Below the pieces are notes generated by a model. The model saw only the letters and a list, made by a program, of their open reading frames with translations. It did no database searches and was not told where the DNA came from. This document shows, piece after piece, positions 1 to 64,000 of a stretch of DNA of 64,000 nt. A program made the position numbers and the translations under genes. The stretch spans positions 2,914,001 through 2,978,000 of the forward strand of contig NZ_CP116968.1 in the NCBI RefSeq assembly GCF_032051675.1. Direction: 5' to 3'. This stretch comes from Candidatus Nitrospira neomarina (lineage in GTDB: Bacteria > Nitrospirota > Nitrospiria > Nitrospirales > UBA8639). Position 1 is the stretch's first letter, and the number at the start of each line of letters is the position of its first letter.

Positions 1-1149
1 GCGCAGGTGCAGCGGGACGGAGAGATTGCCCTTTTCCTTGGCATCTTTCCTCGCTGCCCTCAGCCCCATATACGATGCGTTGCTTTTTGGAGCAGCGGCT
101 AAATAGGTCACCCCATGCGCCAAGTTGATTTGTGCCTCGGGTAATCCGATGACCTCCACCGCATGGAAAACACCTGAGGCAATCAAGAGCCCCTGCGGGT
201 CGGCCATCCCGATATCTTCAGACGCAAAAATCATCATGCGCCTGGCGATGAACTTGGGATCTTCTCCACCTTCCAACATTCTCGCCAGCCAATACAACGC
301 CCCATCCGGATCGGAATCCCGCATACTTTTAATAAAGGCCGAAATTAGATTGTAGTGCTCTTCTCCATCCCGGTCGTATCGTAAGGCCTTCTGCTTCAAG
401 GCTTGCTTGACGTGCGGTTGATCGATGGTGATCGGTTCGCCTGGCTTCGCAAATTGGCCAACGACAAATTCCAGGCCCGTTAACATCGACCGGGCATCGC
501 CATTCCCATATCCAATCAACAGACGCTGCGCGTCGGGAGTGAGGGTGACGCGTGAGGAACCGAGCCCACGTTTCGTATCCGAAAGGGCACGATTCAAGAT
601 ATGCCTCAACGCCTCTTCATTTAAGGATTGAAGCACCACCACCATAGACCGGGACAACAAGGGAGCAATCACTTCGAAGGAAGGATTCTGTGTGGTGGCT
701 CCAATGAGTATGATATCTCCCCGTTCAACATAGGGGAGGAAGGCATCCTGTTGCGCTTTATTGAATCGATGGATTTCATCCACAAAAAGAAGGGTACGCT
801 GTCCTGACACCTTCCGGCGTTGTTGGGCCGTTTTCAGCAATCCGCGCAACTCCGGCACGCCACTGAGCACCGCTGAAAACGGGACAAATGTTGCCCGGGT
901 TTTATTGGCGATTAAACTTGCTAGGGTCGTCTTCCCCGTCCCAGGCGGGCCCCAGAGAATAAGTGAGGGCGCACGATCCTGTTCAATGGCCACACGCAGG
1001 GGCTGACCTTCGGCCAGGACGTCTTCCTGTCCCACAAACTCATCAAAGTCCAGCGGCCGCATCCTCTCTGCTAACGGAGCGTCGCGTTTATCGGAAGGTT
1101 CCTGAACGGGGAAAAGATCTTCTTGCGACTGTGGCTCAAAGGATTCCAT
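1..1149 (-). CDS. rarA: Replication-associated recombination protein A (RarA/MgsA AAA+ ATPase), C-terminus cut by window edge
   Basis: Translating the minus strand from the ATG at 1149 gives an open frame of 383 codons that runs off the start of the window without a stop. It has a Walker A motif (GPPGTGKTT, about residue 60), a Walker B motif followed by the family's HRFNK signature (LLFVDEIHRFNKAQQD), a sensor-1 region (GATTQNPSFEV), and the helical C-terminal part with ASEDIGMADP. These identify the RarA/MgsA/WRNIP1 family, DNA-dependent clamp-loader-like ATPases that act at stalled replication forks. The usual length is about 430-450 residues, so roughly 50-60 are missing. No partner gene is visible. 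The divergent neighbour at 1324 is an unrelated hydrolase. Confidence 0.93.
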   Translation of the reverse strand, partial: MESFEPQSQEDLFPVQEPSDKRDAPLAERMRPLDFDEFVGQEDVLAEGQPLRVAIEQDRAPSLILWGPPGTGKTTLASLIANKTRATFVPFSAVLSGVPELRGLLKTAQQRRKVSGQRTLLFVDEIHRFNKAQQDAFLPYVERGDIILIGATTQNPSFEVIAPLLSRSMVVVLQSLNEEALRHILNRALSDTKRGLGSSRVTLTPDAQRLLIGYGNGDARSMLTGLEFVVGQFAKPGEPITIDQPHVKQALKQKALRYDRDGEEHYNLISAFIKSMRDSDPDGALYWLARMLEGGEDPKFIARRMMIFASEDIGMADPQGLLIASGVFHAVEVIGLPEAQINLAHGVTYLAAAPKSNASYMGLRAARKDAKEKGNLSVPLHLR

Positions 1150-1323
1150 AAAAATGCACGTACCCCTAAGCATTTCTGGAAGGCGATTCTGTGATTACCT
1201 CTCTATTCTCAGTATGCTATAACCACCGGTCATGCACCCGCAAATGAAACCAGCATATGGCTCCTTGATGACATCACTCGAGAAAATTCGAGGTGGCTCC
1301 CATCGACAAAAAAGGAGAGATCG

Positions 1324-2118
1324 GTGAAAGCGCTGATTCATGGAGTTACCGTCGGGTATTCCGATCAAGGGGACGGCACGCCGCTCGTCTTCATCCATGC
1401 CTTTCCACTTTCCAAAACCATGTGGCAACCTCAAGTCGATGCGCTGAAGGACACCTATCGAGTGATCACCATTGACCTTGGAGGACATGGAGAATCTGAC
1501 ATTGTGCCATGGAATGATACGTTGGACGATTATGCCAAGGATATCATGCACCTGCTCGATCATTTAGGGATTGCTCAAGCGGTGTTTGTGGGCTTATCGA
1601 TGGGCGGATATACCCTCTTTTCGATCTACCGACATTATGCTGATCGGGTAAAAGCCATGGTTTTGGCAGATACACGAGCGCAAGCGGATAGTGAAGAAGG
1701 AAAAGTTGGACGTGGGTCGATGGCTCAAGTCGCTTTTACCGATGGTGCACCGGCCATTGCCGACCTCATGCTTCCCAAACTTCTGGCCCCTTCCACCATT
1801 GAGCGTCATTCTGAAATTGTGGAGCAGGTTCGACAGATGATTCTTCAAACATCAACGGGGGGAATTGTCGTCGATTTGGTGGCTATGGCCGCTAGACCTG
1901 ATTCAACAGACATTTTATCCACAATCACCTGCCCGACTTTGATCATTGTGGGCGAGGATGATGTCGCTACCCCGATCTCAGAGTCTCAATACATGGCCAA
2001 CCGGATAACCGGTTCAATCCTGGTCACCATCCCTGAAGCCGGCCATCTATCGAATTTTGAACAACCCGCCGCCTTCAATGAAGCACTTCGGAGCTTTCTT
2101 ACATCACACCGGTTATGA
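1324..2118 (+). CDS. Alpha/beta-fold hydrolase
   Basis: The protein has 264 aa and starts at a GTG preceded by a strong Shine-Dalgarno sequence (AAAGGAGAG, about 1309-1318). It shows the alpha/beta hydrolase layout: an oxyanion-hole region (VFIHAFPLS, near residue 22), a nucleophile elbow GLSMGG (Ser near residue 92), an acid in the GEDDVATP segment, and the catalytic His in EAGHLSNFEQP close to the C-terminus. The sequence style resembles 3-oxoadipate enol-lactonase and similar carboxylesterases, but no protocatechuate-pathway gene is nearby, so the substrate is unknown. It appears to be a single-gene unit, divergent from rarA and convergent with folE. No signal peptide is visible, so it is probably cytoplasmic. 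Confidence 0.88.
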   Translation: MKALIHGVTVGYSDQGDGTPLVFIHAFPLSKTMWQPQVDALKDTYRVITIDLGGHGESDIVPWNDTLDDYAKDIMHLLDHLGIAQAVFVGLSMGGYTLFSIYRHYADRVKAMVLADTRAQADSEEGKVGRGSMAQVAFTDGAPAIADLMLPKLLAPSTIERHSEIVEQVRQMILQTSTGGIVVDLVAMAARPDSTDILSTITCPTLIIVGEDDVATPISESQYMANRITGSILVTIPEAGHLSNFEQPAAFNEALRSFLTSHRL

Positions 2119-2444
2119 GTATTGCCGCAACCCCAAACCGATCAGAAAAATATCCGATGAAGGAGTTGGGTTGGAACTACAGAAATGGAGAAACGACGGG
2201 CCTAACGGAAAGGAAATTGAGGGGAAATCAAAAAGAGCTTCTCTTGTCCCAGACCACACACAAAACCAGAAAGAAAAATAAGGATGAGACCGGCGCCTCC
2301 TGCGCAACATGCCCTTCCATGGGAAAAACCTATGAAAACTCAATAATGTCGCATTTAAACTGATTCCACTATAAGAATCAACTATCTAGAAAATTCCAGC
2401 CATCAGCTATTTTTGAACGGGAAAGATGAAATGGATGGAAACAT
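2119..2444. other. Intergenic region between convergent genes
   Basis: These 326 bases separate the hydrolase from folE, which run towards each other. Short open frames exist on both strands but none shows a family motif or a good ribosome site. No hairpin with a U-run was found. Confidence 0.5.
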
Positions 2445-3098
2445 CTAATCGCCGTCACATCCGCGCTGGCGAATGAGCTTAAGAAATTCGTTACGGGTTT
2501 GTTCTTGTTTGCGAAACACACCCAGCATTTCACTGGTGACCGCCACGGTATTCTGCCTTTCTACTCCCCGCATACTCATACACAGATGGCGGGCTTCCAT
2601 GACAACAGCCACCCCACGCGGTTTGAGCTTCGTGTGAAGGGTGTCTGCAATCTGGACCGTCAACCGTTCCTGGACTTGCAGACGACGACTAAACGCATCG
2701 ACAATCCGTGGGATTTTGCTCAAGCCCACCACATGCTTATTGGGAATATACCCGATATGACATTTCCCAAAAAACGGCAGAAGGTGATGCTCACAGAGGC
2801 TGAAAAAATCAATATCGCGCACGATGACCATCTCATCATAGACGATAGGGAACAGAGCCCCATTCAATAATTCATCGATATCTTGTTGATAACCTTTGGT
2901 AAGGAAGGCAAAGGATTTGGCTACCCGCTTGGGCGTATCGGTTAAACCATGCCGTTGGGGATTTTCTCCCAAATTTTCCAGTAGTTGCTTTACAATGATT
3001 TCCAGATTCGGGAGATTGGGCATTCGGACTGGCTGGCTATTGTGTGGATCGACTGCCTGTGGTTTGACAGATGAGGGCCGCTTCGTCTTACTCGGCAT
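2445..3098 (-). CDS. folE: GTP cyclohydrolase I (FolE)
   Basis: The protein has 217 aa. It would convert GTP to 7,8-dihydroneopterin triphosphate, the first step to tetrahydrofolate, other pterins and queuosine. The type I signature is clear: the zinc-binding [18 protein letters not shown] segment near the middle, the [11 protein letters not shown] helix, and the [11 protein letters not shown] segment with the third zinc Cys. About 35 N-terminal residues (Lys/Pro/Ser-rich) precede the conserved fold. The gene overlaps the upstream pteridine-synthase gene by one base (TAATG), so the two are translationally coupled and probably consecutive in one pathway. Confidence 0.96.
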
Positions 3099-3559
3099 TA
3101 GTTCTCCTTTATCCCGTTACTGTTGGAAGATTCGCTGGTCACTCTTGGAGCACCCATATATTCAAAGAAGTTATCTCTGGTTTCAATCACCCCAATTTTC
3201 TCCAAATACCCGGAAGGAATCTGATCAACCAGTAGATCCCAAATTAAACGCGTTAAATTCTCACCAGTTGTCGTGACTTGTGCAAAGGCGGGATCAAAAT
3301 TGAGATGTTGATGATCAAAACGATCGATTATCTTGTCTTTGACGAGTTGGTCCAAGGCGTCCACGTTTGTGATCAACCCTGTGCGCATATCCAATTCTCC
3401 GGCCACCGTCACCAGAATCGTATAATTATGTCCATGCCCGTTCAGATTATTACATTTTCCAAAAATCTTTTTATTAGTCTCCTCTGGCAATTGATCGGTA
3501 TGGAGACGATGGGCGGCGCAAAACCGATAGGTTCTGGTGATGGACGATGCAGTCGGCAT
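3098..3559 (-). CDS. 6-pyruvoyl-tetrahydropterin synthase / QueD family protein
   Basis: This is a PTPS-fold protein of 153 aa with the zinc ligands in place: CAAHRLH near the N-terminus and the NGHGHNY motif. It also has HQHLN and the [12 protein letters not shown] segment carrying the family Glu. It should act on dihydroneopterin triphosphate made by FolE. Whether the product is 6-carboxytetrahydropterin (QueD, queuosine route) or 6-pyruvoyl-tetrahydropterin cannot be decided from these motifs. The frame is open to a TTG at 3592 and another ATG at 3577. I chose the ATG at 3559 because family members begin just before the first beta strand. None of the three starts has a strong ribosome site. 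Confidence 0.88.
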
Positions 3560-3664
3560 AACAGTCGGTCTCAGCATTCTTTCACATTGCAAAGCATGAA
3601 CTGAACAATACGGCTGAGGCGGGTCCCCTCACTCCCTACCTTTACCCTTGGAAAAAGGACAAAG

Positions 3665-3991
3665 CTAGGCAGATCGTTCAACATCGGCTTCACCCCATTT
3701 TTCTTCGGGGACTTGCACAATCACATCTCCTAACACTCGAGCCTGACAGCCTAACCGATGGTAAGGCTCAGTCAGTGCTTCCCGATCGAGCAAATCCTGC
3801 TCATCAAAATCGATATCAGAAAGATTCCCTTCGCCCGCAACCACATCTACCCGGCAGGTCGTGCAGGAGGCGTTGCCCCCGCAATCATGATTCAATGGAA
3901 ATCCAAGTATCTCCGCGACTTCTAAGAGGGAAAGACCTTCAGAAACTTCGCCAGACTTCCCTTCCGGATGAAGAAATGTTACGCGAGGCAT
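3665..3991 (-). CDS. [2Fe-2S] ferredoxin, plant/adrenodoxin-type fold
   Basis: A 108-aa soluble electron carrier. It has the beta-grasp ferredoxin pattern, with CGGNASCTTCRV near residue 37 giving three cluster cysteines and GCQARV near residue 80 giving the fourth. The start ATG lies only 12 bases after the stop of nuoF, with a ribosome site (AGGAGATTTT) in the gap, so the two are co-transcribed. The neighbour suggests it takes or gives electrons through the NuoF-like flavoprotein. That pairing is inferred from position, not from any motif. Confidence 0.93.
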   Translation of the reverse strand: MPRVTFLHPEGKSGEVSEGLSLLEVAEILGFPLNHDCGGNASCTTCRVDVVAGEGNLSDIDFDEQDLLDREALTEPYHRLGCQARVLGDVIVQVPEEKWGEADVERSA

Positions 3992-4003
3992 AAAATCTCC
4001 TCC

Positions 4004-5299
4004 TTACTCAGCGCCAACTGGAACCGGCTTGAACGGACATCGTCCCAGGCGAATATGATCTTCGAACTCGTGACGGAACAGGCGTAGGCTATTTTGTACC
4101 AACACCGCAGCTCCGGTCACCAGAGTACAAAATCCGGTGCCTTTGACAAACCCACAAATTTGCAACAGTTTGGCCAGATCGCGCTCTTCTCCTGATCCAT
4201 CTTCGATTTTCCGCATTAGGATCGCTAATTCCTGCGTACCAATTCGGCAGGGTGGACATTGCCCACAACTTTCCCGTTCAAAAAATCCGGAAAACTTGAG
4301 CGTTTGCTCCACCATGCACGTCGCATCATCGACAACAATGACGCCAGCAGACCCCAATCCAGTGCCAGCTTTCTTAAGCGAATCAAAATCCATGGGTAAA
4401 TCCAATTGATCCGCCCCTACCATGGAAAAGGACGGTCCTCCGGGGAACACGGCTTTGACACCATGTCCGTTCGGCACGCCCTGTCCACAGATCTCAATCA
4501 GATGTCGGATGGACGTTCCCAACGGCAGTTCATACACACCGGGCCGATTCACGGCTCCACTGAGCGAAAACAACATCGTCCCTGGGGTAGTACTGGTGCC
4601 GACCTGACGAAACCATTCTGGTCCGTTTCGCAACAGTTGGGGAATATTCGACAGCGTTTCAACATTATTGACCAAGGTCGGCTTGCCATGCAGTCCAAAC
4701 TCCGTGGGATAAAATGGTGGCTTTTGCTTAGGCTGAGCTGGACGACCCTGCATGGATTCCAACATCGCAGTTTCTTCACCCGCCACGTAACTGCCATATC
4801 CATCAAAAATTTCAATATCCAGGGTGAGACCTGTACCAAGAAAATTCTTTCCCAATAAGCCCTGCTCTGTGGCCTGCTCCTTAGCTCGCTCAAAGATGGC
4901 TCGCTCTTCGGAAAATTCATGATTTAAATAGATATACGCCGCCTTCGCTCCAATGGTATACGCCGCAATCAGGCATCCTTCGAGAAGTTGGTGAGGATGA
5001 TGTCGAAGCAAATATCGATCTTTGAACGTCCCAGGTTCATGCTCCCCGGCATTGCAGACAAAATATCGCTCTTTGACGCGATGATTGACCACCTTGTCCC
5101 ATTTCAGTCCGGTAGGGAATCCAGCGCCCCCTCGTCCTCGCAGATGGGCCTCTTTCAATTGTGCGATTATGGCATGCGGATCATTCTTCGTGACACATTG
5201 AACCCAAGCTTCATACCCCCCTTGCTGGCGGTACGCCTCTATGTCCCCTGGTTCTCCCTTTACCTCCCGCAACACCCGAGGTGCGAACGCGTTATCCAC
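4004..5299 (-). CDS. nuoF: NADH-quinone oxidoreductase subunit F-like flavoprotein (NuoF)
   Basis: The protein has 431 aa, the usual length for NuoF, the NADH- and FMN-binding subunit of complex I. Visible motifs are the FMN/NADH-site loop GRGGAGFPTGLKW (near residue 55), the CNAGEHEPGTFKDR segment, the VAGEETAMLESM segment, and the C-terminal 4Fe-4S site SCGQCPPCRIGTQ with the fourth Cys in GTGFCTL. The start is GTG, preceded by AAGGGGG at good spacing. It stands apart from other nuo genes and leads an operon with a [2Fe-2S] ferredoxin and the pterin genes. An alternative to complex I is therefore a dedicated NAD(P)H:ferredoxin dehydrogenase. Confidence 0.92.
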   Translation of the reverse strand: MDNAFAPRVLREVKGEPGDIEAYRQQGGYEAWVQCVTKNDPHAIIAQLKEAHLRGRGGAGFPTGLKWDKVVNHRVKERYFVCNAGEHEPGTFKDRYLLRHHPHQLLEGCLIAAYTIGAKAAYIYLNHEFSEERAIFERAKEQATEQGLLGKNFLGTGLTLDIEIFDGYGSYVAGEETAMLESMQGRPAQPKQKPPFYPTEFGLHGKPTLVNNVETLSNIPQLLRNGPEWFRQVGTSTTPGTMLFSLSGAVNRPGVYELPLGTSIRHLIEICGQGVPNGHGVKAVFPGGPSFSMVGADQLDLPMDFDSLKKAGTGLGSAGVIVVDDATCMVEQTLKFSGFFERESCGQCPPCRIGTQELAILMRKIEDGSGEERDLAKLLQICGFVKGTGFCTLVTGAAVLVQNSLRLFRHEFEDHIRLGRCPFKPVPVGAE

Positions 5300-5574
5300 C
5301 GAAGCCCCCTTGATCTATGGTTTGGACCAACATGTGTTTTCCCATTTTGTTCACCACTTGGACGATAGTCTTTTTTTTACAAATCCCTTCCTTGAAAAAC
5401 CAAATTTCCTTCCATATTCCTAAGGAAAATCAGGCGTCAAGGCGGGTTCAGCGTACGAGCACTACCCACTATACGAATGGGTCGCTAAAGTCGTCAAGGT
5501 AACAAGAGGACCAGAAGGCACGTCTATTTAGTGAAGAAAAACGATGGGCATGTTCGTCATGCCATCTATCACGT

Positions 5575-6522
5575 TTAGAGGGACTTTTTCATCATCTGAT
5601 CGACATGGCTGCACAATTCCTTAACGGCTTCGGCTGAAACCTCCAGAGCTGCGTGTTCCTCGGGGGTGAGCGCATACTCAATAATCTCTTCCGCTCCGCC
5701 TGCCCCTAGTTTTACCGGCACACCCAGAAAGAGGTCGTGAAAACCATATTCCCCGGCACATAACGCCGCACAAGGCAGGATTTTCTTTTGATCTTTAGAG
5801 ATTGCTTCAACCATTTCTACGACTGAGGCAGCCGGGGCATAATAGGCACTCCCTGTCTTGAGTAGATTGACGATTTCGATTCCTCCCTCGCGGGTCCGCG
5901 TGATCAGGGCCTCTAATGCCTCCGGCGACAACCATTCGGTCACCGGCCTCCCTGCCACCGTGGTATAACGATTCAAGGGCACCATTGAATCGCCATGCCC
6001 CCCCAGAACCATTGCGTGAATATTCTCAACCGAGACCTGCAAGGCCTCCGCAATAAAGGACCGGAATCGTGCCGAATCCAACACGCCGGCCATTCCAATG
6101 ACCCGGTTCCTGGGAAACCCACTGACCCGATGCGCGACGTGGGTCATCACATCAAGAGGGTTGGAGACTATAATAAGAATGGCATCAGGGGAACGTGTGG
6201 CCGTCTCACGGACTACCACGGACACGATTTTGGTATTGGTTTCCAATAATTCATCACGGCTCATCCCTGGCCGGCGAGGTACGCCTGACGTAATCACCAC
6301 AACGTCGGAATCTTTGGTCGCCTCATATTGATTCGTACCTGTGACGGCGGAATCGTAGGCACAAATTGGGCCGGCTTCGACCAGGTCCAATGCTTTGCCC
6401 TGCGGCAAACCTTCGACAATATCGACCAGCACAATGTCGTACCAATTTTTTTCTGCCAACCGTTGCGCGATGGATCCTCCAACATTTCCAGCTCCCACCA
6501 CAGTCACTTTGATACGGCTCAT
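5575..6522 (-). CDS. mdh: Malate dehydrogenase, LDH-like type
   Basis: The protein has 315 aa and interconverts malate and oxaloacetate with NAD in the central carbon cycle. The Rossmann motif VVGAGNVGG lies at the N-terminus, followed by VLVDIVEG (the Asp selects NAD). R-x4-R loop residues in [11 protein letters not shown] bind substrate, and the catalytic His is in [11 protein letters not shown]. An in-frame ATG 36 bases upstream (6558) exists, but 6522 has a GGGTGG ribosome site and begins directly at the first beta strand as in the family, so I prefer it. The 3' neighbour region to 5300 is non-coding. Confidence 0.95.
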
Positions 6523-6564
6523 GAAACCACCCATCCCTTTGAAAGGGTTTCCAGCCATGCGGGT

Positions 6565-6996
6565 TTAATCATCGTCATGGCTCGTCCACCCTGCGACTTT
6601 AAAGTTGATCGTACACACAAAATTATCTCCATCATAAAAATTGACTTTGATTTTTTTCTTTCCGTATTCCCGACTCAAAAACTCTTCCGGATGGTCGATA
6701 AACTCCTGGTAGGTTCCCGCCTCATACCCTCCTAATTCCTTAAACGCAACAATCATCCCGACCTTGACCTCCTGTAGCATTTTGGTCGAACAGCGAGGAA
6801 AGATTTCCCAAAATTTTTCACGGATATCATCTTGAGTTGGCTCGAACCGTTCTCCGTCCTCCTGCCGATCTTTCCGGTCAAACTTCGCCTGCCGTCGGAC
6901 ATAGGGGTATTGATGGCCGGTAAACAACTTATAGAGCCAAGGTGGCACATCAGAGTGTGAAGGTAAACTGGTCATACATCTCCCATATCCGCTCAT
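6565..6996 (-). CDS. Conserved hypothetical soluble protein downstream of the VWA protein
   Basis: A 143-aa protein I do not recognise. It is charged, without signal peptide or membrane segment, and ends in an acidic tail (HDDD). It is rich in aromatic residues, for example DVPPWLYKLFTGHQYPYVRR near the start and KKKIKVNFYDGDNFVC near the end. Its first ATG overlaps the stop of the large VWA gene in an ATGA junction. A second ATG seven codons later has a better ribosome site (GGGAG). The coupling suggests it works with the VWA protein or is made in fixed ratio to it. Confidence 0.75.
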   Translation of the reverse strand: MSGYGRCMTSLPSHSDVPPWLYKLFTGHQYPYVRRQAKFDRKDRQEDGERFEPTQDDIREKFWEIFPRCSTKMLQEVKVGMIVAFKELGGYEAGTYQEFIDHPEEFLSREYGKKKIKVNFYDGDNFVCTINFKVAGWTSHDDD

Positions 6997-9900
6997 CTGG
7001 CCGTAAGCCGTTGATAAATTTTCGGCAACTTCATCGGAAGTGATTCGACTTCATCGACAACTACATACCCAATCTCCCCATACATCCGTTTCACATAATC
7101 GGTGGGCGCTTGGTCAATGGTAATGCAGAAGGGATGGACGCCTTGAAGACGAGCTTCACGAAGAGCCATTTTGGTGTCTTCCAGGGAATATTCATCCGCA
7201 TAGTCATCATCTAATGGTTTCCCATCACTGATCAGAATGAGAAGCCGGACTTTCGCCGCTTGCTGTTTCAATCGCTGCAGCGCATGTCGTATCGCCGCGC
7301 CATCACGGTTCTGCTGTTTGGAAGTTACGCCGCTGATTTTCAAACCGACACGCCCTCCGGGTCGTTGGTCAAAATCTTTCAACACGTGAACGTCCACGGA
7401 TTGCCGGGATTGCCCGGAAAAGCCATATATCGCGTATTGGTCGCCAATCGCAGACAACGCTTCTGAGAGCAGGAGCAACCCTTCCTTTTCAATGTCGATG
7501 ACGGGACGCGCTCGAGTTCCGATCTGCCGTCCGGTCGACCCGCTCATATCCACCAGAAATGCCACCGCAACCTGACGATCACGTTTTTGTCTGGTGGCAT
7601 ACACCTGATCAGAAGAATCGTTTCCTTGCCGTCGATCCACCATCCAATTCACTAAGGCATCCAAATCAATGTCCTCCCCATGTGATTGGCGCCCCATTCG
7701 ACGAAAAGCTTCCGGACGAATCGCTTCAAAATAACGGCGGATGAGTCGCACCATCGGGCCATACGTTTGAAACGTTTCATCGACAAAGTCTGGTGACCCA
7801 TCACGGCCTGCCTGTTCGATCACACGACACCATTGGGGTCGATAGTCACGTACCGTCCCATCCCACTCTTCGTACAGATACTCTCCCTCCCGGAGACGAG
7901 CCCCCTGTTGGCCCTCGCTCGGACGAAACGTAGGTTGAAACCACTGCTGCATAGGTGATTCACCAAAGGTTGGTTTCTTCGGATCTTGCGAAGGATCGGG
8001 TTGGTGAGGAGATCGACGCTCAAATTGACTGGGTATGTCCCCCCCAGCCTTTTCCCCCATTATGGCGACTTGATCCTGTTGCCCTCCTGTCTGCCCTTTC
8101 GACACCTGTTCTCCCTCTTCCCCTCCTTTGACGTGGTCTGGATTGAGAATGCCCCGATATCCCCAGTTACTCAATGGCTGATACGCCTCTTCTAAGTGTT
8201 CAGCCGCTTCAGGTTGGCCGCCTGAGTCGGAAACCCCGGAAGTATTGGAAAAGGGTTCAAGTTCTTGTTCTTGATTGTGCTTTTCCAGGGTTCCAATCCG
8301 GCGCTCCAATTCCTGGTAGAGCCGGTCGGCAAGTTCAACAGATTCATCGACGGTCGCGGTGGGGTGTAAGATGGTTCGGGCAATCTGCCAGATTTCATCA
8401 ATCACCTCTTGAAGTCCCGGACGAGTGAATTCCTCCTTGGTGAATCCTGCAAACAGCAACAACAATGCGTCCAGCACAATCTCACGAGCCGTCATCCCAT
8501 GGGAAAGCGTGCGAAGCTCCATGGCTTCTTTTGTCAAAGACGTCAAATCCTCTTGTAATCCTGGGTATTCATGACGGAGCAAAAAGTCAATTCGAGCATC
8601 CTCCACAATTTCCCACAAATCCCGGATAATCTCGGGTTGAGGGTAGCGTTGAAAGAGATTTCCCAATGTGTGAATGGCTCTATTGGGGCTAAGAACTTCT
8701 TCGTGGTATCGGGTCTGCACCCTGGTGGCCACACGTTGCAACACTTCAGTCGAGAGCGCATACGTGCCAAATTCCACATGCCCAACTTCATGGGCGACCA
8801 TGACCGTATACCATCGTCGGTTTCCTTCACGGGTTTCCGATCGCCTCATGACCAGAGGAAGATATACCGTTTTTCCGTCCGCGCTCACCTGAGCTTTCTC
8901 GGTGACGGGACTCGTTGACATATGACTGGCACCGAACGAACCTCCCCCCTCCGGGAGCCCCTCTATGGCCACATCCTCTCCACACAACGCCCTGGCAAAC
9001 ATTTTCAACGATCTGGCGACTTGACGAAGTGACACTCCACTCATTGCCTGCTCAACAGCTGAACAGGCCTGCCGCGTTTCCAGACCAAAAAAGGCGCGTC
9101 CAGCCTCAACACTATACTCAAGGGCCTCCATACCCTGGCCAAACCACGCATCAAACACACCGGAATGGTCTTCCTTGCCGGCCAAGACGACCACCTCGGG
9201 AACCTGAGTAAAATACGCGAGAGTAGCCTCGGCATCCCGATCCGCCACAAGAAGGCCGAATTTCAAGATTCGAATCTTCCACTCGACCGTCGAGACCCTA
9301 GCCAACACTTCTGGCGCCTTCGCCAAAAAAACTACCGCCTGTTCGGGAGAATGATCTGCGAGGTTCGTACCTAGATCAATGACCCCTTGCTTGACATTCT
9401 CATTAAGGATCTCAAGAAACAAACTTGGACTGGCTCGAAAAAACTCCAAGGTTCCAATGTAATCAGGCTTTCCAAGGCTGTTTTGAACCATGAGTTTCAT
9501 GCCAAACCCAATCCAGGACTTTGCCGATCCCAACGGAATAGCTTTAGCAATGGAGGGACACTCCCGGAAAAATTCATTTCCTAATACATAATTCCAATCG
9601 GCCAGCTCCATCCCTAATCGAGCCCATTCCCGAATCTCAGGAAGGGCAATCTCCCCGCACAATTGGGGAAGTACCTTGAACCATTCATAGGCACATTGTG
9701 GAGCGGCCTCATTTGACCCATCGGCCAACTCCAAGACATGGGCCAACAATTCGGCCCGATTCGACTCTTTTTCCAGAAATCCGAGAATCATAGGGCTTTC
9801 TTTGAAGTACCGAAGACCGAGTGCGCCAGAGGCCTGAGCGAATGTTATCCCTAAATCCAACCATGGGATGGCACTGTCTAAGCATTTTTTTCGACACACC

Positions 9901-10088
9901 TCACCCATGGCCCATACGGCTTCACCCTGTATTTTTGACGAAATCTCTTTTAATTCAATGAGTAACTCTAGAACAGGCATCCGGAGACGAGGGTCCGCGA
10001 GTTGTTCATCGAGACCATGCGCCGTGGTCGCATCAAGTCGGTCGACCAATAACTCATGAAGTTCATCTTTTGGGGTAAAGGAAGACAT
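6993..10088 (-). CDS. NorD/CbbO-like protein: helical-repeat N-terminus, HExxH motif and C-terminal VWA domain
   Basis: A 1031-aa cytoplasmic protein. Residues 1-370 look like alpha-helical repeats (alternating 30-40 residue Leu/Ala/Trp-rich units). Residues 430-440 hold a zinc-protease-like AHEVGHVEFG motif, followed near 495 by EIVEDARIDFLL, the arrangement seen in NorD/CbbO proteins. A low-complexity Gln/Gly/Glu linker covers about 605-735, and residues 838-1025 form a VWA domain with an intact MIDAS motif DMSGST (D847, S849, S851). Family members work with a MoxR/NorQ/CbbQ AAA+ ATPase to load metals into or remodel enzymes such as NO reductase or Rubisco. No such ATPase is in this window. 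The target here is unknown. Confidence 0.85.
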   Translation of the reverse strand: MSSFTPKDELHELLVDRLDATTAHGLDEQLADPRLRMPVLELLIELKEISSKIQGEAVWAMGEVCRKKCLDSAIPWLDLGITFAQASGALGLRYFKESPMILGFLEKESNRAELLAHVLELADGSNEAAPQCAYEWFKVLPQLCGEIALPEIREWARLGMELADWNYVLGNEFFRECPSIAKAIPLGSAKSWIGFGMKLMVQNSLGKPDYIGTLEFFRASPSLFLEILNENVKQGVIDLGTNLADHSPEQAVVFLAKAPEVLARVSTVEWKIRILKFGLLVADRDAEATLAYFTQVPEVVVLAGKEDHSGVFDAWFGQGMEALEYSVEAGRAFFGLETRQACSAVEQAMSGVSLRQVARSLKMFARALCGEDVAIEGLPEGGGSFGASHMSTSPVTEKAQVSADGKTVYLPLVMRRSETREGNRRWYTVMVAHEVGHVEFGTYALSTEVLQRVATRVQTRYHEEVLSPNRAIHTLGNLFQRYPQPEIIRDLWEIVEDARIDFLLRHEYPGLQEDLTSLTKEAMELRTLSHGMTAREIVLDALLLLFAGFTKEEFTRPGLQEVIDEIWQIARTILHPTATVDESVELADRLYQELERRIGTLEKHNQEQELEPFSNTSGVSDSGGQPEAAEHLEEAYQPLSNWGYRGILNPDHVKGGEEGEQVSKGQTGGQQDQVAIMGEKAGGDIPSQFERRSPHQPDPSQDPKKPTFGESPMQQWFQPTFRPSEGQQGARLREGEYLYEEWDGTVRDYRPQWCRVIEQAGRDGSPDFVDETFQTYGPMVRLIRRYFEAIRPEAFRRMGRQSHGEDIDLDALVNWMVDRRQGNDSSDQVYATRQKRDRQVAVAFLVDMSGSTGRQIGTRARPVIDIEKEGLLLLSEALSAIGDQYAIYGFSGQSRQSVDVHVLKDFDQRPGGRVGLKISGVTSKQQNRDGAAIRHALQRLKQQAAKVRLLILISDGKPLDDDYADEYSLEDTKMALREARLQGVHPFCITIDQAPTDYVKRMYGEIGYVVVDEVESLPMKLPKIYQRLTAR

Positions 10089-10257
10089 GTAATTGATTAA
10101 TAACCGAGGGAGTTAAACGGGTACAAGACGGGTTCTTCCCCAGCACATTCCCATACCGCATCCTAACCACAACTACGGCTGGGCATTATAAAAGTGGCTT
10201 CAAGGGTTGTAAACTCACCCAACAATCTTGCAGATTCTTCTCTTTAATCTCCGTAAC

Positions 10258-10584
10258 TCATGAATGTTCAGAATTTTTCAAGGAAAGACTGTCCGTCAGG
10301 GCTGCTGCTACATCGGATAAGGTTTTCCCTTCAATAAAGATTCGCTTCTGTCTTGAGCTAACACCAGATTTCAGCTGCACATATTGGCGGGGAACACCAA
10401 CATGTTGTGCCAAAAATCGACACAATTCTGCATTGGCCTGACCATCTACCGGCGGAGACGCTACGCGAATCTTCAAGGCTTCCCCATGGAACCCAACAAT
10501 CTCCGTTTTTGATGCTCGTGGCTGAATATAAATTCGAATTTCTATACCTTTGGATTTTTCTATCACGCACCTGGCCCATTCCAT
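10258..10584 (-). CDS. DUF167 / YggU family protein
   Basis: The protein has 108 aa. The family pattern is clear: IYIQPRASKTEIVG near the start, LKIRVASPPVDGQAN in the middle, then a KSGVSSRQKRIFIEG region. It is a small cytoplasmic family found widely in bacteria and archaea whose function is not established. The ATG has an AGGA ribosome site eight bases upstream. No operon partner is close; the upstream side contains AT-rich DNA and the divergent bfd gene. Confidence 0.9.
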   Translation of the reverse strand: MEWARCVIEKSKGIEIRIYIQPRASKTEIVGFHGEALKIRVASPPVDGQANAELCRFLAQHVGVPRQYVQLKSGVSSRQKRIFIEGKTLSDVAAALTDSLSLKNSEHS

Positions 10585-10766
10585 GTAAAATTCCTATATC
10601 GGATACAAATTTTTGACCTTTTTTTGTCAGAAAAAAAGATCGATACGAGAGAGATAAACACAAAACATTATCACATAAATAGCAATAACATATTAATTTT
10701 CAATATCTTATGTCATGAACCAACATCTTGACATGAACCCAGATGGTGAGTAAAATATTTTTAGAT

Positions 10767-10781
10767 TGATAACGGTTATCA
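10767..10781. promoter_or_regulatory. Fur-type operator upstream of bfd
   Basis: TGATAAC-G-GTTATCA is a perfect 7-1-7 inverted repeat, the layout of the classical Fur box (TGATAAT-N-ATTATCA). It lies 36 bases before the bfd start codon, where it would cover or flank a promoter. Iron control of bfd is well known in other bacteria. The assignment here is by sequence likeness only. Confidence 0.75.
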
Positions 10782-10817
10782 TTTTCGAAAGGAAGTTCAT
10801 TCAGTAACGGCTTTTTT

Positions 10818-11024
10818 ATGTTCATCTGTATCTGCAAAGGTATCAAAGAATCCGATGTCCGTGAACTTGGGCAAGCAGGTATCACCTGTCCCTTAAAGCT
10901 TGCGGACGCCCTCGAACTTAATGACAAACGGCAGTGCTGTGGCCGTTGCATCAAAAAGATTTCAAAATTTGTCGCACTCGCTAAAGAAGAAACCTCCTGC
11001 CAACACATCCCCATGGTCAGTTAG
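10818..11024 (+). CDS. bfd: Bacterioferritin-associated ferredoxin-like [2Fe-2S] protein (Bfd)
   Basis: A 68-aa protein with the BFD-like fold: ICICKGIKESDV at the N-terminus gives two cluster cysteines spaced CxC, and QCCGRCIKKI supplies the C-terminal pair. In other bacteria Bfd reduces the ferric core of bacterioferritin to release iron when iron is scarce. No bacterioferritin gene is in the window. A Fur-type palindrome sits just upstream, which supports iron regulation. The ribosome site is poor: GAAAGGAAG is present but 24 bases from the ATG, and no in-frame start lies nearer to it. Confidence 0.9.
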   Translation: MFICICKGIKESDVRELGQAGITCPLKLADALELNDKRQCCGRCIKKISKFVALAKEETSCQHIPMVS

Positions 11025-11269
11025 GGGTTTCCGTTCTTACAACCCCTCTCGATTCACCTCCATTCCTTCTCAGGTCTTTCACTTGACCTCTCCTCCATTA
11101 TAAGGCATCTTTTTTAAAGCTTTTGGGGAGCCAATCTTTCCAGAGCCAACCTTATCCAATCCAGCCAACATTTGCCGCATTTCAAAAGGGATGAGAGGAC
11201 TCAATTTGTTGCCTGCCTATGGGAAGAGCTGGTGGATACGCCAGGCGAAATGATGCAGACCACAAATTC

Positions 11270-12058
11270 TTAAAATCTCACATCAAGCGTTCCAATGCCC
11301 TGCCATCGCAACCAAATGCCTACAACGACCAAAATCAGCATCACACTCATAACCGCATAGTCTTGGAGACCCAATTTTCCCGTGGAGTAAAAATGCCGTG
11401 TCGCTAAGGGATGGAACCCTTTGGATTCTAAAGACATGGCCAGAAGATTTGTTTGACGAAGGGCATGCCCAATCAATGGGATCACGAGAGGCACATACTT
11501 ACGAATGCGTTGCAGAATTCCGCCCGTCGACACATCTAATCCGCGTGAGCGCTGCGCTTGAACCACGCCCGCCCCTGCTCCCAACAACATTCCCACCCAC
11601 CGGAATGCGAGGGAAAAGACAAACCCTGCCCGTGAAGGAAGTCCTAATTGCTGAGAGGCCTGCGCGAGTTCTTCAACCGACATCGTCGAAAGTAGCCAAA
11701 TCCCAGCCCAGAGCATAATTAACAATCGCAAGCCCATGCCTAAGCCAACCATGATGCCTTCCCAGGTCACTCCAAGCCCATGCAAGAGGGGCACAGGTGT
11801 CACACCTTCGACAAAGAAAGGCCAGAGTGCCACGCTATAAACAAAAAGGAGAACCGTCAGCATCCACATTTTCCTCACATTGGCCCACGCGCCAGACAAG
11901 GCTAACCCGCTCATTACGAATCCAAAGAGTACCAGCAAGTAGAACGGATCCGAAAAACAGAGGGCTAGCCCAAACACCCCAAGCACCGTTAGAACTTTGG
12001 TGCGTCCATCTAACCAGTGCATCCACGAATTCCGGGAAAGATACAAGGAAACAATCAT
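11270..12058 (-). CDS. ecfT: ECF transporter transmembrane component (EcfT/CbiQ family)
   Basis: A 262-aa integral membrane protein with five or six hydrophobic segments and the coupling motif AQRSRGLD near residue 168, characteristic of EcfT/CbiQ (the cytoplasmic helices that grip the two ATPases). It follows the S-ATPase-ATPase fusion gene by 77 bases on the same strand, so the two genes together make a full energy-coupling factor transporter. The substrate is set by the S component, not this subunit. Such systems import vitamins or metal ions. Confidence 0.9.
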   Translation of the reverse strand: MIVSLYLSRNSWMHWLDGRTKVLTVLGVFGLALCFSDPFYLLVLFGFVMSGLALSGAWANVRKMWMLTVLLFVYSVALWPFFVEGVTPVPLLHGLGVTWEGIMVGLGMGLRLLIMLWAGIWLLSTMSVEELAQASQQLGLPSRAGFVFSLAFRWVGMLLGAGAGVVQAQRSRGLDVSTGGILQRIRKYVPLVIPLIGHALRQTNLLAMSLESKGFHPLATRHFYSTGKLGLQDYAVMSVMLILVVVGIWLRWQGIGTLDVRF

Positions 12059-12135
12059 CAGTATTTACCAATTCCTACGAATCTCACGCACCCCAAACAC
12101 GCTCTCCATTATCTGAAAAATATCGGCCACAAGTT

Positions 12136-14550
12136 TTATGGAAAACCTGGTCGGCAGGAAGCCTTCAGTTCTTCCACCGTTAGCAAGGTCTGTCCCCATC
12201 GTTGACTAAAGCGAGAAATGGCCGGAATCTCTAATGATGCTGATTGGATCAAGCCCGGATCAGCAAAAACTTCACGGGGGGTCCCATCAGCAAGAATTCT
12301 CCCGCTGTGAATTAACAAACAGCGCCGGGCATAGGCGGCAACAAGCCCCATCGAATGTGTGATCATCACAATCGTATGCCCCTGTTGGTTCAATCGACGA
12401 ATCATGGCCATCATCCGGTCAGTTTCATCAGCATCAAGCCCTGTCGTCGGCTCATCAACAATCAACACAGCCGGTCTGGTAGCCAACACGGATGCGACCG
12501 CAATCCGCTGTCGCTCTCCTTTTCTTAGGGAAAACGGATCTAAGTTTCGACTTCCCTCAAAGGGCAAACCCACAGCAGCCAGCGATTCTTGCACCCGATC
12601 GACAATCTCATCCTGAGAGCAACCCATATTCTTCGCGCTGAAGGCAACTTCTTCCCAGACGGTATCCGCGAAAATTTGATGATCAGGATTCTGAAAGACT
12701 AATCCGACGCGCCTCGCCAATTCATTCATCGATGTGGTGCGGGTATCCATACCGTCCACAACGATGGTGCCGTGGGTCGGCATCAAGAGGCCATTGAGTA
12801 ATCGTGCAAGCGTACTTTTCCCGGATCCATTCTGACCCAGCAAAGCCAGAAAATCTCCTGGACGGATGGTAAATGACACCTCATCCAGGACCGTCTGCTC
12901 TTCATACCGGAAAGAAACATTGTCAACCTGAATCAAGGGCAAAGCCATGGTTGATTTTCTCTCCGGCAGGTAACCCAAACGAAGCGAGTCATCCAGGACC
13001 GCCGCCGGAGGAGACAGACGAAGATTCAATACCTCAGCCTGGGTCCAGGCTTCCTCGACCGAAATTGGCAAGTGTTCCACGCCCCATTCTTCAAAACATT
13101 CTGTTAGGGCGAAGGGTCGAAGACCATAATTTCGCATCAACCGAGGCTGTCGCAACAAGACTTCAGGTTTTCCCTCCCAGACGATTTGCTCCTGATCTAA
13201 AACCAGAACCCGATCCGCTAGCAAAAGATAGCACTCATCATGCTCCGTCATAAGCACAGTAATCCCGTCTTGTCGAAGATTATGTAAAACCTTACGCAAT
13301 TGTGCTCGTCCTGCCGGATCGTAATCTGAACCGGGTTCATCTAAGACCAATAGCGCCGGTTCCTGCACGAGCACAGAAGCCATCACCAGCCGCTGCCTCT
13401 GGCCACCGGACATTCTCATGGGATCACGGTGGGCACAATCGCCCAATCCGATTTGACTGAGGGCATGAACGATCCGCCGTCGGACCTCGTCCGAAGAAAG
13501 CAGGGGATCACGGTATTCCAATGGATGCAGCAGTTCCCCCTCAACAGTCGTCGCTACAAGTTGCGTATCAAAATCTTGAAACACCAAGCCGACTCGTCCG
13601 GCCTGTTTCCACACGGGATCATCCACGGTTCTACATCCCTTCACCCGGAATGTTCCGGAGAAAACCCCAGGGATCATATGAGGAATAAGACCATTACAGG
13701 CATAGCATATTGTGGATTTGCCACTTCCACTCCTGCCTAACAGAACGACGAGTTCCCCAGCAGCCAGGGAAAAGGAAACATTCCGGAGAACCGGCGCTGA
13801 ACCCGAGGCATATTGGAAGGAAAGTCCACGACAGTCCACCATAGCGTCGTCGAGATGATCATTGGCCTTCTCGCCCTCCCTCGATTTATATGACCGCAGA
13901 GTTTGGGAAGGATGAATAGGGGAAGAATCTAATTCTCGAATATCTTCATATCGTAATCGCCACCGTTGCACCCTCGGATAGAGAAAACTCAATAATGGAG
14001 GACCGAGGAACAAGCCCATTACCACATTATTAAAAAAGATCGCTGGAGCGAGAATAACGAAGGGTAACAATCCCAACCACTCCACTCCCCACGCAATCAT
14101 TCCGGCACAAGCAGCTGACGCAATCACACACACCACGCCATATTCCATCATCTGTCGCCAGGATTTCCCCAAAGGGGGCTGCCCAGAGGAAACCCACCCC
14201 AAATGCCCCCACAATACGTACGGAAGATACCCAAAAATAAAGTTGCCTAATAATCCAAAAAAACTTGCAGGCCCCAGGGTGCCGAAACAATCTCCGATGA
14301 CATTGCCAATACCTGCACCCCAGGCCGCAGCGGGACCAAACAACAGCGATGCGACAATAGGAATAGCATTCGCCGGGCGTAATTCCACAAAACCAGGAAC
14401 AATCGGAATGCCGACTTTAAAGGGAATAAGAATCGCCGCATAAATTGCGGCAATCTGAGCCGTTAGAACAATCTGCCTGGTATCCCGCCAGACAGCCAGC
14501 AAGTCAGCCCACCATCGTCGTGAATCGCGAGCATTTTGAGGAATAGACAT
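12136..14550 (-). CDS. ECF transporter fusion: substrate-binding S component plus two EcfA ATPases in one chain
   Basis: An 804-aa fusion. Residues about 20-200 are an S-component-like membrane domain with five or six hydrophobic segments, including a conserved-looking PGFVELRPANAIPIV segment and GIGNVIGDCFGTLGP. Residues about 235-465 are ATPase 1 (Walker A LGRSGSGKST, signature MSGGQRQR, Walker B LLVLDEPGSD). Residues about 530-780 are ATPase 2 (LGQNGSGKST, then a divergent signature SLRKGERQR in place of LSGGQ, and LIVDEPTTGLD). These parts are usually separate proteins. Vitamin S components such as QueT, CbrT and HmpT share this style, but the ligand cannot be fixed. No known riboswitch was recognised upstream. 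Confidence 0.88.
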   Translation of the reverse strand: MSIPQNARDSRRWWADLLAVWRDTRQIVLTAQIAAIYAAILIPFKVGIPIVPGFVELRPANAIPIVASLLFGPAAAWGAGIGNVIGDCFGTLGPASFFGLLGNFIFGYLPYVLWGHLGWVSSGQPPLGKSWRQMMEYGVVCVIASAACAGMIAWGVEWLGLLPFVILAPAIFFNNVVMGLFLGPPLLSFLYPRVQRWRLRYEDIRELDSSPIHPSQTLRSYKSREGEKANDHLDDAMVDCRGLSFQYASGSAPVLRNVSFSLAAGELVVLLGRSGSGKSTICYACNGLIPHMIPGVFSGTFRVKGCRTVDDPVWKQAGRVGLVFQDFDTQLVATTVEGELLHPLEYRDPLLSSDEVRRRIVHALSQIGLGDCAHRDPMRMSGGQRQRLVMASVLVQEPALLVLDEPGSDYDPAGRAQLRKVLHNLRQDGITVLMTEHDECYLLLADRVLVLDQEQIVWEGKPEVLLRQPRLMRNYGLRPFALTECFEEWGVEHLPISVEEAWTQAEVLNLRLSPPAAVLDDSLRLGYLPERKSTMALPLIQVDNVSFRYEEQTVLDEVSFTIRPGDFLALLGQNGSGKSTLARLLNGLLMPTHGTIVVDGMDTRTTSMNELARRVGLVFQNPDHQIFADTVWEEVAFSAKNMGCSQDEIVDRVQESLAAVGLPFEGSRNLDPFSLRKGERQRIAVASVLATRPAVLIVDEPTTGLDADETDRMMAMIRRLNQQGHTIVMITHSMGLVAAYARRCLLIHSGRILADGTPREVFADPGLIQSASLEIPAISRFSQRWGQTLLTVEELKASCRPGFP

Positions 14551-14805
14551 GAATATATGAAAGGCCCTAGGACGGAAGGTATCCAGATGACTGATGAATC
14601 ATGAATATTTTGATTGTCGTTCCAAATATGGCTTCCGAAGCGACATGTAAAAAGAACAAGAATGAGGCAACGCCTCAATCATCTAGACAGAAGGAGAAGT
14701 AGACGGGGACTTTGAGGTTGCCCAATGAGCTACGCCCTTACACGGCGAAGCGCTCGAGCGTGTAGACATGAAGCCGCTCAGCAAAGACAAGGAACGCCAT
14801 TGACG

Positions 14806-16389
14806 TCATTTTTCTTCGTTCCCGTTCATGAATACCATACGATGATCAGCCTCCGCATAGAGCGGACCTTCAGCTAAGGCATTCAGCAACAAATCCCTCA
14901 GCGGGATTTGATGATCCGTTCGGGGTGTGACATGTGTCAACATGTCATAGCCATCCCCGCCGTCAGCCACAAATGCGTCCGTCGCCACGGTATAGGTTTT
15001 GGAAATATCCAACGGCACACCTCCAACCATAATACTGCTCACACGAGACCCGACAGGAGCCTTTCCTTGATACCTGACCTGGAGACCGGAAATCTGGAAG
15101 AACCGCCCAGAATGATTCGGCCATTGGCTCACACTATGCTCTAAAACCTCACGAAGCCTCGCTCCCGTCACCTGTAGGGTCACAAGAGCGGAATCAAAGG
15201 GCAGTACTGACAGCACATCGCCAAGTGTGACCGGACCCGGTTCCAGACTTCGGCGAATCTGTCCGGCATTAATCAAAGCGATATCCGTGCCCAACGTGTT
15301 TCGCATACGATCGGCCAACAAATTGCCTAGATTGGCTTCTTGGGTCCTGATAACCGGTCGATCGCCCTGGAGCCGCACCGCCGCCGCCCCCAACACCTGG
15401 GTGGCATGCCGGGCAAACCGCTGTCGATATTCATGTAAAAGTTGTTCAACCTTTGGCTCTACTGGAACCGCCACCGTCACTGGAATATTATAGGAACGCG
15501 CCTGGACCACCGATCCGCCTGAAATCGTCAGATCTAATCGCCCGATTGTTCGTCCCTGACGATGCGTCTTCACATACACCGATTGGGGTCGGGTCATGGT
15601 TTCAACGGGCTCCATCAACCCGGGAGCATACAATCCGTCAAACCCTTCGGTATGTCCACCGATGAGCACATCCACCCCCTCAACGGTTTCCAGAATTTTT
15701 AAGTCTTCTTCACTATCCTGATGCGTGAGGGCAATGATCAGATCAACATTGCCTTCCATTCGTAACCGCAGGGCCTCCGCTTGAAGAGAGACAATCGGAT
15801 CCACCAACGATAATTCCTTTGCCACCTCCCGGTTAAAGGTACCAGGAAAATTACTTTTTCCGACAATACCTAAGACCCCGACGACCACATTCCCCAGGCG
15901 GGTGACAAACGAGCGCCGGCAAGGCAGGAGGGATCGCTCAGACTGAAGATTCGTGCATAAAATTGGGAAATCGGCCAATTCGACCAATGTGCGAAGATGG
16001 TCTATTCCATAATCAAAATCATGATTTCCAGCCACCATCGCGTCATAGCGGATCAGATTCATGGCCCGAATATCCGGTTCACCGCGAAACCAGGAAGACA
16101 AAGCCGTTCCAATAAGGATATCCCCGGAATCCACCAACAAAACCGGCCCGCCTTCTCGCCGAACTTCTTCGACAATTGTGCCTCGCCTGGCCAACCCCCC
16201 AATTTTCATCTCTCCGGCTTGATCAAGCGGAAGCGCAACCCCATGATGTTCACTCGAATGTAAAATCACCAACCTGTCAGTCGCGTGGGCTGAATTCACC
16301 CAGAGAATCAAGATAAGGAGGAAATGCCCCCAATACCCTGCGCTTTGTAGTATCTGTCGCATAGAAGGGTTCAATTCAAAACGCAACAC
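14806..16389 (-). CDS. Periplasmic 5'-nucleotidase / UDP-sugar hydrolase family metallophosphoesterase
   Basis: The protein has 527 aa. An N-terminal signal peptide (ILQSAGYWGHFLLILILW, cleavage near AHA-TD) exports it. The calcineurin-like metal sites follow: VDSGDILIG, AGNHDFDYG, ALTHQDSEED and IGGHTEGFDG. The C-terminal 5'-nucleotidase domain has NLLADRMRN and the substrate loop VATDAFVADGGDGYD. The first metal motif, usually DxHG, reads SSEHHG, so one ligand may differ. The GTG at 16389 has a GGAGC ribosome site five bases away and is preferred over the ATG at 16362. The gene starts 19 bases after egtB and probably shares its transcript. Substrate is unknown (nucleotide or nucleotide sugar). 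Confidence 0.9.
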   Translation of the reverse strand: MLRFELNPSMRQILQSAGYWGHFLLILILWVNSAHATDRLVILHSSEHHGVALPLDQAGEMKIGGLARRGTIVEEVRREGGPVLLVDSGDILIGTALSSWFRGEPDIRAMNLIRYDAMVAGNHDFDYGIDHLRTLVELADFPILCTNLQSERSLLPCRRSFVTRLGNVVVGVLGIVGKSNFPGTFNREVAKELSLVDPIVSLQAEALRLRMEGNVDLIIALTHQDSEEDLKILETVEGVDVLIGGHTEGFDGLYAPGLMEPVETMTRPQSVYVKTHRQGRTIGRLDLTISGGSVVQARSYNIPVTVAVPVEPKVEQLLHEYRQRFARHATQVLGAAAVRLQGDRPVIRTQEANLGNLLADRMRNTLGTDIALINAGQIRRSLEPGPVTLGDVLSVLPFDSALVTLQVTGARLREVLEHSVSQWPNHSGRFFQISGLQVRYQGKAPVGSRVSSIMVGGVPLDISKTYTVATDAFVADGGDGYDMLTHVTPRTDHQIPLRDLLLNALAEGPLYAEADHRMVFMNGNEEK

Positions 16390-16408
16390 GGTAGCTCCGC
16401 GTCATACA

Positions 16409-17635
16409 TTAAGATTGCACACAACGAAACCCGATATGCGCATAGGGGTAACTTTGTCGAAACCAATTTCGAAATGACCGGCGCAAGAGCCGGCTCGGGG
16501 TATGAGGACCACCACCTTTCACGACATAATGATCCTGGTCAAAAAATCTGGCCGAATAGCCAGGGTAAGTGGGTAGGGGTGAAAAACCTTGAAAGGGGTG
16601 AAAAAGAGTCGATGTCCATTCCCAGCCGTTCCCCACCATCTGAGCCACTCCAAAACCATTGCGTTCATAAGACTGGCTGGTAACCGGAACGGAATCCCAC
16701 GATTGAGAATCAACATTTACCTGTAGAACCATTGACGCCTCATCACCCCAGGAGAAAGGCCGTTCATTACCAGCCGGAGTGCCAAAGGCTGCGCGATGAA
16801 ATTGCGCCTCGGTCGGGAGGGTCATCCCGACCCAATTTGCATACGCTTGCGCCTGTCGATGCGTCACATACACTGGCCAAGATTTCGGTAAAGGGATCTC
16901 TTGAAACATGGTTCGCATATACCAGTCATCCCCTCGTTTGACCCAAAAAGCCGAAGGCTCCCCACCATCCTGCACAAATCGCAAATATTGTTGGTTCGTC
17001 ACTTTATACCGGCTGATTAAAAACCCAGGAACAGCCACTTCATGTTGGGCGAATTCATTGTCCCAGCCAAACCCCTCGTCCGGTTTCATCCCCAAGGTCG
17101 CTATCCCTTCCGGGACTTCTATCATCTCATCCTTGGCCGTTTCATCTGAGATTGAAAAAGATGAGACGGGAGAAATATCGGATGGGGGGTTCTTGTGCTT
17201 CGGATCCAAATGGTGCAGTAAATAGGCGTTGGTCTCAGCATGCATCAGACGATGTTCAACCACCATATGAACAATCCATTCTGGAACAGAGGTCAACAGG
17301 CGATCCACTTCTTCACGAGCACGCGCATTGTATCGATACACCTCATTGATGGTTGGCCAATCGGAGGGTTGGTCAACGGGAAAGCTTCCAAGAGAAGGAT
17401 CAATACCGGCTTCAAATAATTGATCAAATGATTCATGAAATGATGGCATGCCCAAGGTCCACCGACCAATCTGATTCCAGTCAAAGGCCTCAAGATGTCC
17501 CAAATAAAAAATTAAGCGATTTCGCTCAGGAATGGGACGCTCATACATGGCCTCGGCACGCATAAACGAAAATAATTTATCAGTGCGTGACCTGGCCGAA
17601 TCCAATTCTCTCTGCAATTGTGGCGATTGCGACAT
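16409..17635 (-). CDS. egtB: EgtB-like sulfoxide synthase (DinB + FGE-sulfatase domains)
   Basis: A 408-aa non-heme iron enzyme. The N-terminal DinB-like domain carries the predicted iron ligands H47 (YLGHLEAF), H128 and H132 (VEHRLMHAE), matching the three-His site of EgtB. The C-terminal domain (about 165-405) is the formylglycine-generating/sulfatase-modifying type, with FSWGDEA, QMVGNGWEWTSTLF and KGGGPHTPSRLLRRSFRNW. EgtB joins a thiol donor to trimethyl-histidine in ergothioneine synthesis. EgtD and an EgtE-like gene lie 36 kb away at 53.5-55.7 kb. The start is certain (GAGGAGG ribosome site). OvoA or SenA activity cannot be excluded. Confidence 0.85.
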   Translation of the reverse strand: MSQSPQLQRELDSARSRTDKLFSFMRAEAMYERPIPERNRLIFYLGHLEAFDWNQIGRWTLGMPSFHESFDQLFEAGIDPSLGSFPVDQPSDWPTINEVYRYNARAREEVDRLLTSVPEWIVHMVVEHRLMHAETNAYLLHHLDPKHKNPPSDISPVSSFSISDETAKDEMIEVPEGIATLGMKPDEGFGWDNEFAQHEVAVPGFLISRYKVTNQQYLRFVQDGGEPSAFWVKRGDDWYMRTMFQEIPLPKSWPVYVTHRQAQAYANWVGMTLPTEAQFHRAAFGTPAGNERPFSWGDEASMVLQVNVDSQSWDSVPVTSQSYERNGFGVAQMVGNGWEWTSTLFHPFQGFSPLPTYPGYSARFFDQDHYVVKGGGPHTPSRLLRRSFRNWFRQSYPYAHIGFRCVQS

Positions 17636-17939
17636 TGCGCCTCCTCAACCGAGATACAGCTAATAATGTCCCAGCAAATTAATTGACCCACCAAACTAAC
17701 TATACCAAGTCGTCTCCCCCTATAAAAGTTCAATGAACGAGAATCAAAATTCCAACCAAAAGGGGGAAAAACCCTGTCACTAATAGAATAGCAGGCAATT
17801 TTATATCAAAGTGTATGATGATGGTTTCACCATCTAATGGCTGTTCTGTGCAAGGGAAAAGGCACCCCATAGGCATTAGGATAGATTTTAAACAATAACC
17901 TTTCTTTTTCCCAAGACTTCTTCAATGATGCACGCAGCC

Positions 17940-17976
17940 AAAAAAAAAGCAGAGGGTGACGACTGTCACCCCCTGC
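17940..17976 (-). terminator. Intrinsic terminator after nxrB1
   Basis: Read on the minus strand: a 12-bp stem (GCAGGGGGTGAC with GTCACCCTCTGC, one G-T wobble), loop AGTC, then nine T residues. It lies 28 bases after the nxrB1 stop. The remaining DNA up to egtB (17636-17939) holds no gene I can support. Confidence 0.9.
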
Positions 17977-18004
17977 TCTTCGGGTTCCCCTCTGGGCTAC
18001 CTGC

Positions 18005-19294
18005 TTACAGCCAGTTCACCCGCTCCGCCGGGCGGATGTAAATCGGCTCTTCCACTTGCTGCCGTACCGCTTCCTTGCCCGATTTGTTGAACCCCAACAC
18101 CGTGTCGTTGTACATCTCAAACTTCCGCCCATGGATTTGGGTTTCAAACACTTTCGGCCCCGGAATCACGTCATACCGGAAGATGATCTGTTGGCTCGCC
18201 CGCCACAACTGCAGCACCGCCAACAACTCCCGGCTCGGCACCAGATACTTCTCAATCGCATTATCCACCCCCGGCCCGAACATCTGCCGGATGTAGCCTC
18301 GCGGCGCCTGCCGCGGGGGGATATAAAACCCGTTGGGTTCCGTGCCCCATTGCGGATACAACGGCAACGCCACTTGTTCCACCCGGATGGTATAGTACAA
18401 CGGATTCCAGCGATCTTCCGCCCAGAGCCCGTCATCGCCCACCTTCACCAACCCTTGCAGCCGGATTTTGCCCACGCACGCCGCCATACACCGCGTCTCC
18501 ATCGGCTCACCCCCCGTTAAGGGGTCTTTGCCTTCCACCCGCGGATAGCACGCAATACACTTCTCACTCACCCGCGTCGTGCCCCGGTACATCGGCTTTT
18601 TAAACGGACATTGCTCCACACACTTCTTGTACCCCCGGCACCGGTTCTGGTCGATCAACACAATCCCGTCTTCCGGCCGCTTGTAGATGGCCTTCCGCGG
18701 ACACGCCGCCAGGCACCCCGGATACGTACAGTGATTACAGATGCGTTGCAGGTAGAAGAAGTACGTCTCATGCTCCGGCAAGCTGCTGCCTTGCATTTTC
18801 CACGGCTCTTCTTTCGTAAACCCCGTCTTATCGACCCCTTCCACGATCGCCCGCATCGAGGTCGCCGTATCTTCATAAATATTCACAAACCGCCATTCCT
18901 GGTCGGTCGGGATGTAGCCAATGGCCGCCTGCCCGATCTTGGCGCCCGCGTCAAAGATCGTCATCCCTTCAAACACTCCGTACGGCGCATGATGTTTGCG
19001 GCCCACCCGCACGTTCCACACCTGCCCGCCCGGATTGACCTGCTCAATCAACTGCGTGATCTTGACATCGTAGAACTGCGGATAGCCCCCGTACGGCTTC
19101 GTCTCCACGTTGTTCCACCACATGTATTCCTGCCCTTTGCTGAACAGCCACGTCGACTTGTCCGCCATCGAGCAGGTTTGACACGCCAAACACCGGTTGA
19201 TGTTAAAGACAAACGCAAACTGCCATTTCGGATGCCGCTCCTCATAGGGATACAGCATCTTTCGTCCTAACTGCCAGTTATACACTTCAGGCAT
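18005..19294 (-). CDS. nxrB: Nitrite oxidoreductase beta subunit, copy 1 (NxrB)
   Basis: The protein has 429 aa. NxrB carries the electron-transfer Fe-S clusters that lead electrons from the molybdenum site in NxrA. Four cysteine groups are visible: CLACQTCSMAD (C35, C38, C41, with Asp where the fourth Cys is expected), CNHCTYPGCLAACP, CRGYKKCVEQCP and CIACYP with CMAACVG. The ATG at 19294 has a GGAGG ribosome site and begins MPEVYNWQLGRKM, as in known Nitrospira NxrB. A GTG-type extension to 19348 is open but unsupported. There is no signal peptide, so export would ride on NxrA's Tat signal. The protein is identical to copy 2 at 31431-32720. Confidence 0.97.
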   Translation of the reverse strand: MPEVYNWQLGRKMLYPYEERHPKWQFAFVFNINRCLACQTCSMADKSTWLFSKGQEYMWWNNVETKPYGGYPQFYDVKITQLIEQVNPGGQVWNVRVGRKHHAPYGVFEGMTIFDAGAKIGQAAIGYIPTDQEWRFVNIYEDTATSMRAIVEGVDKTGFTKEEPWKMQGSSLPEHETYFFYLQRICNHCTYPGCLAACPRKAIYKRPEDGIVLIDQNRCRGYKKCVEQCPFKKPMYRGTTRVSEKCIACYPRVEGKDPLTGGEPMETRCMAACVGKIRLQGLVKVGDDGLWAEDRWNPLYYTIRVEQVALPLYPQWGTEPNGFYIPPRQAPRGYIRQMFGPGVDNAIEKYLVPSRELLAVLQLWRASQQIIFRYDVIPGPKVFETQIHGRKFEMYNDTVLGFNKSGKEAVRQQVEEPIYIRPAERVNWL

Positions 19295-19352
19295 TGTCGT
19301 CCTCCGTTTCGGTGAAAATTTCGGGGCTGACCAGGCACCGCCAGCCAACCCT
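18005..19352. repeat. Long direct repeat, copy 1 (nxrB1 unit)
   Basis: From the stop codon of nxrB1 through its start and upstream to the loop of the hairpin at 19344, this stretch (about 1348 bases) appears identical to 31431-32778. The translations agree in all frames I compared. The first difference on the right is in the hairpin loop (C at 19353, T at 32779), after which about 28 more bases match. Confidence 0.9.
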
Positions 19353-19361
19353 CAGGTTGGC
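19344..19361 (-). promoter_or_regulatory. Hairpin with the receiver's stop codon in its loop, upstream of nxrB1
   Basis: On the minus strand GCCAACC-TGAG-GGTTGGC forms a perfect 7-bp stem with a four-base loop. The loop holds the stop codon TGA of the receiver gene, and nxrB1 starts 50 bases further on. There is no U-run, so it is not a terminator. The same stem with loop TAAG (stop TAA) precedes nxrB2. Confidence 0.75.
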
Positions 19362-19768
19362 AACCCCCCGGTATCAACCCAATTTAACTGTCGCATCTTT
19401 CTTACAGCCATCGCTTCATTCACGATAGAACCTAACACACTCAGATCTATCGTTTTGAGCAGGACTTCGCAGCGCCCGAGTTGTTTCACGGCCTGCAAGT
19501 CCACCAGGCCTTCATACGCCGTAAAAATTACAGTAGGAGTGGATGAAACCTTTCTCACTGCCCGCACGGTTTCCACCCCATTCATCCCACCCATTTTATA
19601 GTCCACCAAGATCACATCAGGCTCATCCCTATGATCTCTGATAAATTCCATCAAGGCCTCTCCCGAATCAAAGGCACGTACCGTGCAATGTAACCGAGAA
19701 AGTTTTTTCGCGATGTTTACACGAATCACCTCATCATCATCCACCACAAATACATAGGGTTTGCTCAC
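19352..19768 (-). CDS. Single-domain response regulator (receiver only) between nxrA1 and nxrB1
   Basis: A 138-aa CheY-like receiver with no output domain. The acidic pocket D10-D12, phospho-acceptor D56 (ILVDYKMGG), T83 (IFTAYEG) and K105 (LLKT, without the usual following Pro) are present, so phosphorylation is plausible. The start is GTG with only a weak AGGA upstream, and it lies inside an out-of-frame mini-ORF that has a strong ribosome site. The gene is flanked by nxrA1 and nxrB1 on the same strand. A paralogue holds the same place in copy 2. The N-terminal halves match closely, residues 78-130 diverge, and the last nine residues match again. Confidence 0.9.
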   Translation of the reverse strand: MSKPYVFVVDDDEVIRVNIAKKLSRLHCTVRAFDSGEALMEFIRDHRDEPDVILVDYKMGGMNGVETVRAVRKVSSTPTVIFTAYEGLVDLQAVKQLGRCEVLLKTIDLSVLGSIVNEAMAVRKMRQLNWVDTGGLPT

Positions 19769-19817
19769 CGACAGGTCCTGGTAATTGGTTGTGATTTACG
19801 TCGATCTCAACTGTCAT
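19737..19817 (-). CDS. Possible leader mini-ORF overlapping the receiver start (copy 1)
   Basis: A 26-codon frame starting at an ATG with a GGAGG ribosome site five bases upstream. It runs across the receiver's GTG start in another frame and stops inside the receiver's Asp codons. Its last residues, GPVGEQTLCICGG, match those of the copy 2 mini-ORF (GPVGEHTLCICGG). This match partly follows from the shared receiver sequence. It may couple translation to the receiver. That it makes a useful peptide is unproven. Confidence 0.4.
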   Translation of the reverse strand: MTVEIDVNHNQLPGPVGEQTLCICGG

Positions 19818-19864
19818 AGCATCCTCCAAAGGACTAATCTCCGTAAGATTCGTCATGTAAGTAG

Positions 19865-19933
19865 GGAGGCTGGGGGAGGTATTCGCAATGTTTCTTTCTA
19901 GACGGCAATCAAGAAAAAAAACCCCCAGCCTCC
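19865..19933 (-). ncRNA. Hairpin after nxrA1 whose loop is complementary to the nxrA1 ribosome site and start
   Basis: On the minus strand a 12-bp perfect stem (GGAGGCTGGGGG with CCCCCAGCCTCC) encloses a 45-base loop directly after the nxrA1 stop. The loop holds the reverse complement of AATGTTTCTTTCTAGACG, which is the nxrA1 start codon and first codons (23362-23379). It also holds ACCTCC, complementary to the nxrA1 Shine-Dalgarno sequence. No U-run follows in this copy. Read on the plus strand, the loop looks like an inverted nxrA leader (GGAGGT, then ATG and codons for FLSRRQ). A regulatory RNA role is an inference. Confidence 0.5.
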
Positions 19934-19940
19934 AACTCAC

Positions 19941-22900
19941 CTACACTTTGATCTTAATATGATCACCCTTCAGCCATTTGATCATGAACTCATTCTCCTG
20001 GCCTGGCGTGAACCCGGTCCGGACCGGTTCCCACGGCCCCCGACCACCGATGCCGCCATCCTCCGCTTTCGTGATCCGGATGAGACATTCCTTCGGCGTC
20101 GTATTGACCGCATGATGATCAATCGCAAAACCCCATTTGAATTTCCAGGCAACTGGATGTTTACCCGGTAACGAGTCGGTTTGATGCATCGGCATCAGCC
20201 AACTACGAGTAAAGGACTGCTGCGCTCCATACCGGAAGTTCGATTGATAGCCGGTATCCAGTGCAATCGCCCGTCCGTCCGGCCGGGTTTCATGCCCCTT
20301 TACCGACTTCGCCGTCGACACGAACGGCGCATGCTTGGCCATCGTGACATGGTACGGGAAGGCCGGGTTGTACTTCGCCCGGATCATCAATCGCGCTACC
20401 TTGTAATAGGGATCGCTGGGCTTCCAGCCACGATACGGCCGGTCCACCGGGTTCCCATCGACGTAGACATAGTCCCCGTCGTTGATCCCACGATCTTTGG
20501 CCGCTGATGGGTTGATATGGATTTGATGTTCACCCACCCCTGGCGTCCGCTTATCCATCCGATAGGCATCACCAAAGTTGGATTCATACATCTGCACCCA
20601 GTCATTCACCGACCATTGGCTATGCACCCGATGCCGGGTCTTCGGCGTTACGCAATAGAACTGATACCCCTTCTCCCAGAGCGGATTGGCGTATCGTTTA
20701 ATTTCCGCCCAGGGCAACTTGATGTTGCGGACGGTTTTGTCGTCATGATGTTGCGCCGTGATCGGCACACCATAGTCATCCGGCCGGATATACGGATTGG
20801 ATGACATAATCGCATTTGGCAAATAGGGAGTGGCCTCTGGCCCTTCACGATGCACGATGAAGTTTTCCCCATATTCAATGGCTTCCGGCTCCACCCGGTA
20901 GGTCTCCAGGCGACCGCTGCGGGTCCACATCGGTTTCGATTCGTTGGTCTCTTCCCAAAATGGATGTCGAGGATAGGTCCGGGTCATCACCATCCAACCC
21001 TTTTCCGATTTCAACATCGTGTCCGCGTTATACCCATAGGAACAGTTACCGGCATCCAACAATCGTTGGAGGTACACGTCCACGCGATTGTCATAGACAA
21101 ATTTGAAGTAATCGCGGAACCGGCCATCACCGGTCATTTCGGTGAGTTTAGCCGCCACGCCCGCCACCGTATCCAAATCGTTCCGCGTGTCATACAACGG
21201 CCGGATGCCGCCTTTCCATACTTGGAACCATGGATTCGACACCGTCGCCGTATGCTCTGGATAGGTAAACTCCATCCAGGTATTCACGGCAAACGACACA
21301 TCGAAATGGTTGACATCCGAGGTCATTTCCACTTCTTGATGCACGAGACATTCATTATGCGGATCCACGTTCTTGACCATGTCATAATGGTGCTTCGAAT
21401 TATTCAACACATTCACGTTGGCCACCCACCGGAATTTACTCGGTGTCGGCATATGCGTCTTTCCGGTAAACACCCGACGACCATATTTGGGCGTATTCAC
21501 AATCAACGCCGTATCGCCGTGATTCCAATATCCGACTTCTTCCCCATAGTAGTAACTTCTGGTTTTTATTTCTTTTCCATGAGCATTGGGGTCCGTCGTG
21601 ATCTTGAATGGATCCTCTCCGGTATGCACAGCAAGACCGGATCCTGACCATGGTGTTGCCGCCCATGTACCCGCCTTGTAATTCCCGGACCAGGTATGGC
21701 AACCGCTCCCGAATTTCCCCATATTTCCGGAATAAATGAGCGTCAATGCCGCCGCACGACCGTTTTGCGTCATGTGGAAGTAATGGCACACACCCTCTCC
21801 GTTATGAATAGCCGCCGGTTTGACCGTACCCATATCTCGCGCCCACCGAACGATCAGATCCTTCGGCGACCGACAGATTTGATGGACCGTATCCAAATCA
21901 TAGTCTTGCAGATGGACTTGATACATTTGGAAAATCGGCATCACGTCCACTTCCCGGCCGGTAAGCAACCGAACCCGATGCGTCCCCGTCAACGCCGGAT
22001 CAATACCACTCTTCTTGAAATGCCAGCCTACCAATTCACGATGAATGGGTACCGCTTGATTTTTATTCAGATCCCAGACCATGATTCCCCCTAACCTGGC
22101 GATTTCCGCAGGTTTCAGGGTCTGCACTTTGCCCGAATAGGTACTGGTAAAATCAGGAAACTGGTAATCTTTAATGACATCACGCGGATCTAAATATTGA
22201 AGGGTATCGGTACGAACCAGCAGTGGCATATCGGTGTTGGCCCGCACGAAATCCGCATCGAACAAACCCTCATCCACGATCATTTTGCAGGCCCCTAAAA
22301 AGAAGGACCCATCTGACTCGGGACGGATGGGAATCCAGTAGTCGGCTCGATATGCCGTCGGATTGTATTCCGGGGTAATGACCGCAATTCGCGCACCCCG
22401 TTCAATCGACTCCAGTTTCCAGTGGGCTTCCGGCATCTTGTTTTCGACGAAGTTTTTACCCCAACTGGTGTTGAATTTACAGAACCGCATATCTGCCAAA
22501 TCGATATCGCAATTTTGAGTCCCATTCCACCAGGGCTGGGAAGGGTCCTGGTCGCCGTGCCAGGTATAGTTATTCCAGTATCGTCCTCCTTGAGCATTTT
22601 CAGGCCCGACTTTTCTGACGTAGGAATCCAATAGAGCCCCGCAGCCGCCATTCATCCGGGTAATGCCCATTTTCCCAATGATACCCAAAACAGGCATACC
22701 GGCCCGGAATTTAAATGACCGGACTCCAGAGCCTTTCATCATTTCAATCATCTCCGGTGGATAGCCTTGCTCACGCAGTTTGCGCGCCCCATATTCTCCG
22801 CTATACCGGTTGGCAATGATGATCATAGCCTTAGCCAAATAGGTAAACGCCGTATCCCAGGACACCCGCAACATGTCGTCCAAATACCGCGCATTAAACT

Positions 22901-23378
22901 TGTATTTCGTCTGAATAGCAGGAGTGAATTCCGGGCTTCCGTCATCCATCCATTCCTTCCACCCTCGACGCATCAAGGGCCCCTTTAAACGGTATGGACC
23001 ATACACCCGACGATGCATCGTAAAACCCTTCAAACACATACGGGGGTTGTGCGCGAACGTCCCACGGTTGCCATAGAGATCTTCATATGTTTGATGGTCA
23101 TAATTTTGCTCAACCCGCATCACGACCCCGTTCCGCACAAACGCACGAATGCGGCAGGCATGGGTATCGTTGGGGGAACAAACCCAGGTAAACGAACTGT
23201 CATAGCGATATTGGTCGTGGTAGACCCGCTCCCATGAACGGTCAGGATATTCACCAAGGGGGTTACCCACTTCAATGACTGGCTGCAAGGCGGTTAAGGC
23301 CAGAGCCTTATCGGCAAGTGCGACTGCCGCCACAGTCCCGGCAGAAACTTTCAAGAATTGACGTCTAGAAAGAAACAT
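19941..23378 (-). CDS. nxrA: Nitrite oxidoreductase alpha subunit, copy 1 (NxrA, molybdopterin catalytic subunit)
   Basis: A 1145-aa type II DMSO-reductase-family protein that oxidises nitrite to nitrate at a bis-MGD molybdenum centre. It begins with a Tat signal (LSRRQFLKVSAG, then a hydrophobic stretch ending ALADKALA), so the enzyme is exported folded. The N-terminal Fe-S region shows WVCSPNDTHACRIR and NPRMCLKG. The start ATG at 23378 has a strong AAGGAGG ribosome site; the ten codons before it in frame lack one. It is first in a unit followed by the antisense-like hairpin, the receiver and nxrB1. Copy 2 at 33377 is closely similar but differs in patches. The C-terminal 250 residues are nearly the same. 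Confidence 0.97.
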   Translation of the reverse strand: MFLSRRQFLKVSAGTVAAVALADKALALTALQPVIEVGNPLGEYPDRSWERVYHDQYRYDSSFTWVCSPNDTHACRIRAFVRNGVVMRVEQNYDHQTYEDLYGNRGTFAHNPRMCLKGFTMHRRVYGPYRLKGPLMRRGWKEWMDDGSPEFTPAIQTKYKFNARYLDDMLRVSWDTAFTYLAKAMIIIANRYSGEYGARKLREQGYPPEMIEMMKGSGVRSFKFRAGMPVLGIIGKMGITRMNGGCGALLDSYVRKVGPENAQGGRYWNNYTWHGDQDPSQPWWNGTQNCDIDLADMRFCKFNTSWGKNFVENKMPEAHWKLESIERGARIAVITPEYNPTAYRADYWIPIRPESDGSFFLGACKMIVDEGLFDADFVRANTDMPLLVRTDTLQYLDPRDVIKDYQFPDFTSTYSGKVQTLKPAEIARLGGIMVWDLNKNQAVPIHRELVGWHFKKSGIDPALTGTHRVRLLTGREVDVMPIFQMYQVHLQDYDLDTVHQICRSPKDLIVRWARDMGTVKPAAIHNGEGVCHYFHMTQNGRAAALTLIYSGNMGKFGSGCHTWSGNYKAGTWAATPWSGSGLAVHTGEDPFKITTDPNAHGKEIKTRSYYYGEEVGYWNHGDTALIVNTPKYGRRVFTGKTHMPTPSKFRWVANVNVLNNSKHHYDMVKNVDPHNECLVHQEVEMTSDVNHFDVSFAVNTWMEFTYPEHTATVSNPWFQVWKGGIRPLYDTRNDLDTVAGVAAKLTEMTGDGRFRDYFKFVYDNRVDVYLQRLLDAGNCSYGYNADTMLKSEKGWMVMTRTYPRHPFWEETNESKPMWTRSGRLETYRVEPEAIEYGENFIVHREGPEATPYLPNAIMSSNPYIRPDDYGVPITAQHHDDKTVRNIKLPWAEIKRYANPLWEKGYQFYCVTPKTRHRVHSQWSVNDWVQMYESNFGDAYRMDKRTPGVGEHQIHINPSAAKDRGINDGDYVYVDGNPVDRPYRGWKPSDPYYKVARLMIRAKYNPAFPYHVTMAKHAPFVSTAKSVKGHETRPDGRAIALDTGYQSNFRYGAQQSFTRSWLMPMHQTDSLPGKHPVAWKFKWGFAIDHHAVNTTPKECLIRITKAEDGGIGGRGPWEPVRTGFTPGQENEFMIKWLKGDHIKIKV

Positions 23379-23509
23379 TAAAAGACCTCCTTTTTTTAAA
23401 AAACTCATTACGGATAGCCATAATTAATTAAAGATTCCGTAATTGGACTTCAACCCAGACCTGCTTGCACCTCCTTTCTTACCATCCCGATTCAACCGAT
23501 AATGAACGA

Positions 23510-23526
23510 ACACTGGTCACCAGTGT
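23510..23526. promoter_or_regulatory. Perfect 8-1-8 palindrome upstream of nxrA1
   Basis: ACACTGGT-C-ACCAGTGT, centred about 140 bases before the nxrA1 start codon. A perfect 17-base dyad of this type is typical of a dimeric repressor or activator site. The regulator is unknown, and no equivalent was seen before nxrA2. Confidence 0.55.
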
Positions 23527-23666
23527 CACCACATTCCTCCTCACTCCTGAATAGCAATCTTTAGTCCAAAAAATTGTTCTCCCCATATTTTCCTTAACTC
23601 CTTGAAAACGAGAGGTTAATTGAATTTACTGCTCGTTATGGAAGACTAATCAGGCCACGAAAAGCA

Positions 23667-23683
23667 TCGCGAAATGTTCGCGA
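23667..23683. promoter_or_regulatory. Overlapping palindrome and 11-bp direct repeat upstream of nxrA1
   Basis: TCGCGAA-ATG-TTCGCGA is a perfect 7-3-7 inverted repeat. The same bases also read as two direct repeats of TCGCGAAA spaced 11 bases apart (one helical turn). It lies about 290 bases before nxrA1. It is a candidate protein site; the regulator is unknown. Confidence 0.45.
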
Positions 23684-24264
23684 AACATCGAAATCTCAAT
23701 GGCTGGAATTTCTGCGTATCCTTTTCAGGCGTCCTGTTTTTTTGGCAAAACAGGTAAATTTCATATATCTCAAATTGGAATTCTGGCAACCCGAACGCTC
23801 CTAGCAGATCTCACACTCAGCACAAAAGAGGACTTTGGTTTGGTGAATTAAAAAAAAGGTAGGACAAAAGGACGAAGGGATATACGGGATTTAATGACAA
23901 GGACATCTTTGGGAAACGAGGGGCTAAAAACAAATGAATCACGCCCGAAGAATAACGTAGAGGTTCTTAGTGAAAGGGGAGAAATCGAATTTATGCCCAG
24001 GGGAAAATTGGGTTCAATCGAGACTTAACCAATTGGCAACCAGATTCCGTACTGAAAATCCTATCGAGGATGGATAAGTAAGAACCTGCATCTCCCAAAG
24101 AACATGGATCGTTGAGGCAAACATTCACTGAATAAGATATTAACCATTCGGGGATTGGAAGAAGAAATCAGCGCGAATAAATGAATGACTCAGCTCAAAA
24201 GATTCTTACCCTCAAAAACAGGGCCATCACGCGAATCTATATGATAACCCCTTCATGGTGTTTG

Positions 24265-25188
24265 TTATGAGGGATGTTGGAGACGAAGTGAAGGGATGAT
24301 AACTTCTTCCCCTAATAGCCCCAATCCAAAATGGGGATTTTCTTGAATTTCATGAACACTGCGACGACCCACGGGTGATTGATATTCGAAATTCACAGAA
24401 ATTAACCCATTCGGTTCAATAGTCACCTCCCGAGTTAAGTATTTCTTCATTCCGGCATGCCAGACCGATAACGTATAGGCTCCTGGTGGAATGTCGGATA
24501 TCTCAAACCGTCCATCCTCAGTTGTAATCGCATAATAGGGATTGTCAACCACCACCCCCCAGGAAAACATATATGGATGAAACCCGCATTGCATCACAAA
24601 GATATTCCGATCCTTCTGCAAATGAATTTTTTCGATCATTGGCTTGCCGGGTAAATGATCATGCCTGTGGATCAAATCTAATACTTTATGAAAAGGATTC
24701 ATTGGAAGAGGGCGATTAAACAAGACCCTCGCACCACGATCACGAGCAGTCTCGTATCCCTGAATATCATGTTCCACTGGATCCATATTAATGACCGTCA
24801 GTTCATCCTGATCCCTCAACACATTGACAAATGGCAGAAAATCACAATCCTTCGCTTCGATTGTCACTTTTGGCAAATCAAAAGCTTTCCCTTTTTCAAT
24901 ACCCTTGAGCATCACAATCGCGTCCTTCAGCGAGCCCTGAGATCCCAGGATGAAATCTTCAACAATACGCCATCCTGTTCCGGTTGAAATTCGCCCACAA
25001 AAAACCGGATCAGGTATCGTGACCAAATTAAAGGCCATGGCTTTAGGCATCCCTCCAGCTAAAGTTACTAGTCCACGAATCGTTCCTCCTTGTTTAACCT
25101 GACTTTCTTCATAGGCCCAAACCGGGATGGCCCACATTCCCAGGATACCCAACGTCATCCCAATCAACTGTACCACCGTGCTTTTCAT
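24265..25188 (-). CDS. Exported cupredoxin-like protein with C-terminal carboxypeptidase-regulatory-like domain
   Basis: The protein has 307 aa from the ATG at 25188 (ribosome site GGAGGAATAC). A signal peptide ends near VWAYEE. Residues about 30-215 resemble a plastocyanin-like fold with a possible type 1 copper site: His in NMDPVEHDIQGY and the CGFHPYM segment (Cys, His, Met). Residues about 225-290 look like a carboxypeptidase regulatory (transthyretin-like) domain, with GRFEISDIPPGAYTLSVWH. It is probably a periplasmic electron carrier or copper protein. It lies just downstream of the multicopper oxidase on the same strand, suggesting a shared function. Confidence 0.75.
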   Translation of the reverse strand: MKSTVVQLIGMTLGILGMWAIPVWAYEESQVKQGGTIRGLVTLAGGMPKAMAFNLVTIPDPVFCGRISTGTGWRIVEDFILGSQGSLKDAIVMLKGIEKGKAFDLPKVTIEAKDCDFLPFVNVLRDQDELTVINMDPVEHDIQGYETARDRGARVLFNRPLPMNPFHKVLDLIHRHDHLPGKPMIEKIHLQKDRNIFVMQCGFHPYMFSWGVVVDNPYYAITTEDGRFEISDIPPGAYTLSVWHAGMKKYLTREVTIEPNGLISVNFEYQSPVGRRSVHEIQENPHFGLGLLGEEVIIPSLRLQHPS

Positions 25189-25254
25189 GTATTCCTCCGC
25201 CAGCAAAAACTCCAAATGTTTCTCACCATCTTGTCTTATGGGGTTGTGACCAGC

Positions 25255-25283
25255 ACGGGGAAGCCGTGTATCGGCTTCCCCGT
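25255..25283. other. Perfect 12-bp hairpin between multicopper oxidase and cupredoxin-like gene
   Basis: ACGGGGAAGCCG-TGTAT-CGGCTTCCCCGT. The stem is strong but no U-run follows on either strand, so it is not a standard intrinsic terminator. It may mark an mRNA processing or stability point, or a bidirectional stop aided by other factors. Confidence 0.6.
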
Positions 25284-25315
25284 TCCCAAACCCGTCAACT
25301 AAAAATCATGCCGGC

Positions 25316-28300
25316 TCATTTCAGGTCGACGGGTTTAATATGGACTACTTGCTCGTGTGGCAACTTGGCTTCTTTAATGCCAGGAGCCTTTCCATCCAAT
25401 GATAGGATTCGTTGGTCACTTCCTGGGAGTACGCGTAGATACCCCCATTGCCCTGATTGGGAATAGGGCAACCGCTGGTTGCTCCAGACGTAATCCCCGG
25501 TACGTTGATAAGGTCCGCCTGCGGCTGGAATGAAGGCATCCAACGCCTCTGACCCCGAAAACTCCACGACGTTGATTTGATCGGCTCCTCGCATAAATGG
25601 TTCGATGGGCCATTCATGACTTTCAACGCCGAACATGCCATTTTGTTCATTGCTGGCACCAAAGACATGAATGCGAACGGGATCACCGGCATGGGCCTCG
25701 ATGATCGGTGTGATGGGGTCTTCCGGATTTTCCTCAGAACAGGGCTGGAATATCTTATCCAGCGTACATCCCTGTTCCTCACGGAACAAATACGGTTCCG
25801 CTCGATAATTCACCCCGACCAGCCCAGCCACGTTCTGCACGTAAGGCATGAAGCTCGTACCGATGATGTTGTCCTCGTCCTGGAAGAACAAGGCCGCATC
25901 CCGATAATTTGGTCGATTTTCGTATCCAGTCACTGTCCGGTCCACGATCACGTCGGCAATCCAACTGTTCTTATTGGAGATATCCTCACCTGTTTTGGGA
26001 TCACGATACGTCGCGCCTTTCGGCCCGATAATGATCGCGCCGTAAAGCCCGTTCCGAGGATTGTGCATCACATTGCCCCAGTCCCAGACTAACGAGGCAA
26101 TCTCACCTAAAAACGGATCGGCGTAATAGGTGTACGTCCGGCTCTCTCCAGGCGCAACCGTTTGATCACCTGCATTCTGCCCCACGTTGACTCCCAACGA
26201 ATCCTTAGGATCGAAGGCGAGGGAAAGCGCGGAGAACGAGGCGCGGCTTTCCTTCATTTGATTCGTCAGGTGAATCTTAAGGCAGTCGCCGACATTGGCT
26301 CTCAGAGTCAGCGGCATCGGTTGAATGCCACTGGCCGTCTTTGCGACATCTTCTTCGAGCACATATATTTTTCCCTCCGGATTCTGGAGCAAAATATTCC
26401 GTTCGAAATCGACCTCTACGGCTTCGGGTGCCTTCGTGTTGAAATTCATGGAAGGAAAATCCATCGCCATAACCTTAAATGATTTAACCGGTGCGTCGGC
26501 AGGACAGACCGGCCCAGGCTCTGGAATTTCATTACGACCGGAATAACCGGCCGGCAGCTTTTGAAGATCAGGCACCTCCTTATCCAATACCCGCAGAATA
26601 CCCCAGGCTCCTTCCGAGAACTTTGAAGAACGTCCGTTAAAATGGATGTAATCACCAGGCTGGAGCCGAGGCCCGCCTGCCTGCGGAACCACAAGATCGT
26701 ATCGCTCTGCGATACCAATGTGGATGGAATTTTTACGGTTGGCATCACCGGCATACCGTTCAGTCAGAAAGGTATGCCCTGACAACGTCCACACCATTGA
26801 TTCGTTTGTCATGGTCTCCAACAGCCGGAACACAACCGTATCGCCGAGATACGCCCTGACCATTGGCGTATAGGGATCCCCATGAACATGGCTATTGAAG
26901 AGGTTCGAGAAATCGGGGTTTGCCTTGAGTCTAGCCGCGATCGGTTCGGCCCTGAAGTTAAAACTGCCACCGGTGGTGTGGGTTCCCCCGTTGAGAAACG
27001 GCATCGGTGTCATGGGAATATGTTCAGGCATGGGAAATGAGATCGTCTTTCCCGCTTCCAGCGCGACCTCAATCGGTTGTCCCGGAGGATTACCTGCCGT
27101 GACGATGTTGACGGAATGCGGCACACTGTCGTTCAACTGCACCATCAGTTCACGAAAGCTCCCGTTCACTCCATACCCGACCGGCTCCGTCGTCCGGATA
27201 TCGGCCACCGGTCCGCTTCGGATCGGTTCCCCGGTTGTGGGATCATGATAGGTCGAGCCCCAGGGCTCAACAATCATCGTCCCGAACCCTCCGTGTCCCC
27301 AAGTTACACGGCCGACCGCATGGTCATGCCAGAACACGGTGCCCACATCCGCATCCGCCCAGAACCGTTGCCGTACGAATTCCACGGTCACGATGTCATC
27401 CACCGGATGATCATGCTCTAACGGCCGATACAGCGTGATTTGATTCCCATCTATGGCCTTAATGCGCCCGATCTCGTTGTGCTTCACATTATCGGCACCG
27501 ATCAGAATCTCGTTCTTCGGATGATATTGCGCGGCATTTTTCACCGTGATGGTCACGTCACCTTTCTTGCCCGGCTTGGTGAACACCGTATTCATTGGCA
27601 GTGGCAGGCCCTTGTCAGTCGTCTTCTCCATCATGGTAAAGGGTCGCACGGATTGTTCATACGAAAAACCGGTAATCACACCATCCGATGATTGATTGTC
27701 GAACTGCATGAAATGCCAATGGGTGTTGATCTTCGACGCATGCATGTTGAAATTGTCATCATCAACCCATTCGCTTGTCAGCATCCAGTCAATACAGTCG
27801 TACACGTTAGATCTCACGACCAACGGATGCCTCTTATCATTATTTTTTCGGACCTCTTCCTCCTCTTCATGCAGAACATAAATCGTCCCATCCGGATCGA
27901 TGATTGCCGGTTCATCCCCTTGTTTATCTGCCACCATCATGGGGGTTTTAATGAAATGCACGTTAAACTTTTTGGAGCCGGCATTGGCTGGACACAGGCT
28001 CCACCGTCCGTTTTCTCCAGGCTTGGCCGGATAAGAACTCATCTGACCATCATCATCCAAATGGATCATTTCGAGCCATGGAGAAGGATTGTGATTTTGA
28101 GAGAATGGCACCCGTTTACCGAAATGCGGCCTTAAGTGTGGCCATGCGATCTTGCCGGTGGTGGGCTCGAACAAAATCGGCAAGCGTTCGCCGGGAGCCG
28201 GAGATTGATATCGTGGATTGGGGATCGTGTTTTCCCGCTCGGTCATCGCCCGGTTTCCGTTCCAAATCCAGTCCAACACCGTCGCATCATAGGAAAGGAT

Positions 28301-30196
28301 CTGCTCTCTCTCATCATCTTTGTGACCGGGCTTGCCTTGAGGCGGCAACTGCATTTCCACCCAGTCCTTCACCGTGACGACAGCCGGATTGGCTTTCCAA
28401 TCCGTTGTCCCCTTCTCGATAATTTTAAATTCTTTGCCGAACCAATCAACTTTCTTGTCGATCAGCTGGTCCGAAGTGACACCGGCCTTAATCCGTCCCT
28501 TGCGGTCCGGCAATTCGCGAAGGTCCGGCATCGTATCGTTGTGGACTTCTCCCTGCTGGATGGTATTGTAAACCCGCCAATAGCCCCACATCCCGGCGAT
28601 GTAGTGATGTGCCACATGGCAATGAAACAAAAAATCACCAGCCAATTGCTGGCAGAGTCCCGATCCACATTCCGTTTCCAGGTCAAGGGCCTCGGAGGGC
28701 CCGATCACCTCCACGTCGACACGGTCCGTCTTTGTTCTGACGACGGGGTACTTCACCGGTCCATTTTTTGCGGTGTGCCACAGGGGCATCTCGTCGATCG
28801 CACGGGGACTCCTGGGCCAGCGAATTGATCCGCCATGGGGATGATGGGAATGGAAAACTTCCGATCCCCCATGCACCAGCCGGAACTTCGCCGGATCGCC
28901 CAAATAACTGCGCGGTACGGTGGTGGCCGGATCACCGAAGGTATAGGCGCTGTAGGCCATTGACTCGTCCTCAAAACCGAAATACTCATGCTGCGTTTGC
29001 ATGTTGTCCACACCAAACGGTTCGCTTCGGTAGTTCAACGCCCGCGCGACGGGCCGGTACACATCGGTGATTGGATCCCGCTGCGGAATAAAGTCACCAT
29101 GCTTATTAACCGGACGAAAGGCTTCATCGCCGACTTCATGATAAATGAGTACGAACTCGCGAAAATCCGGACCGGTTCCGTTTTTGATGATCGCCTGCCA
29201 ACCACTGGTCATCGGTGTCGGTTCCCCTGCGCCAAGCGGATCCAGATACGTCGAACCCTTGGGTTCCACCACAAAAGTCCCCATCAGGCCCATCACCGTC
29301 AACTCACGATCATTGCTGTAACTATGAAACTGACGTCCGCCTTCCTGCATCGTCGGTGGAATGTACCACTCCATATCCACGCTTTGGCCTTCCATCGCGA
29401 TCGCATCAGGGTTCGTGGTCGTCGCCGGTTGGCCGGTGGTGCTCACCATCATACTCGATCCCCCGATCTGCAAACTCACCCCTTCTCCGGTTATCAACTG
29501 ATTGCGGAGAGTGAACCTCACGCAATCACCCTGATTGCCCCGGATTACCAATGGTTGAATCCAGTTATTCTGCAAACCGGTCTCAACCGCGCCTGGGTCA
29601 TACCCCTCCTTCTCACGGGCCGCAGCATTCGCCGCTTCTTCCTCCCGCACCTTCTCGAGATTTTCAGTAAGGACATACATGTAGCCAACATAGTAGTCGA
29701 GCCATCTATTCAACGTGATTTCCACGTCGATGGCCGAAATATCGTAGTGTTTTTCGGGCACACCAGACGGGCACAGTCCAGGCTGACCCGAGACGGGTTC
29801 AATTTCATTGTCCGAAGCCAGAAGATAGTCTGCCGGGCCGGCTCCGTATTGATGGAGCATCGTGGCGGTGTCATAAACTCCACTACCCTCCATCAACTTC
29901 AAATCGGCCTGCATTTGATGTCCCATTTTCGACATTAACCGTTCATGCTGCCGATCCACGTTCGCCGCACGCTCAGGATTCCCCTCCATCGAATCCTCCA
30001 CAATCGTCTGGCCTTTCAATCTCTCTACCCAATTATTCGTCTTTCCTGACGCTGCCGCCACGTGATGACCGGCATAGGAATCCGTTTCCTCCCGAATCTC
30101 CTCTCCCGCATGTCCCATGGCACTCATCATGAGCACCATCCCTATACACGCGACAATGCCTTTCACTGCGCCATACACCTTCTTCCCTGACAACAT
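25316..30196 (-). CDS. Giant exported multicopper oxidase (several cupredoxin domains)
   Basis: The protein has 1626 aa from the ATG at 30196 (AGGAGGGG ribosome site). A signal peptide (VKGIVACIGMVLMMSAMGHAG) exports it. Several copper-type motifs are visible: FHSHHPHGG near 449, FHCHVAHHYIAGMWGYW near 524, NTHWHFMQFDNQ near 825, FWHDHAVGRVTWGHGG near 950, NSHVHGDPYTP near 1103 and a His-rich ESHEW segment near 1510. Typical laccase-like enzymes have 450-650 residues, so this looks like two or more oxidase modules in one chain. Its place between the two nxr loci suggests a role in periplasmic electron transfer. Substrate is unknown. The sequence reads intact, without frameshift. Confidence 0.88.
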   Translation of the reverse strand: MLSGKKVYGAVKGIVACIGMVLMMSAMGHAGEEIREETDSYAGHHVAAASGKTNNWVERLKGQTIVEDSMEGNPERAANVDRQHERLMSKMGHQMQADLKLMEGSGVYDTATMLHQYGAGPADYLLASDNEIEPVSGQPGLCPSGVPEKHYDISAIDVEITLNRWLDYYVGYMYVLTENLEKVREEEAANAAAREKEGYDPGAVETGLQNNWIQPLVIRGNQGDCVRFTLRNQLITGEGVSLQIGGSSMMVSTTGQPATTTNPDAIAMEGQSVDMEWYIPPTMQEGGRQFHSYSNDRELTVMGLMGTFVVEPKGSTYLDPLGAGEPTPMTSGWQAIIKNGTGPDFREFVLIYHEVGDEAFRPVNKHGDFIPQRDPITDVYRPVARALNYRSEPFGVDNMQTQHEYFGFEDESMAYSAYTFGDPATTVPRSYLGDPAKFRLVHGGSEVFHSHHPHGGSIRWPRSPRAIDEMPLWHTAKNGPVKYPVVRTKTDRVDVEVIGPSEALDLETECGSGLCQQLAGDFLFHCHVAHHYIAGMWGYWRVYNTIQQGEVHNDTMPDLRELPDRKGRIKAGVTSDQLIDKKVDWFGKEFKIIEKGTTDWKANPAVVTVKDWVEMQLPPQGKPGHKDDEREQILSYDATVLDWIWNGNRAMTERENTIPNPRYQSPAPGERLPILFEPTTGKIAWPHLRPHFGKRVPFSQNHNPSPWLEMIHLDDDGQMSSYPAKPGENGRWSLCPANAGSKKFNVHFIKTPMMVADKQGDEPAIIDPDGTIYVLHEEEEEVRKNNDKRHPLVVRSNVYDCIDWMLTSEWVDDDNFNMHASKINTHWHFMQFDNQSSDGVITGFSYEQSVRPFTMMEKTTDKGLPLPMNTVFTKPGKKGDVTITVKNAAQYHPKNEILIGADNVKHNEIGRIKAIDGNQITLYRPLEHDHPVDDIVTVEFVRQRFWADADVGTVFWHDHAVGRVTWGHGGFGTMIVEPWGSTYHDPTTGEPIRSGPVADIRTTEPVGYGVNGSFRELMVQLNDSVPHSVNIVTAGNPPGQPIEVALEAGKTISFPMPEHIPMTPMPFLNGGTHTTGGSFNFRAEPIAARLKANPDFSNLFNSHVHGDPYTPMVRAYLGDTVVFRLLETMTNESMVWTLSGHTFLTERYAGDANRKNSIHIGIAERYDLVVPQAGGPRLQPGDYIHFNGRSSKFSEGAWGILRVLDKEVPDLQKLPAGYSGRNEIPEPGPVCPADAPVKSFKVMAMDFPSMNFNTKAPEAVEVDFERNILLQNPEGKIYVLEEDVAKTASGIQPMPLTLRANVGDCLKIHLTNQMKESRASFSALSLAFDPKDSLGVNVGQNAGDQTVAPGESRTYTYYADPFLGEIASLVWDWGNVMHNPRNGLYGAIIIGPKGATYRDPKTGEDISNKNSWIADVIVDRTVTGYENRPNYRDAALFFQDEDNIIGTSFMPYVQNVAGLVGVNYRAEPYLFREEQGCTLDKIFQPCSEENPEDPITPIIEAHAGDPVRIHVFGASNEQNGMFGVESHEWPIEPFMRGADQINVVEFSGSEALDAFIPAAGGPYQRTGDYVWSNQRLPYSQSGQWGYLRVLPGSDQRILSLDGKAPGIKEAKLPHEQVVHIKPVDLK

Positions 30197-31060
30197 AAAA
30201 CGTCCCCTCCTCATAGAAAATCGATCAAGGCCCTTTAAGTTATTCACGTCTCCGGGAATATGCACCCCTTCTATAGCGATAACATTCTCTTCTCTAATGT
30301 ATTTCCTCGTTGATTCATGACAATACTTTTTCCCTTACTTTCCGATAAGCAAATAGCGAGCCGCCCAACGCTTCCTCCACTATCTACAAATTGGCTTTAT
30401 TTTTCGTGGCCTCTTTGCGCACAAAAAAATTAATCCGCTGGAATGCCACGAAAGATCGCTGCCGTCCGCCACGATTCCACCACCACTTTTCGTGGGAAAC
30501 AGTTTTACTGCAATGCTCAACGATTAACGAGCAGACTTGATTGAGGATTTCTTAAGAATTGAGAAAGGAACTTCAGAATGAGGACCAGGCTCATCCGGTT
30601 GGACAGGAAGAACGGAACAAAGGCCTTCAATATGCAAGCAGTGGAATGGGGGTACTTAAACCTTTATCAGCATATTACAAGAAAGATTGTGGACCGAAAG
30701 GAGAATGCTTTTGCCCTCCACCCTCACGTTGACTGCCTCCCGATACATAGGTTTTGAACCGACACGACTCCACCCCCTATGCCGGTTCGAGCCGATCGCG
30801 TTTCAAAACAAGATTCTCCATGATGATCTCTTGCGCCAAGAATTCTGCAACGGATGGGAAGAACGCATGATATCGGTCAAAGCGGCCCTCAAAAAAAAGA
30901 ATGGTCTTACCGCACTTCTCATGCGAGCATTACAAAAAACACGTAAAGAAAATTTTCCTTTAGAGCCAAAAAACGAGGAAGAGCGCAAGAACGCGGAACA
31001 TGTCCACGTCCTTGTGCTCTCAAACCACTGCCTCTCGATGTATTTTGAAAATTCTACGTT
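30197..31060. other. Upstream region of the multicopper oxidase, with TTTCGTGG / CCACGAAA repeats
   Basis: No gene is supported in these 864 bases. A 182-codon plus-strand frame overlaps the real zinc-ribbon gene and has no family motif. The stretch 30401-30496 holds three related words: TTTTCGTGGC, GCCACGAAA and TTTTCGTGGG. Confidence 0.5.
30402..30453. promoter_or_regulatory. Spaced 9-bp inverted repeat upstream of the multicopper oxidase
   Basis: TTTCGTGGC at 30402-30410 and its exact complement GCCACGAAA at 30445-30453, 34 bases apart, with a third half-site TTTTCGTGGG at 30487. It lies 206-300 bases before the oxidase start. The same word occurs upstream of nxrA1 (23654) and near 39433. 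It may be an operator; chance cannot be ruled out for an 8-base word. Confidence 0.4.
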
Positions 31061-31285
31061 TTACACATTTTCCCCAACCACCTGTCTCGATGGTGAAAAC
31101 GTTTTGAGGCGGGCTTTTCCTGCTTTAGGTCTGGTTTCACTTGAACGATTTTCTATAATCAAAGGATCGACAATTTCTCCACAATTAAAGCATTGCCAAG
31201 CCATGGACCATAACTGTCCTGAATCATTAAGATGATCTCCCATATTGAGCCAATGCATGAGACCAGCACAACGCCGACAATTCAT
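31061..31285 (-). CDS. Small zinc-ribbon protein downstream of nxrB2
   Basis: The protein has 74 aa. Two CxxC pairs (MNCRRCAGLM at the N-terminus and WQCFNCGEIVDPLI near residue 32) form a likely zinc ribbon. The rest is basic and low in conserved features. The ATG has a GGGGGG ribosome site. Small proteins with this exact layout are common in Nitrospira genomes as far as I recall, but their role is not known. It follows nxrB2 by 145 bases on the same strand and could be the last gene of that unit. Confidence 0.8.
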   Translation of the reverse strand: MNCRRCAGLMHWLNMGDHLNDSGQLWSMAWQCFNCGEIVDPLIIENRSSETRPKAGKARLKTFSPSRQVVGENV

Positions 31286-31430
31286 AACATCCCCCCTTTC
31301 GGGCTTTTCCCCTGAACAGGGGAGAGACCGGGTGGCGATTTTTCCCTGACACTCATTTTACGTCGCCAGCCGGCCTCCAGCCTCACCGAAAATTGATGGT
31401 TCCGGTTGTCTCCCACTGCATAAATAGAAT

Positions 31431-32720
31431 TTACAGCCAGTTCACCCGCTCCGCCGGGCGGATGTAAATCGGCTCTTCCACTTGCTGCCGTACCGCTTCC
31501 TTGCCCGATTTGTTGAACCCCAACACCGTGTCGTTGTACATCTCAAACTTCCGCCCATGGATTTGGGTTTCAAACACTTTCGGCCCCGGAATCACGTCAT
31601 ACCGGAAGATGATCTGTTGGCTCGCCCGCCACAACTGCAGCACCGCCAACAACTCCCGGCTCGGCACCAGATACTTCTCAATCGCATTATCCACCCCCGG
31701 CCCGAACATCTGCCGGATGTAGCCTCGCGGCGCCTGCCGCGGGGGGATATAAAACCCGTTGGGTTCCGTGCCCCATTGCGGATACAACGGCAACGCCACT
31801 TGTTCCACCCGGATGGTATAGTACAACGGATTCCAGCGATCTTCCGCCCAGAGCCCGTCATCGCCCACCTTCACCAACCCTTGCAGCCGGATTTTGCCCA
31901 CGCACGCCGCCATACACCGCGTCTCCATCGGCTCACCCCCCGTTAAGGGGTCTTTGCCTTCCACCCGCGGATAGCACGCAATACACTTCTCACTCACCCG
32001 CGTCGTGCCCCGGTACATCGGCTTTTTAAACGGACATTGCTCCACACACTTCTTGTACCCCCGGCACCGGTTCTGGTCGATCAACACAATCCCGTCTTCC
32101 GGCCGCTTGTAGATGGCCTTCCGCGGACACGCCGCCAGGCACCCCGGATACGTACAGTGATTACAGATGCGTTGCAGGTAGAAGAAGTACGTCTCATGCT
32201 CCGGCAAGCTGCTGCCTTGCATTTTCCACGGCTCTTCTTTCGTAAACCCCGTCTTATCGACCCCTTCCACGATCGCCCGCATCGAGGTCGCCGTATCTTC
32301 ATAAATATTCACAAACCGCCATTCCTGGTCGGTCGGGATGTAGCCAATGGCCGCCTGCCCGATCTTGGCGCCCGCGTCAAAGATCGTCATCCCTTCAAAC
32401 ACTCCGTACGGCGCATGATGTTTGCGGCCCACCCGCACGTTCCACACCTGCCCGCCCGGATTGACCTGCTCAATCAACTGCGTGATCTTGACATCGTAGA
32501 ACTGCGGATAGCCCCCGTACGGCTTCGTCTCCACGTTGTTCCACCACATGTATTCCTGCCCTTTGCTGAACAGCCACGTCGACTTGTCCGCCATCGAGCA
32601 GGTTTGACACGCCAAACACCGGTTGATGTTAAAGACAAACGCAAACTGCCATTTCGGATGCCGCTCCTCATAGGGATACAGCATCTTTCGTCCTAACTGC
32701 CAGTTATACACTTCAGGCAT
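31431..32720 (-). CDS. nxrB: Nitrite oxidoreductase beta subunit, copy 2 (NxrB)
   Basis: The protein has 429 aa, identical to copy 1, including the GGAGG ribosome site and the Fe-S cysteine groups described there. It is preceded by the copy 2 receiver and hairpin and followed by a zinc-ribbon gene rather than by a clear terminator. Identity at the DNA level, including silent positions, against divergence of the flanking genes, points to recent gene conversion or strong ongoing homogenisation. Either alpha subunit can therefore pair with the same beta subunit. Confidence 0.97.
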   Translation of the reverse strand: MPEVYNWQLGRKMLYPYEERHPKWQFAFVFNINRCLACQTCSMADKSTWLFSKGQEYMWWNNVETKPYGGYPQFYDVKITQLIEQVNPGGQVWNVRVGRKHHAPYGVFEGMTIFDAGAKIGQAAIGYIPTDQEWRFVNIYEDTATSMRAIVEGVDKTGFTKEEPWKMQGSSLPEHETYFFYLQRICNHCTYPGCLAACPRKAIYKRPEDGIVLIDQNRCRGYKKCVEQCPFKKPMYRGTTRVSEKCIACYPRVEGKDPLTGGEPMETRCMAACVGKIRLQGLVKVGDDGLWAEDRWNPLYYTIRVEQVALPLYPQWGTEPNGFYIPPRQAPRGYIRQMFGPGVDNAIEKYLVPSRELLAVLQLWRASQQIIFRYDVIPGPKVFETQIHGRKFEMYNDTVLGFNKSGKEAVRQQVEEPIYIRPAERVNWL

Positions 32721-32778
32721 TGTCGTCCTCCGTTTCGGTGAAAATTTCGGGGCTGACCAGGCACCGCCAGCCAACCCT
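31431..32778. repeat. Long direct repeat, copy 2 (nxrB2 unit)
   Basis: Partner of 18005-19352. The left edge of identity is exactly the nxrB stop codon: the bases before it differ at once, and the copy 1 terminator is absent here. The right edge is in the hairpin loop before the receiver stop. Confidence 0.9.
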
Positions 32779-32787
32779 TAGGTTGGC
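32770..32787 (-). promoter_or_regulatory. Hairpin with the receiver's stop codon in its loop, upstream of nxrB2
   Basis: GCCAACC-TAAG-GGTTGGC on the minus strand. The stem is the same as in copy 1 and the only change is in the loop (stop TAA for TGA), so pairing is kept. nxrB2 starts 50 bases downstream. Confidence 0.75.
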
Positions 32788-33197
32788 AACCCCCCGGTAT
32801 CAACCCAACAATCAATTTTACGTAAATTCTTTAGGGCCATGACCCCGTTCACCATATGAATGAGATTGTGAAGATCTACGGTTTTGATCATGACCTCACA
32901 ATTCCCAATTTCTTTTATTTCCTGCGGATCTATCCTACCTTCATATGCGGTAAAGATAATGGCTGGAACAGAAGAGAATTTTCGAATGGCATGCAGGGTT
33001 TCCACCCCATTCATCCCACCCATTTTATAATCCACCAAGATCACATCAGGCTCATCCCTATGATCTCTGAAAAATTCCATCAAGGCCTCTCCCGAATCAA
33101 AGGCACGTACCGTGCAATGTAACCGAGAAAGTTTTTTCGCAATATTTACACGAACCACCTCATCATCATCCACCACAAATACAGAGGGTATGTTCAC
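32778..33197 (-). CDS. Single-domain response regulator (receiver only) between nxrA2 and nxrB2
   Basis: A 139-aa receiver paralogous to the copy 1 protein. D10-D12, phospho-acceptor D56, T83 and K105 (MIKT, again with no Pro after Lys) are kept. Residues 6-57 are nearly the same as copy 1, residues 68-130 differ widely, and the C-terminal WVDTGGLPT is the same again because it lies next to the homogenised nxrB tract. The start is GTG inside an out-of-frame mini-ORF. No kinase gene is nearby. It may act by protein contact, for example on one of the sigma-54 activators, but this is speculation. Confidence 0.9.
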   Translation of the reverse strand: MNIPSVFVVDDDEVVRVNIAKKLSRLHCTVRAFDSGEALMEFFRDHRDEPDVILVDYKMGGMNGVETLHAIRKFSSVPAIIFTAYEGRIDPQEIKEIGNCEVMIKTVDLHNLIHMVNGVMALKNLRKIDCWVDTGGLPT

Positions 33198-33222
33198 CGA
33201 CGGGTCCCATTACCTGTTTCAT
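33166..33222 (-). CDS. Possible leader mini-ORF overlapping the receiver start (copy 2)
   Basis: An 18-codon frame (MKQVMGPVGEHTLCICGG) whose ATG follows GGGGGAAG at good spacing. It crosses the receiver's GTG start out of frame and stops at the same place as the copy 1 mini-ORF. The upstream parts of the two mini-ORFs differ, yet both keep a strong ribosome site and ATG. Confidence 0.4.
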   Translation of the reverse strand: MKQVMGPVGEHTLCICGG

Positions 33223-33291
33223 CTTACTTCCCCCAACAGTTTTCATGATAAAAGGCTTACAAGAAAATTGTTTAGATCCATCGTTCACTAT

Positions 33292-33369
33292 AAAAAAAAG
33301 GAGGCTGGGGGGAGGTATTCATCATATTTCTTTCTAGACGTCAATATAGAAAAAATATCCCCAGCCTCC
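33292..33369 (-). ncRNA. Hairpin plus U-run after nxrA2; loop complementary to the nxrA1 ribosome site and start
   Basis: On the minus strand an 11-bp stem (GGAGGCTGGGG with CCCCAGCCTCC) encloses a 48-base loop and is followed by eight T residues, so the element can act as an intrinsic terminator. The loop carries the complement of TTTCTTTCTAGACGTCAAT (19 bases at 33327-33345), which are the first codons of nxrA1. It also carries ACCTCC against its Shine-Dalgarno. The start region of the adjacent nxrA2 no longer matches. It could be released as a 3'-end small RNA. The function is inferred. Confidence 0.55.
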
Positions 33370-33376
33370 AACTCAC

Positions 33377-36300
33377 CTACACTTTGATCTTAATATGATC
33401 ACCCTTCAGCCATTTGATCATGAACTCATTCTCCTGGCCTGGCGTGAACCCGGTCCGGACCGGTTCCCACGGCCCACGTCCGCCAATGCCACCATCCTCC
33501 GCTTTCGTGATTCGGATGAGACATTCCTTCGGAACCGTGTTGACCGCATGATGGTCGATTTCAAAACCCCATTTGAATTTCCATTTATTCGCCATTTTGC
33601 CTGGCAACGAGTCCAATTGATGCATCGGCATCAGCCAACTGCGTGTAAACGACTGCTGCGCCCCATACCGGAAGTTCGATTGATAGCCGGTATCCAGTGC
33701 AATCGCCCGTCCGTCCGGTCGGGTTTCATGCCCCTTTACCGACTTCGCCGTCGACACGAACGGCGCATGTTTGGCCATCGTGACATGGTACGGGAAGGCC
33801 GGATTGTACTTCGCCCGGATCATCAACCGCGCCACCTTGTAATAGGGGTCGCTGGGCTTCCACCCACGATACGGCCGGTCCACCGGGTTCCCATCGACGT
33901 AGACATAGTCCCCGTCATTGATGCCACGATCTTTGGCCGCTGATGGGTTGATATGGATTTGATGTTCACCCACCCCTGGCGTCCGCTTATCCATTCGATA
34001 GGCATCGCCAAAGTTGGATTCATACATCTGCACCCAGTCATTCACCGACCATTGGCTATGCACCCGATGCCGGGTCTTCGGCGTCACGCAATAGAACTGA
34101 TACCCCTTCTCCCAGAGTGGATTGGCGTATCGTTTAATTTCCGCCCATGGCAACTTGATGTTGCGGACGGTTTTGTCGTCATGATGTTGTGCCGTGATCG
34201 GAATCCCGTAGTCATCCGGCCGGATATACGGATTGGATGACATGATCGCATTCGGCAAATAGGGAGTGGCCTCCGTCCCTTCCCGATGCGAGATGAAGTT
34301 TTCCCCATATTCAATGGCTTCCGGCTCCACCCGGTAGGTCTCCAGGCGACCGCTACGGGTCCACATCGGCTTTGACTCGTTGACCTCTTCCCACAATGGG
34401 ATACGAGGATAGGTCCGGGTCATCACCATCCAACCCTTTTCCGATTTCAACATCGTGTCAGCCGAATACCCGTAGGAGGTGCTACCGGCATCCAACAACC
34501 GTTGAACATACACGTCCACGCGGTTGTCATAGACAAATTTAAAGTAATCGCGGAACCGGCCATCACCCGTTATTTCGGTGAGTTTGGCCGCCACGCCCGC
34601 CACCGTATCCAAATCGTTCCGCGTGTCATACAACGGCCGGATGCCGCCTTTCCATACCTGCATCCAGGGGTTGGAGACGGTGGCGGTCATTTCAGGATAG
34701 GTAAACTCCATCCACCCGTTCACTGCAAATGACACATCGGCGTGATTCACATCTGATGTCATTTCAATGTCCTGAGTCACAATCGCTTCAATGTGGGGAT
34801 CCACATTTTTGACCATGTCATAATGGTGTTTGGAATTATTGAGAATATTGACATTCGCCACCCATCGAAGCTTACTCGGCGTCGGCATATGCGTCTTTCC
34901 CGTAAATACCCGACGGCCATACTTGGGCGTATTCACAATCAACGCCGTATCGCCGTGGTTCCAGTACGTCGTTTCTTCACCATAATAGTATGGGCGGTAA
35001 TTAATCTCTTTCCCATGGGCATTCGGATCTGTCGTGATCTTGAAAGGATTTTCCCCGGTGTGGATCCCAATGCCTTCCCCCGACCATGGCGTGGCCGCCC
35101 AAACACCAACCTTATAGTTTCCTGACCATGTATGACATCCCGTACCGAATTTCCCCATGTTTCCGGTCAGGGTCATCACCATGGCGGCCGCACGCCCCAT
35201 CGACGTCATATGAAAATAATGGCAGACGCCTTCTCCATTATGAATGGCGGCCGGTTTGATGGTCCCGTTATCTCGAGCCCATCGCACAATAAGGTCTTTC
35301 GGGCATCGATTAATTTGGTGGACCGTATCCAGATCGTAATCCTGAAGATGGACCTGATACATCTGGAAAAGGGGCATGACATCTGCCTCCCTCCCACTCA
35401 GTAGTTTCACCCTGAACGATCCCGTCAACGCCGGATCGAGACCGCTGTTCTTAAAGTGCCAACCTACCAGTTCTCGGTGAAGCGGGACCGCCTTGTCCTG
35501 ATTGAGATCCCACACCATAAACCCTCCAAGGCGAGCGATCTGAGAAGGCGAAAGCCCTTGCACTTTGCCCGAATACGTTTTGGAGAAATCCGGGAAGGCA
35601 TAATCTTGAATGACATCACGCGGATCCAAATATTGCAGAGTATCCGTGCGAATCAACAAGGGGAAATCCGTGCTGGATCGAATAAAATCGCTGTCCTGAA
35701 GACCATCGTCTAAAATAATTTTGCAGGCCCCGAGGAATAACGCTCCATCTGTCTCGGGACGGACCGGCATCCAATAGTCGGCCCGTTGTGCCGTGGGATT
35801 GTATTCCGGGGTAATGACCACCACGCGACCACCCCGTTCAATCGACTCCAGTTTCCAATGGGCTTCGGGCATCTTGTTTTCAACGAAGTTTTTGCCCCAA
35901 CTTGTATTCATCTTGCTGAATCGCATATCAGAAAGATCACAATCGATGGCTTGGGCTCCGGACCAGAATGGTTGCGAAGGATCCTGATCACCATGCCAGG
36001 TCAAATTATTAAAATACCGCCCACCCTGGGCATTTTCCGGTCCAACCTTTCTCACCCAACTATCCAACAGCGCTCCACATCCACCGTTCATCCGGGTAAT
36101 GCCCATTTTGCCTATGACACCTAACACGGGCATACCGGCACGGAATTTCATGCTCCGGACTCCTGAGCCCTTCATCATCTCGATCATTTCCGGAGGATAC
36201 CCTTGTTCCCGTAATCGCCTCGCACCGGCCTCGCCGCTATACCGGTTGGCGATCACGATCATGGCCTTGGCCAAATAGGTAAACGCGGTATCCCAGGAGA

Positions 36301-36814
36301 CCCGCAACATATCATCCAAATAGCGTGCATTGAATTTATATTTCGTCATCACCGTTGGGTCTAATTCAGGACTTCCGTCATCCATCCAGGTTTTCCAGCC
36401 ACGCCGCATCAGGGGCCCCTTTAAGCGGTATGGACCATACACCCGGCGATGGTAGGTATACCCCTTCAAACACATCCGGGGATTATGGGCAAAGGTTCCC
36501 CGATTCCCGTACATATCCTCATAAGTTTGATGATCGTAGTTTTGCTCTACGCGCATCACGACCCCGTTCCGGACAAACGCACGAATACGACAGGCATGGG
36601 TATCGTTGGGGGAACAAACCCAGGTAAAGGAACTGTCATACCGGTATTGATCGTGATAGACCCTCTCCCACGAGCGATCCGGGTAGTCACCCAATGGATT
36701 GCCTACCTCCACAACCGGTAGCAATGCCGTCAACGCCAGCGCATTATCCGCCAACGCCACTGCAGCCACAGTGCCTGCTGTCATTTTTAAAAATTGTCTT
36801 TTGGTTACCAACAT
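33377..36814 (-). CDS. nxrA: Nitrite oxidoreductase alpha subunit, copy 2 (NxrA)
   Basis: The protein has 1145 aa from the ATG at 36814 (GGAGGAG ribosome site), the same length as copy 1. The N-terminal Fe-S region and the C-terminal domain agree with copy 1. Differences are gathered in blocks, for example around residues 110-140, 280-300, 380-480 and 600-650. The signal peptide reads TKRQFLKM in place of the canonical S/T-R-R-x-F-L-K, so the twin arginine is Lys-Arg. It lies 52 bases after a small membrane protein gene and probably belongs to a transcript that begins with the bd-like oxidase. No nxrC-like gamma subunit gene is visible in the window. Confidence 0.97.
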   Translation of the reverse strand: MLVTKRQFLKMTAGTVAAVALADNALALTALLPVVEVGNPLGDYPDRSWERVYHDQYRYDSSFTWVCSPNDTHACRIRAFVRNGVVMRVEQNYDHQTYEDMYGNRGTFAHNPRMCLKGYTYHRRVYGPYRLKGPLMRRGWKTWMDDGSPELDPTVMTKYKFNARYLDDMLRVSWDTAFTYLAKAMIVIANRYSGEAGARRLREQGYPPEMIEMMKGSGVRSMKFRAGMPVLGVIGKMGITRMNGGCGALLDSWVRKVGPENAQGGRYFNNLTWHGDQDPSQPFWSGAQAIDCDLSDMRFSKMNTSWGKNFVENKMPEAHWKLESIERGGRVVVITPEYNPTAQRADYWMPVRPETDGALFLGACKIILDDGLQDSDFIRSSTDFPLLIRTDTLQYLDPRDVIQDYAFPDFSKTYSGKVQGLSPSQIARLGGFMVWDLNQDKAVPLHRELVGWHFKNSGLDPALTGSFRVKLLSGREADVMPLFQMYQVHLQDYDLDTVHQINRCPKDLIVRWARDNGTIKPAAIHNGEGVCHYFHMTSMGRAAAMVMTLTGNMGKFGTGCHTWSGNYKVGVWAATPWSGEGIGIHTGENPFKITTDPNAHGKEINYRPYYYGEETTYWNHGDTALIVNTPKYGRRVFTGKTHMPTPSKLRWVANVNILNNSKHHYDMVKNVDPHIEAIVTQDIEMTSDVNHADVSFAVNGWMEFTYPEMTATVSNPWMQVWKGGIRPLYDTRNDLDTVAGVAAKLTEITGDGRFRDYFKFVYDNRVDVYVQRLLDAGSTSYGYSADTMLKSEKGWMVMTRTYPRIPLWEEVNESKPMWTRSGRLETYRVEPEAIEYGENFISHREGTEATPYLPNAIMSSNPYIRPDDYGIPITAQHHDDKTVRNIKLPWAEIKRYANPLWEKGYQFYCVTPKTRHRVHSQWSVNDWVQMYESNFGDAYRMDKRTPGVGEHQIHINPSAAKDRGINDGDYVYVDGNPVDRPYRGWKPSDPYYKVARLMIRAKYNPAFPYHVTMAKHAPFVSTAKSVKGHETRPDGRAIALDTGYQSNFRYGAQQSFTRSWLMPMHQLDSLPGKMANKWKFKWGFEIDHHAVNTVPKECLIRITKAEDGGIGGRGPWEPVRTGFTPGQENEFMIKWLKGDHIKIKV

Positions 36815-36866
36815 CAAACGCTCCTCCATACAAAGGTTGACTGTTCCGGCTCACGACACAAACCCT

Positions 36867-37055
36867 TTATTCCTCCTTTCGTTGAGACTGCCTCAACCGA
36901 TGTCTTTCCCAGACATTCAATTCGGCAGGTATGGCCACCGCGGTTTTTGGGGGATCGACCATAAGATTTGCCCATCCCAACAGTAAGACTCCCACGAAGC
37001 TGACTATCCCGAAGATCATTTCAATCAGAGGATTGGCAACCCAAAATTCCATCAT
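36867..37055 (-). CDS. Small single-pass membrane protein between bd-like oxidase and nxrA2
   Basis: A protein of about 62 aa. The ATG at 37055 follows AAGGAG at six bases; the frame is also open from a GTG at 37070. There is one membrane segment (MIFGIVSFVGVLLLGWANLMV) and then a charged, probably cytoplasmic tail with ERHRLRQSQRKEE. Its place directly after the oxidase gene recalls the small accessory subunits of bd and cbb3 oxidases (CydX, CcoQ), but sequence likeness to these is not evident. It may also help NxrA2 maturation. It is shielded by good ribosome spacing and is likely real. Confidence 0.72.
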   Translation of the reverse strand: MMEFWVANPLIEMIFGIVSFVGVLLLGWANLMVDPPKTAVAIPAELNVWERHRLRQSQRKEE

Positions 37056-37192
37056 CTCGCTCTCCTTCACGGTTCAACCACTCCATCATGCGCTTCACCT
37101 TGAATGCGTGAATGCGCCTTTCAATCAAAATCTGGCGCTGGTTTTATGAATTCATCCTTCATTCATCCTCCATAGATGCCCTATAAAACCTC

Positions 37193-39178
37193 TCAGGAGC
37201 GACTGGCCGGTTGAGGTGTGAACTGAGGCACTGCGGGTGATTCCGGCACCTTCGGCATCTCCGGTACCGGCGATTTTTTACCGGCAAATGCCGCCAGCCA
37301 GAACACGAATAGAATGGTCGACCAGAACAGCAGAACGTTAAAGGAGATCATATTTGCGGCAAACCCTATGGTATGGGTATAGGCCCAGGGCGAGTTATCC
37401 CGCATCACCTCGTTGACATGCCAGAAGAGACGGACTGATGAACGGATGTATCCCATCAATGCCATCATCCAGGTAAATTCGGTCGCCAGGGCGATCAGAG
37501 CATATTGCGACCGCGCCGGCATTTTTCCCCATTGAATGGGGCCCGCCATCCTGGCATTTTTCAGCATGGCCAAATTCATCGGCATCATTAACAGAAGGCA
37601 CGACATGGTAGTGGCCACCTGGGGAACCGACAGACCAATCCGCACGTTCGCCGGAATGAAATACCCATAGATGGCTAACCAAATAATATTGAGGCTTCCG
37701 ACCACGATAAAAGTGGTCATAAAAATATTCCCGAATTTTTTCCATTTCACTGCCGGAATCAAATTGCCTCGCTGATACCAAATGAAACTCACAATCGTCA
37801 CAATGATAAGCATATTGATCCCGCCATTTTTGGCGGACATGACCCCATAGTTTCCTAAGACGGGATGCTGTTGACCTCCCATGGCTTTTAACTCAGCCGG
37901 GGTCATGACGATGGTATGGGGCGTGATAAACACCAGTAGGCCCACCACCGCAATGAACACCAGATATTTAATATATTTCTGGAATCGTTCAGCACCAGGC
38001 ATCCTGCCAAAGCATTGCCACAAGTAATAACTCGTCGTCATGAAGAGGGCCCCGATCATGGTGGCCTGAATAATAAACAACCAGGCGAGAAGTCCCCCCA
38101 TCAAGGTGATCCCCATTTGCTGACGATAGGCATACACCTCCCGCATGAGCCAATAGCCCGCAAACGGCAATGGAATGAGGAAAATGACCGCGATAAACAT
38201 CGCGACATATCCCATCCAGTCGTAATGGGCACGTTCTTCATCGGTTTTAGCCGATAAAAACCGGTAGGCCGCGTAGGCCGCCACGACGCTGCCTCCGAAT
38301 GCCATATTTCCTAAAATTCGATGAACATTCAGCGGATTCCACAACGCGCTATGAATCGCATGCCAGATATTCCCGAGATACCGTCCTTGTTCATCCACCC
38401 CTGCCGGGGACATCATAAAGGCGATCCACGAATTCGCTAAAAACATCAGCACGGTTCCAATAACATTCAGGACCACGGCGATACTGAGATGCACCCATTT
38501 CAGGACGCCTTCCCTCATCCTGTCCCATCCGTAGTAGTAGATATACAGCGTTCCGCTTTCGGCGACGAACAACAGAGCGTAGATGTGCATGACAGGACGG
38601 AAAATCCCTGAGAGGTAGCTAAAAAATGTGGGATAGAGCGTGAGAAAGGTGAAAAGGAGAATGCCCCCAAGGATTGCCGTCAACGAATAGGCCGTCAGAC
38701 TGATTCGGATAAAATCATAGGCCAGCTGGTCGTATTTCTTCGCCATGGCCTTATCCTTGGTCACCATGCCGATGAACTCAATCACCATGCAGAAGATAGG
38801 AACCGCCAAGACAAAACTGCCGTAATACAAATGCTGCTGGTTCGCAACCCAAATCAGCACTCGACTTTCAAAATTGCCATAGCGGGGATAATCATGCGTA
38901 TTGTCCGCGGTGACTGGAGCAGTTTCACTCGACACCACGCCCTCGGTCTTGTAATAAATATCCCGTCCCATTTCGACCGGCGCTGCGCCTTCCTCACCCT
39001 CGACAACCTCCTGAGCAGGCTGGGGACTTTGCCCTCCTCCCGAAGCGATGGCTTCGCCATTTCCAAATAGGATCGGCATTGCTACCCCGATCGGCAGCAG
39101 CAACATTCCCGCAATCATGCTGATCAGTAAAACTGCGGCATTCTTTTTAAGTTTCATTCCTCCACGCTTTCCACTCAT
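37193..39178 (-). CDS. Cytochrome bd-like oxidase subunit (CydA-related), Nitrospira type
   Basis: The protein has 661 aa from the ATG at 39178 (GGGGGGAGAG ribosome site), with an N-terminal hydrophobic anchor and about fourteen membrane segments. The region from about residue 110 resembles CydA (quinol oxidase subunit I), including histidines in AIHSALWNPLNVHRILGN and GYWLMREVYAYRQQMG. Related proteins in Nitrospira have been proposed in the literature as the unusual terminal oxidase of this genus. No CydB gene follows. The next genes are a small membrane protein and nxrA2, which suggests direct functional linkage between nitrite oxidation and this oxidase. Confidence 0.82.
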   Translation of the reverse strand: MSGKRGGMKLKKNAAVLLISMIAGMLLLPIGVAMPILFGNGEAIASGGGQSPQPAQEVVEGEEGAAPVEMGRDIYYKTEGVVSSETAPVTADNTHDYPRYGNFESRVLIWVANQQHLYYGSFVLAVPIFCMVIEFIGMVTKDKAMAKKYDQLAYDFIRISLTAYSLTAILGGILLFTFLTLYPTFFSYLSGIFRPVMHIYALLFVAESGTLYIYYYGWDRMREGVLKWVHLSIAVVLNVIGTVLMFLANSWIAFMMSPAGVDEQGRYLGNIWHAIHSALWNPLNVHRILGNMAFGGSVVAAYAAYRFLSAKTDEERAHYDWMGYVAMFIAVIFLIPLPFAGYWLMREVYAYRQQMGITLMGGLLAWLFIIQATMIGALFMTTSYYLWQCFGRMPGAERFQKYIKYLVFIAVVGLLVFITPHTIVMTPAELKAMGGQQHPVLGNYGVMSAKNGGINMLIIVTIVSFIWYQRGNLIPAVKWKKFGNIFMTTFIVVGSLNIIWLAIYGYFIPANVRIGLSVPQVATTMSCLLLMMPMNLAMLKNARMAGPIQWGKMPARSQYALIALATEFTWMMALMGYIRSSVRLFWHVNEVMRDNSPWAYTHTIGFAANMISFNVLLFWSTILFVFWLAAFAGKKSPVPEMPKVPESPAVPQFTPQPASRS

Positions 39179-39633
39179 TTCTCTCCCCCCAAAATCATTG
39201 GATTCATCCGACATCCATAAAAAATTTCTTCTGATAAATTTATCTCACAAGTTTTTCTGACATTGCTGAATTCTGGGTGCCACTGCTTTCATTCCGGTTG
39301 TTCATATATGTTGTTGAACGCTTTGCAGGGGCCATGCCCGATCAAAATAATTCAGTGTCCCAAAACAATCCCTTGTAATCTTAAAGTTTCCATTGTTTTT
39401 CTCTGAGAAACATCCGCAGACGGATCATTCACCCACGAAAGAACGTGGTGGGAGGTGGTGGCCAACCACCGCTTTACGTGGCTGGACTCAAGAAAATACG
39501 GGAAGGACAAAAGGGGGAAAAACAAGGAGCATGACGAAGAAAGATACGATACCCGCAAACTCGATCACGCTTCGAAAGGTCGGGGCTTCTGAAGAGCACA
39601 ATCCGGATCGGAGGATGTGGTCAGAAAGGACAA
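39179..39633. other. Intergenic region upstream of the bd-like oxidase
   Basis: No gene is supported. The segment 39433-39487 is rich in nested inverted repeats of CCACG/CGTGG and GGTGGT/ACCACC. They may form a stop or pause structure for the minus-strand transaldolase gene, or an operator before the oxidase. Confidence 0.5.
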
Positions 39634-40227
39634 TTACACAGCAGGATCGAAAAGTTGCAGAAACATGGGGAATCGCATCGTACAAATATGCCCTCCCGCT
39701 AATGCTGCCTCAAGGACATCATGCGGAGAACGGATACCGGCAAGGAGCACCTGAGTGGAGAGACCATAGCTTCGAAAGACGGTGACAATGTTTCGAATAG
39801 TATCGTCACCCTTGGTTTGTTTGTCCCCGGTGCGATCAAGGCAAATGGACACACACCAGGCACCGGCTTTGGCGGCAATCAAGGCCTGCGTGAGGGAAAA
39901 ACACAAAGACACATTCACCCGGATGCCTTCAGCTGTCAACCGCTTAGTCGCCTTGAGACCGGCAGGGGTCAAAGGACATTTCACCATGACATTTTTGTGG
40001 ATTTTGGATAATTCTTTGCCTTCCTTGACGATGGCCTCTTCTTCAATACTCAACACGCCGACACTGATCGGACTATCCACATAACGACAGATTCCTCGAA
40101 TTCCTTGATAGAAATTCAGCCCCTGCTCGGTAATCAACGTGGCGTTCATGGCTATGCCATCCAGAACCCCCAGTCTGCCAATCTCCTGAATCTCTGTGAG
40201 ACTCACCGTGTCGAGATAGAATTTCAT
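39634..40227 (-). CDS. Transaldolase / fructose-6-phosphate aldolase-like protein, C-terminally short
   Basis: The protein has 197 aa from the ATG at 40227. It has the TalC/FSA-type barrel pattern, with MKFYLDTVSLTEIQ at the start, the Schiff-base Lys in MVKCPLTPAGLKA, NVSLCFSLTQALIAAKAGAWCVS, and QVLLAGIRSPHDVLEAALAGG. Family members have about 215-220 residues. The final helices with the HPLT-D motif are missing: the protein ends at FLQLFDPAV. The usual TNPTL motif reads MNATL. It could be a shortened active enzyme or a gene in decay. It seems to be transcribed alone. Confidence 0.78.
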   Translation of the reverse strand: MKFYLDTVSLTEIQEIGRLGVLDGIAMNATLITEQGLNFYQGIRGICRYVDSPISVGVLSIEEEAIVKEGKELSKIHKNVMVKCPLTPAGLKATKRLTAEGIRVNVSLCFSLTQALIAAKAGAWCVSICLDRTGDKQTKGDDTIRNIVTVFRSYGLSTQVLLAGIRSPHDVLEAALAGGHICTMRFPMFLQLFDPAV

Positions 40228-40616
40228 GAGCACTCATTACTCATGAACAGGGATTGACCTCCAAGCAGGAGAACTTCTACCAAAATCATGACCTACTGCT
40301 CCCGCCTCAGGACCGTGTATATAATCTGAACTCATGACCCACATTTCTTTAACGAATTGACAAAAAGTAACGGGCTCCATTTGTCGGTATGCATACACCG
40401 AGCCACAGCTGGATTGAGATGGAGTGAGACGAGAGACCATTGAAAATGCTGTAGATGGCATTGACAAGTACGCAGGTTAAAGAATTGGTCATAAAACCCC
40501 ATGAGAGATCGTGGTGGTCTGGTGGCTCATACCACCACCCACCGTGGTTTCAGCATCTGGGATTTCAGAGAAAAGAGTGAGACCAGGTAGAAGGAAAGAG
40601 TGTGAAGTTGAAGAAT
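40228..40616. other. Intergenic region with GTGG-rich inverted repeat
   Basis: These 389 bases lie between two minus-strand genes. A 76-codon frame (40237-40467) begins with TTG and has no recognisable motif, so it is not called. A GTGGTGG/CCACCAC inverted repeat at about 40509-40546 lies 3' of the sigma-54 activator gene without a U-run. Confidence 0.45.
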
Positions 40617-42140
40617 TTAGGGTCGAGTCGGGCGTTGAAGACCTAATTTTTTAATCCGGCTCCTGAGCGTGCTCGGTGCCAATCCGAGTTGTTCCGCCGC
40701 GCCACCCTCTCCTTCAATTTGCCAATTGCTGGAGGCCAGGGTCTGAAGAATATGTTGCCGTTCAAAATCAACTAACCCGGCCGGAGCCTTGGGTTCATTC
40801 GTCGCACTCTGAAGTATCAAAAGCCGTTCATCGATGCGCAGAATCTTTTGATGTGAGAGAATCACCGCCCGTTCAATAACATTTTCAAGTTCTCGAATAT
40901 TGCCAGGCCAGGAATACCGGATAAGCCGCTGCAGAGAATCCGGTTCAATGGTTTCGCAGGGCCGTTTGAGTTTAATAGCATAGTGCTCCAGAAAATGCTG
41001 TGCGAGTTCTGGAATATCTTCCGGTCGGGCTCGGAGGGGAGGGATGGTAATCGGAAACACATGAAGTCGATAAAAGAGGTCAGCACGAAAACGACCTTGT
41101 TCAATGGCTGATGGCAGATCGGCATTCGTTGAGGCCATCAACCGAATATCCACCGGGATAGACTGTTTCCCACCCACACGATCAACCATCCCGTCCTGGA
41201 TTACTCGTAATAATTTCGCTTGGGTCTCCATAGGAATTTCCCCGATTTCGTCTAACAACAAGGTCCCGCCATGGGCGAACTCAAAACGCCCCTCACGCCT
41301 GGAATCGGCTCCAGTAAACGCTCCCTTTTCGTGACCAAATAATTCGCTTTCGACTAATCCTGCCGGAAGAGCCGCACAATTGACCCTAATGAACGGTTTG
41401 TTCGCACGCATGCTCCAATCATGAATGGCTTGTGCAAGGAGTTCCTTCCCGGTGCCCGTTTCCCCCGTGATCAGGACCGTCGCCGTCGTAGGAGCGACCT
41501 CGCGGGCAAGCTCCAATACATGCTGAAAAACCTGACTTCGTCCTATCATGGCCCCAAAGTGTTTTGTCAGCTTGAGTTCCTCGACCAGATAGATGTTTTC
41601 TCGTGCCAACTGCTGGCGCAGCAGATTAATTTCCTCATAAGCCTGTACATGATCTATGGCATAGGCAATTTGCATGGCCACTTGGGATAAAAACTCAATC
41701 GCATCTGGATCCGGGTTACCCGCATCAACGCTCCCAAGGTTCAACACCCCCACACACTTTCCTCTGACCAGCAGCGGAAGGTTAATCATGCGTCCTAGCC
41801 CTTCCTCCACATACCAATGATCTTCCAGAAAGACCTGCTCCTGTTTGAGATCAGGACGGACATGTAACGTCTTGTGATCGTACACCCACCCCATTGCACT
41901 CCCAACACGCGGTATCACGGTATCCCCTTGGACCACGACCCTCGCCAAATGAGTCGTCACAACATAAAATTGAAACCCATCTGACTTACGGTCATATAAA
42001 GTCACACTGACCCGGGCCCAGGGCATGACCTGTTCAATCTGCTCGATAATGGCCTGCCAGAGACTATTGGTATCCCGTTGTGAATTAAGCACAATCGCGA
42101 CGTTCAGTAGCGCCCGGTAGTTTCTCTCAATTCGTTCCAC
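40617..42140 (-). CDS. Sigma-54-dependent activator with GAF sensor (GAF-AAA+-Fis HTH), A
   Basis: The protein has 507 aa. A GAF domain (about 20-175) probably senses a small ligand. The AAA+ domain (about 190-430) has Walker A GETGTGKE, the sigma-54 contact loop GAFTGA, Walker [11 protein letters not shown] and the arginine-finger region [17 protein letters not shown] Fis-type helix-turn-helix closes the protein ([21 protein letters not shown]). There is no receiver domain, so control is likely through the GAF domain or a partner. It is closely related to activator B at 43275 along the whole length, so the pair arose by duplication. A broken reductase gene and a dispersed repeat separate them. 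Confidence 0.95.
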
Positions 42141-42401
42141 AGTCCTTCAATCCTTTCTTGCGACAGATTCAAGCATAGAACCGAATGACCTGTCTAATAA
42201 GAGAAATGACCTTAAACTGACTCAAAATCTAAGAAGGCAATACGATTATTTTATGTTTAAGTCGTGAGGAAAAATGGATTTGTTTTAATCGGATAATGAA
42301 AACCATGAGCCAACAATTGACTCAACCCCGCATCAAAACGCTAGGATAATATGATTTCGAAATCATCTCATAACGTGTATGAGCATCACTAAGCGATCTC
42401 A

Positions 42402-42866
42402 ATGGGAAAACTCCCTACGCTTTCCAGTTATCACGTGGCATTGAGAAAGCGTTAGGAAATCGCCAAAGGTACAATGGCGTTCTATCTTGATCGACCGGCT
42501 GGGTTCACCTTTACAGCTGGACAGTTTATCGATCTGTCATTACCGAATCTTTCCACATCCGATCCAGAAGGCCAAACACGGTCCCTGACCCTTGCCAGCG
42601 CTCCTTCCGAACAAAAGCTCATGGTCGCCACCCGCCTTCGGAACACACCCTTTAAACGTATGTTGGCAGAAATGCCTCTTGGGACGACAATTGATCTTGA
42701 AGGTCCATTCGGACAATTCACGCTACCGTCTGACGATTCCCGAACCATCGCTCTTCTCGCAGGAGGAATCGGTATTACACCGTTTTTTCGCATGCTGGGG
42801 CCTCTCACCAGGAGTGGCGCAAAGGAACGAACCTGCTTACATGGATTTTCGTTCTGGGAGTGTTGA
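42402..42866 (+). pseudogene. Broken FAD/NAD(P)-binding ferredoxin-reductase-like gene
   Basis: From the ATG at 42402 the frame reads MGKLPTLSSYHVALRKR, then a TAG at 42453, then continues without shift as EIAKGTMAFYLDRPAGFTF. This is the expected start of a ferredoxin-NADP reductase-type domain. FAD-site (TRSLTLASAP) and NAD-site (LLAGGIGITPFFRML) motifs follow, but the frame ends about 40 codons into the NAD domain, where about 100 residues should follow. One nonsense codon plus the lost C-terminus mark a pseudogene. The loss point is close to the dispersed repeat at 42931. Confidence 0.82.
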
Positions 42867-42930
42867 ATAAAACCAATTTCCAATGGCATATTGCCTCACA
42901 GGCACGTTGCATATTAGAGGCCTCGGGGCG

Positions 42931-43066
42931 GTTAAAAAAGTTCGTCCAGTCCTGCCCTGAGTCATGCCGAAGGGAAGGTCGCAGGCATATTTGCGGGCAG
43001 AGCGTACTTCCAGTACGTGAGCACGGAAAAATGCCGAGAACACCGTTGGCGCCTTTTTTCAACAGC
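42931..43066 (-). repeat. Dispersed palindromic repeat (REPIN-like), copy A
   Basis: This 136-base element begins TGTTGAAAAAA on the minus strand and ends with an imperfect inverted copy (TTTTTTAAC). It contains TTTTTCCGTGCTCACGTACT, shared exactly with copy B at 47444, and an inner GTACT/AGTAC dyad. Copy A has about 25 extra bases near its end. Similar elements are, to my knowledge, scattered through Nitrospira genomes. The rest of 42867-43274 holds no gene. Confidence 0.75.
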
Positions 43067-43274
43067 CCCTTTCTGAATAATCGTCCTGTCGGGATGACCT
43101 GTTAATGGCATGATGGCAAAGAAATATCTTAGCGAAGCAGTGGGACAGGCCAAAATTTCCTGTTCTAAGCCGTTCGTATGCTCACATGTCAGTCAAGGTA
43201 GGTTTAGGATGGGAGAGCGGAAACGAGAGCATGGCCTAACTTAAATAGTTACCTCCGGACGAACCGGCTCTCAA

Positions 43275-44849
43275 TCAGACAGACACTCCACGATTGGGTG
43301 TGTTATTCAGAGTGCGCTTGATCCCGAATTTTTTCAATCGGCTTCTCAGGGTGCTGGGATGTAACCCCAGATGCTTGGCTGCCCCTAATGGTCCATCAAT
43401 TCTCCATTCACACGCCGCTAAGGCTTGGAGTATTCGAGTGCGTTCCACGTCTTTTAATTGAATGGGCGGCATGGCATCCATGTCGTTAGCCGGGGACTGC
43501 AACAGTGAGTCCTCCACATGCATGACGGACGATTGGCAAAGAATCATGGCTCGTTCAATCACATTTTTCAGTTCCCGTACATTACCCGGCCATGGATACT
43601 GAACCAACATTTCCATTGAACGATCATCGATCTCCTGACAGTTTCGTCTGAACTGCAACCGATTTTTTTCCATGAAATGTCGCACCAGCAGGGGAATATC
43701 ATGCAAACGTTCCCGGAGAGGTGGCACCACAATCGGAAAGACATGCAGTCGGTAATATAAGTCGGAACGAAAACGCCCTTCGGCAATCGCCTTGCTTAAA
43801 TCGCTATTGGTGGCGGCAATGATTCGCACATCGACGGCTTTCCCCTCGATACTGCCTACTCGTTCCACAATCCCATCTTGTAAAACCCTGAGGAGTTTTG
43901 CCTGCGCTTCAATCGGCATCTCCCCGATTTCATCAAGAAACAAGGTGCCACCATTGGCCAATTCAAATTTGCCGGGTCTTCCAGTCTCTGCACCGGTAAA
44001 CGCGCCTTTCTCATGACCGAAGAGCTCACTTTCCACCAGACCTGAAGGTAACGCCGCACAATTGACTCGAACAAAAGGCTTTAAATTACGGGGGCTCAAT
44101 TCATGAAGTAATCGCGCCAATAGTTCTTTTCCCGTTCCCGTTTCCCCCATGATGAGCACCGAGGTCGTGGTCGGGGCAACGGCCTGGGCCAGGTCCAGCA
44201 CGTTCTTAAACTTTTGACTATTTCCAACCATCGCTCCAAAATCGTACGTAACTTTGATTTCTTCTAGAAGATAGGCATTTTCACGGGTGAGCTGTTCCTT
44301 CAGGTGATTGATCTGTTCATAGGCCCGCACATGATCAATGGCAAAGGCAATTTGGGTCGCCACTTGGCGTAGAAACAAGAGATTTTCCGGATCCGGATCC
44401 CCGGATTCAACACTGCCGATATTCAAAGATCCGATGCAATTTTCCCCAACAATCATGGGAATATTGATCATTCTTCCCAGACCCTCTTCGTGATAAAACG
44501 CATCTTCTAAAAATATGGGATTTTGTTGTAAATGGGGGCGTATATGAAGACGCCGATGATTATATACCCATCCCATTGCACTGCCTTCTCGAGGAATGAC
44601 GGCATCACATTTCAACTTCACCACCGGCATACTCGTTTCCACCGCGTAAAACCGAAAAGCATCTATGTCAGAATGATACAGCGTAATACCCGCGCGTTCC
44701 CAAGAGATCACCTTTTTAATGTGTCCCGTAATGGCTTTCCACAGATCTTCCGTATTCCGTTGGGAATTTAAGATGTTTGTGACTTCCAACAGGGTTTGAT
44801 AGAAATAACGGGCAAGGTGATCGGTTGAGTGAGTCATATCGACTATCAT
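43275..44849 (-). CDS. Sigma-54-dependent activator with GAF sensor (GAF-AAA+-Fis HTH), B
   Basis: The protein has 524 aa from the ATG at 44849 (GAGGGG ribosome site). It has the same order as activator A: GAF about 25-180, AAA+ about 205-440 with [14 protein letters not shown] and [10 protein letters not shown], and a Fis-type HTH (AAKHLGLHPSTLRSRLKKFGI). The similarity to A extends through the GAF domain, including [16 protein letters not shown] and the NLGSV/NIGSV strand, so both may sense related signals. The DNA-binding helices are alike and the two may share target sites. No convincing -24/-12 promoter was found by eye near nxr. Confidence 0.95.
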   Translation of the reverse strand: MIVDMTHSTDHLARYFYQTLLEVTNILNSQRNTEDLWKAITGHIKKVISWERAGITLYHSDIDAFRFYAVETSMPVVKLKCDAVIPREGSAMGWVYNHRRLHIRPHLQQNPIFLEDAFYHEEGLGRMINIPMIVGENCIGSLNIGSVESGDPDPENLLFLRQVATQIAFAIDHVRAYEQINHLKEQLTRENAYLLEEIKVTYDFGAMVGNSQKFKNVLDLAQAVAPTTTSVLIMGETGTGKELLARLLHELSPRNLKPFVRVNCAALPSGLVESELFGHEKGAFTGAETGRPGKFELANGGTLFLDEIGEMPIEAQAKLLRVLQDGIVERVGSIEGKAVDVRIIAATNSDLSKAIAEGRFRSDLYYRLHVFPIVVPPLRERLHDIPLLVRHFMEKNRLQFRRNCQEIDDRSMEMLVQYPWPGNVRELKNVIERAMILCQSSVMHVEDSLLQSPANDMDAMPPIQLKDVERTRILQALAACEWRIDGPLGAAKHLGLHPSTLRSRLKKFGIKRTLNNTPNRGVSV

Positions 44850-45415
44850 GATGCCCCTCACACTGAAAAATGAATACGAAGGATGGTGACCTTAACTAGA
44901 ACTTTTGAACCAGAAAGAGTTTTCATGGGCAAAAATATTACGTTTGATTTTCTATAATTTTCTATAAATAAATGGACGCAATTACTGAGCCATTAACCGC
45001 TTTTTTGTGGTGTACAAAAATCCATTTTCCTTGTTAAAATTGTCTGGTCGCCTGAGCTAAATATGTTTTATATTTCAATAGCTTAATAGGTCAAGCCACC
45101 ATCCATTTCATGGTGTCATTCAGGTTATACAAACAATCGTTTATTTAAGTAAACATTATTAAAAAAACTTCATTTTAATTTGTCACGATAGAGCAAAAAC
45201 GCACGGAGACGACCGTGCTAAGTCGCACATGAATTCGACAGAGGCATCACCAAACTTTGGTTTTATCTTACCTTTTATAGACTATAGGCATTGTTTCGAA
45301 TAAAGATCTCCAGAAGAAGGGCTCTTCTTCATGTGTGGAGGAAGTGATTTGGCTCACTCCTTTAATCAGGGAGAGGAATCTGTCGTCGATCCACATGGAG
45401 ATCAAAAAAGGGTCT

Positions 45416-45446
45416 AAAAAAAAAAGCCTGACGCATAACGTCAGGC
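45416..45446 (-). terminator. Intrinsic terminator downstream of the first small periplasmic protein gene
   Basis: Minus strand: GCCTGACG-TTATG-CGTCAGGC followed by ten T residues. It has a perfect 8-bp stem and is about 118 bases after the stop at 45564. Confidence 0.93.
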
Positions 45447-45475
45447 GCAAGAAAAACTCCTGGGATATTTTATTT

Positions 45476-45514
45476 TTCCATGGAAGGGTGGCTTAACCTT
45501 CCCCTTCCATGGAA
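45476..45514. repeat. 13-bp perfect inverted repeat
   Basis: TTCCATGGAAGGG and CCCTTCCATGGAA, 13 bases apart, between the small periplasmic gene and its terminator. Each arm itself contains the palindrome TTCCATGGAA. No U-run follows on either strand. Confidence 0.7.
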
Positions 45515-45563
45515 CCACTAACAGGCATTTATTAACATTGCTAACTAATCATACAGGGATCCA

Positions 45564-45935
45564 CTACTCCGTAAGCTTAGCTTGATCAGCTTGCCTTATA
45601 TGCCACGCAATCTTCTCATTCAGAAGATTCGTATCCCCTTTCAAGGTAGAAGAGATATGCTTCAAGGCATTTCTATGAAACCCCTTCGGGTCGAAGTGTG
45701 GCTTGCTCTCAAAATGGGCGATGCGCTTATCTATATCCTGAACACGACTTTCCAGGGACTGGACTTCCCCTTCTGATGCTTTTGCCGCAATCATATGATC
45801 TTGAATCGACCAACCCTGGGTCTCCACTTTCCAGGCCGAATTCTGGCCTTGCCCCTTATCACTCGCCAAAACAAATTGGGGAAGCCCTAGAAGTATCCCC
45901 ACAAGAAAAGCTGAAATAAAAAATTTGTTATTCAT
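45564..45935 (-). CDS. Small exported coiled-coil protein, paralogue 1
   Basis: The protein has 123 aa. A signal peptide (FFISAFLVGILLGLPQFVLA) is followed by a mature part that begins DKGQGQ and is largely helical, with heptad-like spacing in VQSLESRVQDIDKRIAHFE. It ends in IAWHIRQADQAKLTE, which is kept exactly in paralogue 2. The mature part also shares KVETQGWSIQDH and HFDPKGF. I do not recognise the family. It is likely periplasmic. Its promoter region contains the GTTACAT array, and a terminator lies downstream, so it is a single-gene unit. Confidence 0.82.
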   Translation of the reverse strand: MNNKFFISAFLVGILLGLPQFVLASDKGQGQNSAWKVETQGWSIQDHMIAAKASEGEVQSLESRVQDIDKRIAHFESKPHFDPKGFHRNALKHISSTLKGDTNLLNEKIAWHIRQADQAKLTE

Positions 45936-46559
45936 AACTTCCTCCTTCCAGCGTTTATCAGTTTTAAAACCATCGTCGAACTTGGACTGCTAATGTAACG
46001 TTGTTTCCCGCACAACCTATTTCAATATCCAATTTATATGCCAACAAAAATTAAATTTTATTTACCTTTACATTCAATAACTTATCATTTTATGTACTTA
46101 AAAATTAGGTCATTAATGTAACATGCAAAGGTAACATAAGTGATTCATTAGGTTACATTAGGTTACATAATGTTACACTTTTTTGTATCATTAGGGACCT
46201 TCCTTCCGTTTTGTTGACCAGGGTGTTGACTGAGAAATGTGAAGATGGAAACGGCTATAGAAGGTGCCGCATGATTGAAAATGGCGACGTTCCTGTTTCT
46301 GCAAAGAAAAATCTAGTGGGGCACACACATGCAAGGATTAGGAAAACAACCAGCCGTAAAAGGCAGACTCTGCCCTCTACACTCCGTCCAAGCAAAAAAG
46401 GGTAAGGCCAAAATCATGTTTGAGTTCGATTTCAATTTCCCACATTGGCCCGGTGAACATTTTGTCGACAACCTGCACCGCCGGAAGGGTTTTTCACAAA
46501 TACTTAATACCGGTAGCCAGGCAAGCCCACTCCCTCTTTTCCTTGAAGCTCCATTACTC
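45936..46559. other. Intergenic region between the two small periplasmic protein genes
   Basis: It holds the upstream region of the first gene with the GTTACAT array. Plus-strand frames in 46211-46737 show no family motif and partly run antisense to the second gene, so they are not called. Confidence 0.5.
46113..46180. promoter_or_regulatory. GTTACAT repeat array upstream of small periplasmic gene 1
   Basis: Three tandem 10-base units GGTTACATTA, GGTTACATAA and TGTTACACTT fill 46151-46180. TTAATGTAAC (46112-46121) and GGTAACATAA (46130-46139) lie beside them in the other or altered orientation, and TAATGTAAC recurs at 45991. The 10-base period puts each unit on the same face of the helix, as for cooperative binding. 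The array is 180-245 bases before the gene. Confidence 0.6.
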
Positions 46560-46931
46560 CTACTCTGTCAGCTTGGCCTGGTCGGCCTGCCGAATATGCC
46601 AGGCAATCTTTTCATTCAGAAGTTTCTCTTGCTCTTCCAATGTACTGGAAAGAAGCCTTAAGGAACTTCTGGTAAACCCCTTCGGATCAAAGTATGGCTT
46701 TTCCTCCAATTTGCTTATGCGTTTATCCAATTGCTGAATGCGGTCCACTAAAGACTGAACTTCCTCTTCTTCAGAATACGCAGCAGCTATATGGTCTTGA
46801 ATGGACCAACCCTGGGTTTCCAGTTTCCATTCAGAAACCTGTTCTTTCGTAATTTCACCAGCCAAAACAAATTGGGGAATGCCGAGGAGTATTCCCACGA
46901 GGAAAAATAACATCATTATTTTGTGATTCAT
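46560..46931 (-). CDS. Small exported coiled-coil protein, paralogue 2
   Basis: The protein has 123 aa from the ATG at 46931, which has a GGGAGGAAG ribosome site. The frame is open 19 codons further up but without a ribosome site. A signal peptide (IMMLFFLVGILLGIPQFVLA) precedes a helical mature part with VQSLVDRIQQLDKRISKLE and the shared end IAWHIRQADQAKLTE. It has the same length as paralogue 1 and about half the residues are the same. It is a tandem duplicate on the same strand, with its own upstream region holding GTTACAT words. Function is unknown. Confidence 0.82.
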   Translation of the reverse strand: MNHKIMMLFFLVGILLGIPQFVLAGEITKEQVSEWKLETQGWSIQDHIAAAYSEEEEVQSLVDRIQQLDKRISKLEEKPYFDPKGFTRSSLRLLSSTLEEQEKLLNEKIAWHIRQADQAKLTE

Positions 46932-47100
46932 GGCTTCCTCCCTTCTTGCTGACGGCTTCAAAAGAGCATCTATTGGTTCACTGCCCACTCTTTCTTCTCC
47001 TGTTTATGTCTATCCAATTTATAGACCAATACTTTTAAGGCAGTACTTACTTTTAAATTCAATAGTTTAAAATTTTGAAATAAAATGAACGCGGTGAACT

Positions 47101-47152
47101 GTTACATCTAAATGCATCAAAAGTGTAAATCCGTTGATACATTATGTAACAT
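47101..47152. promoter_or_regulatory. GTTACAT words upstream of small periplasmic gene 2
   Basis: GTTACAT at 47101-47107 and ATTATGTAACAT at 47141-47152. They lie 170-221 bases before the gene, close to the distance of the array before paralogue 1, which supports a shared control site. Confidence 0.5.
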
Positions 47153-47443
47153 CAAGTCTGTCATGCCTTCAGATGCGTTTCTTATTTATCTGGATGCTAA
47201 ATAAACAACGCCTTACTCTGTGGAAGATTAGGAAGATGCGGGATATTTGTAACTGTTCTAAAGGGATAGAGAACAAGGAAAGAAGTGCGGAGAAATCGCG
47301 TAAGCACGCAGACAGGAAACTTCTCGGCTACACTCGGCTATCAACCTGGGCATTCCGGCCATCCAGGTGATTGCGGCCTGGTCCATGGAAAGCCATGCCC
47401 TTATCCTGCCGGGGTTGAGGGGTTAGAAGCCGGACCTTCCGGG

Positions 47444-47556
47444 TCTGTTGAAAAAAGCCGCCAGCGGCGTTCTCGCCATTTTTCCGTGCTCACGTACTAC
47501 GCGTACGCTCCGCGCGTAAAAACGGCTGCGGCCTTGCTGGACGGACTTTTTTGACC
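47444..47556 (+). repeat. Dispersed palindromic repeat (REPIN-like), copy B
   Basis: A 113-base element: TCTGTTGAAAAAAG at the left and CTTTTTTGACC at the right, with GCCGCCAGCGGCG and GTACTACGCGTACG dyads inside. It is homologous to copy A (42931-43066) in reverse orientation. Confidence 0.75.
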
Positions 47557-47723
47557 CGACCCGGAGCCTTGTTGAGTAATTTAATCCCAGGCAAATTTGC
47601 CTTTAAAAATATTTATTATTCAACACCCCTTCCTGAAATCTCCTTCACTCCGATTCGCTCAGGCTTGATAGTGGCAAATTGCGAGATTGAGAATCCATTA
47701 TGCAACTGTCTCCCTAAAAAACT

Positions 47724-49667
47724 TCAAATAGAAGACGTTTTACGGCGAGCAGGAATTCCGAGGCGTGACATGCGACGATACAACGTGAGGCGTGCGATCC
47801 CAAGGAGCTTTGCGGCAGCTGAACGGTTCCCTCCCGTCTGCTTCAATGCAGCGAGAATCTTCTCCTTATCATCATCCTGGCTTGAAGGTATGTCTTCAGA
47901 TTGTGCCACGAGAAGCCTTTCATCCTGATTAAGCACCTCTGGCGGTAAATCTTGAGGCCGAATAATCGTCTGAGGACATCGAATGACTGCAAATTCAATG
48001 GCATGCTTGAGTTCGCGAACATTTCCAGGCCAGCCATAGGCCATCAACAGCCGGAGCGCTTCATCACTCACGGCCTCAACAGGCCTTCCTGTTGTCGCCC
48101 GATATTGGTTCAGAAAATGGCTGATTAACAAAGGGATATCTTCCCGTCGTTCCCGCAGCGGAGGCAGTAACACTCTTCCAACCCGAATCCGATACAACAG
48201 GTCAGCCCGGAAGGTTCCCGCACTGACATCATTGGCAAGATTATGATGGGTGGCCGCAAGCACACGAACATTCACTTTCCGGAGCCGAGATTCTCCAAGA
48301 CGGGTAATTTCCCATTCTTGCAGAACCCGAAGCAGACTGGTTTGGACGGTGAGCGGAATATCCCCGATTTCATCCAAAAACAACGTTCCTCCTTCTGCGG
48401 CTTCGATCAATCCCTGCTGATCTGATACGGCGCCTGTGAAGGCCCCACGCTTATGTCCAAATAATTGGCTGGCGACCAGTGATTCCGTCAACCCCGCACA
48501 ATTCACCGCGATAAAAGGAAACTCATTGCGGTGGCTGGCTTGGTGAATGGCACGAGCAACCAGTTCCTTGCCTGTTCCGGTCTCTCCCTCAATAAGTATG
48601 GTGGAATCCACACGGGAAAAATCCTGAATCTGCTGGAAAACCAATTGCATTGAATGGCTGGTGCCAATGAGATCCTGATATTTGCCCGTCTCTCCCAATA
48701 GTTGACGAAGGGTCTGCACCTCCGAGGCATCGTACAGGAAAAACATTTTCCGTTCCGGGTCTCGTGGATCATCTCTGACATCCACATTGACCCACCGGGT
48801 GCACTCTCCACCAACCGTAGACATACGCACTAAGACCTCCTGCCGTTCACCAGGAGAACGATTCACCATGTCCTCTATTTGAGCATGATAGGCAGGATCG
48901 CTAAACAACCCTTGCCAGGACCCACCTGATTGAGGAAAATTTCCTTTTCCGCATAATTGTTGGGCCGCCTGACTCAGAAAGGTCACCTTTCCATCCCTGT
49001 CGGTCAGGGCAGTCCCGATATGCAATTGATTTAAAATAGCAATGAGGTCATCGTGATTCCGCTGGATCTCCGCAATCAAGTCCTCTAATTTCTCCTCGGC
49101 TTCTTTCCGTTGTGCCACTTCCCGCGACAGTAATTGATTGGCCGTCGTCAGGTCGGAAGTTCTATCCAGCACCCGCTGCTCCAGCACATCATGCGCCTCA
49201 CGAAGGTCGGCTTGCGTCCGCTTCCGATCCAACTGCAGCCGGATCATCTCTCCAAGTGAGTGCAATAAATTTCGCTCTTCTTGCAGGAAGGGGCCTTCAA
49301 CTTCCGTCGGGCGTTCCTCCAAATACACGACTTCAATTTCACCTGTCGTTCCATCTCGGCAAATAAACTCTTCCCGCTGGGTCCACGGGGATCCCACAAA
49401 ATTAGGTGTCGTTATTTCCAGAGGACCAAACCGAATCCGGGCGGCTGTGACTTCCGGGTATTGCCAGGAAGGCGGAATGAGATCGGCAATGCGTTGAAGT
49501 AATTCCTGATTCGATAAATCTTCGTTGTGAAACAATTGCGTGGTGGAATGGAGTGCGGTCAGTTCCTTCACACGCTCCTGGAGATCGTGCAAGGTCCGCT
49601 TCAATTCTTGATCTGAATCCTTCGATACTTGACTATCGGTAGATGACAAGAACCCTTTGTCTTCCAT
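47724..49667 (-). CDS. Sigma-54-dependent activator with GAF-like and PAS sensor domains, C
   Basis: The protein has 647 aa. The N-terminal part (about 15-155) is GAF-like. A coiled-coil linker (about 155-215) is followed by a PAS domain (about 215-325, starting [19 protein letters not shown]). The AAA+ domain (about 335-570) has GETGTGKE, the contact loop [16 protein letters not shown] and [17 protein letters not shown] Fis HTH is at the C-terminus ([24 protein letters not shown]). It differs clearly from activators A and B. There is no receiver domain. It stands alone, with a receiver remnant upstream on the same strand at 50483. Confidence 0.94.
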
Positions 49668-50688
49668 GATGACTTCCTAGGGCAAAAAAAAGACATGTTC
49701 CCAAACGACCTGGCTTAGCGCTCTCGCATCTTCGGGACACTTCTCCGCATAGAACCAACGAAAAGGCCCATCAATCTCACACATATGGAAGGTCCAATTA
49801 ATTACATGCGGGAGACTGCTCGCCCCGTCCTCATTATCCCGTCACAAACATGTGGCCTATGACCTGGCCATTCAATCTCCTCATTCACAGGAATCTACTC
49901 ACTTCACAGAGTGCCTCCTCACCCGTCCTTTGATGAATTTTCTCCAAATACTCCACACCGTGAAACCTATCGTTAAACTTATAAATTCATTCTACCTGAA
50001 TCGAGAGGGTGGAGTGACCAGGCTTTTCCATATTTTTTGTCCTTTTGCCATTGCTCTGTATTATGCCTAAATTGGATTTAGCTCGATAAGGCAACAGATG
50101 GAGGTTTCAAAACATCCATCCTTCATAAAGAATTTTGCCATCAAATTTAATTTCATCAGCCAAACAGGACATACATTGGGAATTGGATGACCGTCATCCT
50201 TCGAGTTGTGGTGTTTCCCTCGTCGGGCATACCTCACTCTTATGCCTGTTTGGCAAGGATGCATTCACACTCCAATTTCAAACGAGAATTAGGAAAAGAG
50301 AAAGGATGTTAAGAAAAGGACAAAACAGGGACAGGTTTCACAACCTAGACGGCAAAATTTTATTTTTAAGAAAATTATTCGACCAGAATGGTCATCATAC
50401 GCTTCTCCCTACTCCCCACAATTTCCAATTCAATGGATCAAGAACCCACCACCCCATTTTCCAGGATGAAATGGATACACCTTCAATGATGTGCCTCTTG
50501 TTTGCGATGTGCGACTTCCCGAACCATTTTTAGAATCTTCCTAAGAGCAAATGGCTTTGAGAGGACGTTCAATGCCCCAGCATGGGTCGCTCTCATTCGC
50601 ACAGAATTTATAAGGCTTCCCGTAACTATAGAGGGCTTTCCTTAGCCAGCATGGCATCTGGCGTCGAAACCGAGGCTAGTCTCTCCAG
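49668..50688. other. Intergenic region upstream of activator C
   Basis: A long region with no intact gene. AT-rich DNA fills 49930-50400. The receiver remnant at 50483-50641 is listed separately. A small plus-strand frame at 50281-50533 has no motif and is antisense to that remnant. Confidence 0.5.
50483..50641 (-). pseudogene. Remnant of a response-regulator receiver domain
   Basis: Reading the minus strand from 50641 to the stop at 50483 gives 52 codons that match the second half of a receiver: PSIVTGSLINS, then THAGALNVLSKPFALRKILK, where the Lys-Pro of SKPF is the conserved site. Upstream, a shifted frame gives TPDAMLAK before stops appear. The phospho-acceptor half is lost. It is a decayed gene, perhaps once the partner of activator C. 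Confidence 0.65.
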
Positions 50689-50709
50689 TTGAACCCTGTT
50701 ATCCTGACC

Positions 50710-51549
50710 ATGGGTCATTCTCCAAACGTTCATCACGACGATGACGCATCACCACACCATTTGGATCCTGTTATCCCCGTCCCAAAGGACCTCACCCACA
50801 TGAATCCGTGGGCACTGGAAATCCAACATGTCAGCAAGCAATTCCCGGATGGCACCTATGCCCTTCAGAACATTGAATGGGGTGTGAAAGAAGGGGAAAC
50901 CATGGCGCTGATTGGGGAAAGCGGATCAGGAAAAACCACCTTTTTGCGTCTTCTGAATCGGCTGATAGAACCAACGACCGGTACCGTCGTCATTCAAGGC
51001 GAGCCCGCCTCTGCACAGGATCCCATTCAACTTCGTCGACGCCTGGGATATGTCCCACAAGATGGCGGGCTTTTCCCTCACTGGACCATCAAGCAAAATG
51101 TCTGCCTCGTCCCTCATTTATTGGGATGGACATCGGAACAGCAACTCGAACGAGTCGACAGGCTCTTATCTCTCGTAAATCTGAATCCCTCGCAAATTGC
51201 CGAACGCTACCCCATTGAACTCTCGGGGGGACAGCGGCAACGCGTGGCTGTGGCACGTGCCCTGGCAGCCGATCCGCCCATCGTCCTGCTCGACGAACCA
51301 TTTGGCGCATTAGATCCGCTTACCCGCCATGACCTGCAGGACCAATTTCTCTCCCTTCAAGCCCGATTGCAGAAAACCATGGTCCTGGTGACTCATGACA
51401 TGTCAGAAGCCTTTAGGCTAGGCGACCGGATTACCATCCTCAAAGAAGGATGCATTCAGCAAGTCGGGACTCCACAACAAATTCTTCATTCACCGGCCAC
51501 GCCCTATGTTCATTTGCTCGTTCAGCATTATCACGCTCATCGAGGCTAA
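50710..51549 (+). CDS. Osmoprotectant ABC transporter ATP-binding protein (OpuCA/ProV type, no CBS domains)
   Basis: The protein has 279 aa from the ATG at 50710; TTG at 50689 and ATG at 50800 are alternatives, the last having an AAAGGA site. It has Walker A GESGSGKTT, signature LSGGQRQRVAVARAL, Walker B IVLLDEPFGALD and the H-loop VLVTHDMSEAFRLGD. OpuCA proteins often carry C-terminal CBS domains that sense ionic strength; here the chain stops after the ATPase. The next gene, ten bases on, encodes the fused binding and permease part. Together they should import glycine betaine, choline or a related compatible solute. Confidence 0.9.
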   Translation: MGHSPNVHHDDDASPHHLDPVIPVPKDLTHMNPWALEIQHVSKQFPDGTYALQNIEWGVKEGETMALIGESGSGKTTFLRLLNRLIEPTTGTVVIQGEPASAQDPIQLRRRLGYVPQDGGLFPHWTIKQNVCLVPHLLGWTSEQQLERVDRLLSLVNLNPSQIAERYPIELSGGQRQRVAVARALAADPPIVLLDEPFGALDPLTRHDLQDQFLSLQARLQKTMVLVTHDMSEAFRLGDRITILKEGCIQQVGTPQQILHSPATPYVHLLVQHYHAHRG

Positions 51550-51559
51550 CAGGAAGGAG

Positions 51560-53155
51560 ATGAACACCGATCGTATCAGACAACGCACACGGAGGGCCTC
51601 CAGAGGAATCGTGATCGGACTTCTTGGGCTGCTCTATTCTCTTTCTCTGCCAGTTTGGGCCTCTGACACCATTGTGGTGGGATCCAAGAATTTTATGGAA
51701 AGCCGGCTCCTGGCGGAAATGTTCGCTCAACTCATTGAGGCCCGTACGGAATTAACCGTCACGCGTCGCCTCGGACTCGCCGGCACTCAAGTCTGTTTTG
51801 AGGCTTTAAAAACGGGAGGGATTGATCTTTATCCCGAATACACAGGAACAGGGCTCGTCACCATTCTGGGTGAACCGCCGATGAACGATCGAGTGTCGGT
51901 TTTAAACCGCGTTCGCACGGAGTTTCTTCACCGATGGGATATTTGGTGGCTGGCACCACTCGGATTTGAAAATTCTTATGCGCTAGCCCTTCGCCGTGAT
52001 CGAGCACAAACCCTAGGACTCCGATCGATTTCGGATCTCGTGCGTGTCGCCCCTCACATGAAAGCCGGCTTTGGGTATGAATTTATCCAGCGAGAAGATG
52101 GATTGGCGGGGTTGAAAAAATCCTACGGCTTACAGTTTCAGGAAGTGATCGGCATGCAACAAACGTTGAAATATCAAGCCACAGATAAGGGAGAGGTTGA
52201 CCTCTTAGATGTCTACACCACAGACGGACGCTTAGCCGTGTATGACTTTGTTGTCCTGAAAGATGATCGTCAGTTCTTCCCACCGTATGAGGCCGCAGCA
52301 CTCGTTCGAGGAGAAATTCTCAAACGCCATCCGGAATTGGGACGGGTAATCAGTTTGCTCACCAATGCCATAAACCCAACACGCATGCGTGAATTAAATC
52401 TCAGAATTCAGGAACAGGGAGAACCGGTTCCCCAAGTAGCACAGAACGCCTTACGGGCACTCGATCTTGTGGCCGACAATCACGGCCAACCAGCCGCCAG
52501 CACGGATTCTTCCGATTCCATTTTCTCCTACATGTGGACCAAACGTTCTAATCTTCTAATGCGCACAGGAGAACATCTTTGGCTTTCCGGACTAGGGTTG
52601 TTCCTGGGAATACTGGTCGCCATTCCATTGGGACTGGCTCTCGAACGGTGGCGAAGAGGAGCGGAAGCGATCATCCGAATAATCGGCATGTTGCAAACGA
52701 TTCCATCCATCGCACTTCTGGCCTTTATGATTCCAATATTCGGCGTAGGAGCGCTTCCCGCCATCATGGCTTTATGGATGTATTCGTTATTCCCCATTCT
52801 CCGAAATACCTATTCGGGGTTACGAGACGCAGCTCCAAATGTAGTGGAGACCGGGCGAGCCCTTGGCATGACGGAATGGCAAATTCTCCGCACGATTCGC
52901 CTTCCACTCGCCGCGCCGACCATCATGGCGGGCATTCGCACCTCTGCCATCTGGACCGTCGGGACTGCCACGCTGGCCGCCTTTATCGGGGCCGGAGGCT
53001 TGGGTGTCCCCATCGTGGCAGGGCTCCAGCTTGCGGACGTCAATTTGATATTATCCGGCGCCCTCCCCGCAACAGTGTTGGCCCTGTCGGTTGATGCTCT
53101 CTTGGGTCGTGTAGAACAATGGGCCCGGCCACGCGGCCTGGAACCGGCTCGATAA
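51560..53155 (+). CDS. Osmoprotectant ABC transporter: fused substrate-binding and permease protein (OpuAC/OpuCB type)
   Basis: The protein has 531 aa. A signal/anchor segment (GIVIGLLGLLYSLSLPVWA) is followed by an OpuAC-like binding domain (about 35-320) with VVGSKNFMESRLLAEM, LYPEYTGTG and FGYEFIQREDG. A permease domain (about 345-525) of five or six membrane segments follows, with the EAA-type loop ETGRALGMTEWQILRTIRLPLA. Fused binding-permease chains are known in this family. The ligand-binding aromatic residues cannot be assigned by eye. The ATG at 51560 sits just after AGGAAGG and replaces a longer open start inside the ATPase gene. Confidence 0.9.
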   Translation: MNTDRIRQRTRRASRGIVIGLLGLLYSLSLPVWASDTIVVGSKNFMESRLLAEMFAQLIEARTELTVTRRLGLAGTQVCFEALKTGGIDLYPEYTGTGLVTILGEPPMNDRVSVLNRVRTEFLHRWDIWWLAPLGFENSYALALRRDRAQTLGLRSISDLVRVAPHMKAGFGYEFIQREDGLAGLKKSYGLQFQEVIGMQQTLKYQATDKGEVDLLDVYTTDGRLAVYDFVVLKDDRQFFPPYEAAALVRGEILKRHPELGRVISLLTNAINPTRMRELNLRIQEQGEPVPQVAQNALRALDLVADNHGQPAASTDSSDSIFSYMWTKRSNLLMRTGEHLWLSGLGLFLGILVAIPLGLALERWRRGAEAIIRIIGMLQTIPSIALLAFMIPIFGVGALPAIMALWMYSLFPILRNTYSGLRDAAPNVVETGRALGMTEWQILRTIRLPLAAPTIMAGIRTSAIWTVGTATLAAFIGAGGLGVPIVAGLQLADVNLILSGALPATVLALSVDALLGRVEQWARPRGLEPAR

Positions 53156-53542
53156 CCTTGCCGGATTGCCGTTTAATATATGCTAAAAGCACGCCAACCC
53201 AAGTGACTTTTTGACGGACAAAAGATCCATTTTTCATCTGATTTCGTCAATGCTTTTGTCTTGCCCGCAACCCTTTCTGCCGCTATAGTGGGGATATTGA
53301 TGCCATTTCAAGGCATTCGCCATCATCCACAGCCCCTTTGTTTTTGCCTATAGAAGGCAGATCAGGAAACTTATCGGACGAATACTTTCTCTCATTCAGC
53401 AATACACGAGAAAAACGTAGGCGGAAGGATGTTCATTTTCTGAACGTTTTCTTTCCGTCTTATGCCAACGATGACGTCATCTGCCCTGACGTCTGAGGGA
53501 GAGGTTAAAATATTGTTCACGATAGACCCCCGAGGAGGGCTC
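53156..53542. other. Intergenic region upstream of egtD
   Basis: It contains the open but unsupported upstream part of the egtD frame (from 53462). No hairpin terminator for the transporter operon was recognised. AT-rich words at 53170-53240 and 53270-53300 could hold promoters. Confidence 0.45.
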
Positions 53543-54526
53543 ATGCCATCGCAAACAGATCCATCAATCACCATTGATCTTCCATTAACCAGAGAAGATC
53601 AGGACTTAATCAAAACCCAAATCACCCGCGGTCTGCAAGCAAGCCCCAAAACTCTGCCTTCAAAACTCTTTTATGACGAACAGGGATCAACCCTGTTCGA
53701 ACAAATATGCGAATTGCCGGAATATTATCAAACACGGACCGAGCATCAGCTGCTCACCAATTGCGCCGCCGAAATTGTGGCTCTCAGCGGAGCAGAAGAA
53801 CTTGTGGAATTAGGATCCGGCGCAGCCACAAAAACACGGGTACTCCTCGATGCCATGGCCAAAGTTGACCAACTGCGCTATTTCGTCCCCTTTGATGTCG
53901 ATGAAGCCATTGTCCGACGAGTCTCCGAAGAACTGGTACGCGAGTACCCCGGTCTCCACATACATGGTGTGGTAGGAGACTTTCTTGTCCATTTGGAGCA
54001 TATTCCGGAAGGCGGCAAACGCCTGGTAGTCATCCTTGGAGGAACCATTGGCAACCTTCCTGCTCCTGCCGCTCAAGAGTTCCTTTCCTCAGTGAACTTC
54101 GAAATGGCATCCGGAGATTATTTCTTATTGGGAGTCCAGCTCATCACGGAACGAAGTCGCCTCGAAGCCGCATATAATGACAAACAGGGCATTACAGCAA
54201 AATTTAACAAAAATATTATTCGTGTTCTTGGTCATCATTTCGGATCTCAGGCTGATCTGGATTCGTTCGACCATATCGCCAGATACAACAATGATGAACA
54301 TCGCATTGAAATGTGGCTCCGGTCACGAGAAGATCAAATTCTGGACATTCAGGACTTAGGATTACAAGTCCATCTCAAACAAGGGGAGGAAATCCGCACC
54401 GAAATCAGCACGAAATATGATCGCCCTTTGGCGGAAGCACTTCTCGCGGCTTCGGGTTTTGCCTTGGTCAAATGGTACTCGGACCCTGACAGCCTGATTG
54501 GCCTCGCACTCGCCAAAAAACCCTAA
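53543..54526 (+). CDS. egtD: L-histidine N-alpha-methyltransferase (EgtD)
   Basis: The protein has 327 aa, the usual EgtD length. It trimethylates histidine to hercynine with S-adenosylmethionine, the first step of ergothioneine synthesis. Visible motifs are LPSKLFYDEQGSTLFEQI near the start, YYQTRTEHQLL, the SAM site ELGSGAATKTRVLLDAM, LVVILGGTIGNL and a C-terminal KWYSDPDSLIGLALA segment. The ATG at 53543 has a GAGGAGG ribosome site; the frame is open 27 codons further up but poorly supported. It is followed by an aminotransferase of EgtE type. EgtB is far away at 16409. Confidence 0.93.
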   Translation: MPSQTDPSITIDLPLTREDQDLIKTQITRGLQASPKTLPSKLFYDEQGSTLFEQICELPEYYQTRTEHQLLTNCAAEIVALSGAEELVELGSGAATKTRVLLDAMAKVDQLRYFVPFDVDEAIVRRVSEELVREYPGLHIHGVVGDFLVHLEHIPEGGKRLVVILGGTIGNLPAPAAQEFLSSVNFEMASGDYFLLGVQLITERSRLEAAYNDKQGITAKFNKNIIRVLGHHFGSQADLDSFDHIARYNNDEHRIEMWLRSREDQILDIQDLGLQVHLKQGEEIRTEISTKYDRPLAEALLAASGFALVKWYSDPDSLIGLALAKKP

Positions 54527-54618
54527 GCCGGATGGTTCGAGAGAGGCACGACTTTTTTCATCAGGATTCAGACCCGACGTAACCTCACAACCCCAGGGTA
54601 CTCCGCCAACCTACTCCC

Positions 54619-55671
54619 ATGATTTATCTCAATCCGGCTGGACTCGCTCCATTCCATCCTGACGTACAGCAGGTAATTTCCCGGACACTCGACACGTTCA
54701 GTCACTTGTTATATGCGGAAGCCGGCATTCAGTATTACCGGGACACGCTTCAGGAATGCCGACGGACCATTGCGGATTGGTTGAGGTTGAACGATGAACA
54801 ACGGCTCGCCTTCATGCCCAATACCACAACTGCGTGCAGCCTGGTCCTTTCTCGGATCAATTGGAAACCTGGAAATGTCCTTCTGACCACCACTCATGAA
54901 AATGCCACGATTCTCAATGAAATTGACAAACTCAGTGACCGTGGAGTCCGCGTTATTAGACTCGATCCGGATGTCCCCTCCGGCTTCCTTCCCTCGCTTG
55001 AACGCATTCTAAATGAACAACACATTCAGGCCATCGTCATCAGTCACGTCTCTCATTTTGATGGGCGCATCTTTCCCCTCACCGCAATCCAGGAGCTGGC
55101 GGAGTCACACCATACGCGACTCATCGTAGACGGGGCGCAAGCCGTCGGACATATTCCGGTTTCTTTTCAGGAAATTTATCCCTATGCGTATTTTTTCCCT
55201 GGCCATAAATGGTGCACAGGCCCGATGGGAACCGGTGCGCTGATTGTCGGGAATGACGGTCACCAGGAGACGCAACCCTATTGGGCCGGATACGAATTGG
55301 GCACACAGAATATTGGCTTGATCGCCGGATTTGCCAAAGCCTGCCATCTCAAGGCTCAACAAGATCCACACAACCACATCCTTGAACAGGTGCGAGAAGA
55401 ATGGAAAGTCTGCCTCGGACACTATCCTGGGATTCGGATTATCGAATGGGAGGGGGCGCATGCTCCCGGTATCTTATCGTTTGCCTGCCTTGACGAACAC
55501 ACGGAACAGGCTATGCACACCCTTTCCTCCTCTCATTCCATTGCCTGGAAAACCCTCACCCACCCCTCCTATCCCTCAAACCTTTCGATCCGTATTTCCT
55601 GGACTACCGACACATCAAATATCGACATCCGTTCGACTCTTGCATTGTTTTCCTCACGCTCAAAGGAATGA
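54619..55671 (+). CDS. Class V aminotransferase-like PLP enzyme, probable EgtE-type C-S lyase
   Basis: The protein has 350 aa. The fold type I PLP pattern is present: NTTTACSLVLSRI near 68, VDGAQAVGHIP with D171, and the PLP Lys K197 in PGHKWCTGPMGTGAL. Class V members include cysteine desulfurases, isopenicillin N epimerase-like proteins and EgtE. As it follows egtD by 92 bases on the same strand, cleavage of hercynylcysteine sulfoxide to ergothioneine is the most likely role. A catalytic loop Cys of a desulfurase is not evident. No egtA or egtC gene is seen, so the thiol donor may be free cysteine. Confidence 0.78.
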   Translation: MIYLNPAGLAPFHPDVQQVISRTLDTFSHLLYAEAGIQYYRDTLQECRRTIADWLRLNDEQRLAFMPNTTTACSLVLSRINWKPGNVLLTTTHENATILNEIDKLSDRGVRVIRLDPDVPSGFLPSLERILNEQHIQAIVISHVSHFDGRIFPLTAIQELAESHHTRLIVDGAQAVGHIPVSFQEIYPYAYFFPGHKWCTGPMGTGALIVGNDGHQETQPYWAGYELGTQNIGLIAGFAKACHLKAQQDPHNHILEQVREEWKVCLGHYPGIRIIEWEGAHAPGILSFACLDEHTEQAMHTLSSSHSIAWKTLTHPSYPSNLSIRISWTTDTSNIDIRSTLALFSSRSKE

Positions 55672-56447
55672 GTGCCCCTGCACATCCTAGAACACCTTGG
55701 GGTATTCCAGGATAAACAACTTCGGAGAATTTCTTAAAGACGCGATGACTTGGGACAAAGGAGCAATTGCCTATCCATTGGGCTTCGCAATGAACACCAT
55801 AACTTGGTTAGAGCCCTCCTCGGAACCGGGAGCCAACCCGGTCAAATCGTGGCAGCGACACGTTTTACCGGAGAGAACGAACTGATTCAGCTGGGTTAAA
55901 TTTAACGGGAAGAGTCCTGTGGAATGGTAAACGGCTTTTTCTTTCAATGGGGATGTCAATCGATAACATTCCAGAATTTTGTGGATCAATGGCCAAAAAC
56001 TGTTGAAAATCAATGGAGAGTAGGATAGATACCAAATCAAAATGTGCTATAATCGGGCCCAAAATGTCCTTGAGCAAAAACATATTCTCACTTAGTCACC
56101 TAAGCTGTGAATTGCCTCAAGATACTGCTCAAACTTTCTATGACCATATTTTTACGTGCAACCATCTCCAATGGCTTCCCTGTCTACCAAGTCCAATGAT
56201 AGAAAGCGATCAAGGGCTCTCGCTTTTTGGTTTTCCTACGATAAATTCCTCCTCTACCTTCAGTTTTTCATACCCTTATATAGTACAATTCACGATGGAA
56301 CCCGGATCAGACAGGGGGACCATTTCCCTCTTAGCCAACGCAGAATAACCTTCCCCATTGAGCATTCCTTCTTAGGTTTTTTCTTCAGTGGGATTTTTTA
56401 TATGGGTAGTTTTAGTTTCATTATCTTACTAAACGGGAGCGTCAGTG
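55672..56447. other. Intergenic region upstream of opgG
   Basis: These 776 bases show only short frames without motifs or good ribosome sites. The part near 56250-56440 is AT-rich and should hold the opg promoter. Confidence 0.5.
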
Positions 56448-57989
56448 ATGAGAATCTTGTTAGCTGGAATGGTCGCGATGTTCTTGATGTTCCCCCTGCA
56501 TGTAGCAGCGGGCTTCACATTCGATCAGGTGGTTCAGAAAGCGAAAAATTTAGCGGATAAACCCTATGAGGCCCCTCCACTTGTCCCAAAAATTATGCGG
56601 GAAATTTCCTATGAGGCATATAAAGGGATCAGGTTTAACCCTGACCACAGTCTGTGGAAAGAGAGCCAATCAAATTTTCAAGTCATGTTTCTTACTCCGG
56701 GATTGCATTATACCCACCCGGTGACCATCAACGTCGTCGACGCCGAAGGTCCACGCCCGCTGGTTTTCAAGAAAAGCGACTTTGTGTTTGCCGACCCCGA
56801 AATCGAAAAACGGGTGCCGGCCGATGTAGGATTTGCCGGATTCAAGCTGACCTTTCCCTTGAAAAACAAAAATGAGCAAAATCAGTTTTTGGTTTTCGCG
56901 GGGGCGAGTTATTTTCGGGGGGTCGGAAAGGAAAACGTGTTCGGGTTAGCAGGACGAGGCCTGGCCATTGATACGGGACTCCCCAGCGGGGAAGTCTTTC
57001 CTTCATTCACGGAATTCTGGTTGGTACGCCCGTCTCCAGATGCCAAAGAAATGGTGGTCTATGGGTTACTGGACAGCATCAGTCTCACCGGAGCGTATCA
57101 AATTACCATTGTCCCCGGCAGCCAGACGAAGATGAAGGTACGCACCAAACTCTTCCCCAGAAAACCTATTCAGTTATTGGGTGTTGCCCCGCTGACCAGC
57201 ATGTTTTTCTATGGAGAGAATACCCCACGACCAGCTGGAGAATGGCGCCGGGAAGTCCATGATTCTGACGGATTGCAGATTCATGACGGCCTCACCCGTG
57301 AGTGGTTGTGGCGTCCCTTGATGAATCCTGCCAACCTTGAAATGGATTTTTTCAGCACGGACAACGTACAAGGATTCGGTTTACTGCAACGTGAGGAAAA
57401 ATTTTCTGGCTACGAAGATTTAGGGGCGCATTATGAACAACGTCCAAGCGCCTGGGTCGAACCACAGGGTGACTGGGGGCAAGGAAAAGTGGTGCTCGTC
57501 CAACTGCCAACCCCCAATGAAACGCATGACAACATCGTCGCATTTTGGACACCTGTAGCGCCCGTGACCCGCGAGACCCCTTTAGAAATGGCGTATGATG
57601 TGAGTTTTGGGAAGGCCACTCTCTCACAAAATCCGTTGGGAGCCGTGGTCAATACCTTTATCGGGGACGGTAATCGGATCGGGGGAGGAAATGTTCCGCA
57701 GGCGTATCGTATCATTATCGATTTTGCGGGTGGCCCACTGAGTAAAATGCCGCCCGATGCTCCCATCAGCGGCCAGGTCACGGTATTGGACAATAGCGAC
57801 ATCCTGGAGCATTTTGTGGAATATCATGAACAGATACAAGGATGGCGACTGTCCATCCTGGCCAAACCTCAAGATAAAAAGCCGCTTCATTTGCGGGCAT
57901 TTCTCAAAACTGATTCGGCAACCTTAACGGAAACCTGGACGTACCGCCTACCAATGAATAACAACATTCTGGCACCAGAAAAAGAATGA
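56448..57989 (+). CDS. opgG: Periplasmic glucan biosynthesis protein (OpgG/MdoG family)
   Basis: The protein has 513 aa, close to the family's 510-520. A signal peptide (LLAGMVAMFLMFPLHVAAGF) is followed by the OpgG domain: FDQVVQKAKNLADKPYE, YFRGVGKENVFGLAGRGLAIDT, EFPSFTEFW-like EVFPSFTEFWLVRP, and the C-terminal segment with GGNVPQAYRIIIDFAGGPL. OpgG/OpgD proteins act on the beta-1,2-glucan backbone made by OpgH; the osmoregulated periplasmic glucans respond to low osmolarity. GTG at 56445 is an equally possible start. The stop overlaps the next gene (ATGA). Confidence 0.92.
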   Translation: MRILLAGMVAMFLMFPLHVAAGFTFDQVVQKAKNLADKPYEAPPLVPKIMREISYEAYKGIRFNPDHSLWKESQSNFQVMFLTPGLHYTHPVTINVVDAEGPRPLVFKKSDFVFADPEIEKRVPADVGFAGFKLTFPLKNKNEQNQFLVFAGASYFRGVGKENVFGLAGRGLAIDTGLPSGEVFPSFTEFWLVRPSPDAKEMVVYGLLDSISLTGAYQITIVPGSQTKMKVRTKLFPRKPIQLLGVAPLTSMFFYGENTPRPAGEWRREVHDSDGLQIHDGLTREWLWRPLMNPANLEMDFFSTDNVQGFGLLQREEKFSGYEDLGAHYEQRPSAWVEPQGDWGQGKVVLVQLPTPNETHDNIVAFWTPVAPVTRETPLEMAYDVSFGKATLSQNPLGAVVNTFIGDGNRIGGGNVPQAYRIIIDFAGGPLSKMPPDAPISGQVTVLDNSDILEHFVEYHEQIQGWRLSILAKPQDKKPLHLRAFLKTDSATLTETWTYRLPMNNNILAPEKE

Positions 57990-58237
57990 TGGCCCGATCG
58001 ATTGCCGAACATACTCTCTCACGAGCCTGTGATTACCTGTCGGCCATGGGAGTGGAATTAACCCGCGAGGTCACGCTGCGGGCTCTCACTCTGGTTGAGG
58101 CCGGACTGGCTTCAAAGGAGGAAGATCCACTGCAATTTGTGATGACAAGAATCCATGACCACTTTGCCCTGCAGAATCCTCCTCTCCCAACCACCGCTCC
58201 ACCGATTACCCGCGGCAGCATGAGTTTTAAACCATGA
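57986..58237 (+). CDS. Small protein encoded between opgG and opgH
   Basis: The protein has 83 aa and I do not recognise it. It is helical and soluble in the first 60 residues (HTLSRACDYLSAMGVELTRE) with a Pro/Thr-rich tail. It overlaps opgG by four bases and opgH by four bases (ATGA at both ends), so the three genes are tightly coupled in translation. That placement suggests a role in glucan synthesis, perhaps an adaptor for OpgH, but no family motif supports it. Confidence 0.72.
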   Translation: MMARSIAEHTLSRACDYLSAMGVELTREVTLRALTLVEAGLASKEEDPLQFVMTRIHDHFALQNPPLPTTAPPITRGSMSFKP

Positions 58238-60357
58238 AAAGTCGTGAAGCCACAATTGCCGATGCCCGGCATTCGCTGGCTCCCCCCAGACGAATAAGCT
58301 GGAGAATTGCCGCAGGACTCCGGCGTGCCCTGCTGACCATATTAGTCCTCATTCAATCTTTCGTGGCCGCTTCGTATATGACGGCCATCCTTCCCTATCA
58401 TGGGGGGAATTTTCTGGAGATGGCGATTATTGCCCTGTTTTTTGTGCTATTCGTCTGGATTTCCGTTGGATTTTGGATTGGCATGTTCGGCTTTGTCCTC
58501 CGGTGTTTCGGTGGGGATCGATTTTCCCCACTGGGACGCCATACCGCTGCAGAGTTAAGCACTCAACCCCTAGCACGGACAGCCGTGGTCATGCCGATCT
58601 ACCACGAACCCATTCAGCGGACGTTCGGCGGCATCCGAGCAATGTATCGCTCCTTAGAACAGACCGGGCAGATTGACCATTTTGATTTTTTCATTCTTTC
58701 CGACAGCCGTAATCCGGATGTGTGGTTGGCTGAACAAGCCGCCTGGCATCGGTTATGTACCGAATTGGGAGCGGGAGGACATCTGTTTTATCGGCGCCGG
58801 TCCTTAAACCAGCATTATAAAAGTGGCAATATTGCCGACTTTCTTCGCCGGTGGGGTTCCGGCTATGAGTACATGATCGTCCTTGATGCAGATAGTCTCA
58901 TGGGTGGATCCACCCTGGTCACGATGGTGCAACTCATGCAGGCTGAACCTCAAACAGGCATTCTGCAAACCAGCCCCACCTTGATCAATGCCCGTTCAAT
59001 GTTTGCACGGGTCCAGCAATTTGCCAATCATATCTATGGCCCACTGTTTACAACAGGCCTTGCCTCCCTACAGCTTGGGGAAGCAGTCTACTGGGGCCAT
59101 AACGCCATTCTTCGTACACAAGCGTTTATGGAACATGCCGGCCTGAAGCGGCTTCCCGGACCAGGACTTTTTCATGGCCCTATTCTCAGCCACGATTTTG
59201 TGGAAGCCTCATTTATGGGACGGGGCGGGTATGAAGTCTGGCTGGAACCGGAACTTTCTCATAGTTATGAAGAATCCCCTCCCACCCTTGTGGATGACCT
59301 GCAACGCGATAAACGATGGGCCAAGGGAAATTTACAGCACATCTGGCTCATGCTGTTTGAACCTGGGCTGCGGCCTGCGCATCGCATGGCCTTTTTGAAC
59401 GGGATTATGTCCTACCTGGCCTCCCCGTTGTGGTTAATCTTTTTGGTATTAACAACGATCGAAGCCGCGCGTCTGGTCCTGTATCCCATCAATTACTTTC
59501 CAGAACCTCATAGTCTGTTTCCCCATTGGCCGGAATGGAATCCGGAATGGGCCATTATTCTGGCCAGCAGCACCTTGTTTCTGCTGTTTTTACCGAAATT
59601 TCTATCCGTAATCGATGTCATCCGATGTCGACGGGGCAGACAGCATGGTGGCATCATTCGACTGTTGATCAGTGTCTTCCTGGAAATAGTGGTTTCTACT
59701 CTTCTGGCGCCCATTCGCATGTTGGCCCATAGCCGTTTTGTGTTAGAAGCGCTGCTCAACACCACGTTACGGTGGGCCGGTCAGAATCGGACAGATGAAA
59801 CCGGCTGGTCAGCCGCCATTTTAAATCAAGCCCCAGGGACGCTGATTGCCGGAGCCTGGGCCGCATTCGCTTTCTGGCTTGATCAGATGTTTTTTTTCTG
59901 GTCCCTTCCGGTCGCAGGACCACTCGTATTTGCCGCGCCCACCTCCGTCTTTCTCAGTCGGGTGGGACCAGGTGACCGACTGAAGCGCTGGGGATTTTTG
60001 CAAGTTCCTGAGGAAAGTCATGGCTCACCATTGCTGGATGATGTCTATGCCAGGACCTATCCTCAACTAGAAACCTACACTGAACGATCTTCTCCCGCCA
60101 TTCAGGCTATTTTGGATCCGGTGCTAAACCAGGTTCATCAAGCCATGGCTCATGCGCATCGAGGTGGCAAAAAACAGGAAATGATCCTCGCACTCCGCAA
60201 ACGGTGCTTTCAACATGGTCCACACTCTCTCACGCAAAAAGAGCTCTGTCACCTGGTACGCGACCGGGCCAGTTTACAATGGCTGCATGAGCAGGCCTGG
60301 CAGGCTCCACCTGATTCCTATTGGGGCAAAGCCCTTCAGCATCATTTTCAACACTGA
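58234..60357 (+). CDS. opgH: Glucans biosynthesis glucosyltransferase (OpgH/MdoH)
   Basis: A 707-aa inner-membrane GT2 enzyme that polymerises beta-1,2-glucan from UDP-glucose and moves it to the periplasm. Two N-terminal membrane segments precede the catalytic domain (about 110-340) with VVMPIYHEP, FILSDSRNPD, the DxD motif VLDADSLMGG, and RDKRWAKGNLQHIW in place of QxxRW. Several membrane segments follow. The E. coli protein has about 850 residues; the shorter N- and C-terminal tails here explain the difference. It is last in the opgG operon. Confidence 0.93.
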   Translation: MKSREATIADARHSLAPPRRISWRIAAGLRRALLTILVLIQSFVAASYMTAILPYHGGNFLEMAIIALFFVLFVWISVGFWIGMFGFVLRCFGGDRFSPLGRHTAAELSTQPLARTAVVMPIYHEPIQRTFGGIRAMYRSLEQTGQIDHFDFFILSDSRNPDVWLAEQAAWHRLCTELGAGGHLFYRRRSLNQHYKSGNIADFLRRWGSGYEYMIVLDADSLMGGSTLVTMVQLMQAEPQTGILQTSPTLINARSMFARVQQFANHIYGPLFTTGLASLQLGEAVYWGHNAILRTQAFMEHAGLKRLPGPGLFHGPILSHDFVEASFMGRGGYEVWLEPELSHSYEESPPTLVDDLQRDKRWAKGNLQHIWLMLFEPGLRPAHRMAFLNGIMSYLASPLWLIFLVLTTIEAARLVLYPINYFPEPHSLFPHWPEWNPEWAIILASSTLFLLFLPKFLSVIDVIRCRRGRQHGGIIRLLISVFLEIVVSTLLAPIRMLAHSRFVLEALLNTTLRWAGQNRTDETGWSAAILNQAPGTLIAGAWAAFAFWLDQMFFFWSLPVAGPLVFAAPTSVFLSRVGPGDRLKRWGFLQVPEESHGSPLLDDVYARTYPQLETYTERSSPAIQAILDPVLNQVHQAMAHAHRGGKKQEMILALRKRCFQHGPHSLTQKELCHLVRDRASLQWLHEQAWQAPPDSYWGKALQHHFQH

Positions 60358-60781
60358 ACAGATTTGACTCAGACCTAATCATCTCTGGACTATCCATCAC
60401 CGTGGCTTTTGCCTGATTCCTTATCATTTCCACTGGAATTAGGTGGACTGCAACGAACGAATGAGTAGTGCTCAATCTTTAAGCCTGGATTATTAACATT
60501 TTATCGTCTCACCGAATTACACAGATCACACACTGAAGTTGGGCTTCCACTCCCTCCCATGCCGTCCTATCTATTCTTGCCGGAATAGATTTGATCCGGA
60601 CGATCAAGAAAGGCGCAGTGCAGCAATTGAGAGTTTGCCTTCAGGGCAGACATAAAGTTCTAGGCCCTGGCTTCCGTATCACTCGGCCAATGGTGGCTGA
60701 TTCCTCCAATGCTGGTTCAAGCCATATTTGCGACTGATGCAGGCGGAATCTGTGGGTAAGAAAACAATCAATCCGACGGGG
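60358..60781. other. Intergenic region between convergent opgH and glycosyltransferase genes
   Basis: No gene, repeat or clear terminator hairpin was recognised in these 424 bases. Confidence 0.45.
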
Positions 60782-61558
60782 TTATGAAGGGTGGGAATAC
60801 CGATACAGCGTTTTGATGGACTGAATTCCATCTCTCCAGCGGATTTTTTTTCCGTCCGCTTTACTTCTGGGTAAATAAGAAATCGGCACCTCTGCCACGC
60901 GCCAATTCTTCTGAGCCACTTTCAGTGTGAGCTCCAACTCCAATTCAAACCCTGATTCTTCGAGCGAGATATCGCTCAAGACTTCCTGTTTAAACACTTT
61001 GTAACCGGTCCATACATCCGTCAATGATAACCCAGTCGCAGCATTGGTTAAGGTGGTGAAAATCTTGTTCCCCATATAGGAGACCGGTGGCCAACTCCCT
61101 TTCCAGCCCCCCAAAAACCGGGATCCGTAGACAACATCGGCCCGGCCTGTTAACACCGGCTCCAACAGTCGATAATAATCCTCTGGACTATATTCCAAAT
61201 CGGCATCCTGTACGATCACAATGCTCCCTCGAACCTGCCCAAATCCCGTTTTCAGGGCTGCGCCTTTTCCTTGATTGTGCTGATGAGCCAACACCAGGAC
61301 TTGAGAACAATCGGCCCGTGACTCACAGATTAATTTCTGGCTTTGTTTATCCTCTGCATCCCCCTGACTAAACTGCTCGTAGAGCCATTCCCGAGTTCCA
61401 TCCGTGGACCCGTCATCAACAATGATGAGTTCTTTTGGAATTTCCACCTTTTGCACCCGGCCGACAATCGTCTCAATCGTTTTCCGTTCGTTATAGACCG
61501 GAATAACAATACTCACCAATTGATTTTTTTTATTTATGGGATCTTGTAGCTTTTCCAT
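60782..61558 (-). CDS. Family 2 glycosyltransferase, polyprenol-phosphate mannosyltransferase-like
   Basis: The protein has 258 aa from the ATG at 61558. It has a GT-A fold with VSIVIPVYNERKTIE, IIVDDGSTDGTREW, and the metal-binding DADLEYSPEDY, then GSRFLGG and WTGYKVFKQEVL. This order is typical of DPM1-like enzymes that put a sugar on a polyprenyl phosphate carrier. There is no C-terminal membrane domain, in contrast to GtrB-like forms. A low-complexity frame open to 61735 lacks family likeness and is left out. Donor sugar is unknown. Confidence 0.88.
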   Translation of the reverse strand: MEKLQDPINKKNQLVSIVIPVYNERKTIETIVGRVQKVEIPKELIIVDDGSTDGTREWLYEQFSQGDAEDKQSQKLICESRADCSQVLVLAHQHNQGKGAALKTGFGQVRGSIVIVQDADLEYSPEDYYRLLEPVLTGRADVVYGSRFLGGWKGSWPPVSYMGNKIFTTLTNAATGLSLTDVWTGYKVFKQEVLSDISLEESGFELELELTLKVAQKNWRVAEVPISYLPRSKADGKKIRWRDGIQSIKTLYRYSHPS

Positions 61559-61993
61559 ATCTCTTTCGACCGCAGCGGGGCATAGCCGCCTGGAACCAAT
61601 TGCTGAAGAGTTTTCGGGTAGCCTACCATGAACGGTCAGAAAACCCCTCTCATTATTTTGGGGGGGAAATTTACTCCCAAGGAAGTCTCTGGTTTCTGAC
61701 GCGGAGATCTCACAATTATCTGCTGAAGTGACCAATCCGAACTAACGGATAGCGTCCATTTTTGAAAAAGTATCTCCTTCCAATTGCGGTTTTGGGATTG
61801 TCTCAAACTCCTTTCCTGTCCCATCTCTTTATCTCATGACACACCTCAGGACATCCGATCCCTTGAGACAAGTTGACTAAAAATAGCTCCATTTCAATGC
61901 GTTACAATGCCCAACCAATCCGGCACTCTCCTTGCGTAATTCACCGGTAATAACAATGAATGAAGCAACAGGACAAGGAATGGAGGGAGGCAG
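61559..61993. other. Intergenic region between divergent genes
   Basis: It holds the promoters for the glycosyltransferase and the receiver gene. Nothing else was recognised. Confidence 0.45.
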
Positions 61994-62407
61994 ATGAACA
62001 TGACGGTATCATCACAGACTTTTGAAAGGGTTTCCGGTATCGATTCCGTCACCATATTGCTCATTGATGATTCCCCGGATAATTTGATGATCCTGGGAGA
62101 TGTCTTAGAACAAATGGGCTATCAGGTGATCGGTGCAGAAGATGGAGAGCAGGGACTTGATCTCGCTCAACGGATTCAACCCGACTTGATATTTATGGAT
62201 GTGAAAATGCCCGGGCTTGAGGGGTTCCAGGTCTGTGTACGACTTCGAGCACGGGAGAACTTTCGGCGTACCCCCATTATTCTCATGAGCGCGCAATCAG
62301 AAATCACTCATCGAGAGCGAGCTTTCGCAGCTGGAGGCTCTGAATTTTGGCCTAAACCCATAACCCCCATGAAAATCCGGACCGAACTACATCGATTTTT
62401 GAAATAA
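61994..62407 (+). CDS. Single-domain response regulator
   Basis: A 137-aa CheY-like receiver with D25-D26, phospho-acceptor D69 (LIFMDVKMPG), Ser in LMSAQSE and Lys-Pro in FWPKPITP. All catalytic residues are present and no output domain follows. The ATG has a GGAGGGAGG ribosome site. It is not close in sequence to the two nxr-linked receivers: it has the canonical KP pair that they lack. No kinase gene is adjacent. Confidence 0.92.
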   Translation: MNMTVSSQTFERVSGIDSVTILLIDDSPDNLMILGDVLEQMGYQVIGAEDGEQGLDLAQRIQPDLIFMDVKMPGLEGFQVCVRLRARENFRRTPIILMSAQSEITHRERAFAAGGSEFWPKPITPMKIRTELHRFLK

Positions 62408-62807
62408 TACGGTTCAAGTAGAATCGGGTTTTACCTTAACTGCAAGCAGCATTCATTTGGGATGAGCCTCTAAGAGACAACCCTTCTTTAATTGATTATA
62501 GAAATTTTCCCATTCCAGGCCCTTGTTTATCTATATGGATACATGCATCCACCCCAAGTAAACCAAGCCCCACTCACATGAAAACCCCCTAACGCCCTCT
62601 GCCTATTGCTCAAATCATTGCTGATAGCCCTGATATAAAGACCGGATTTTGACATGGCATCTAAATTGCTATTTAATGCTAATTATGAGGATTCCTTCAA
62701 AATATCCCACTTAGGATACTTTTTTTGAAGGGAAAACCACACAGGAAGAGTCATTTACCAGACGCCTGTTTGGCCTATTTACCCTTTACAACATGGAGAA
62801 AGTACCC
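62408..62807. other. Intergenic region
   Basis: AT-rich in 62660-62720. No gene or repeat was recognised. Confidence 0.4.
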
Positions 62808-63002
62808 ATGGTTACCGGTCTAAGAAAAAATTCCACTATTAACCTGTCCACTTGGGGCCAACGGGGAACAGCAGGGTTGGTCGAAGAATGGGAACCCCGA
62901 ATACCCATTCCTGAAGAAAAGCAACAAACCCGTCGACGTTCATCCATCTCCAGTCCAGGACCAATCGAGTCGGACACCGAGGAAGAAACACTAAAAAAAT
63001 AG
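62808..63002 (+). CDS. Small basic hypothetical protein
   Basis: The protein has 64 aa. The ATG follows GGAG at nine bases. The chain has no hydrophobic stretch and is rich in Arg, Ser and Glu (KQQTRRRSSISS, then an acidic end EEETLKK). It may be disordered. I do not recognise it and it may not be real; the ribosome site and lack of overlap with another gene are the only support. Confidence 0.4.
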   Translation: MVTGLRKNSTINLSTWGQRGTAGLVEEWEPRIPIPEEKQQTRRRSSISSPGPIESDTEEETLKK

Positions 63003-63428
63003 GACTCTCCCCCCCTAAAGAGAACTCCCTCAATCTTCTTCGTAAGTGAAGTATGTGGCCATCTCCCATGGCCCTGACTTGGATTAACACAAGCCTCGAG
63101 CTTTTCACCAAAAGTTTACCCTCGAATAGTCATTCCTCACCTAGGATTTATCCTATTTAGTATTATCCCCTTTAAAATAGCTCACCATTCGTATCTGTTC
63201 CCTATGTTTACGGCATGTACCCCTTTCGCTACTTTCCCCATATGCCACCAACCGAAGATTCCCAGGACCAATGCTTTAACCTCTCTTTCCTTTTTTCTTT
63301 AAAATTAGTTGCTTAGCTTGCATTCCTGGTTGGCCAAAAGAAACAACCCGAACAGCGGCATCAAGGTTGCTTTTATTCGGAATCAGGAAAAGGTGACGGC
63401 CGACTGACCAACATAGAGAGGCAACACC
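63003..63428. other. Intergenic region
   Basis: No gene, repeat or hairpin with U-run was recognised in these 426 bases. Confidence 0.4.
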
Positions 63429-63509
63429 ATGGAAGGGATTTTACTCATCATCATCAGTTGCGTAAGTCTTGTGGGATTGGTTTCCTTGTATTGGTTATGG
63501 CGACCATAG
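63429..63509 (+). CDS. Very small membrane protein (26 aa)
   Basis: The frame encodes a near-complete membrane helix: MEGILLIIISCVSLVGLV then SLYWLWRP and a stop. A GAGAGG ribosome site lies about seven bases before the ATG. Size and make-up are like KdpF or other tiny accessory subunits of membrane enzymes, but no kdp or oxidase gene follows in the window. Confidence 0.45.
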   Translation: MEGILLIIISCVSLVGLVSLYWLWRP

Positions 63510-63645
63510 TCATGAACTTGCATTTCATTGAATGTGAACATTTTATTCGGCTGATATTTTTTGGAACAAAGAAGTCTGTAGTTCCCATTGCGTCAATTGT
63601 TAGGAAATTTTGTGGCCTACGGATTTTCTAAAGGGGAGGCAAGCA

Positions 63646-63864
63646 ATGAGCGACGCCATGACCATTAGTCGATCATGTGAAGAGGGAATGTTTCTACTTC
63701 GGGAAGGAGATTATGTGTGGAGAGTGAACGAAGACGGCAAGGTGGACTGTGCCGTCCTAGGTCATACCACTGTGTTCGAACTTCTCACCTTCATTCAGAA
63801 TTGGGAAACCCAATCTCGTCGGATATTTCAAGAATACCCCTCCCAGGATTTTCTCACTGACTGA
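63646..63864 (+). CDS. Small hypothetical protein
   Basis: The protein has 72 aa from the ATG at 63646, which has a strong GGGGAGG ribosome site. It is mixed alpha/beta and soluble: FLLREGDYVWRVNEDGKVD in the middle and VFELLTFIQNWETQSRR towards the end. I do not recognise a family. The last 136 bases of the window after it hold nothing I can call. Confidence 0.65.
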   Translation: MSDAMTISRSCEEGMFLLREGDYVWRVNEDGKVDCAVLGHTTVFELLTFIQNWETQSRRIFQEYPSQDFLTD

Positions 63865-64000
63865 CAGGACTTTTATGCCAGACCTTCAATTCTCATCACC
63901 CTGCGTTTGACTGCCTGATTCTCCAGGCACATGCCTAACACCGATCCCTTCGGACAAGCCAACGTGAACAATCTTAAACAGCCGAGGCCGTGCAAGATTC

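Follow-up and report, generated by a model that had tools for sequence, protein, structure and literature searches.

The window analysed here, 64,000 nucleotides of the Candidatus Nitrospira neomarina genome, carries two nxr clusters, both on the (-) strand. In the first, nxrA1 (19941..23378), encoding the NXR alpha subunit and corresponding by its peptides to N. marina NxrA_3, is followed by a single-domain response regulator (19352..19768) and by nxrB1 (18005..19348), which encodes the 4Fe-4S beta subunit and whose real start, MPEVYNWQ, lies within the listed ORF. The second cluster has the same arrangement, with nxrA2 (33377..36829; NxrA_2 of N. marina by peptide, with the Tat start MLVTKRQ), a single-domain response regulator (32778..33197) and nxrB2 (31431..32774), a direct repeat of nxrB1. 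Both regulators match Pfam PF00072 (E 4e-20). The longest nxrA1 ORF begins at 23408, yet the Shine-Dalgarno (SD) sequence GGAGGT (23385-23390) falls within that extension, and the ATG at 23376-23378 is therefore probably the real start. A third copy, nxrA3, is located outside the window in an ordinary nxrAB operon (G000:C1:3361449-3364886, where G000 is the genome of the window). Its 3′ flank forms a tight hairpin without antisense sequence.

A hairpin, H1 (19865..19933, (-) strand), begins 8 nt past the nxrA1 stop codon (19941-19943) and before the response-regulator gene. Its outer stem is a perfect 12-bp pairing (19865-19876 with 19922-19933) enclosing a 45-nt loop (19877-19921). Read on the (-) strand, the outer stem is followed by an inner A/U stem and an apical loop with UUGCCGUC, and at the 3′ side an anti-SD, ACCUCC, adjoins the 3′ stem arm. 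This anti-SD (ACCTCC in DNA) is the complement of GGAGGT at 19875-19880 and shares 2 nt with the stem. Folding of the transcribed strand gave -40.6 kcal/mol compared to -23.1 ± 3.7 for shuffles (z = -4.7), a value that none of 200 shuffles equalled. A first-pass annotation of this DNA had described a 12-bp hairpin with a 45-base loop directly after nxrA1 and a nearby ACCTCC complementary to the SD, and had suggested folding the region; coordinates, fold and anti-SD all agree with that description, apart from the overlap of the anti-SD with the stem. The observation is thus confirmed, and extends further than first described.

A hairpin of the same kind, H2 (33300..33369, (-) strand), is located 3′ of nxrA2. 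It has an 11-bp outer stem and a long inner A/U stem, and a run of 8 U (33292-33299) comes after it on the transcribed strand. H2 had been overlooked in the first-pass annotation.

Several simple identities were considered for these hairpins and dropped. A known RNA family was dropped because an Rfam search of the window returned no match at the gathering score. A dispersed repeat or MITE was rejected since significant matches in the own genome were limited to the two hairpins and the nxrA leaders. The plus strand of H1 could be read as a small protein (SD-ATG-FLSRRQ), but the start is ATA in the loops of nxrA2 and G028 (a genome of another genus, see below) and the frames are not conserved. 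An internal promoter was also dropped: no sigma-70-like promoter was seen at H1, and the single 9/12 match near H2 is at chance level.

The loop of H1 matches the beginning of nxrA1. Positions 19887-19909 are 96% complementary to 23357-23379 (23 nt, one mismatch), the top entry among inverted repeats of a 20-kb stretch, and the match spans the nxrA1 start codon and first codons, as the first-pass annotation had noticed. When the window was scanned in about 3,200 overlapping 80-nt tiles, background scores did not exceed 14. Higher scores came only from the two hairpins, from tiles that overlap them and from the nxrA1 leader (20). The match between loop and leader is therefore not a chance event.

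Within its own genome, however, the H1 loop fits the nxrA3 leader best, above that of nxrA1 itself. The antisense segment of H1 comprises 35 nt (19875..19909, (-) strand) and pairs with the SD, spacer and start of nxrA3 through 32 Watson-Crick pairs and 1 G-U pair with 2 mismatches over the 35 positions; the part that also pairs with the nxrA1 start is the 23-nt stretch described above. The alignment of loop and leader for H1 and nxrA3 reads GGAGGT-ATTCGCA-ATGTTTCTTTCTAGACGGCAAT versus GGAGGT-GTAAGCA-ATGTTTCTTTCTAGACGGCAAT. Duplex energies of the H1 loop were -68 kcal/mol with nxrA3 (shuffles of this pair, -31.5 ± 3.8), -53 with nxrA1 and -26 with nxrA2, for a general shuffle baseline of about -30 ± 4 kcal/mol. 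The H2 loop gave -55 with nxrA1, -49 with nxrA3 and -22 with its own nxrA2. By this measure the best own-genome partner of the H2 antisense segment (33311..33345, (-) strand) is the nxrA1 leader, and the H2 loop carries GACGTCAAT, like the nxrA1 leader, in place of GACGGCAAT. The start of nxrA2 (MLVTKRQ) is complementary to neither loop. The existence of nxrA3, and its better fit to the H1 loop, had escaped the first-pass annotation.

These energies bear on autoregulation, in which the nxrA1 3′ hairpin would pair with its own SD and start, in cis or on its own message, in the manner of icaR. The 23-nt match and the -53 kcal/mol duplex of H1 with its own leader are what such a reading predicts. 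Against this, H1 pairs better with nxrA3, and pairing between loop and own SD is absent for nxrA2 and for G028_b, a hairpin of the genome G028, at -22 and -29 kcal/mol, respectively, which is the shuffle level. In other genera the loops of G021 and G028 track a paralog rather than their own leader, as described below. Pairing with the own message does not appear to be a defining feature of the element, and we regard autoregulation as unlikely. The earlier description of H1 as antisense to its own ribosome site, and the duplex computation proposed with it, accordingly stand for nxrA1, whose own leader does pair but less well than nxrA3, and do not extend to the nxrA2 and G028_b loops; the accompanying idea that the element joins the mRNA ends is not general for the same reason.

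Hairpins at the same place, with different stems, are also present in two other genera of the family, and their loops follow the start region, itself diverged, of another nxrA copy of the same genome. In G021, the stem is GGGAAGTCGGGG/CCCCGGCTTCCC and the loop is antisense to GGAGGTGCATGCAgTGcTTCTTTtCAGACGGCAAg, while another nxrA of this genome starts GGAGGTGCATGCAATGTTTCTTTCCAGACGGCAAT. Loop and leader are 89% matched along 44 nt, a stretch that takes in the lineage-specific spacer GGAGGTGCATGCA. With this hairpin as a genome-wide query, the sole hits in G021 were the hairpin and that leader (E 8e-10); in sister genomes the same leader was hit. In the third genus (G028), the stem is TTGAGGGAGGAGG and the G028_b loop is antisense to 15 consecutive nt, GGAGGTATCTGCAAT, identical to the main leader of its own genome; the leader of its own gene differs (GGAGGTTTGACCTATG). 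Outer-stem changes between genera were tabulated and kept out of covariation statistics, the position-by-position homology of the diverged stems being uncertain.

We further ranked the loops against 93 distinct nxrA leaders. For G028_b, the own main leader came first of 93 with a score of 21 (next 15; leader of its own gene 8). The loops of G021_a, G028_b and G047_A1 had an own-genome leader first or tied first. For the nxrA1 loops of the window's genome and of G029, the own nxrA3 leader was at most 1 point below the best, as were nxrA1 leaders for the nxrA2 loops. In the genus of the window, the loop spacer tracks the nxrA3 spacer imperfectly, with 2 mismatches in G000 and 1 in G047. The second G021 hairpin gave weaker matches (16 and 15), and the second G028 hairpin (G028_a) no significant antisense (-42 kcal/mol, against shuffles of -31 ± 4 with a minimum of -45.5). 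An anti-SD at the 3′ end of the loop, beside the 3′ stem arm, is found in the nxrA1 and nxrA2 hairpins, G021_a and G028_b, and in most cases the inner A/U stem shows UUGCCGUC or UUGACGUC near its apex. Judged from sequence only, conserved pairing with an mRNA encoded elsewhere is found for G021_a, G028_b and G047_A1. The loop thus passes the check set in the first-pass annotation, that it track an nxrA start in relatives, except that the tracked partner is mainly a different nxrA paralog, in trans.

Distribution was compared among genomes that have three nxrA copies, complete or nearly so. G000, G029, G047, G021 and G028 each have a conventional nxrAB copy without an antisense loop and two further copies with long-loop hairpins. 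In both window clusters, and in most hairpin-bearing copies of relatives, a single-domain response regulator separates nxrA from nxrB; target copies are without it. No such hairpin was found in single-nxrA genomes, and the other nxrA 3′ flanks, including those of the multi-copy N. moscoviensis and N. defluvii, gave background scores (14 or less), with two flanks, G016 and G021_main, reaching 15. In a search of 236 genomes of the order, matches were confined to the family of the window, and a general Nitrospira feature was dropped on this ground. One exception was G048 (G048:C43, L137), where the outer stem after nxrA (GGAGGCTGGG...) is kept as in the window and the loop is unrelated and holds its own inner hairpin; a search for a target of the G048 loop found none. 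In the nxrA-nxrB spacer of G016 (L012/L139), the nxrB SD is closely preceded by a 15-nt exact complement, CTTGAAAGAAACATT, of the variant nxrA start of this genome; the complement is not part of a hairpin, and its score of 15 is borderline against the background of 14.

Among relatives, hairpin identity was 93-100%, and identity in the next 75 nt dropped to as little as 46-52% (random, 49). Between the window's genome and G047, the hairpins are 93% (nxrA1) and 97% (nxrA2) identical. Identity is 50-52% in the 75 nt past them, no higher than for shuffled sequence, and 89% at the end of the nxrA2 coding sequence. Hairpin conservation therefore equals or exceeds that of the nxrA coding end. Because the hairpins are 93-97% identical next to sequence at shuffle level, the element is, by this comparison, under purifying selection, unlike a decaying relic.

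A relic of an inverted duplication of the nxrA leader had been the alternative of the first-pass annotation. In its neutral form, an nxrA leader would have been copied by template switch and caught in a hairpin that terminates or stabilises the transcript and has no antisense role. That the sequence copies an nxrA leader in inverted orientation is plain, and G048 has the stem with a different loop. This conservation footprint, however, with the neighbouring spacer randomised, disfavours neutrality, as do the fit of loops in three genera to an own-genome leader and the anti-SD beside the stem in the four hairpins named above. We consider a neutral relic quite improbable, although an inverted leader copy may be how the element originated.

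The hairpins could alternatively serve only to stabilise the mRNA or terminate partially, setting the nxrA : nxrB ratio, with an incidental loop sequence. The conserved position of the stem, the U8 tract after H2 and the tight hairpin at the same place in target copies would fit such a role. No U tract comes after H1, and a terminator scan found no standard terminator at the hairpins, under a rule that excludes loops of this length. Loop complementarity, target tracking and loop conservation above that of the spacer would be left unexplained, and this role is very unlikely as the sole one; stabiliser or terminator and antisense roles may coexist. Least probable, and hardly credible in our view, is a DNA-level element, whether an operator bound by a protein or an inverted repeat through which nxr loci recombine. 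The nxrA 3′ and 5′ ends are indeed linked by inverted repeats of 22-23 bp, but these repeats are imperfect and short, and what they share, an SD and coding start, is not operator-like and always lies within an nxrA mRNA hairpin. Relative to the nxrA mRNA, the copied sequence is also always antisense, the orientation that an RNA mechanism requires.

Taken together, these results are best read, and we think probably correctly, as an intercistronic, 3′-end-located trans antisense element repressing translation of another nxrA paralog. H1 and H2 would be conserved RNA elements located where the nxrA cistron ends, within an nxrA / response-regulator / nxrB transcription unit, and would display the antisense of an nxrA start codon and its ribosome-binding site. 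They would act in trans, either within the abundant nxr mRNA or as a processed 3′-end RNA, H1 pairing chiefly with the nxrA3 leader and H2 with the nxrA1 (or nxrA3) leader. Such pairing would cover SD and AUG, block initiation and lower translation of the paralog, so that expression of the hairpin-bearing copies would hold the other copy down. Much of the antisense sequence lies within the inner stem and the anti-SD is partly within the outer stem; for binding, the inner stem would therefore have to open, or pairing would have to begin as a kissing contact in the apical loop. The regulatory antisense RNA first proposed is well supported in this form by conservation and target tracking, with another paralog as its main partner. 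This suggests an RNA switch choosing which NXR copy is made.

In N. marina Nb-295, each NxrA has been quantified by targeted proteomics through peptides found in that copy only (PMC8115632 Table 1). These peptides map exactly onto the genome of the window: NxrA_1 corresponds to nxrA3, NxrA_2 to nxrA2 and NxrA_3 to nxrA1, the hairpin in N. marina itself being inferred from its sister species. Between atmospheric and low O2, the predicted target, NxrA_1, went from 845 to 1924 copies/cell, NxrA_3 from 4860 to 3741 and NxrA_2 from 1154 to 851 (PMC8115632). The predicted target thus rises about two-fold while the hairpin-bearing copies go down. This reciprocal change fits the prediction of trans-repression and is not proof of it, since transcriptional control could give the same result.

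A directional RNA cascade ordering the three NXR paralogs, in which the nxrA2 hairpin would silence nxrA1 and the nxrA1 hairpin nxrA3, is a tentative extension that we consider possible but doubtful. In G021, copy a matches main, and copy b fits both of these about equally well. If the cascade were true, paralog choice, for instance by O2 level, would be set by loops co-evolving with the start of the next copy. Transcriptional regulators (PMC6606698) or different roles of the copies (PMC8115632) have been proposed to explain why Nitrospira retain several near-identical NXR copies and how they choose among them. For NXR, the enzyme on which nitrite oxidation by marine nitrifiers depends, trans-repression by the hairpins would offer a concrete, testable sequence-level mechanism: a gene copy bearing antisense against its own paralog, with a loop apparently co-evolving with its target.

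The position of the element at the end of a cistron is one that it shares with 3′-end-derived sRNAs, and it is a candidate member of that class. In Staphylococcus aureus icaR mRNA (PMC3868564), a 3′-end motif likewise pairs with the SD region and blocks initiation, but it is a short UCCCCUG acting on its own mRNA, whereas here a 28-44-nt antisense in a nested hairpin would act mainly on the mRNA of a paralog. NarS, the 3′-UTR-derived sRNA from narK that represses nirC (PMC9438474), similarly comes from the 3′ end of a message for nitrogen metabolism and acts on a different mRNA; the element here differs in its predicted target, a paralog of the parent gene, in its long pairing and in being intercistronic and known from its sequence alone. 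The autoregulatory 3′-UTR sRNAs OppZ and CarZ (PMC9438474) resemble it as 3′-end RNA feedback inside one enzyme or transport system, but OppZ acts on its own operon and the nxrA hairpin would act mainly on a duplicate operon. Compared to known 3′-end regulation, the element differs by its predicted paralog target, its pairing length and a loop that appears to co-evolve with the target. Our literature search, in an incomplete library, found no paper describing such an element.

Two further observations were made among the relatives. A bin of another genus (G024:C73, L009/L124) contains an nxrA1 contig whose protein is 99% identical to that of the window, although the other nxrA leader in the bin has the type of the bin's own genus; the contig is either contamination (7%) or transfer. 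Conventional, target-type nxrA leaders of several genera (L088, L129, L142, L140 and L019) have a small hairpin just upstream of the SD, apparently missing from the nxrA1 and nxrA2 leaders, and its arms vary (GGAC/GUCC, AGGCUG/CAGCCU and AGGCC/GGCCU).
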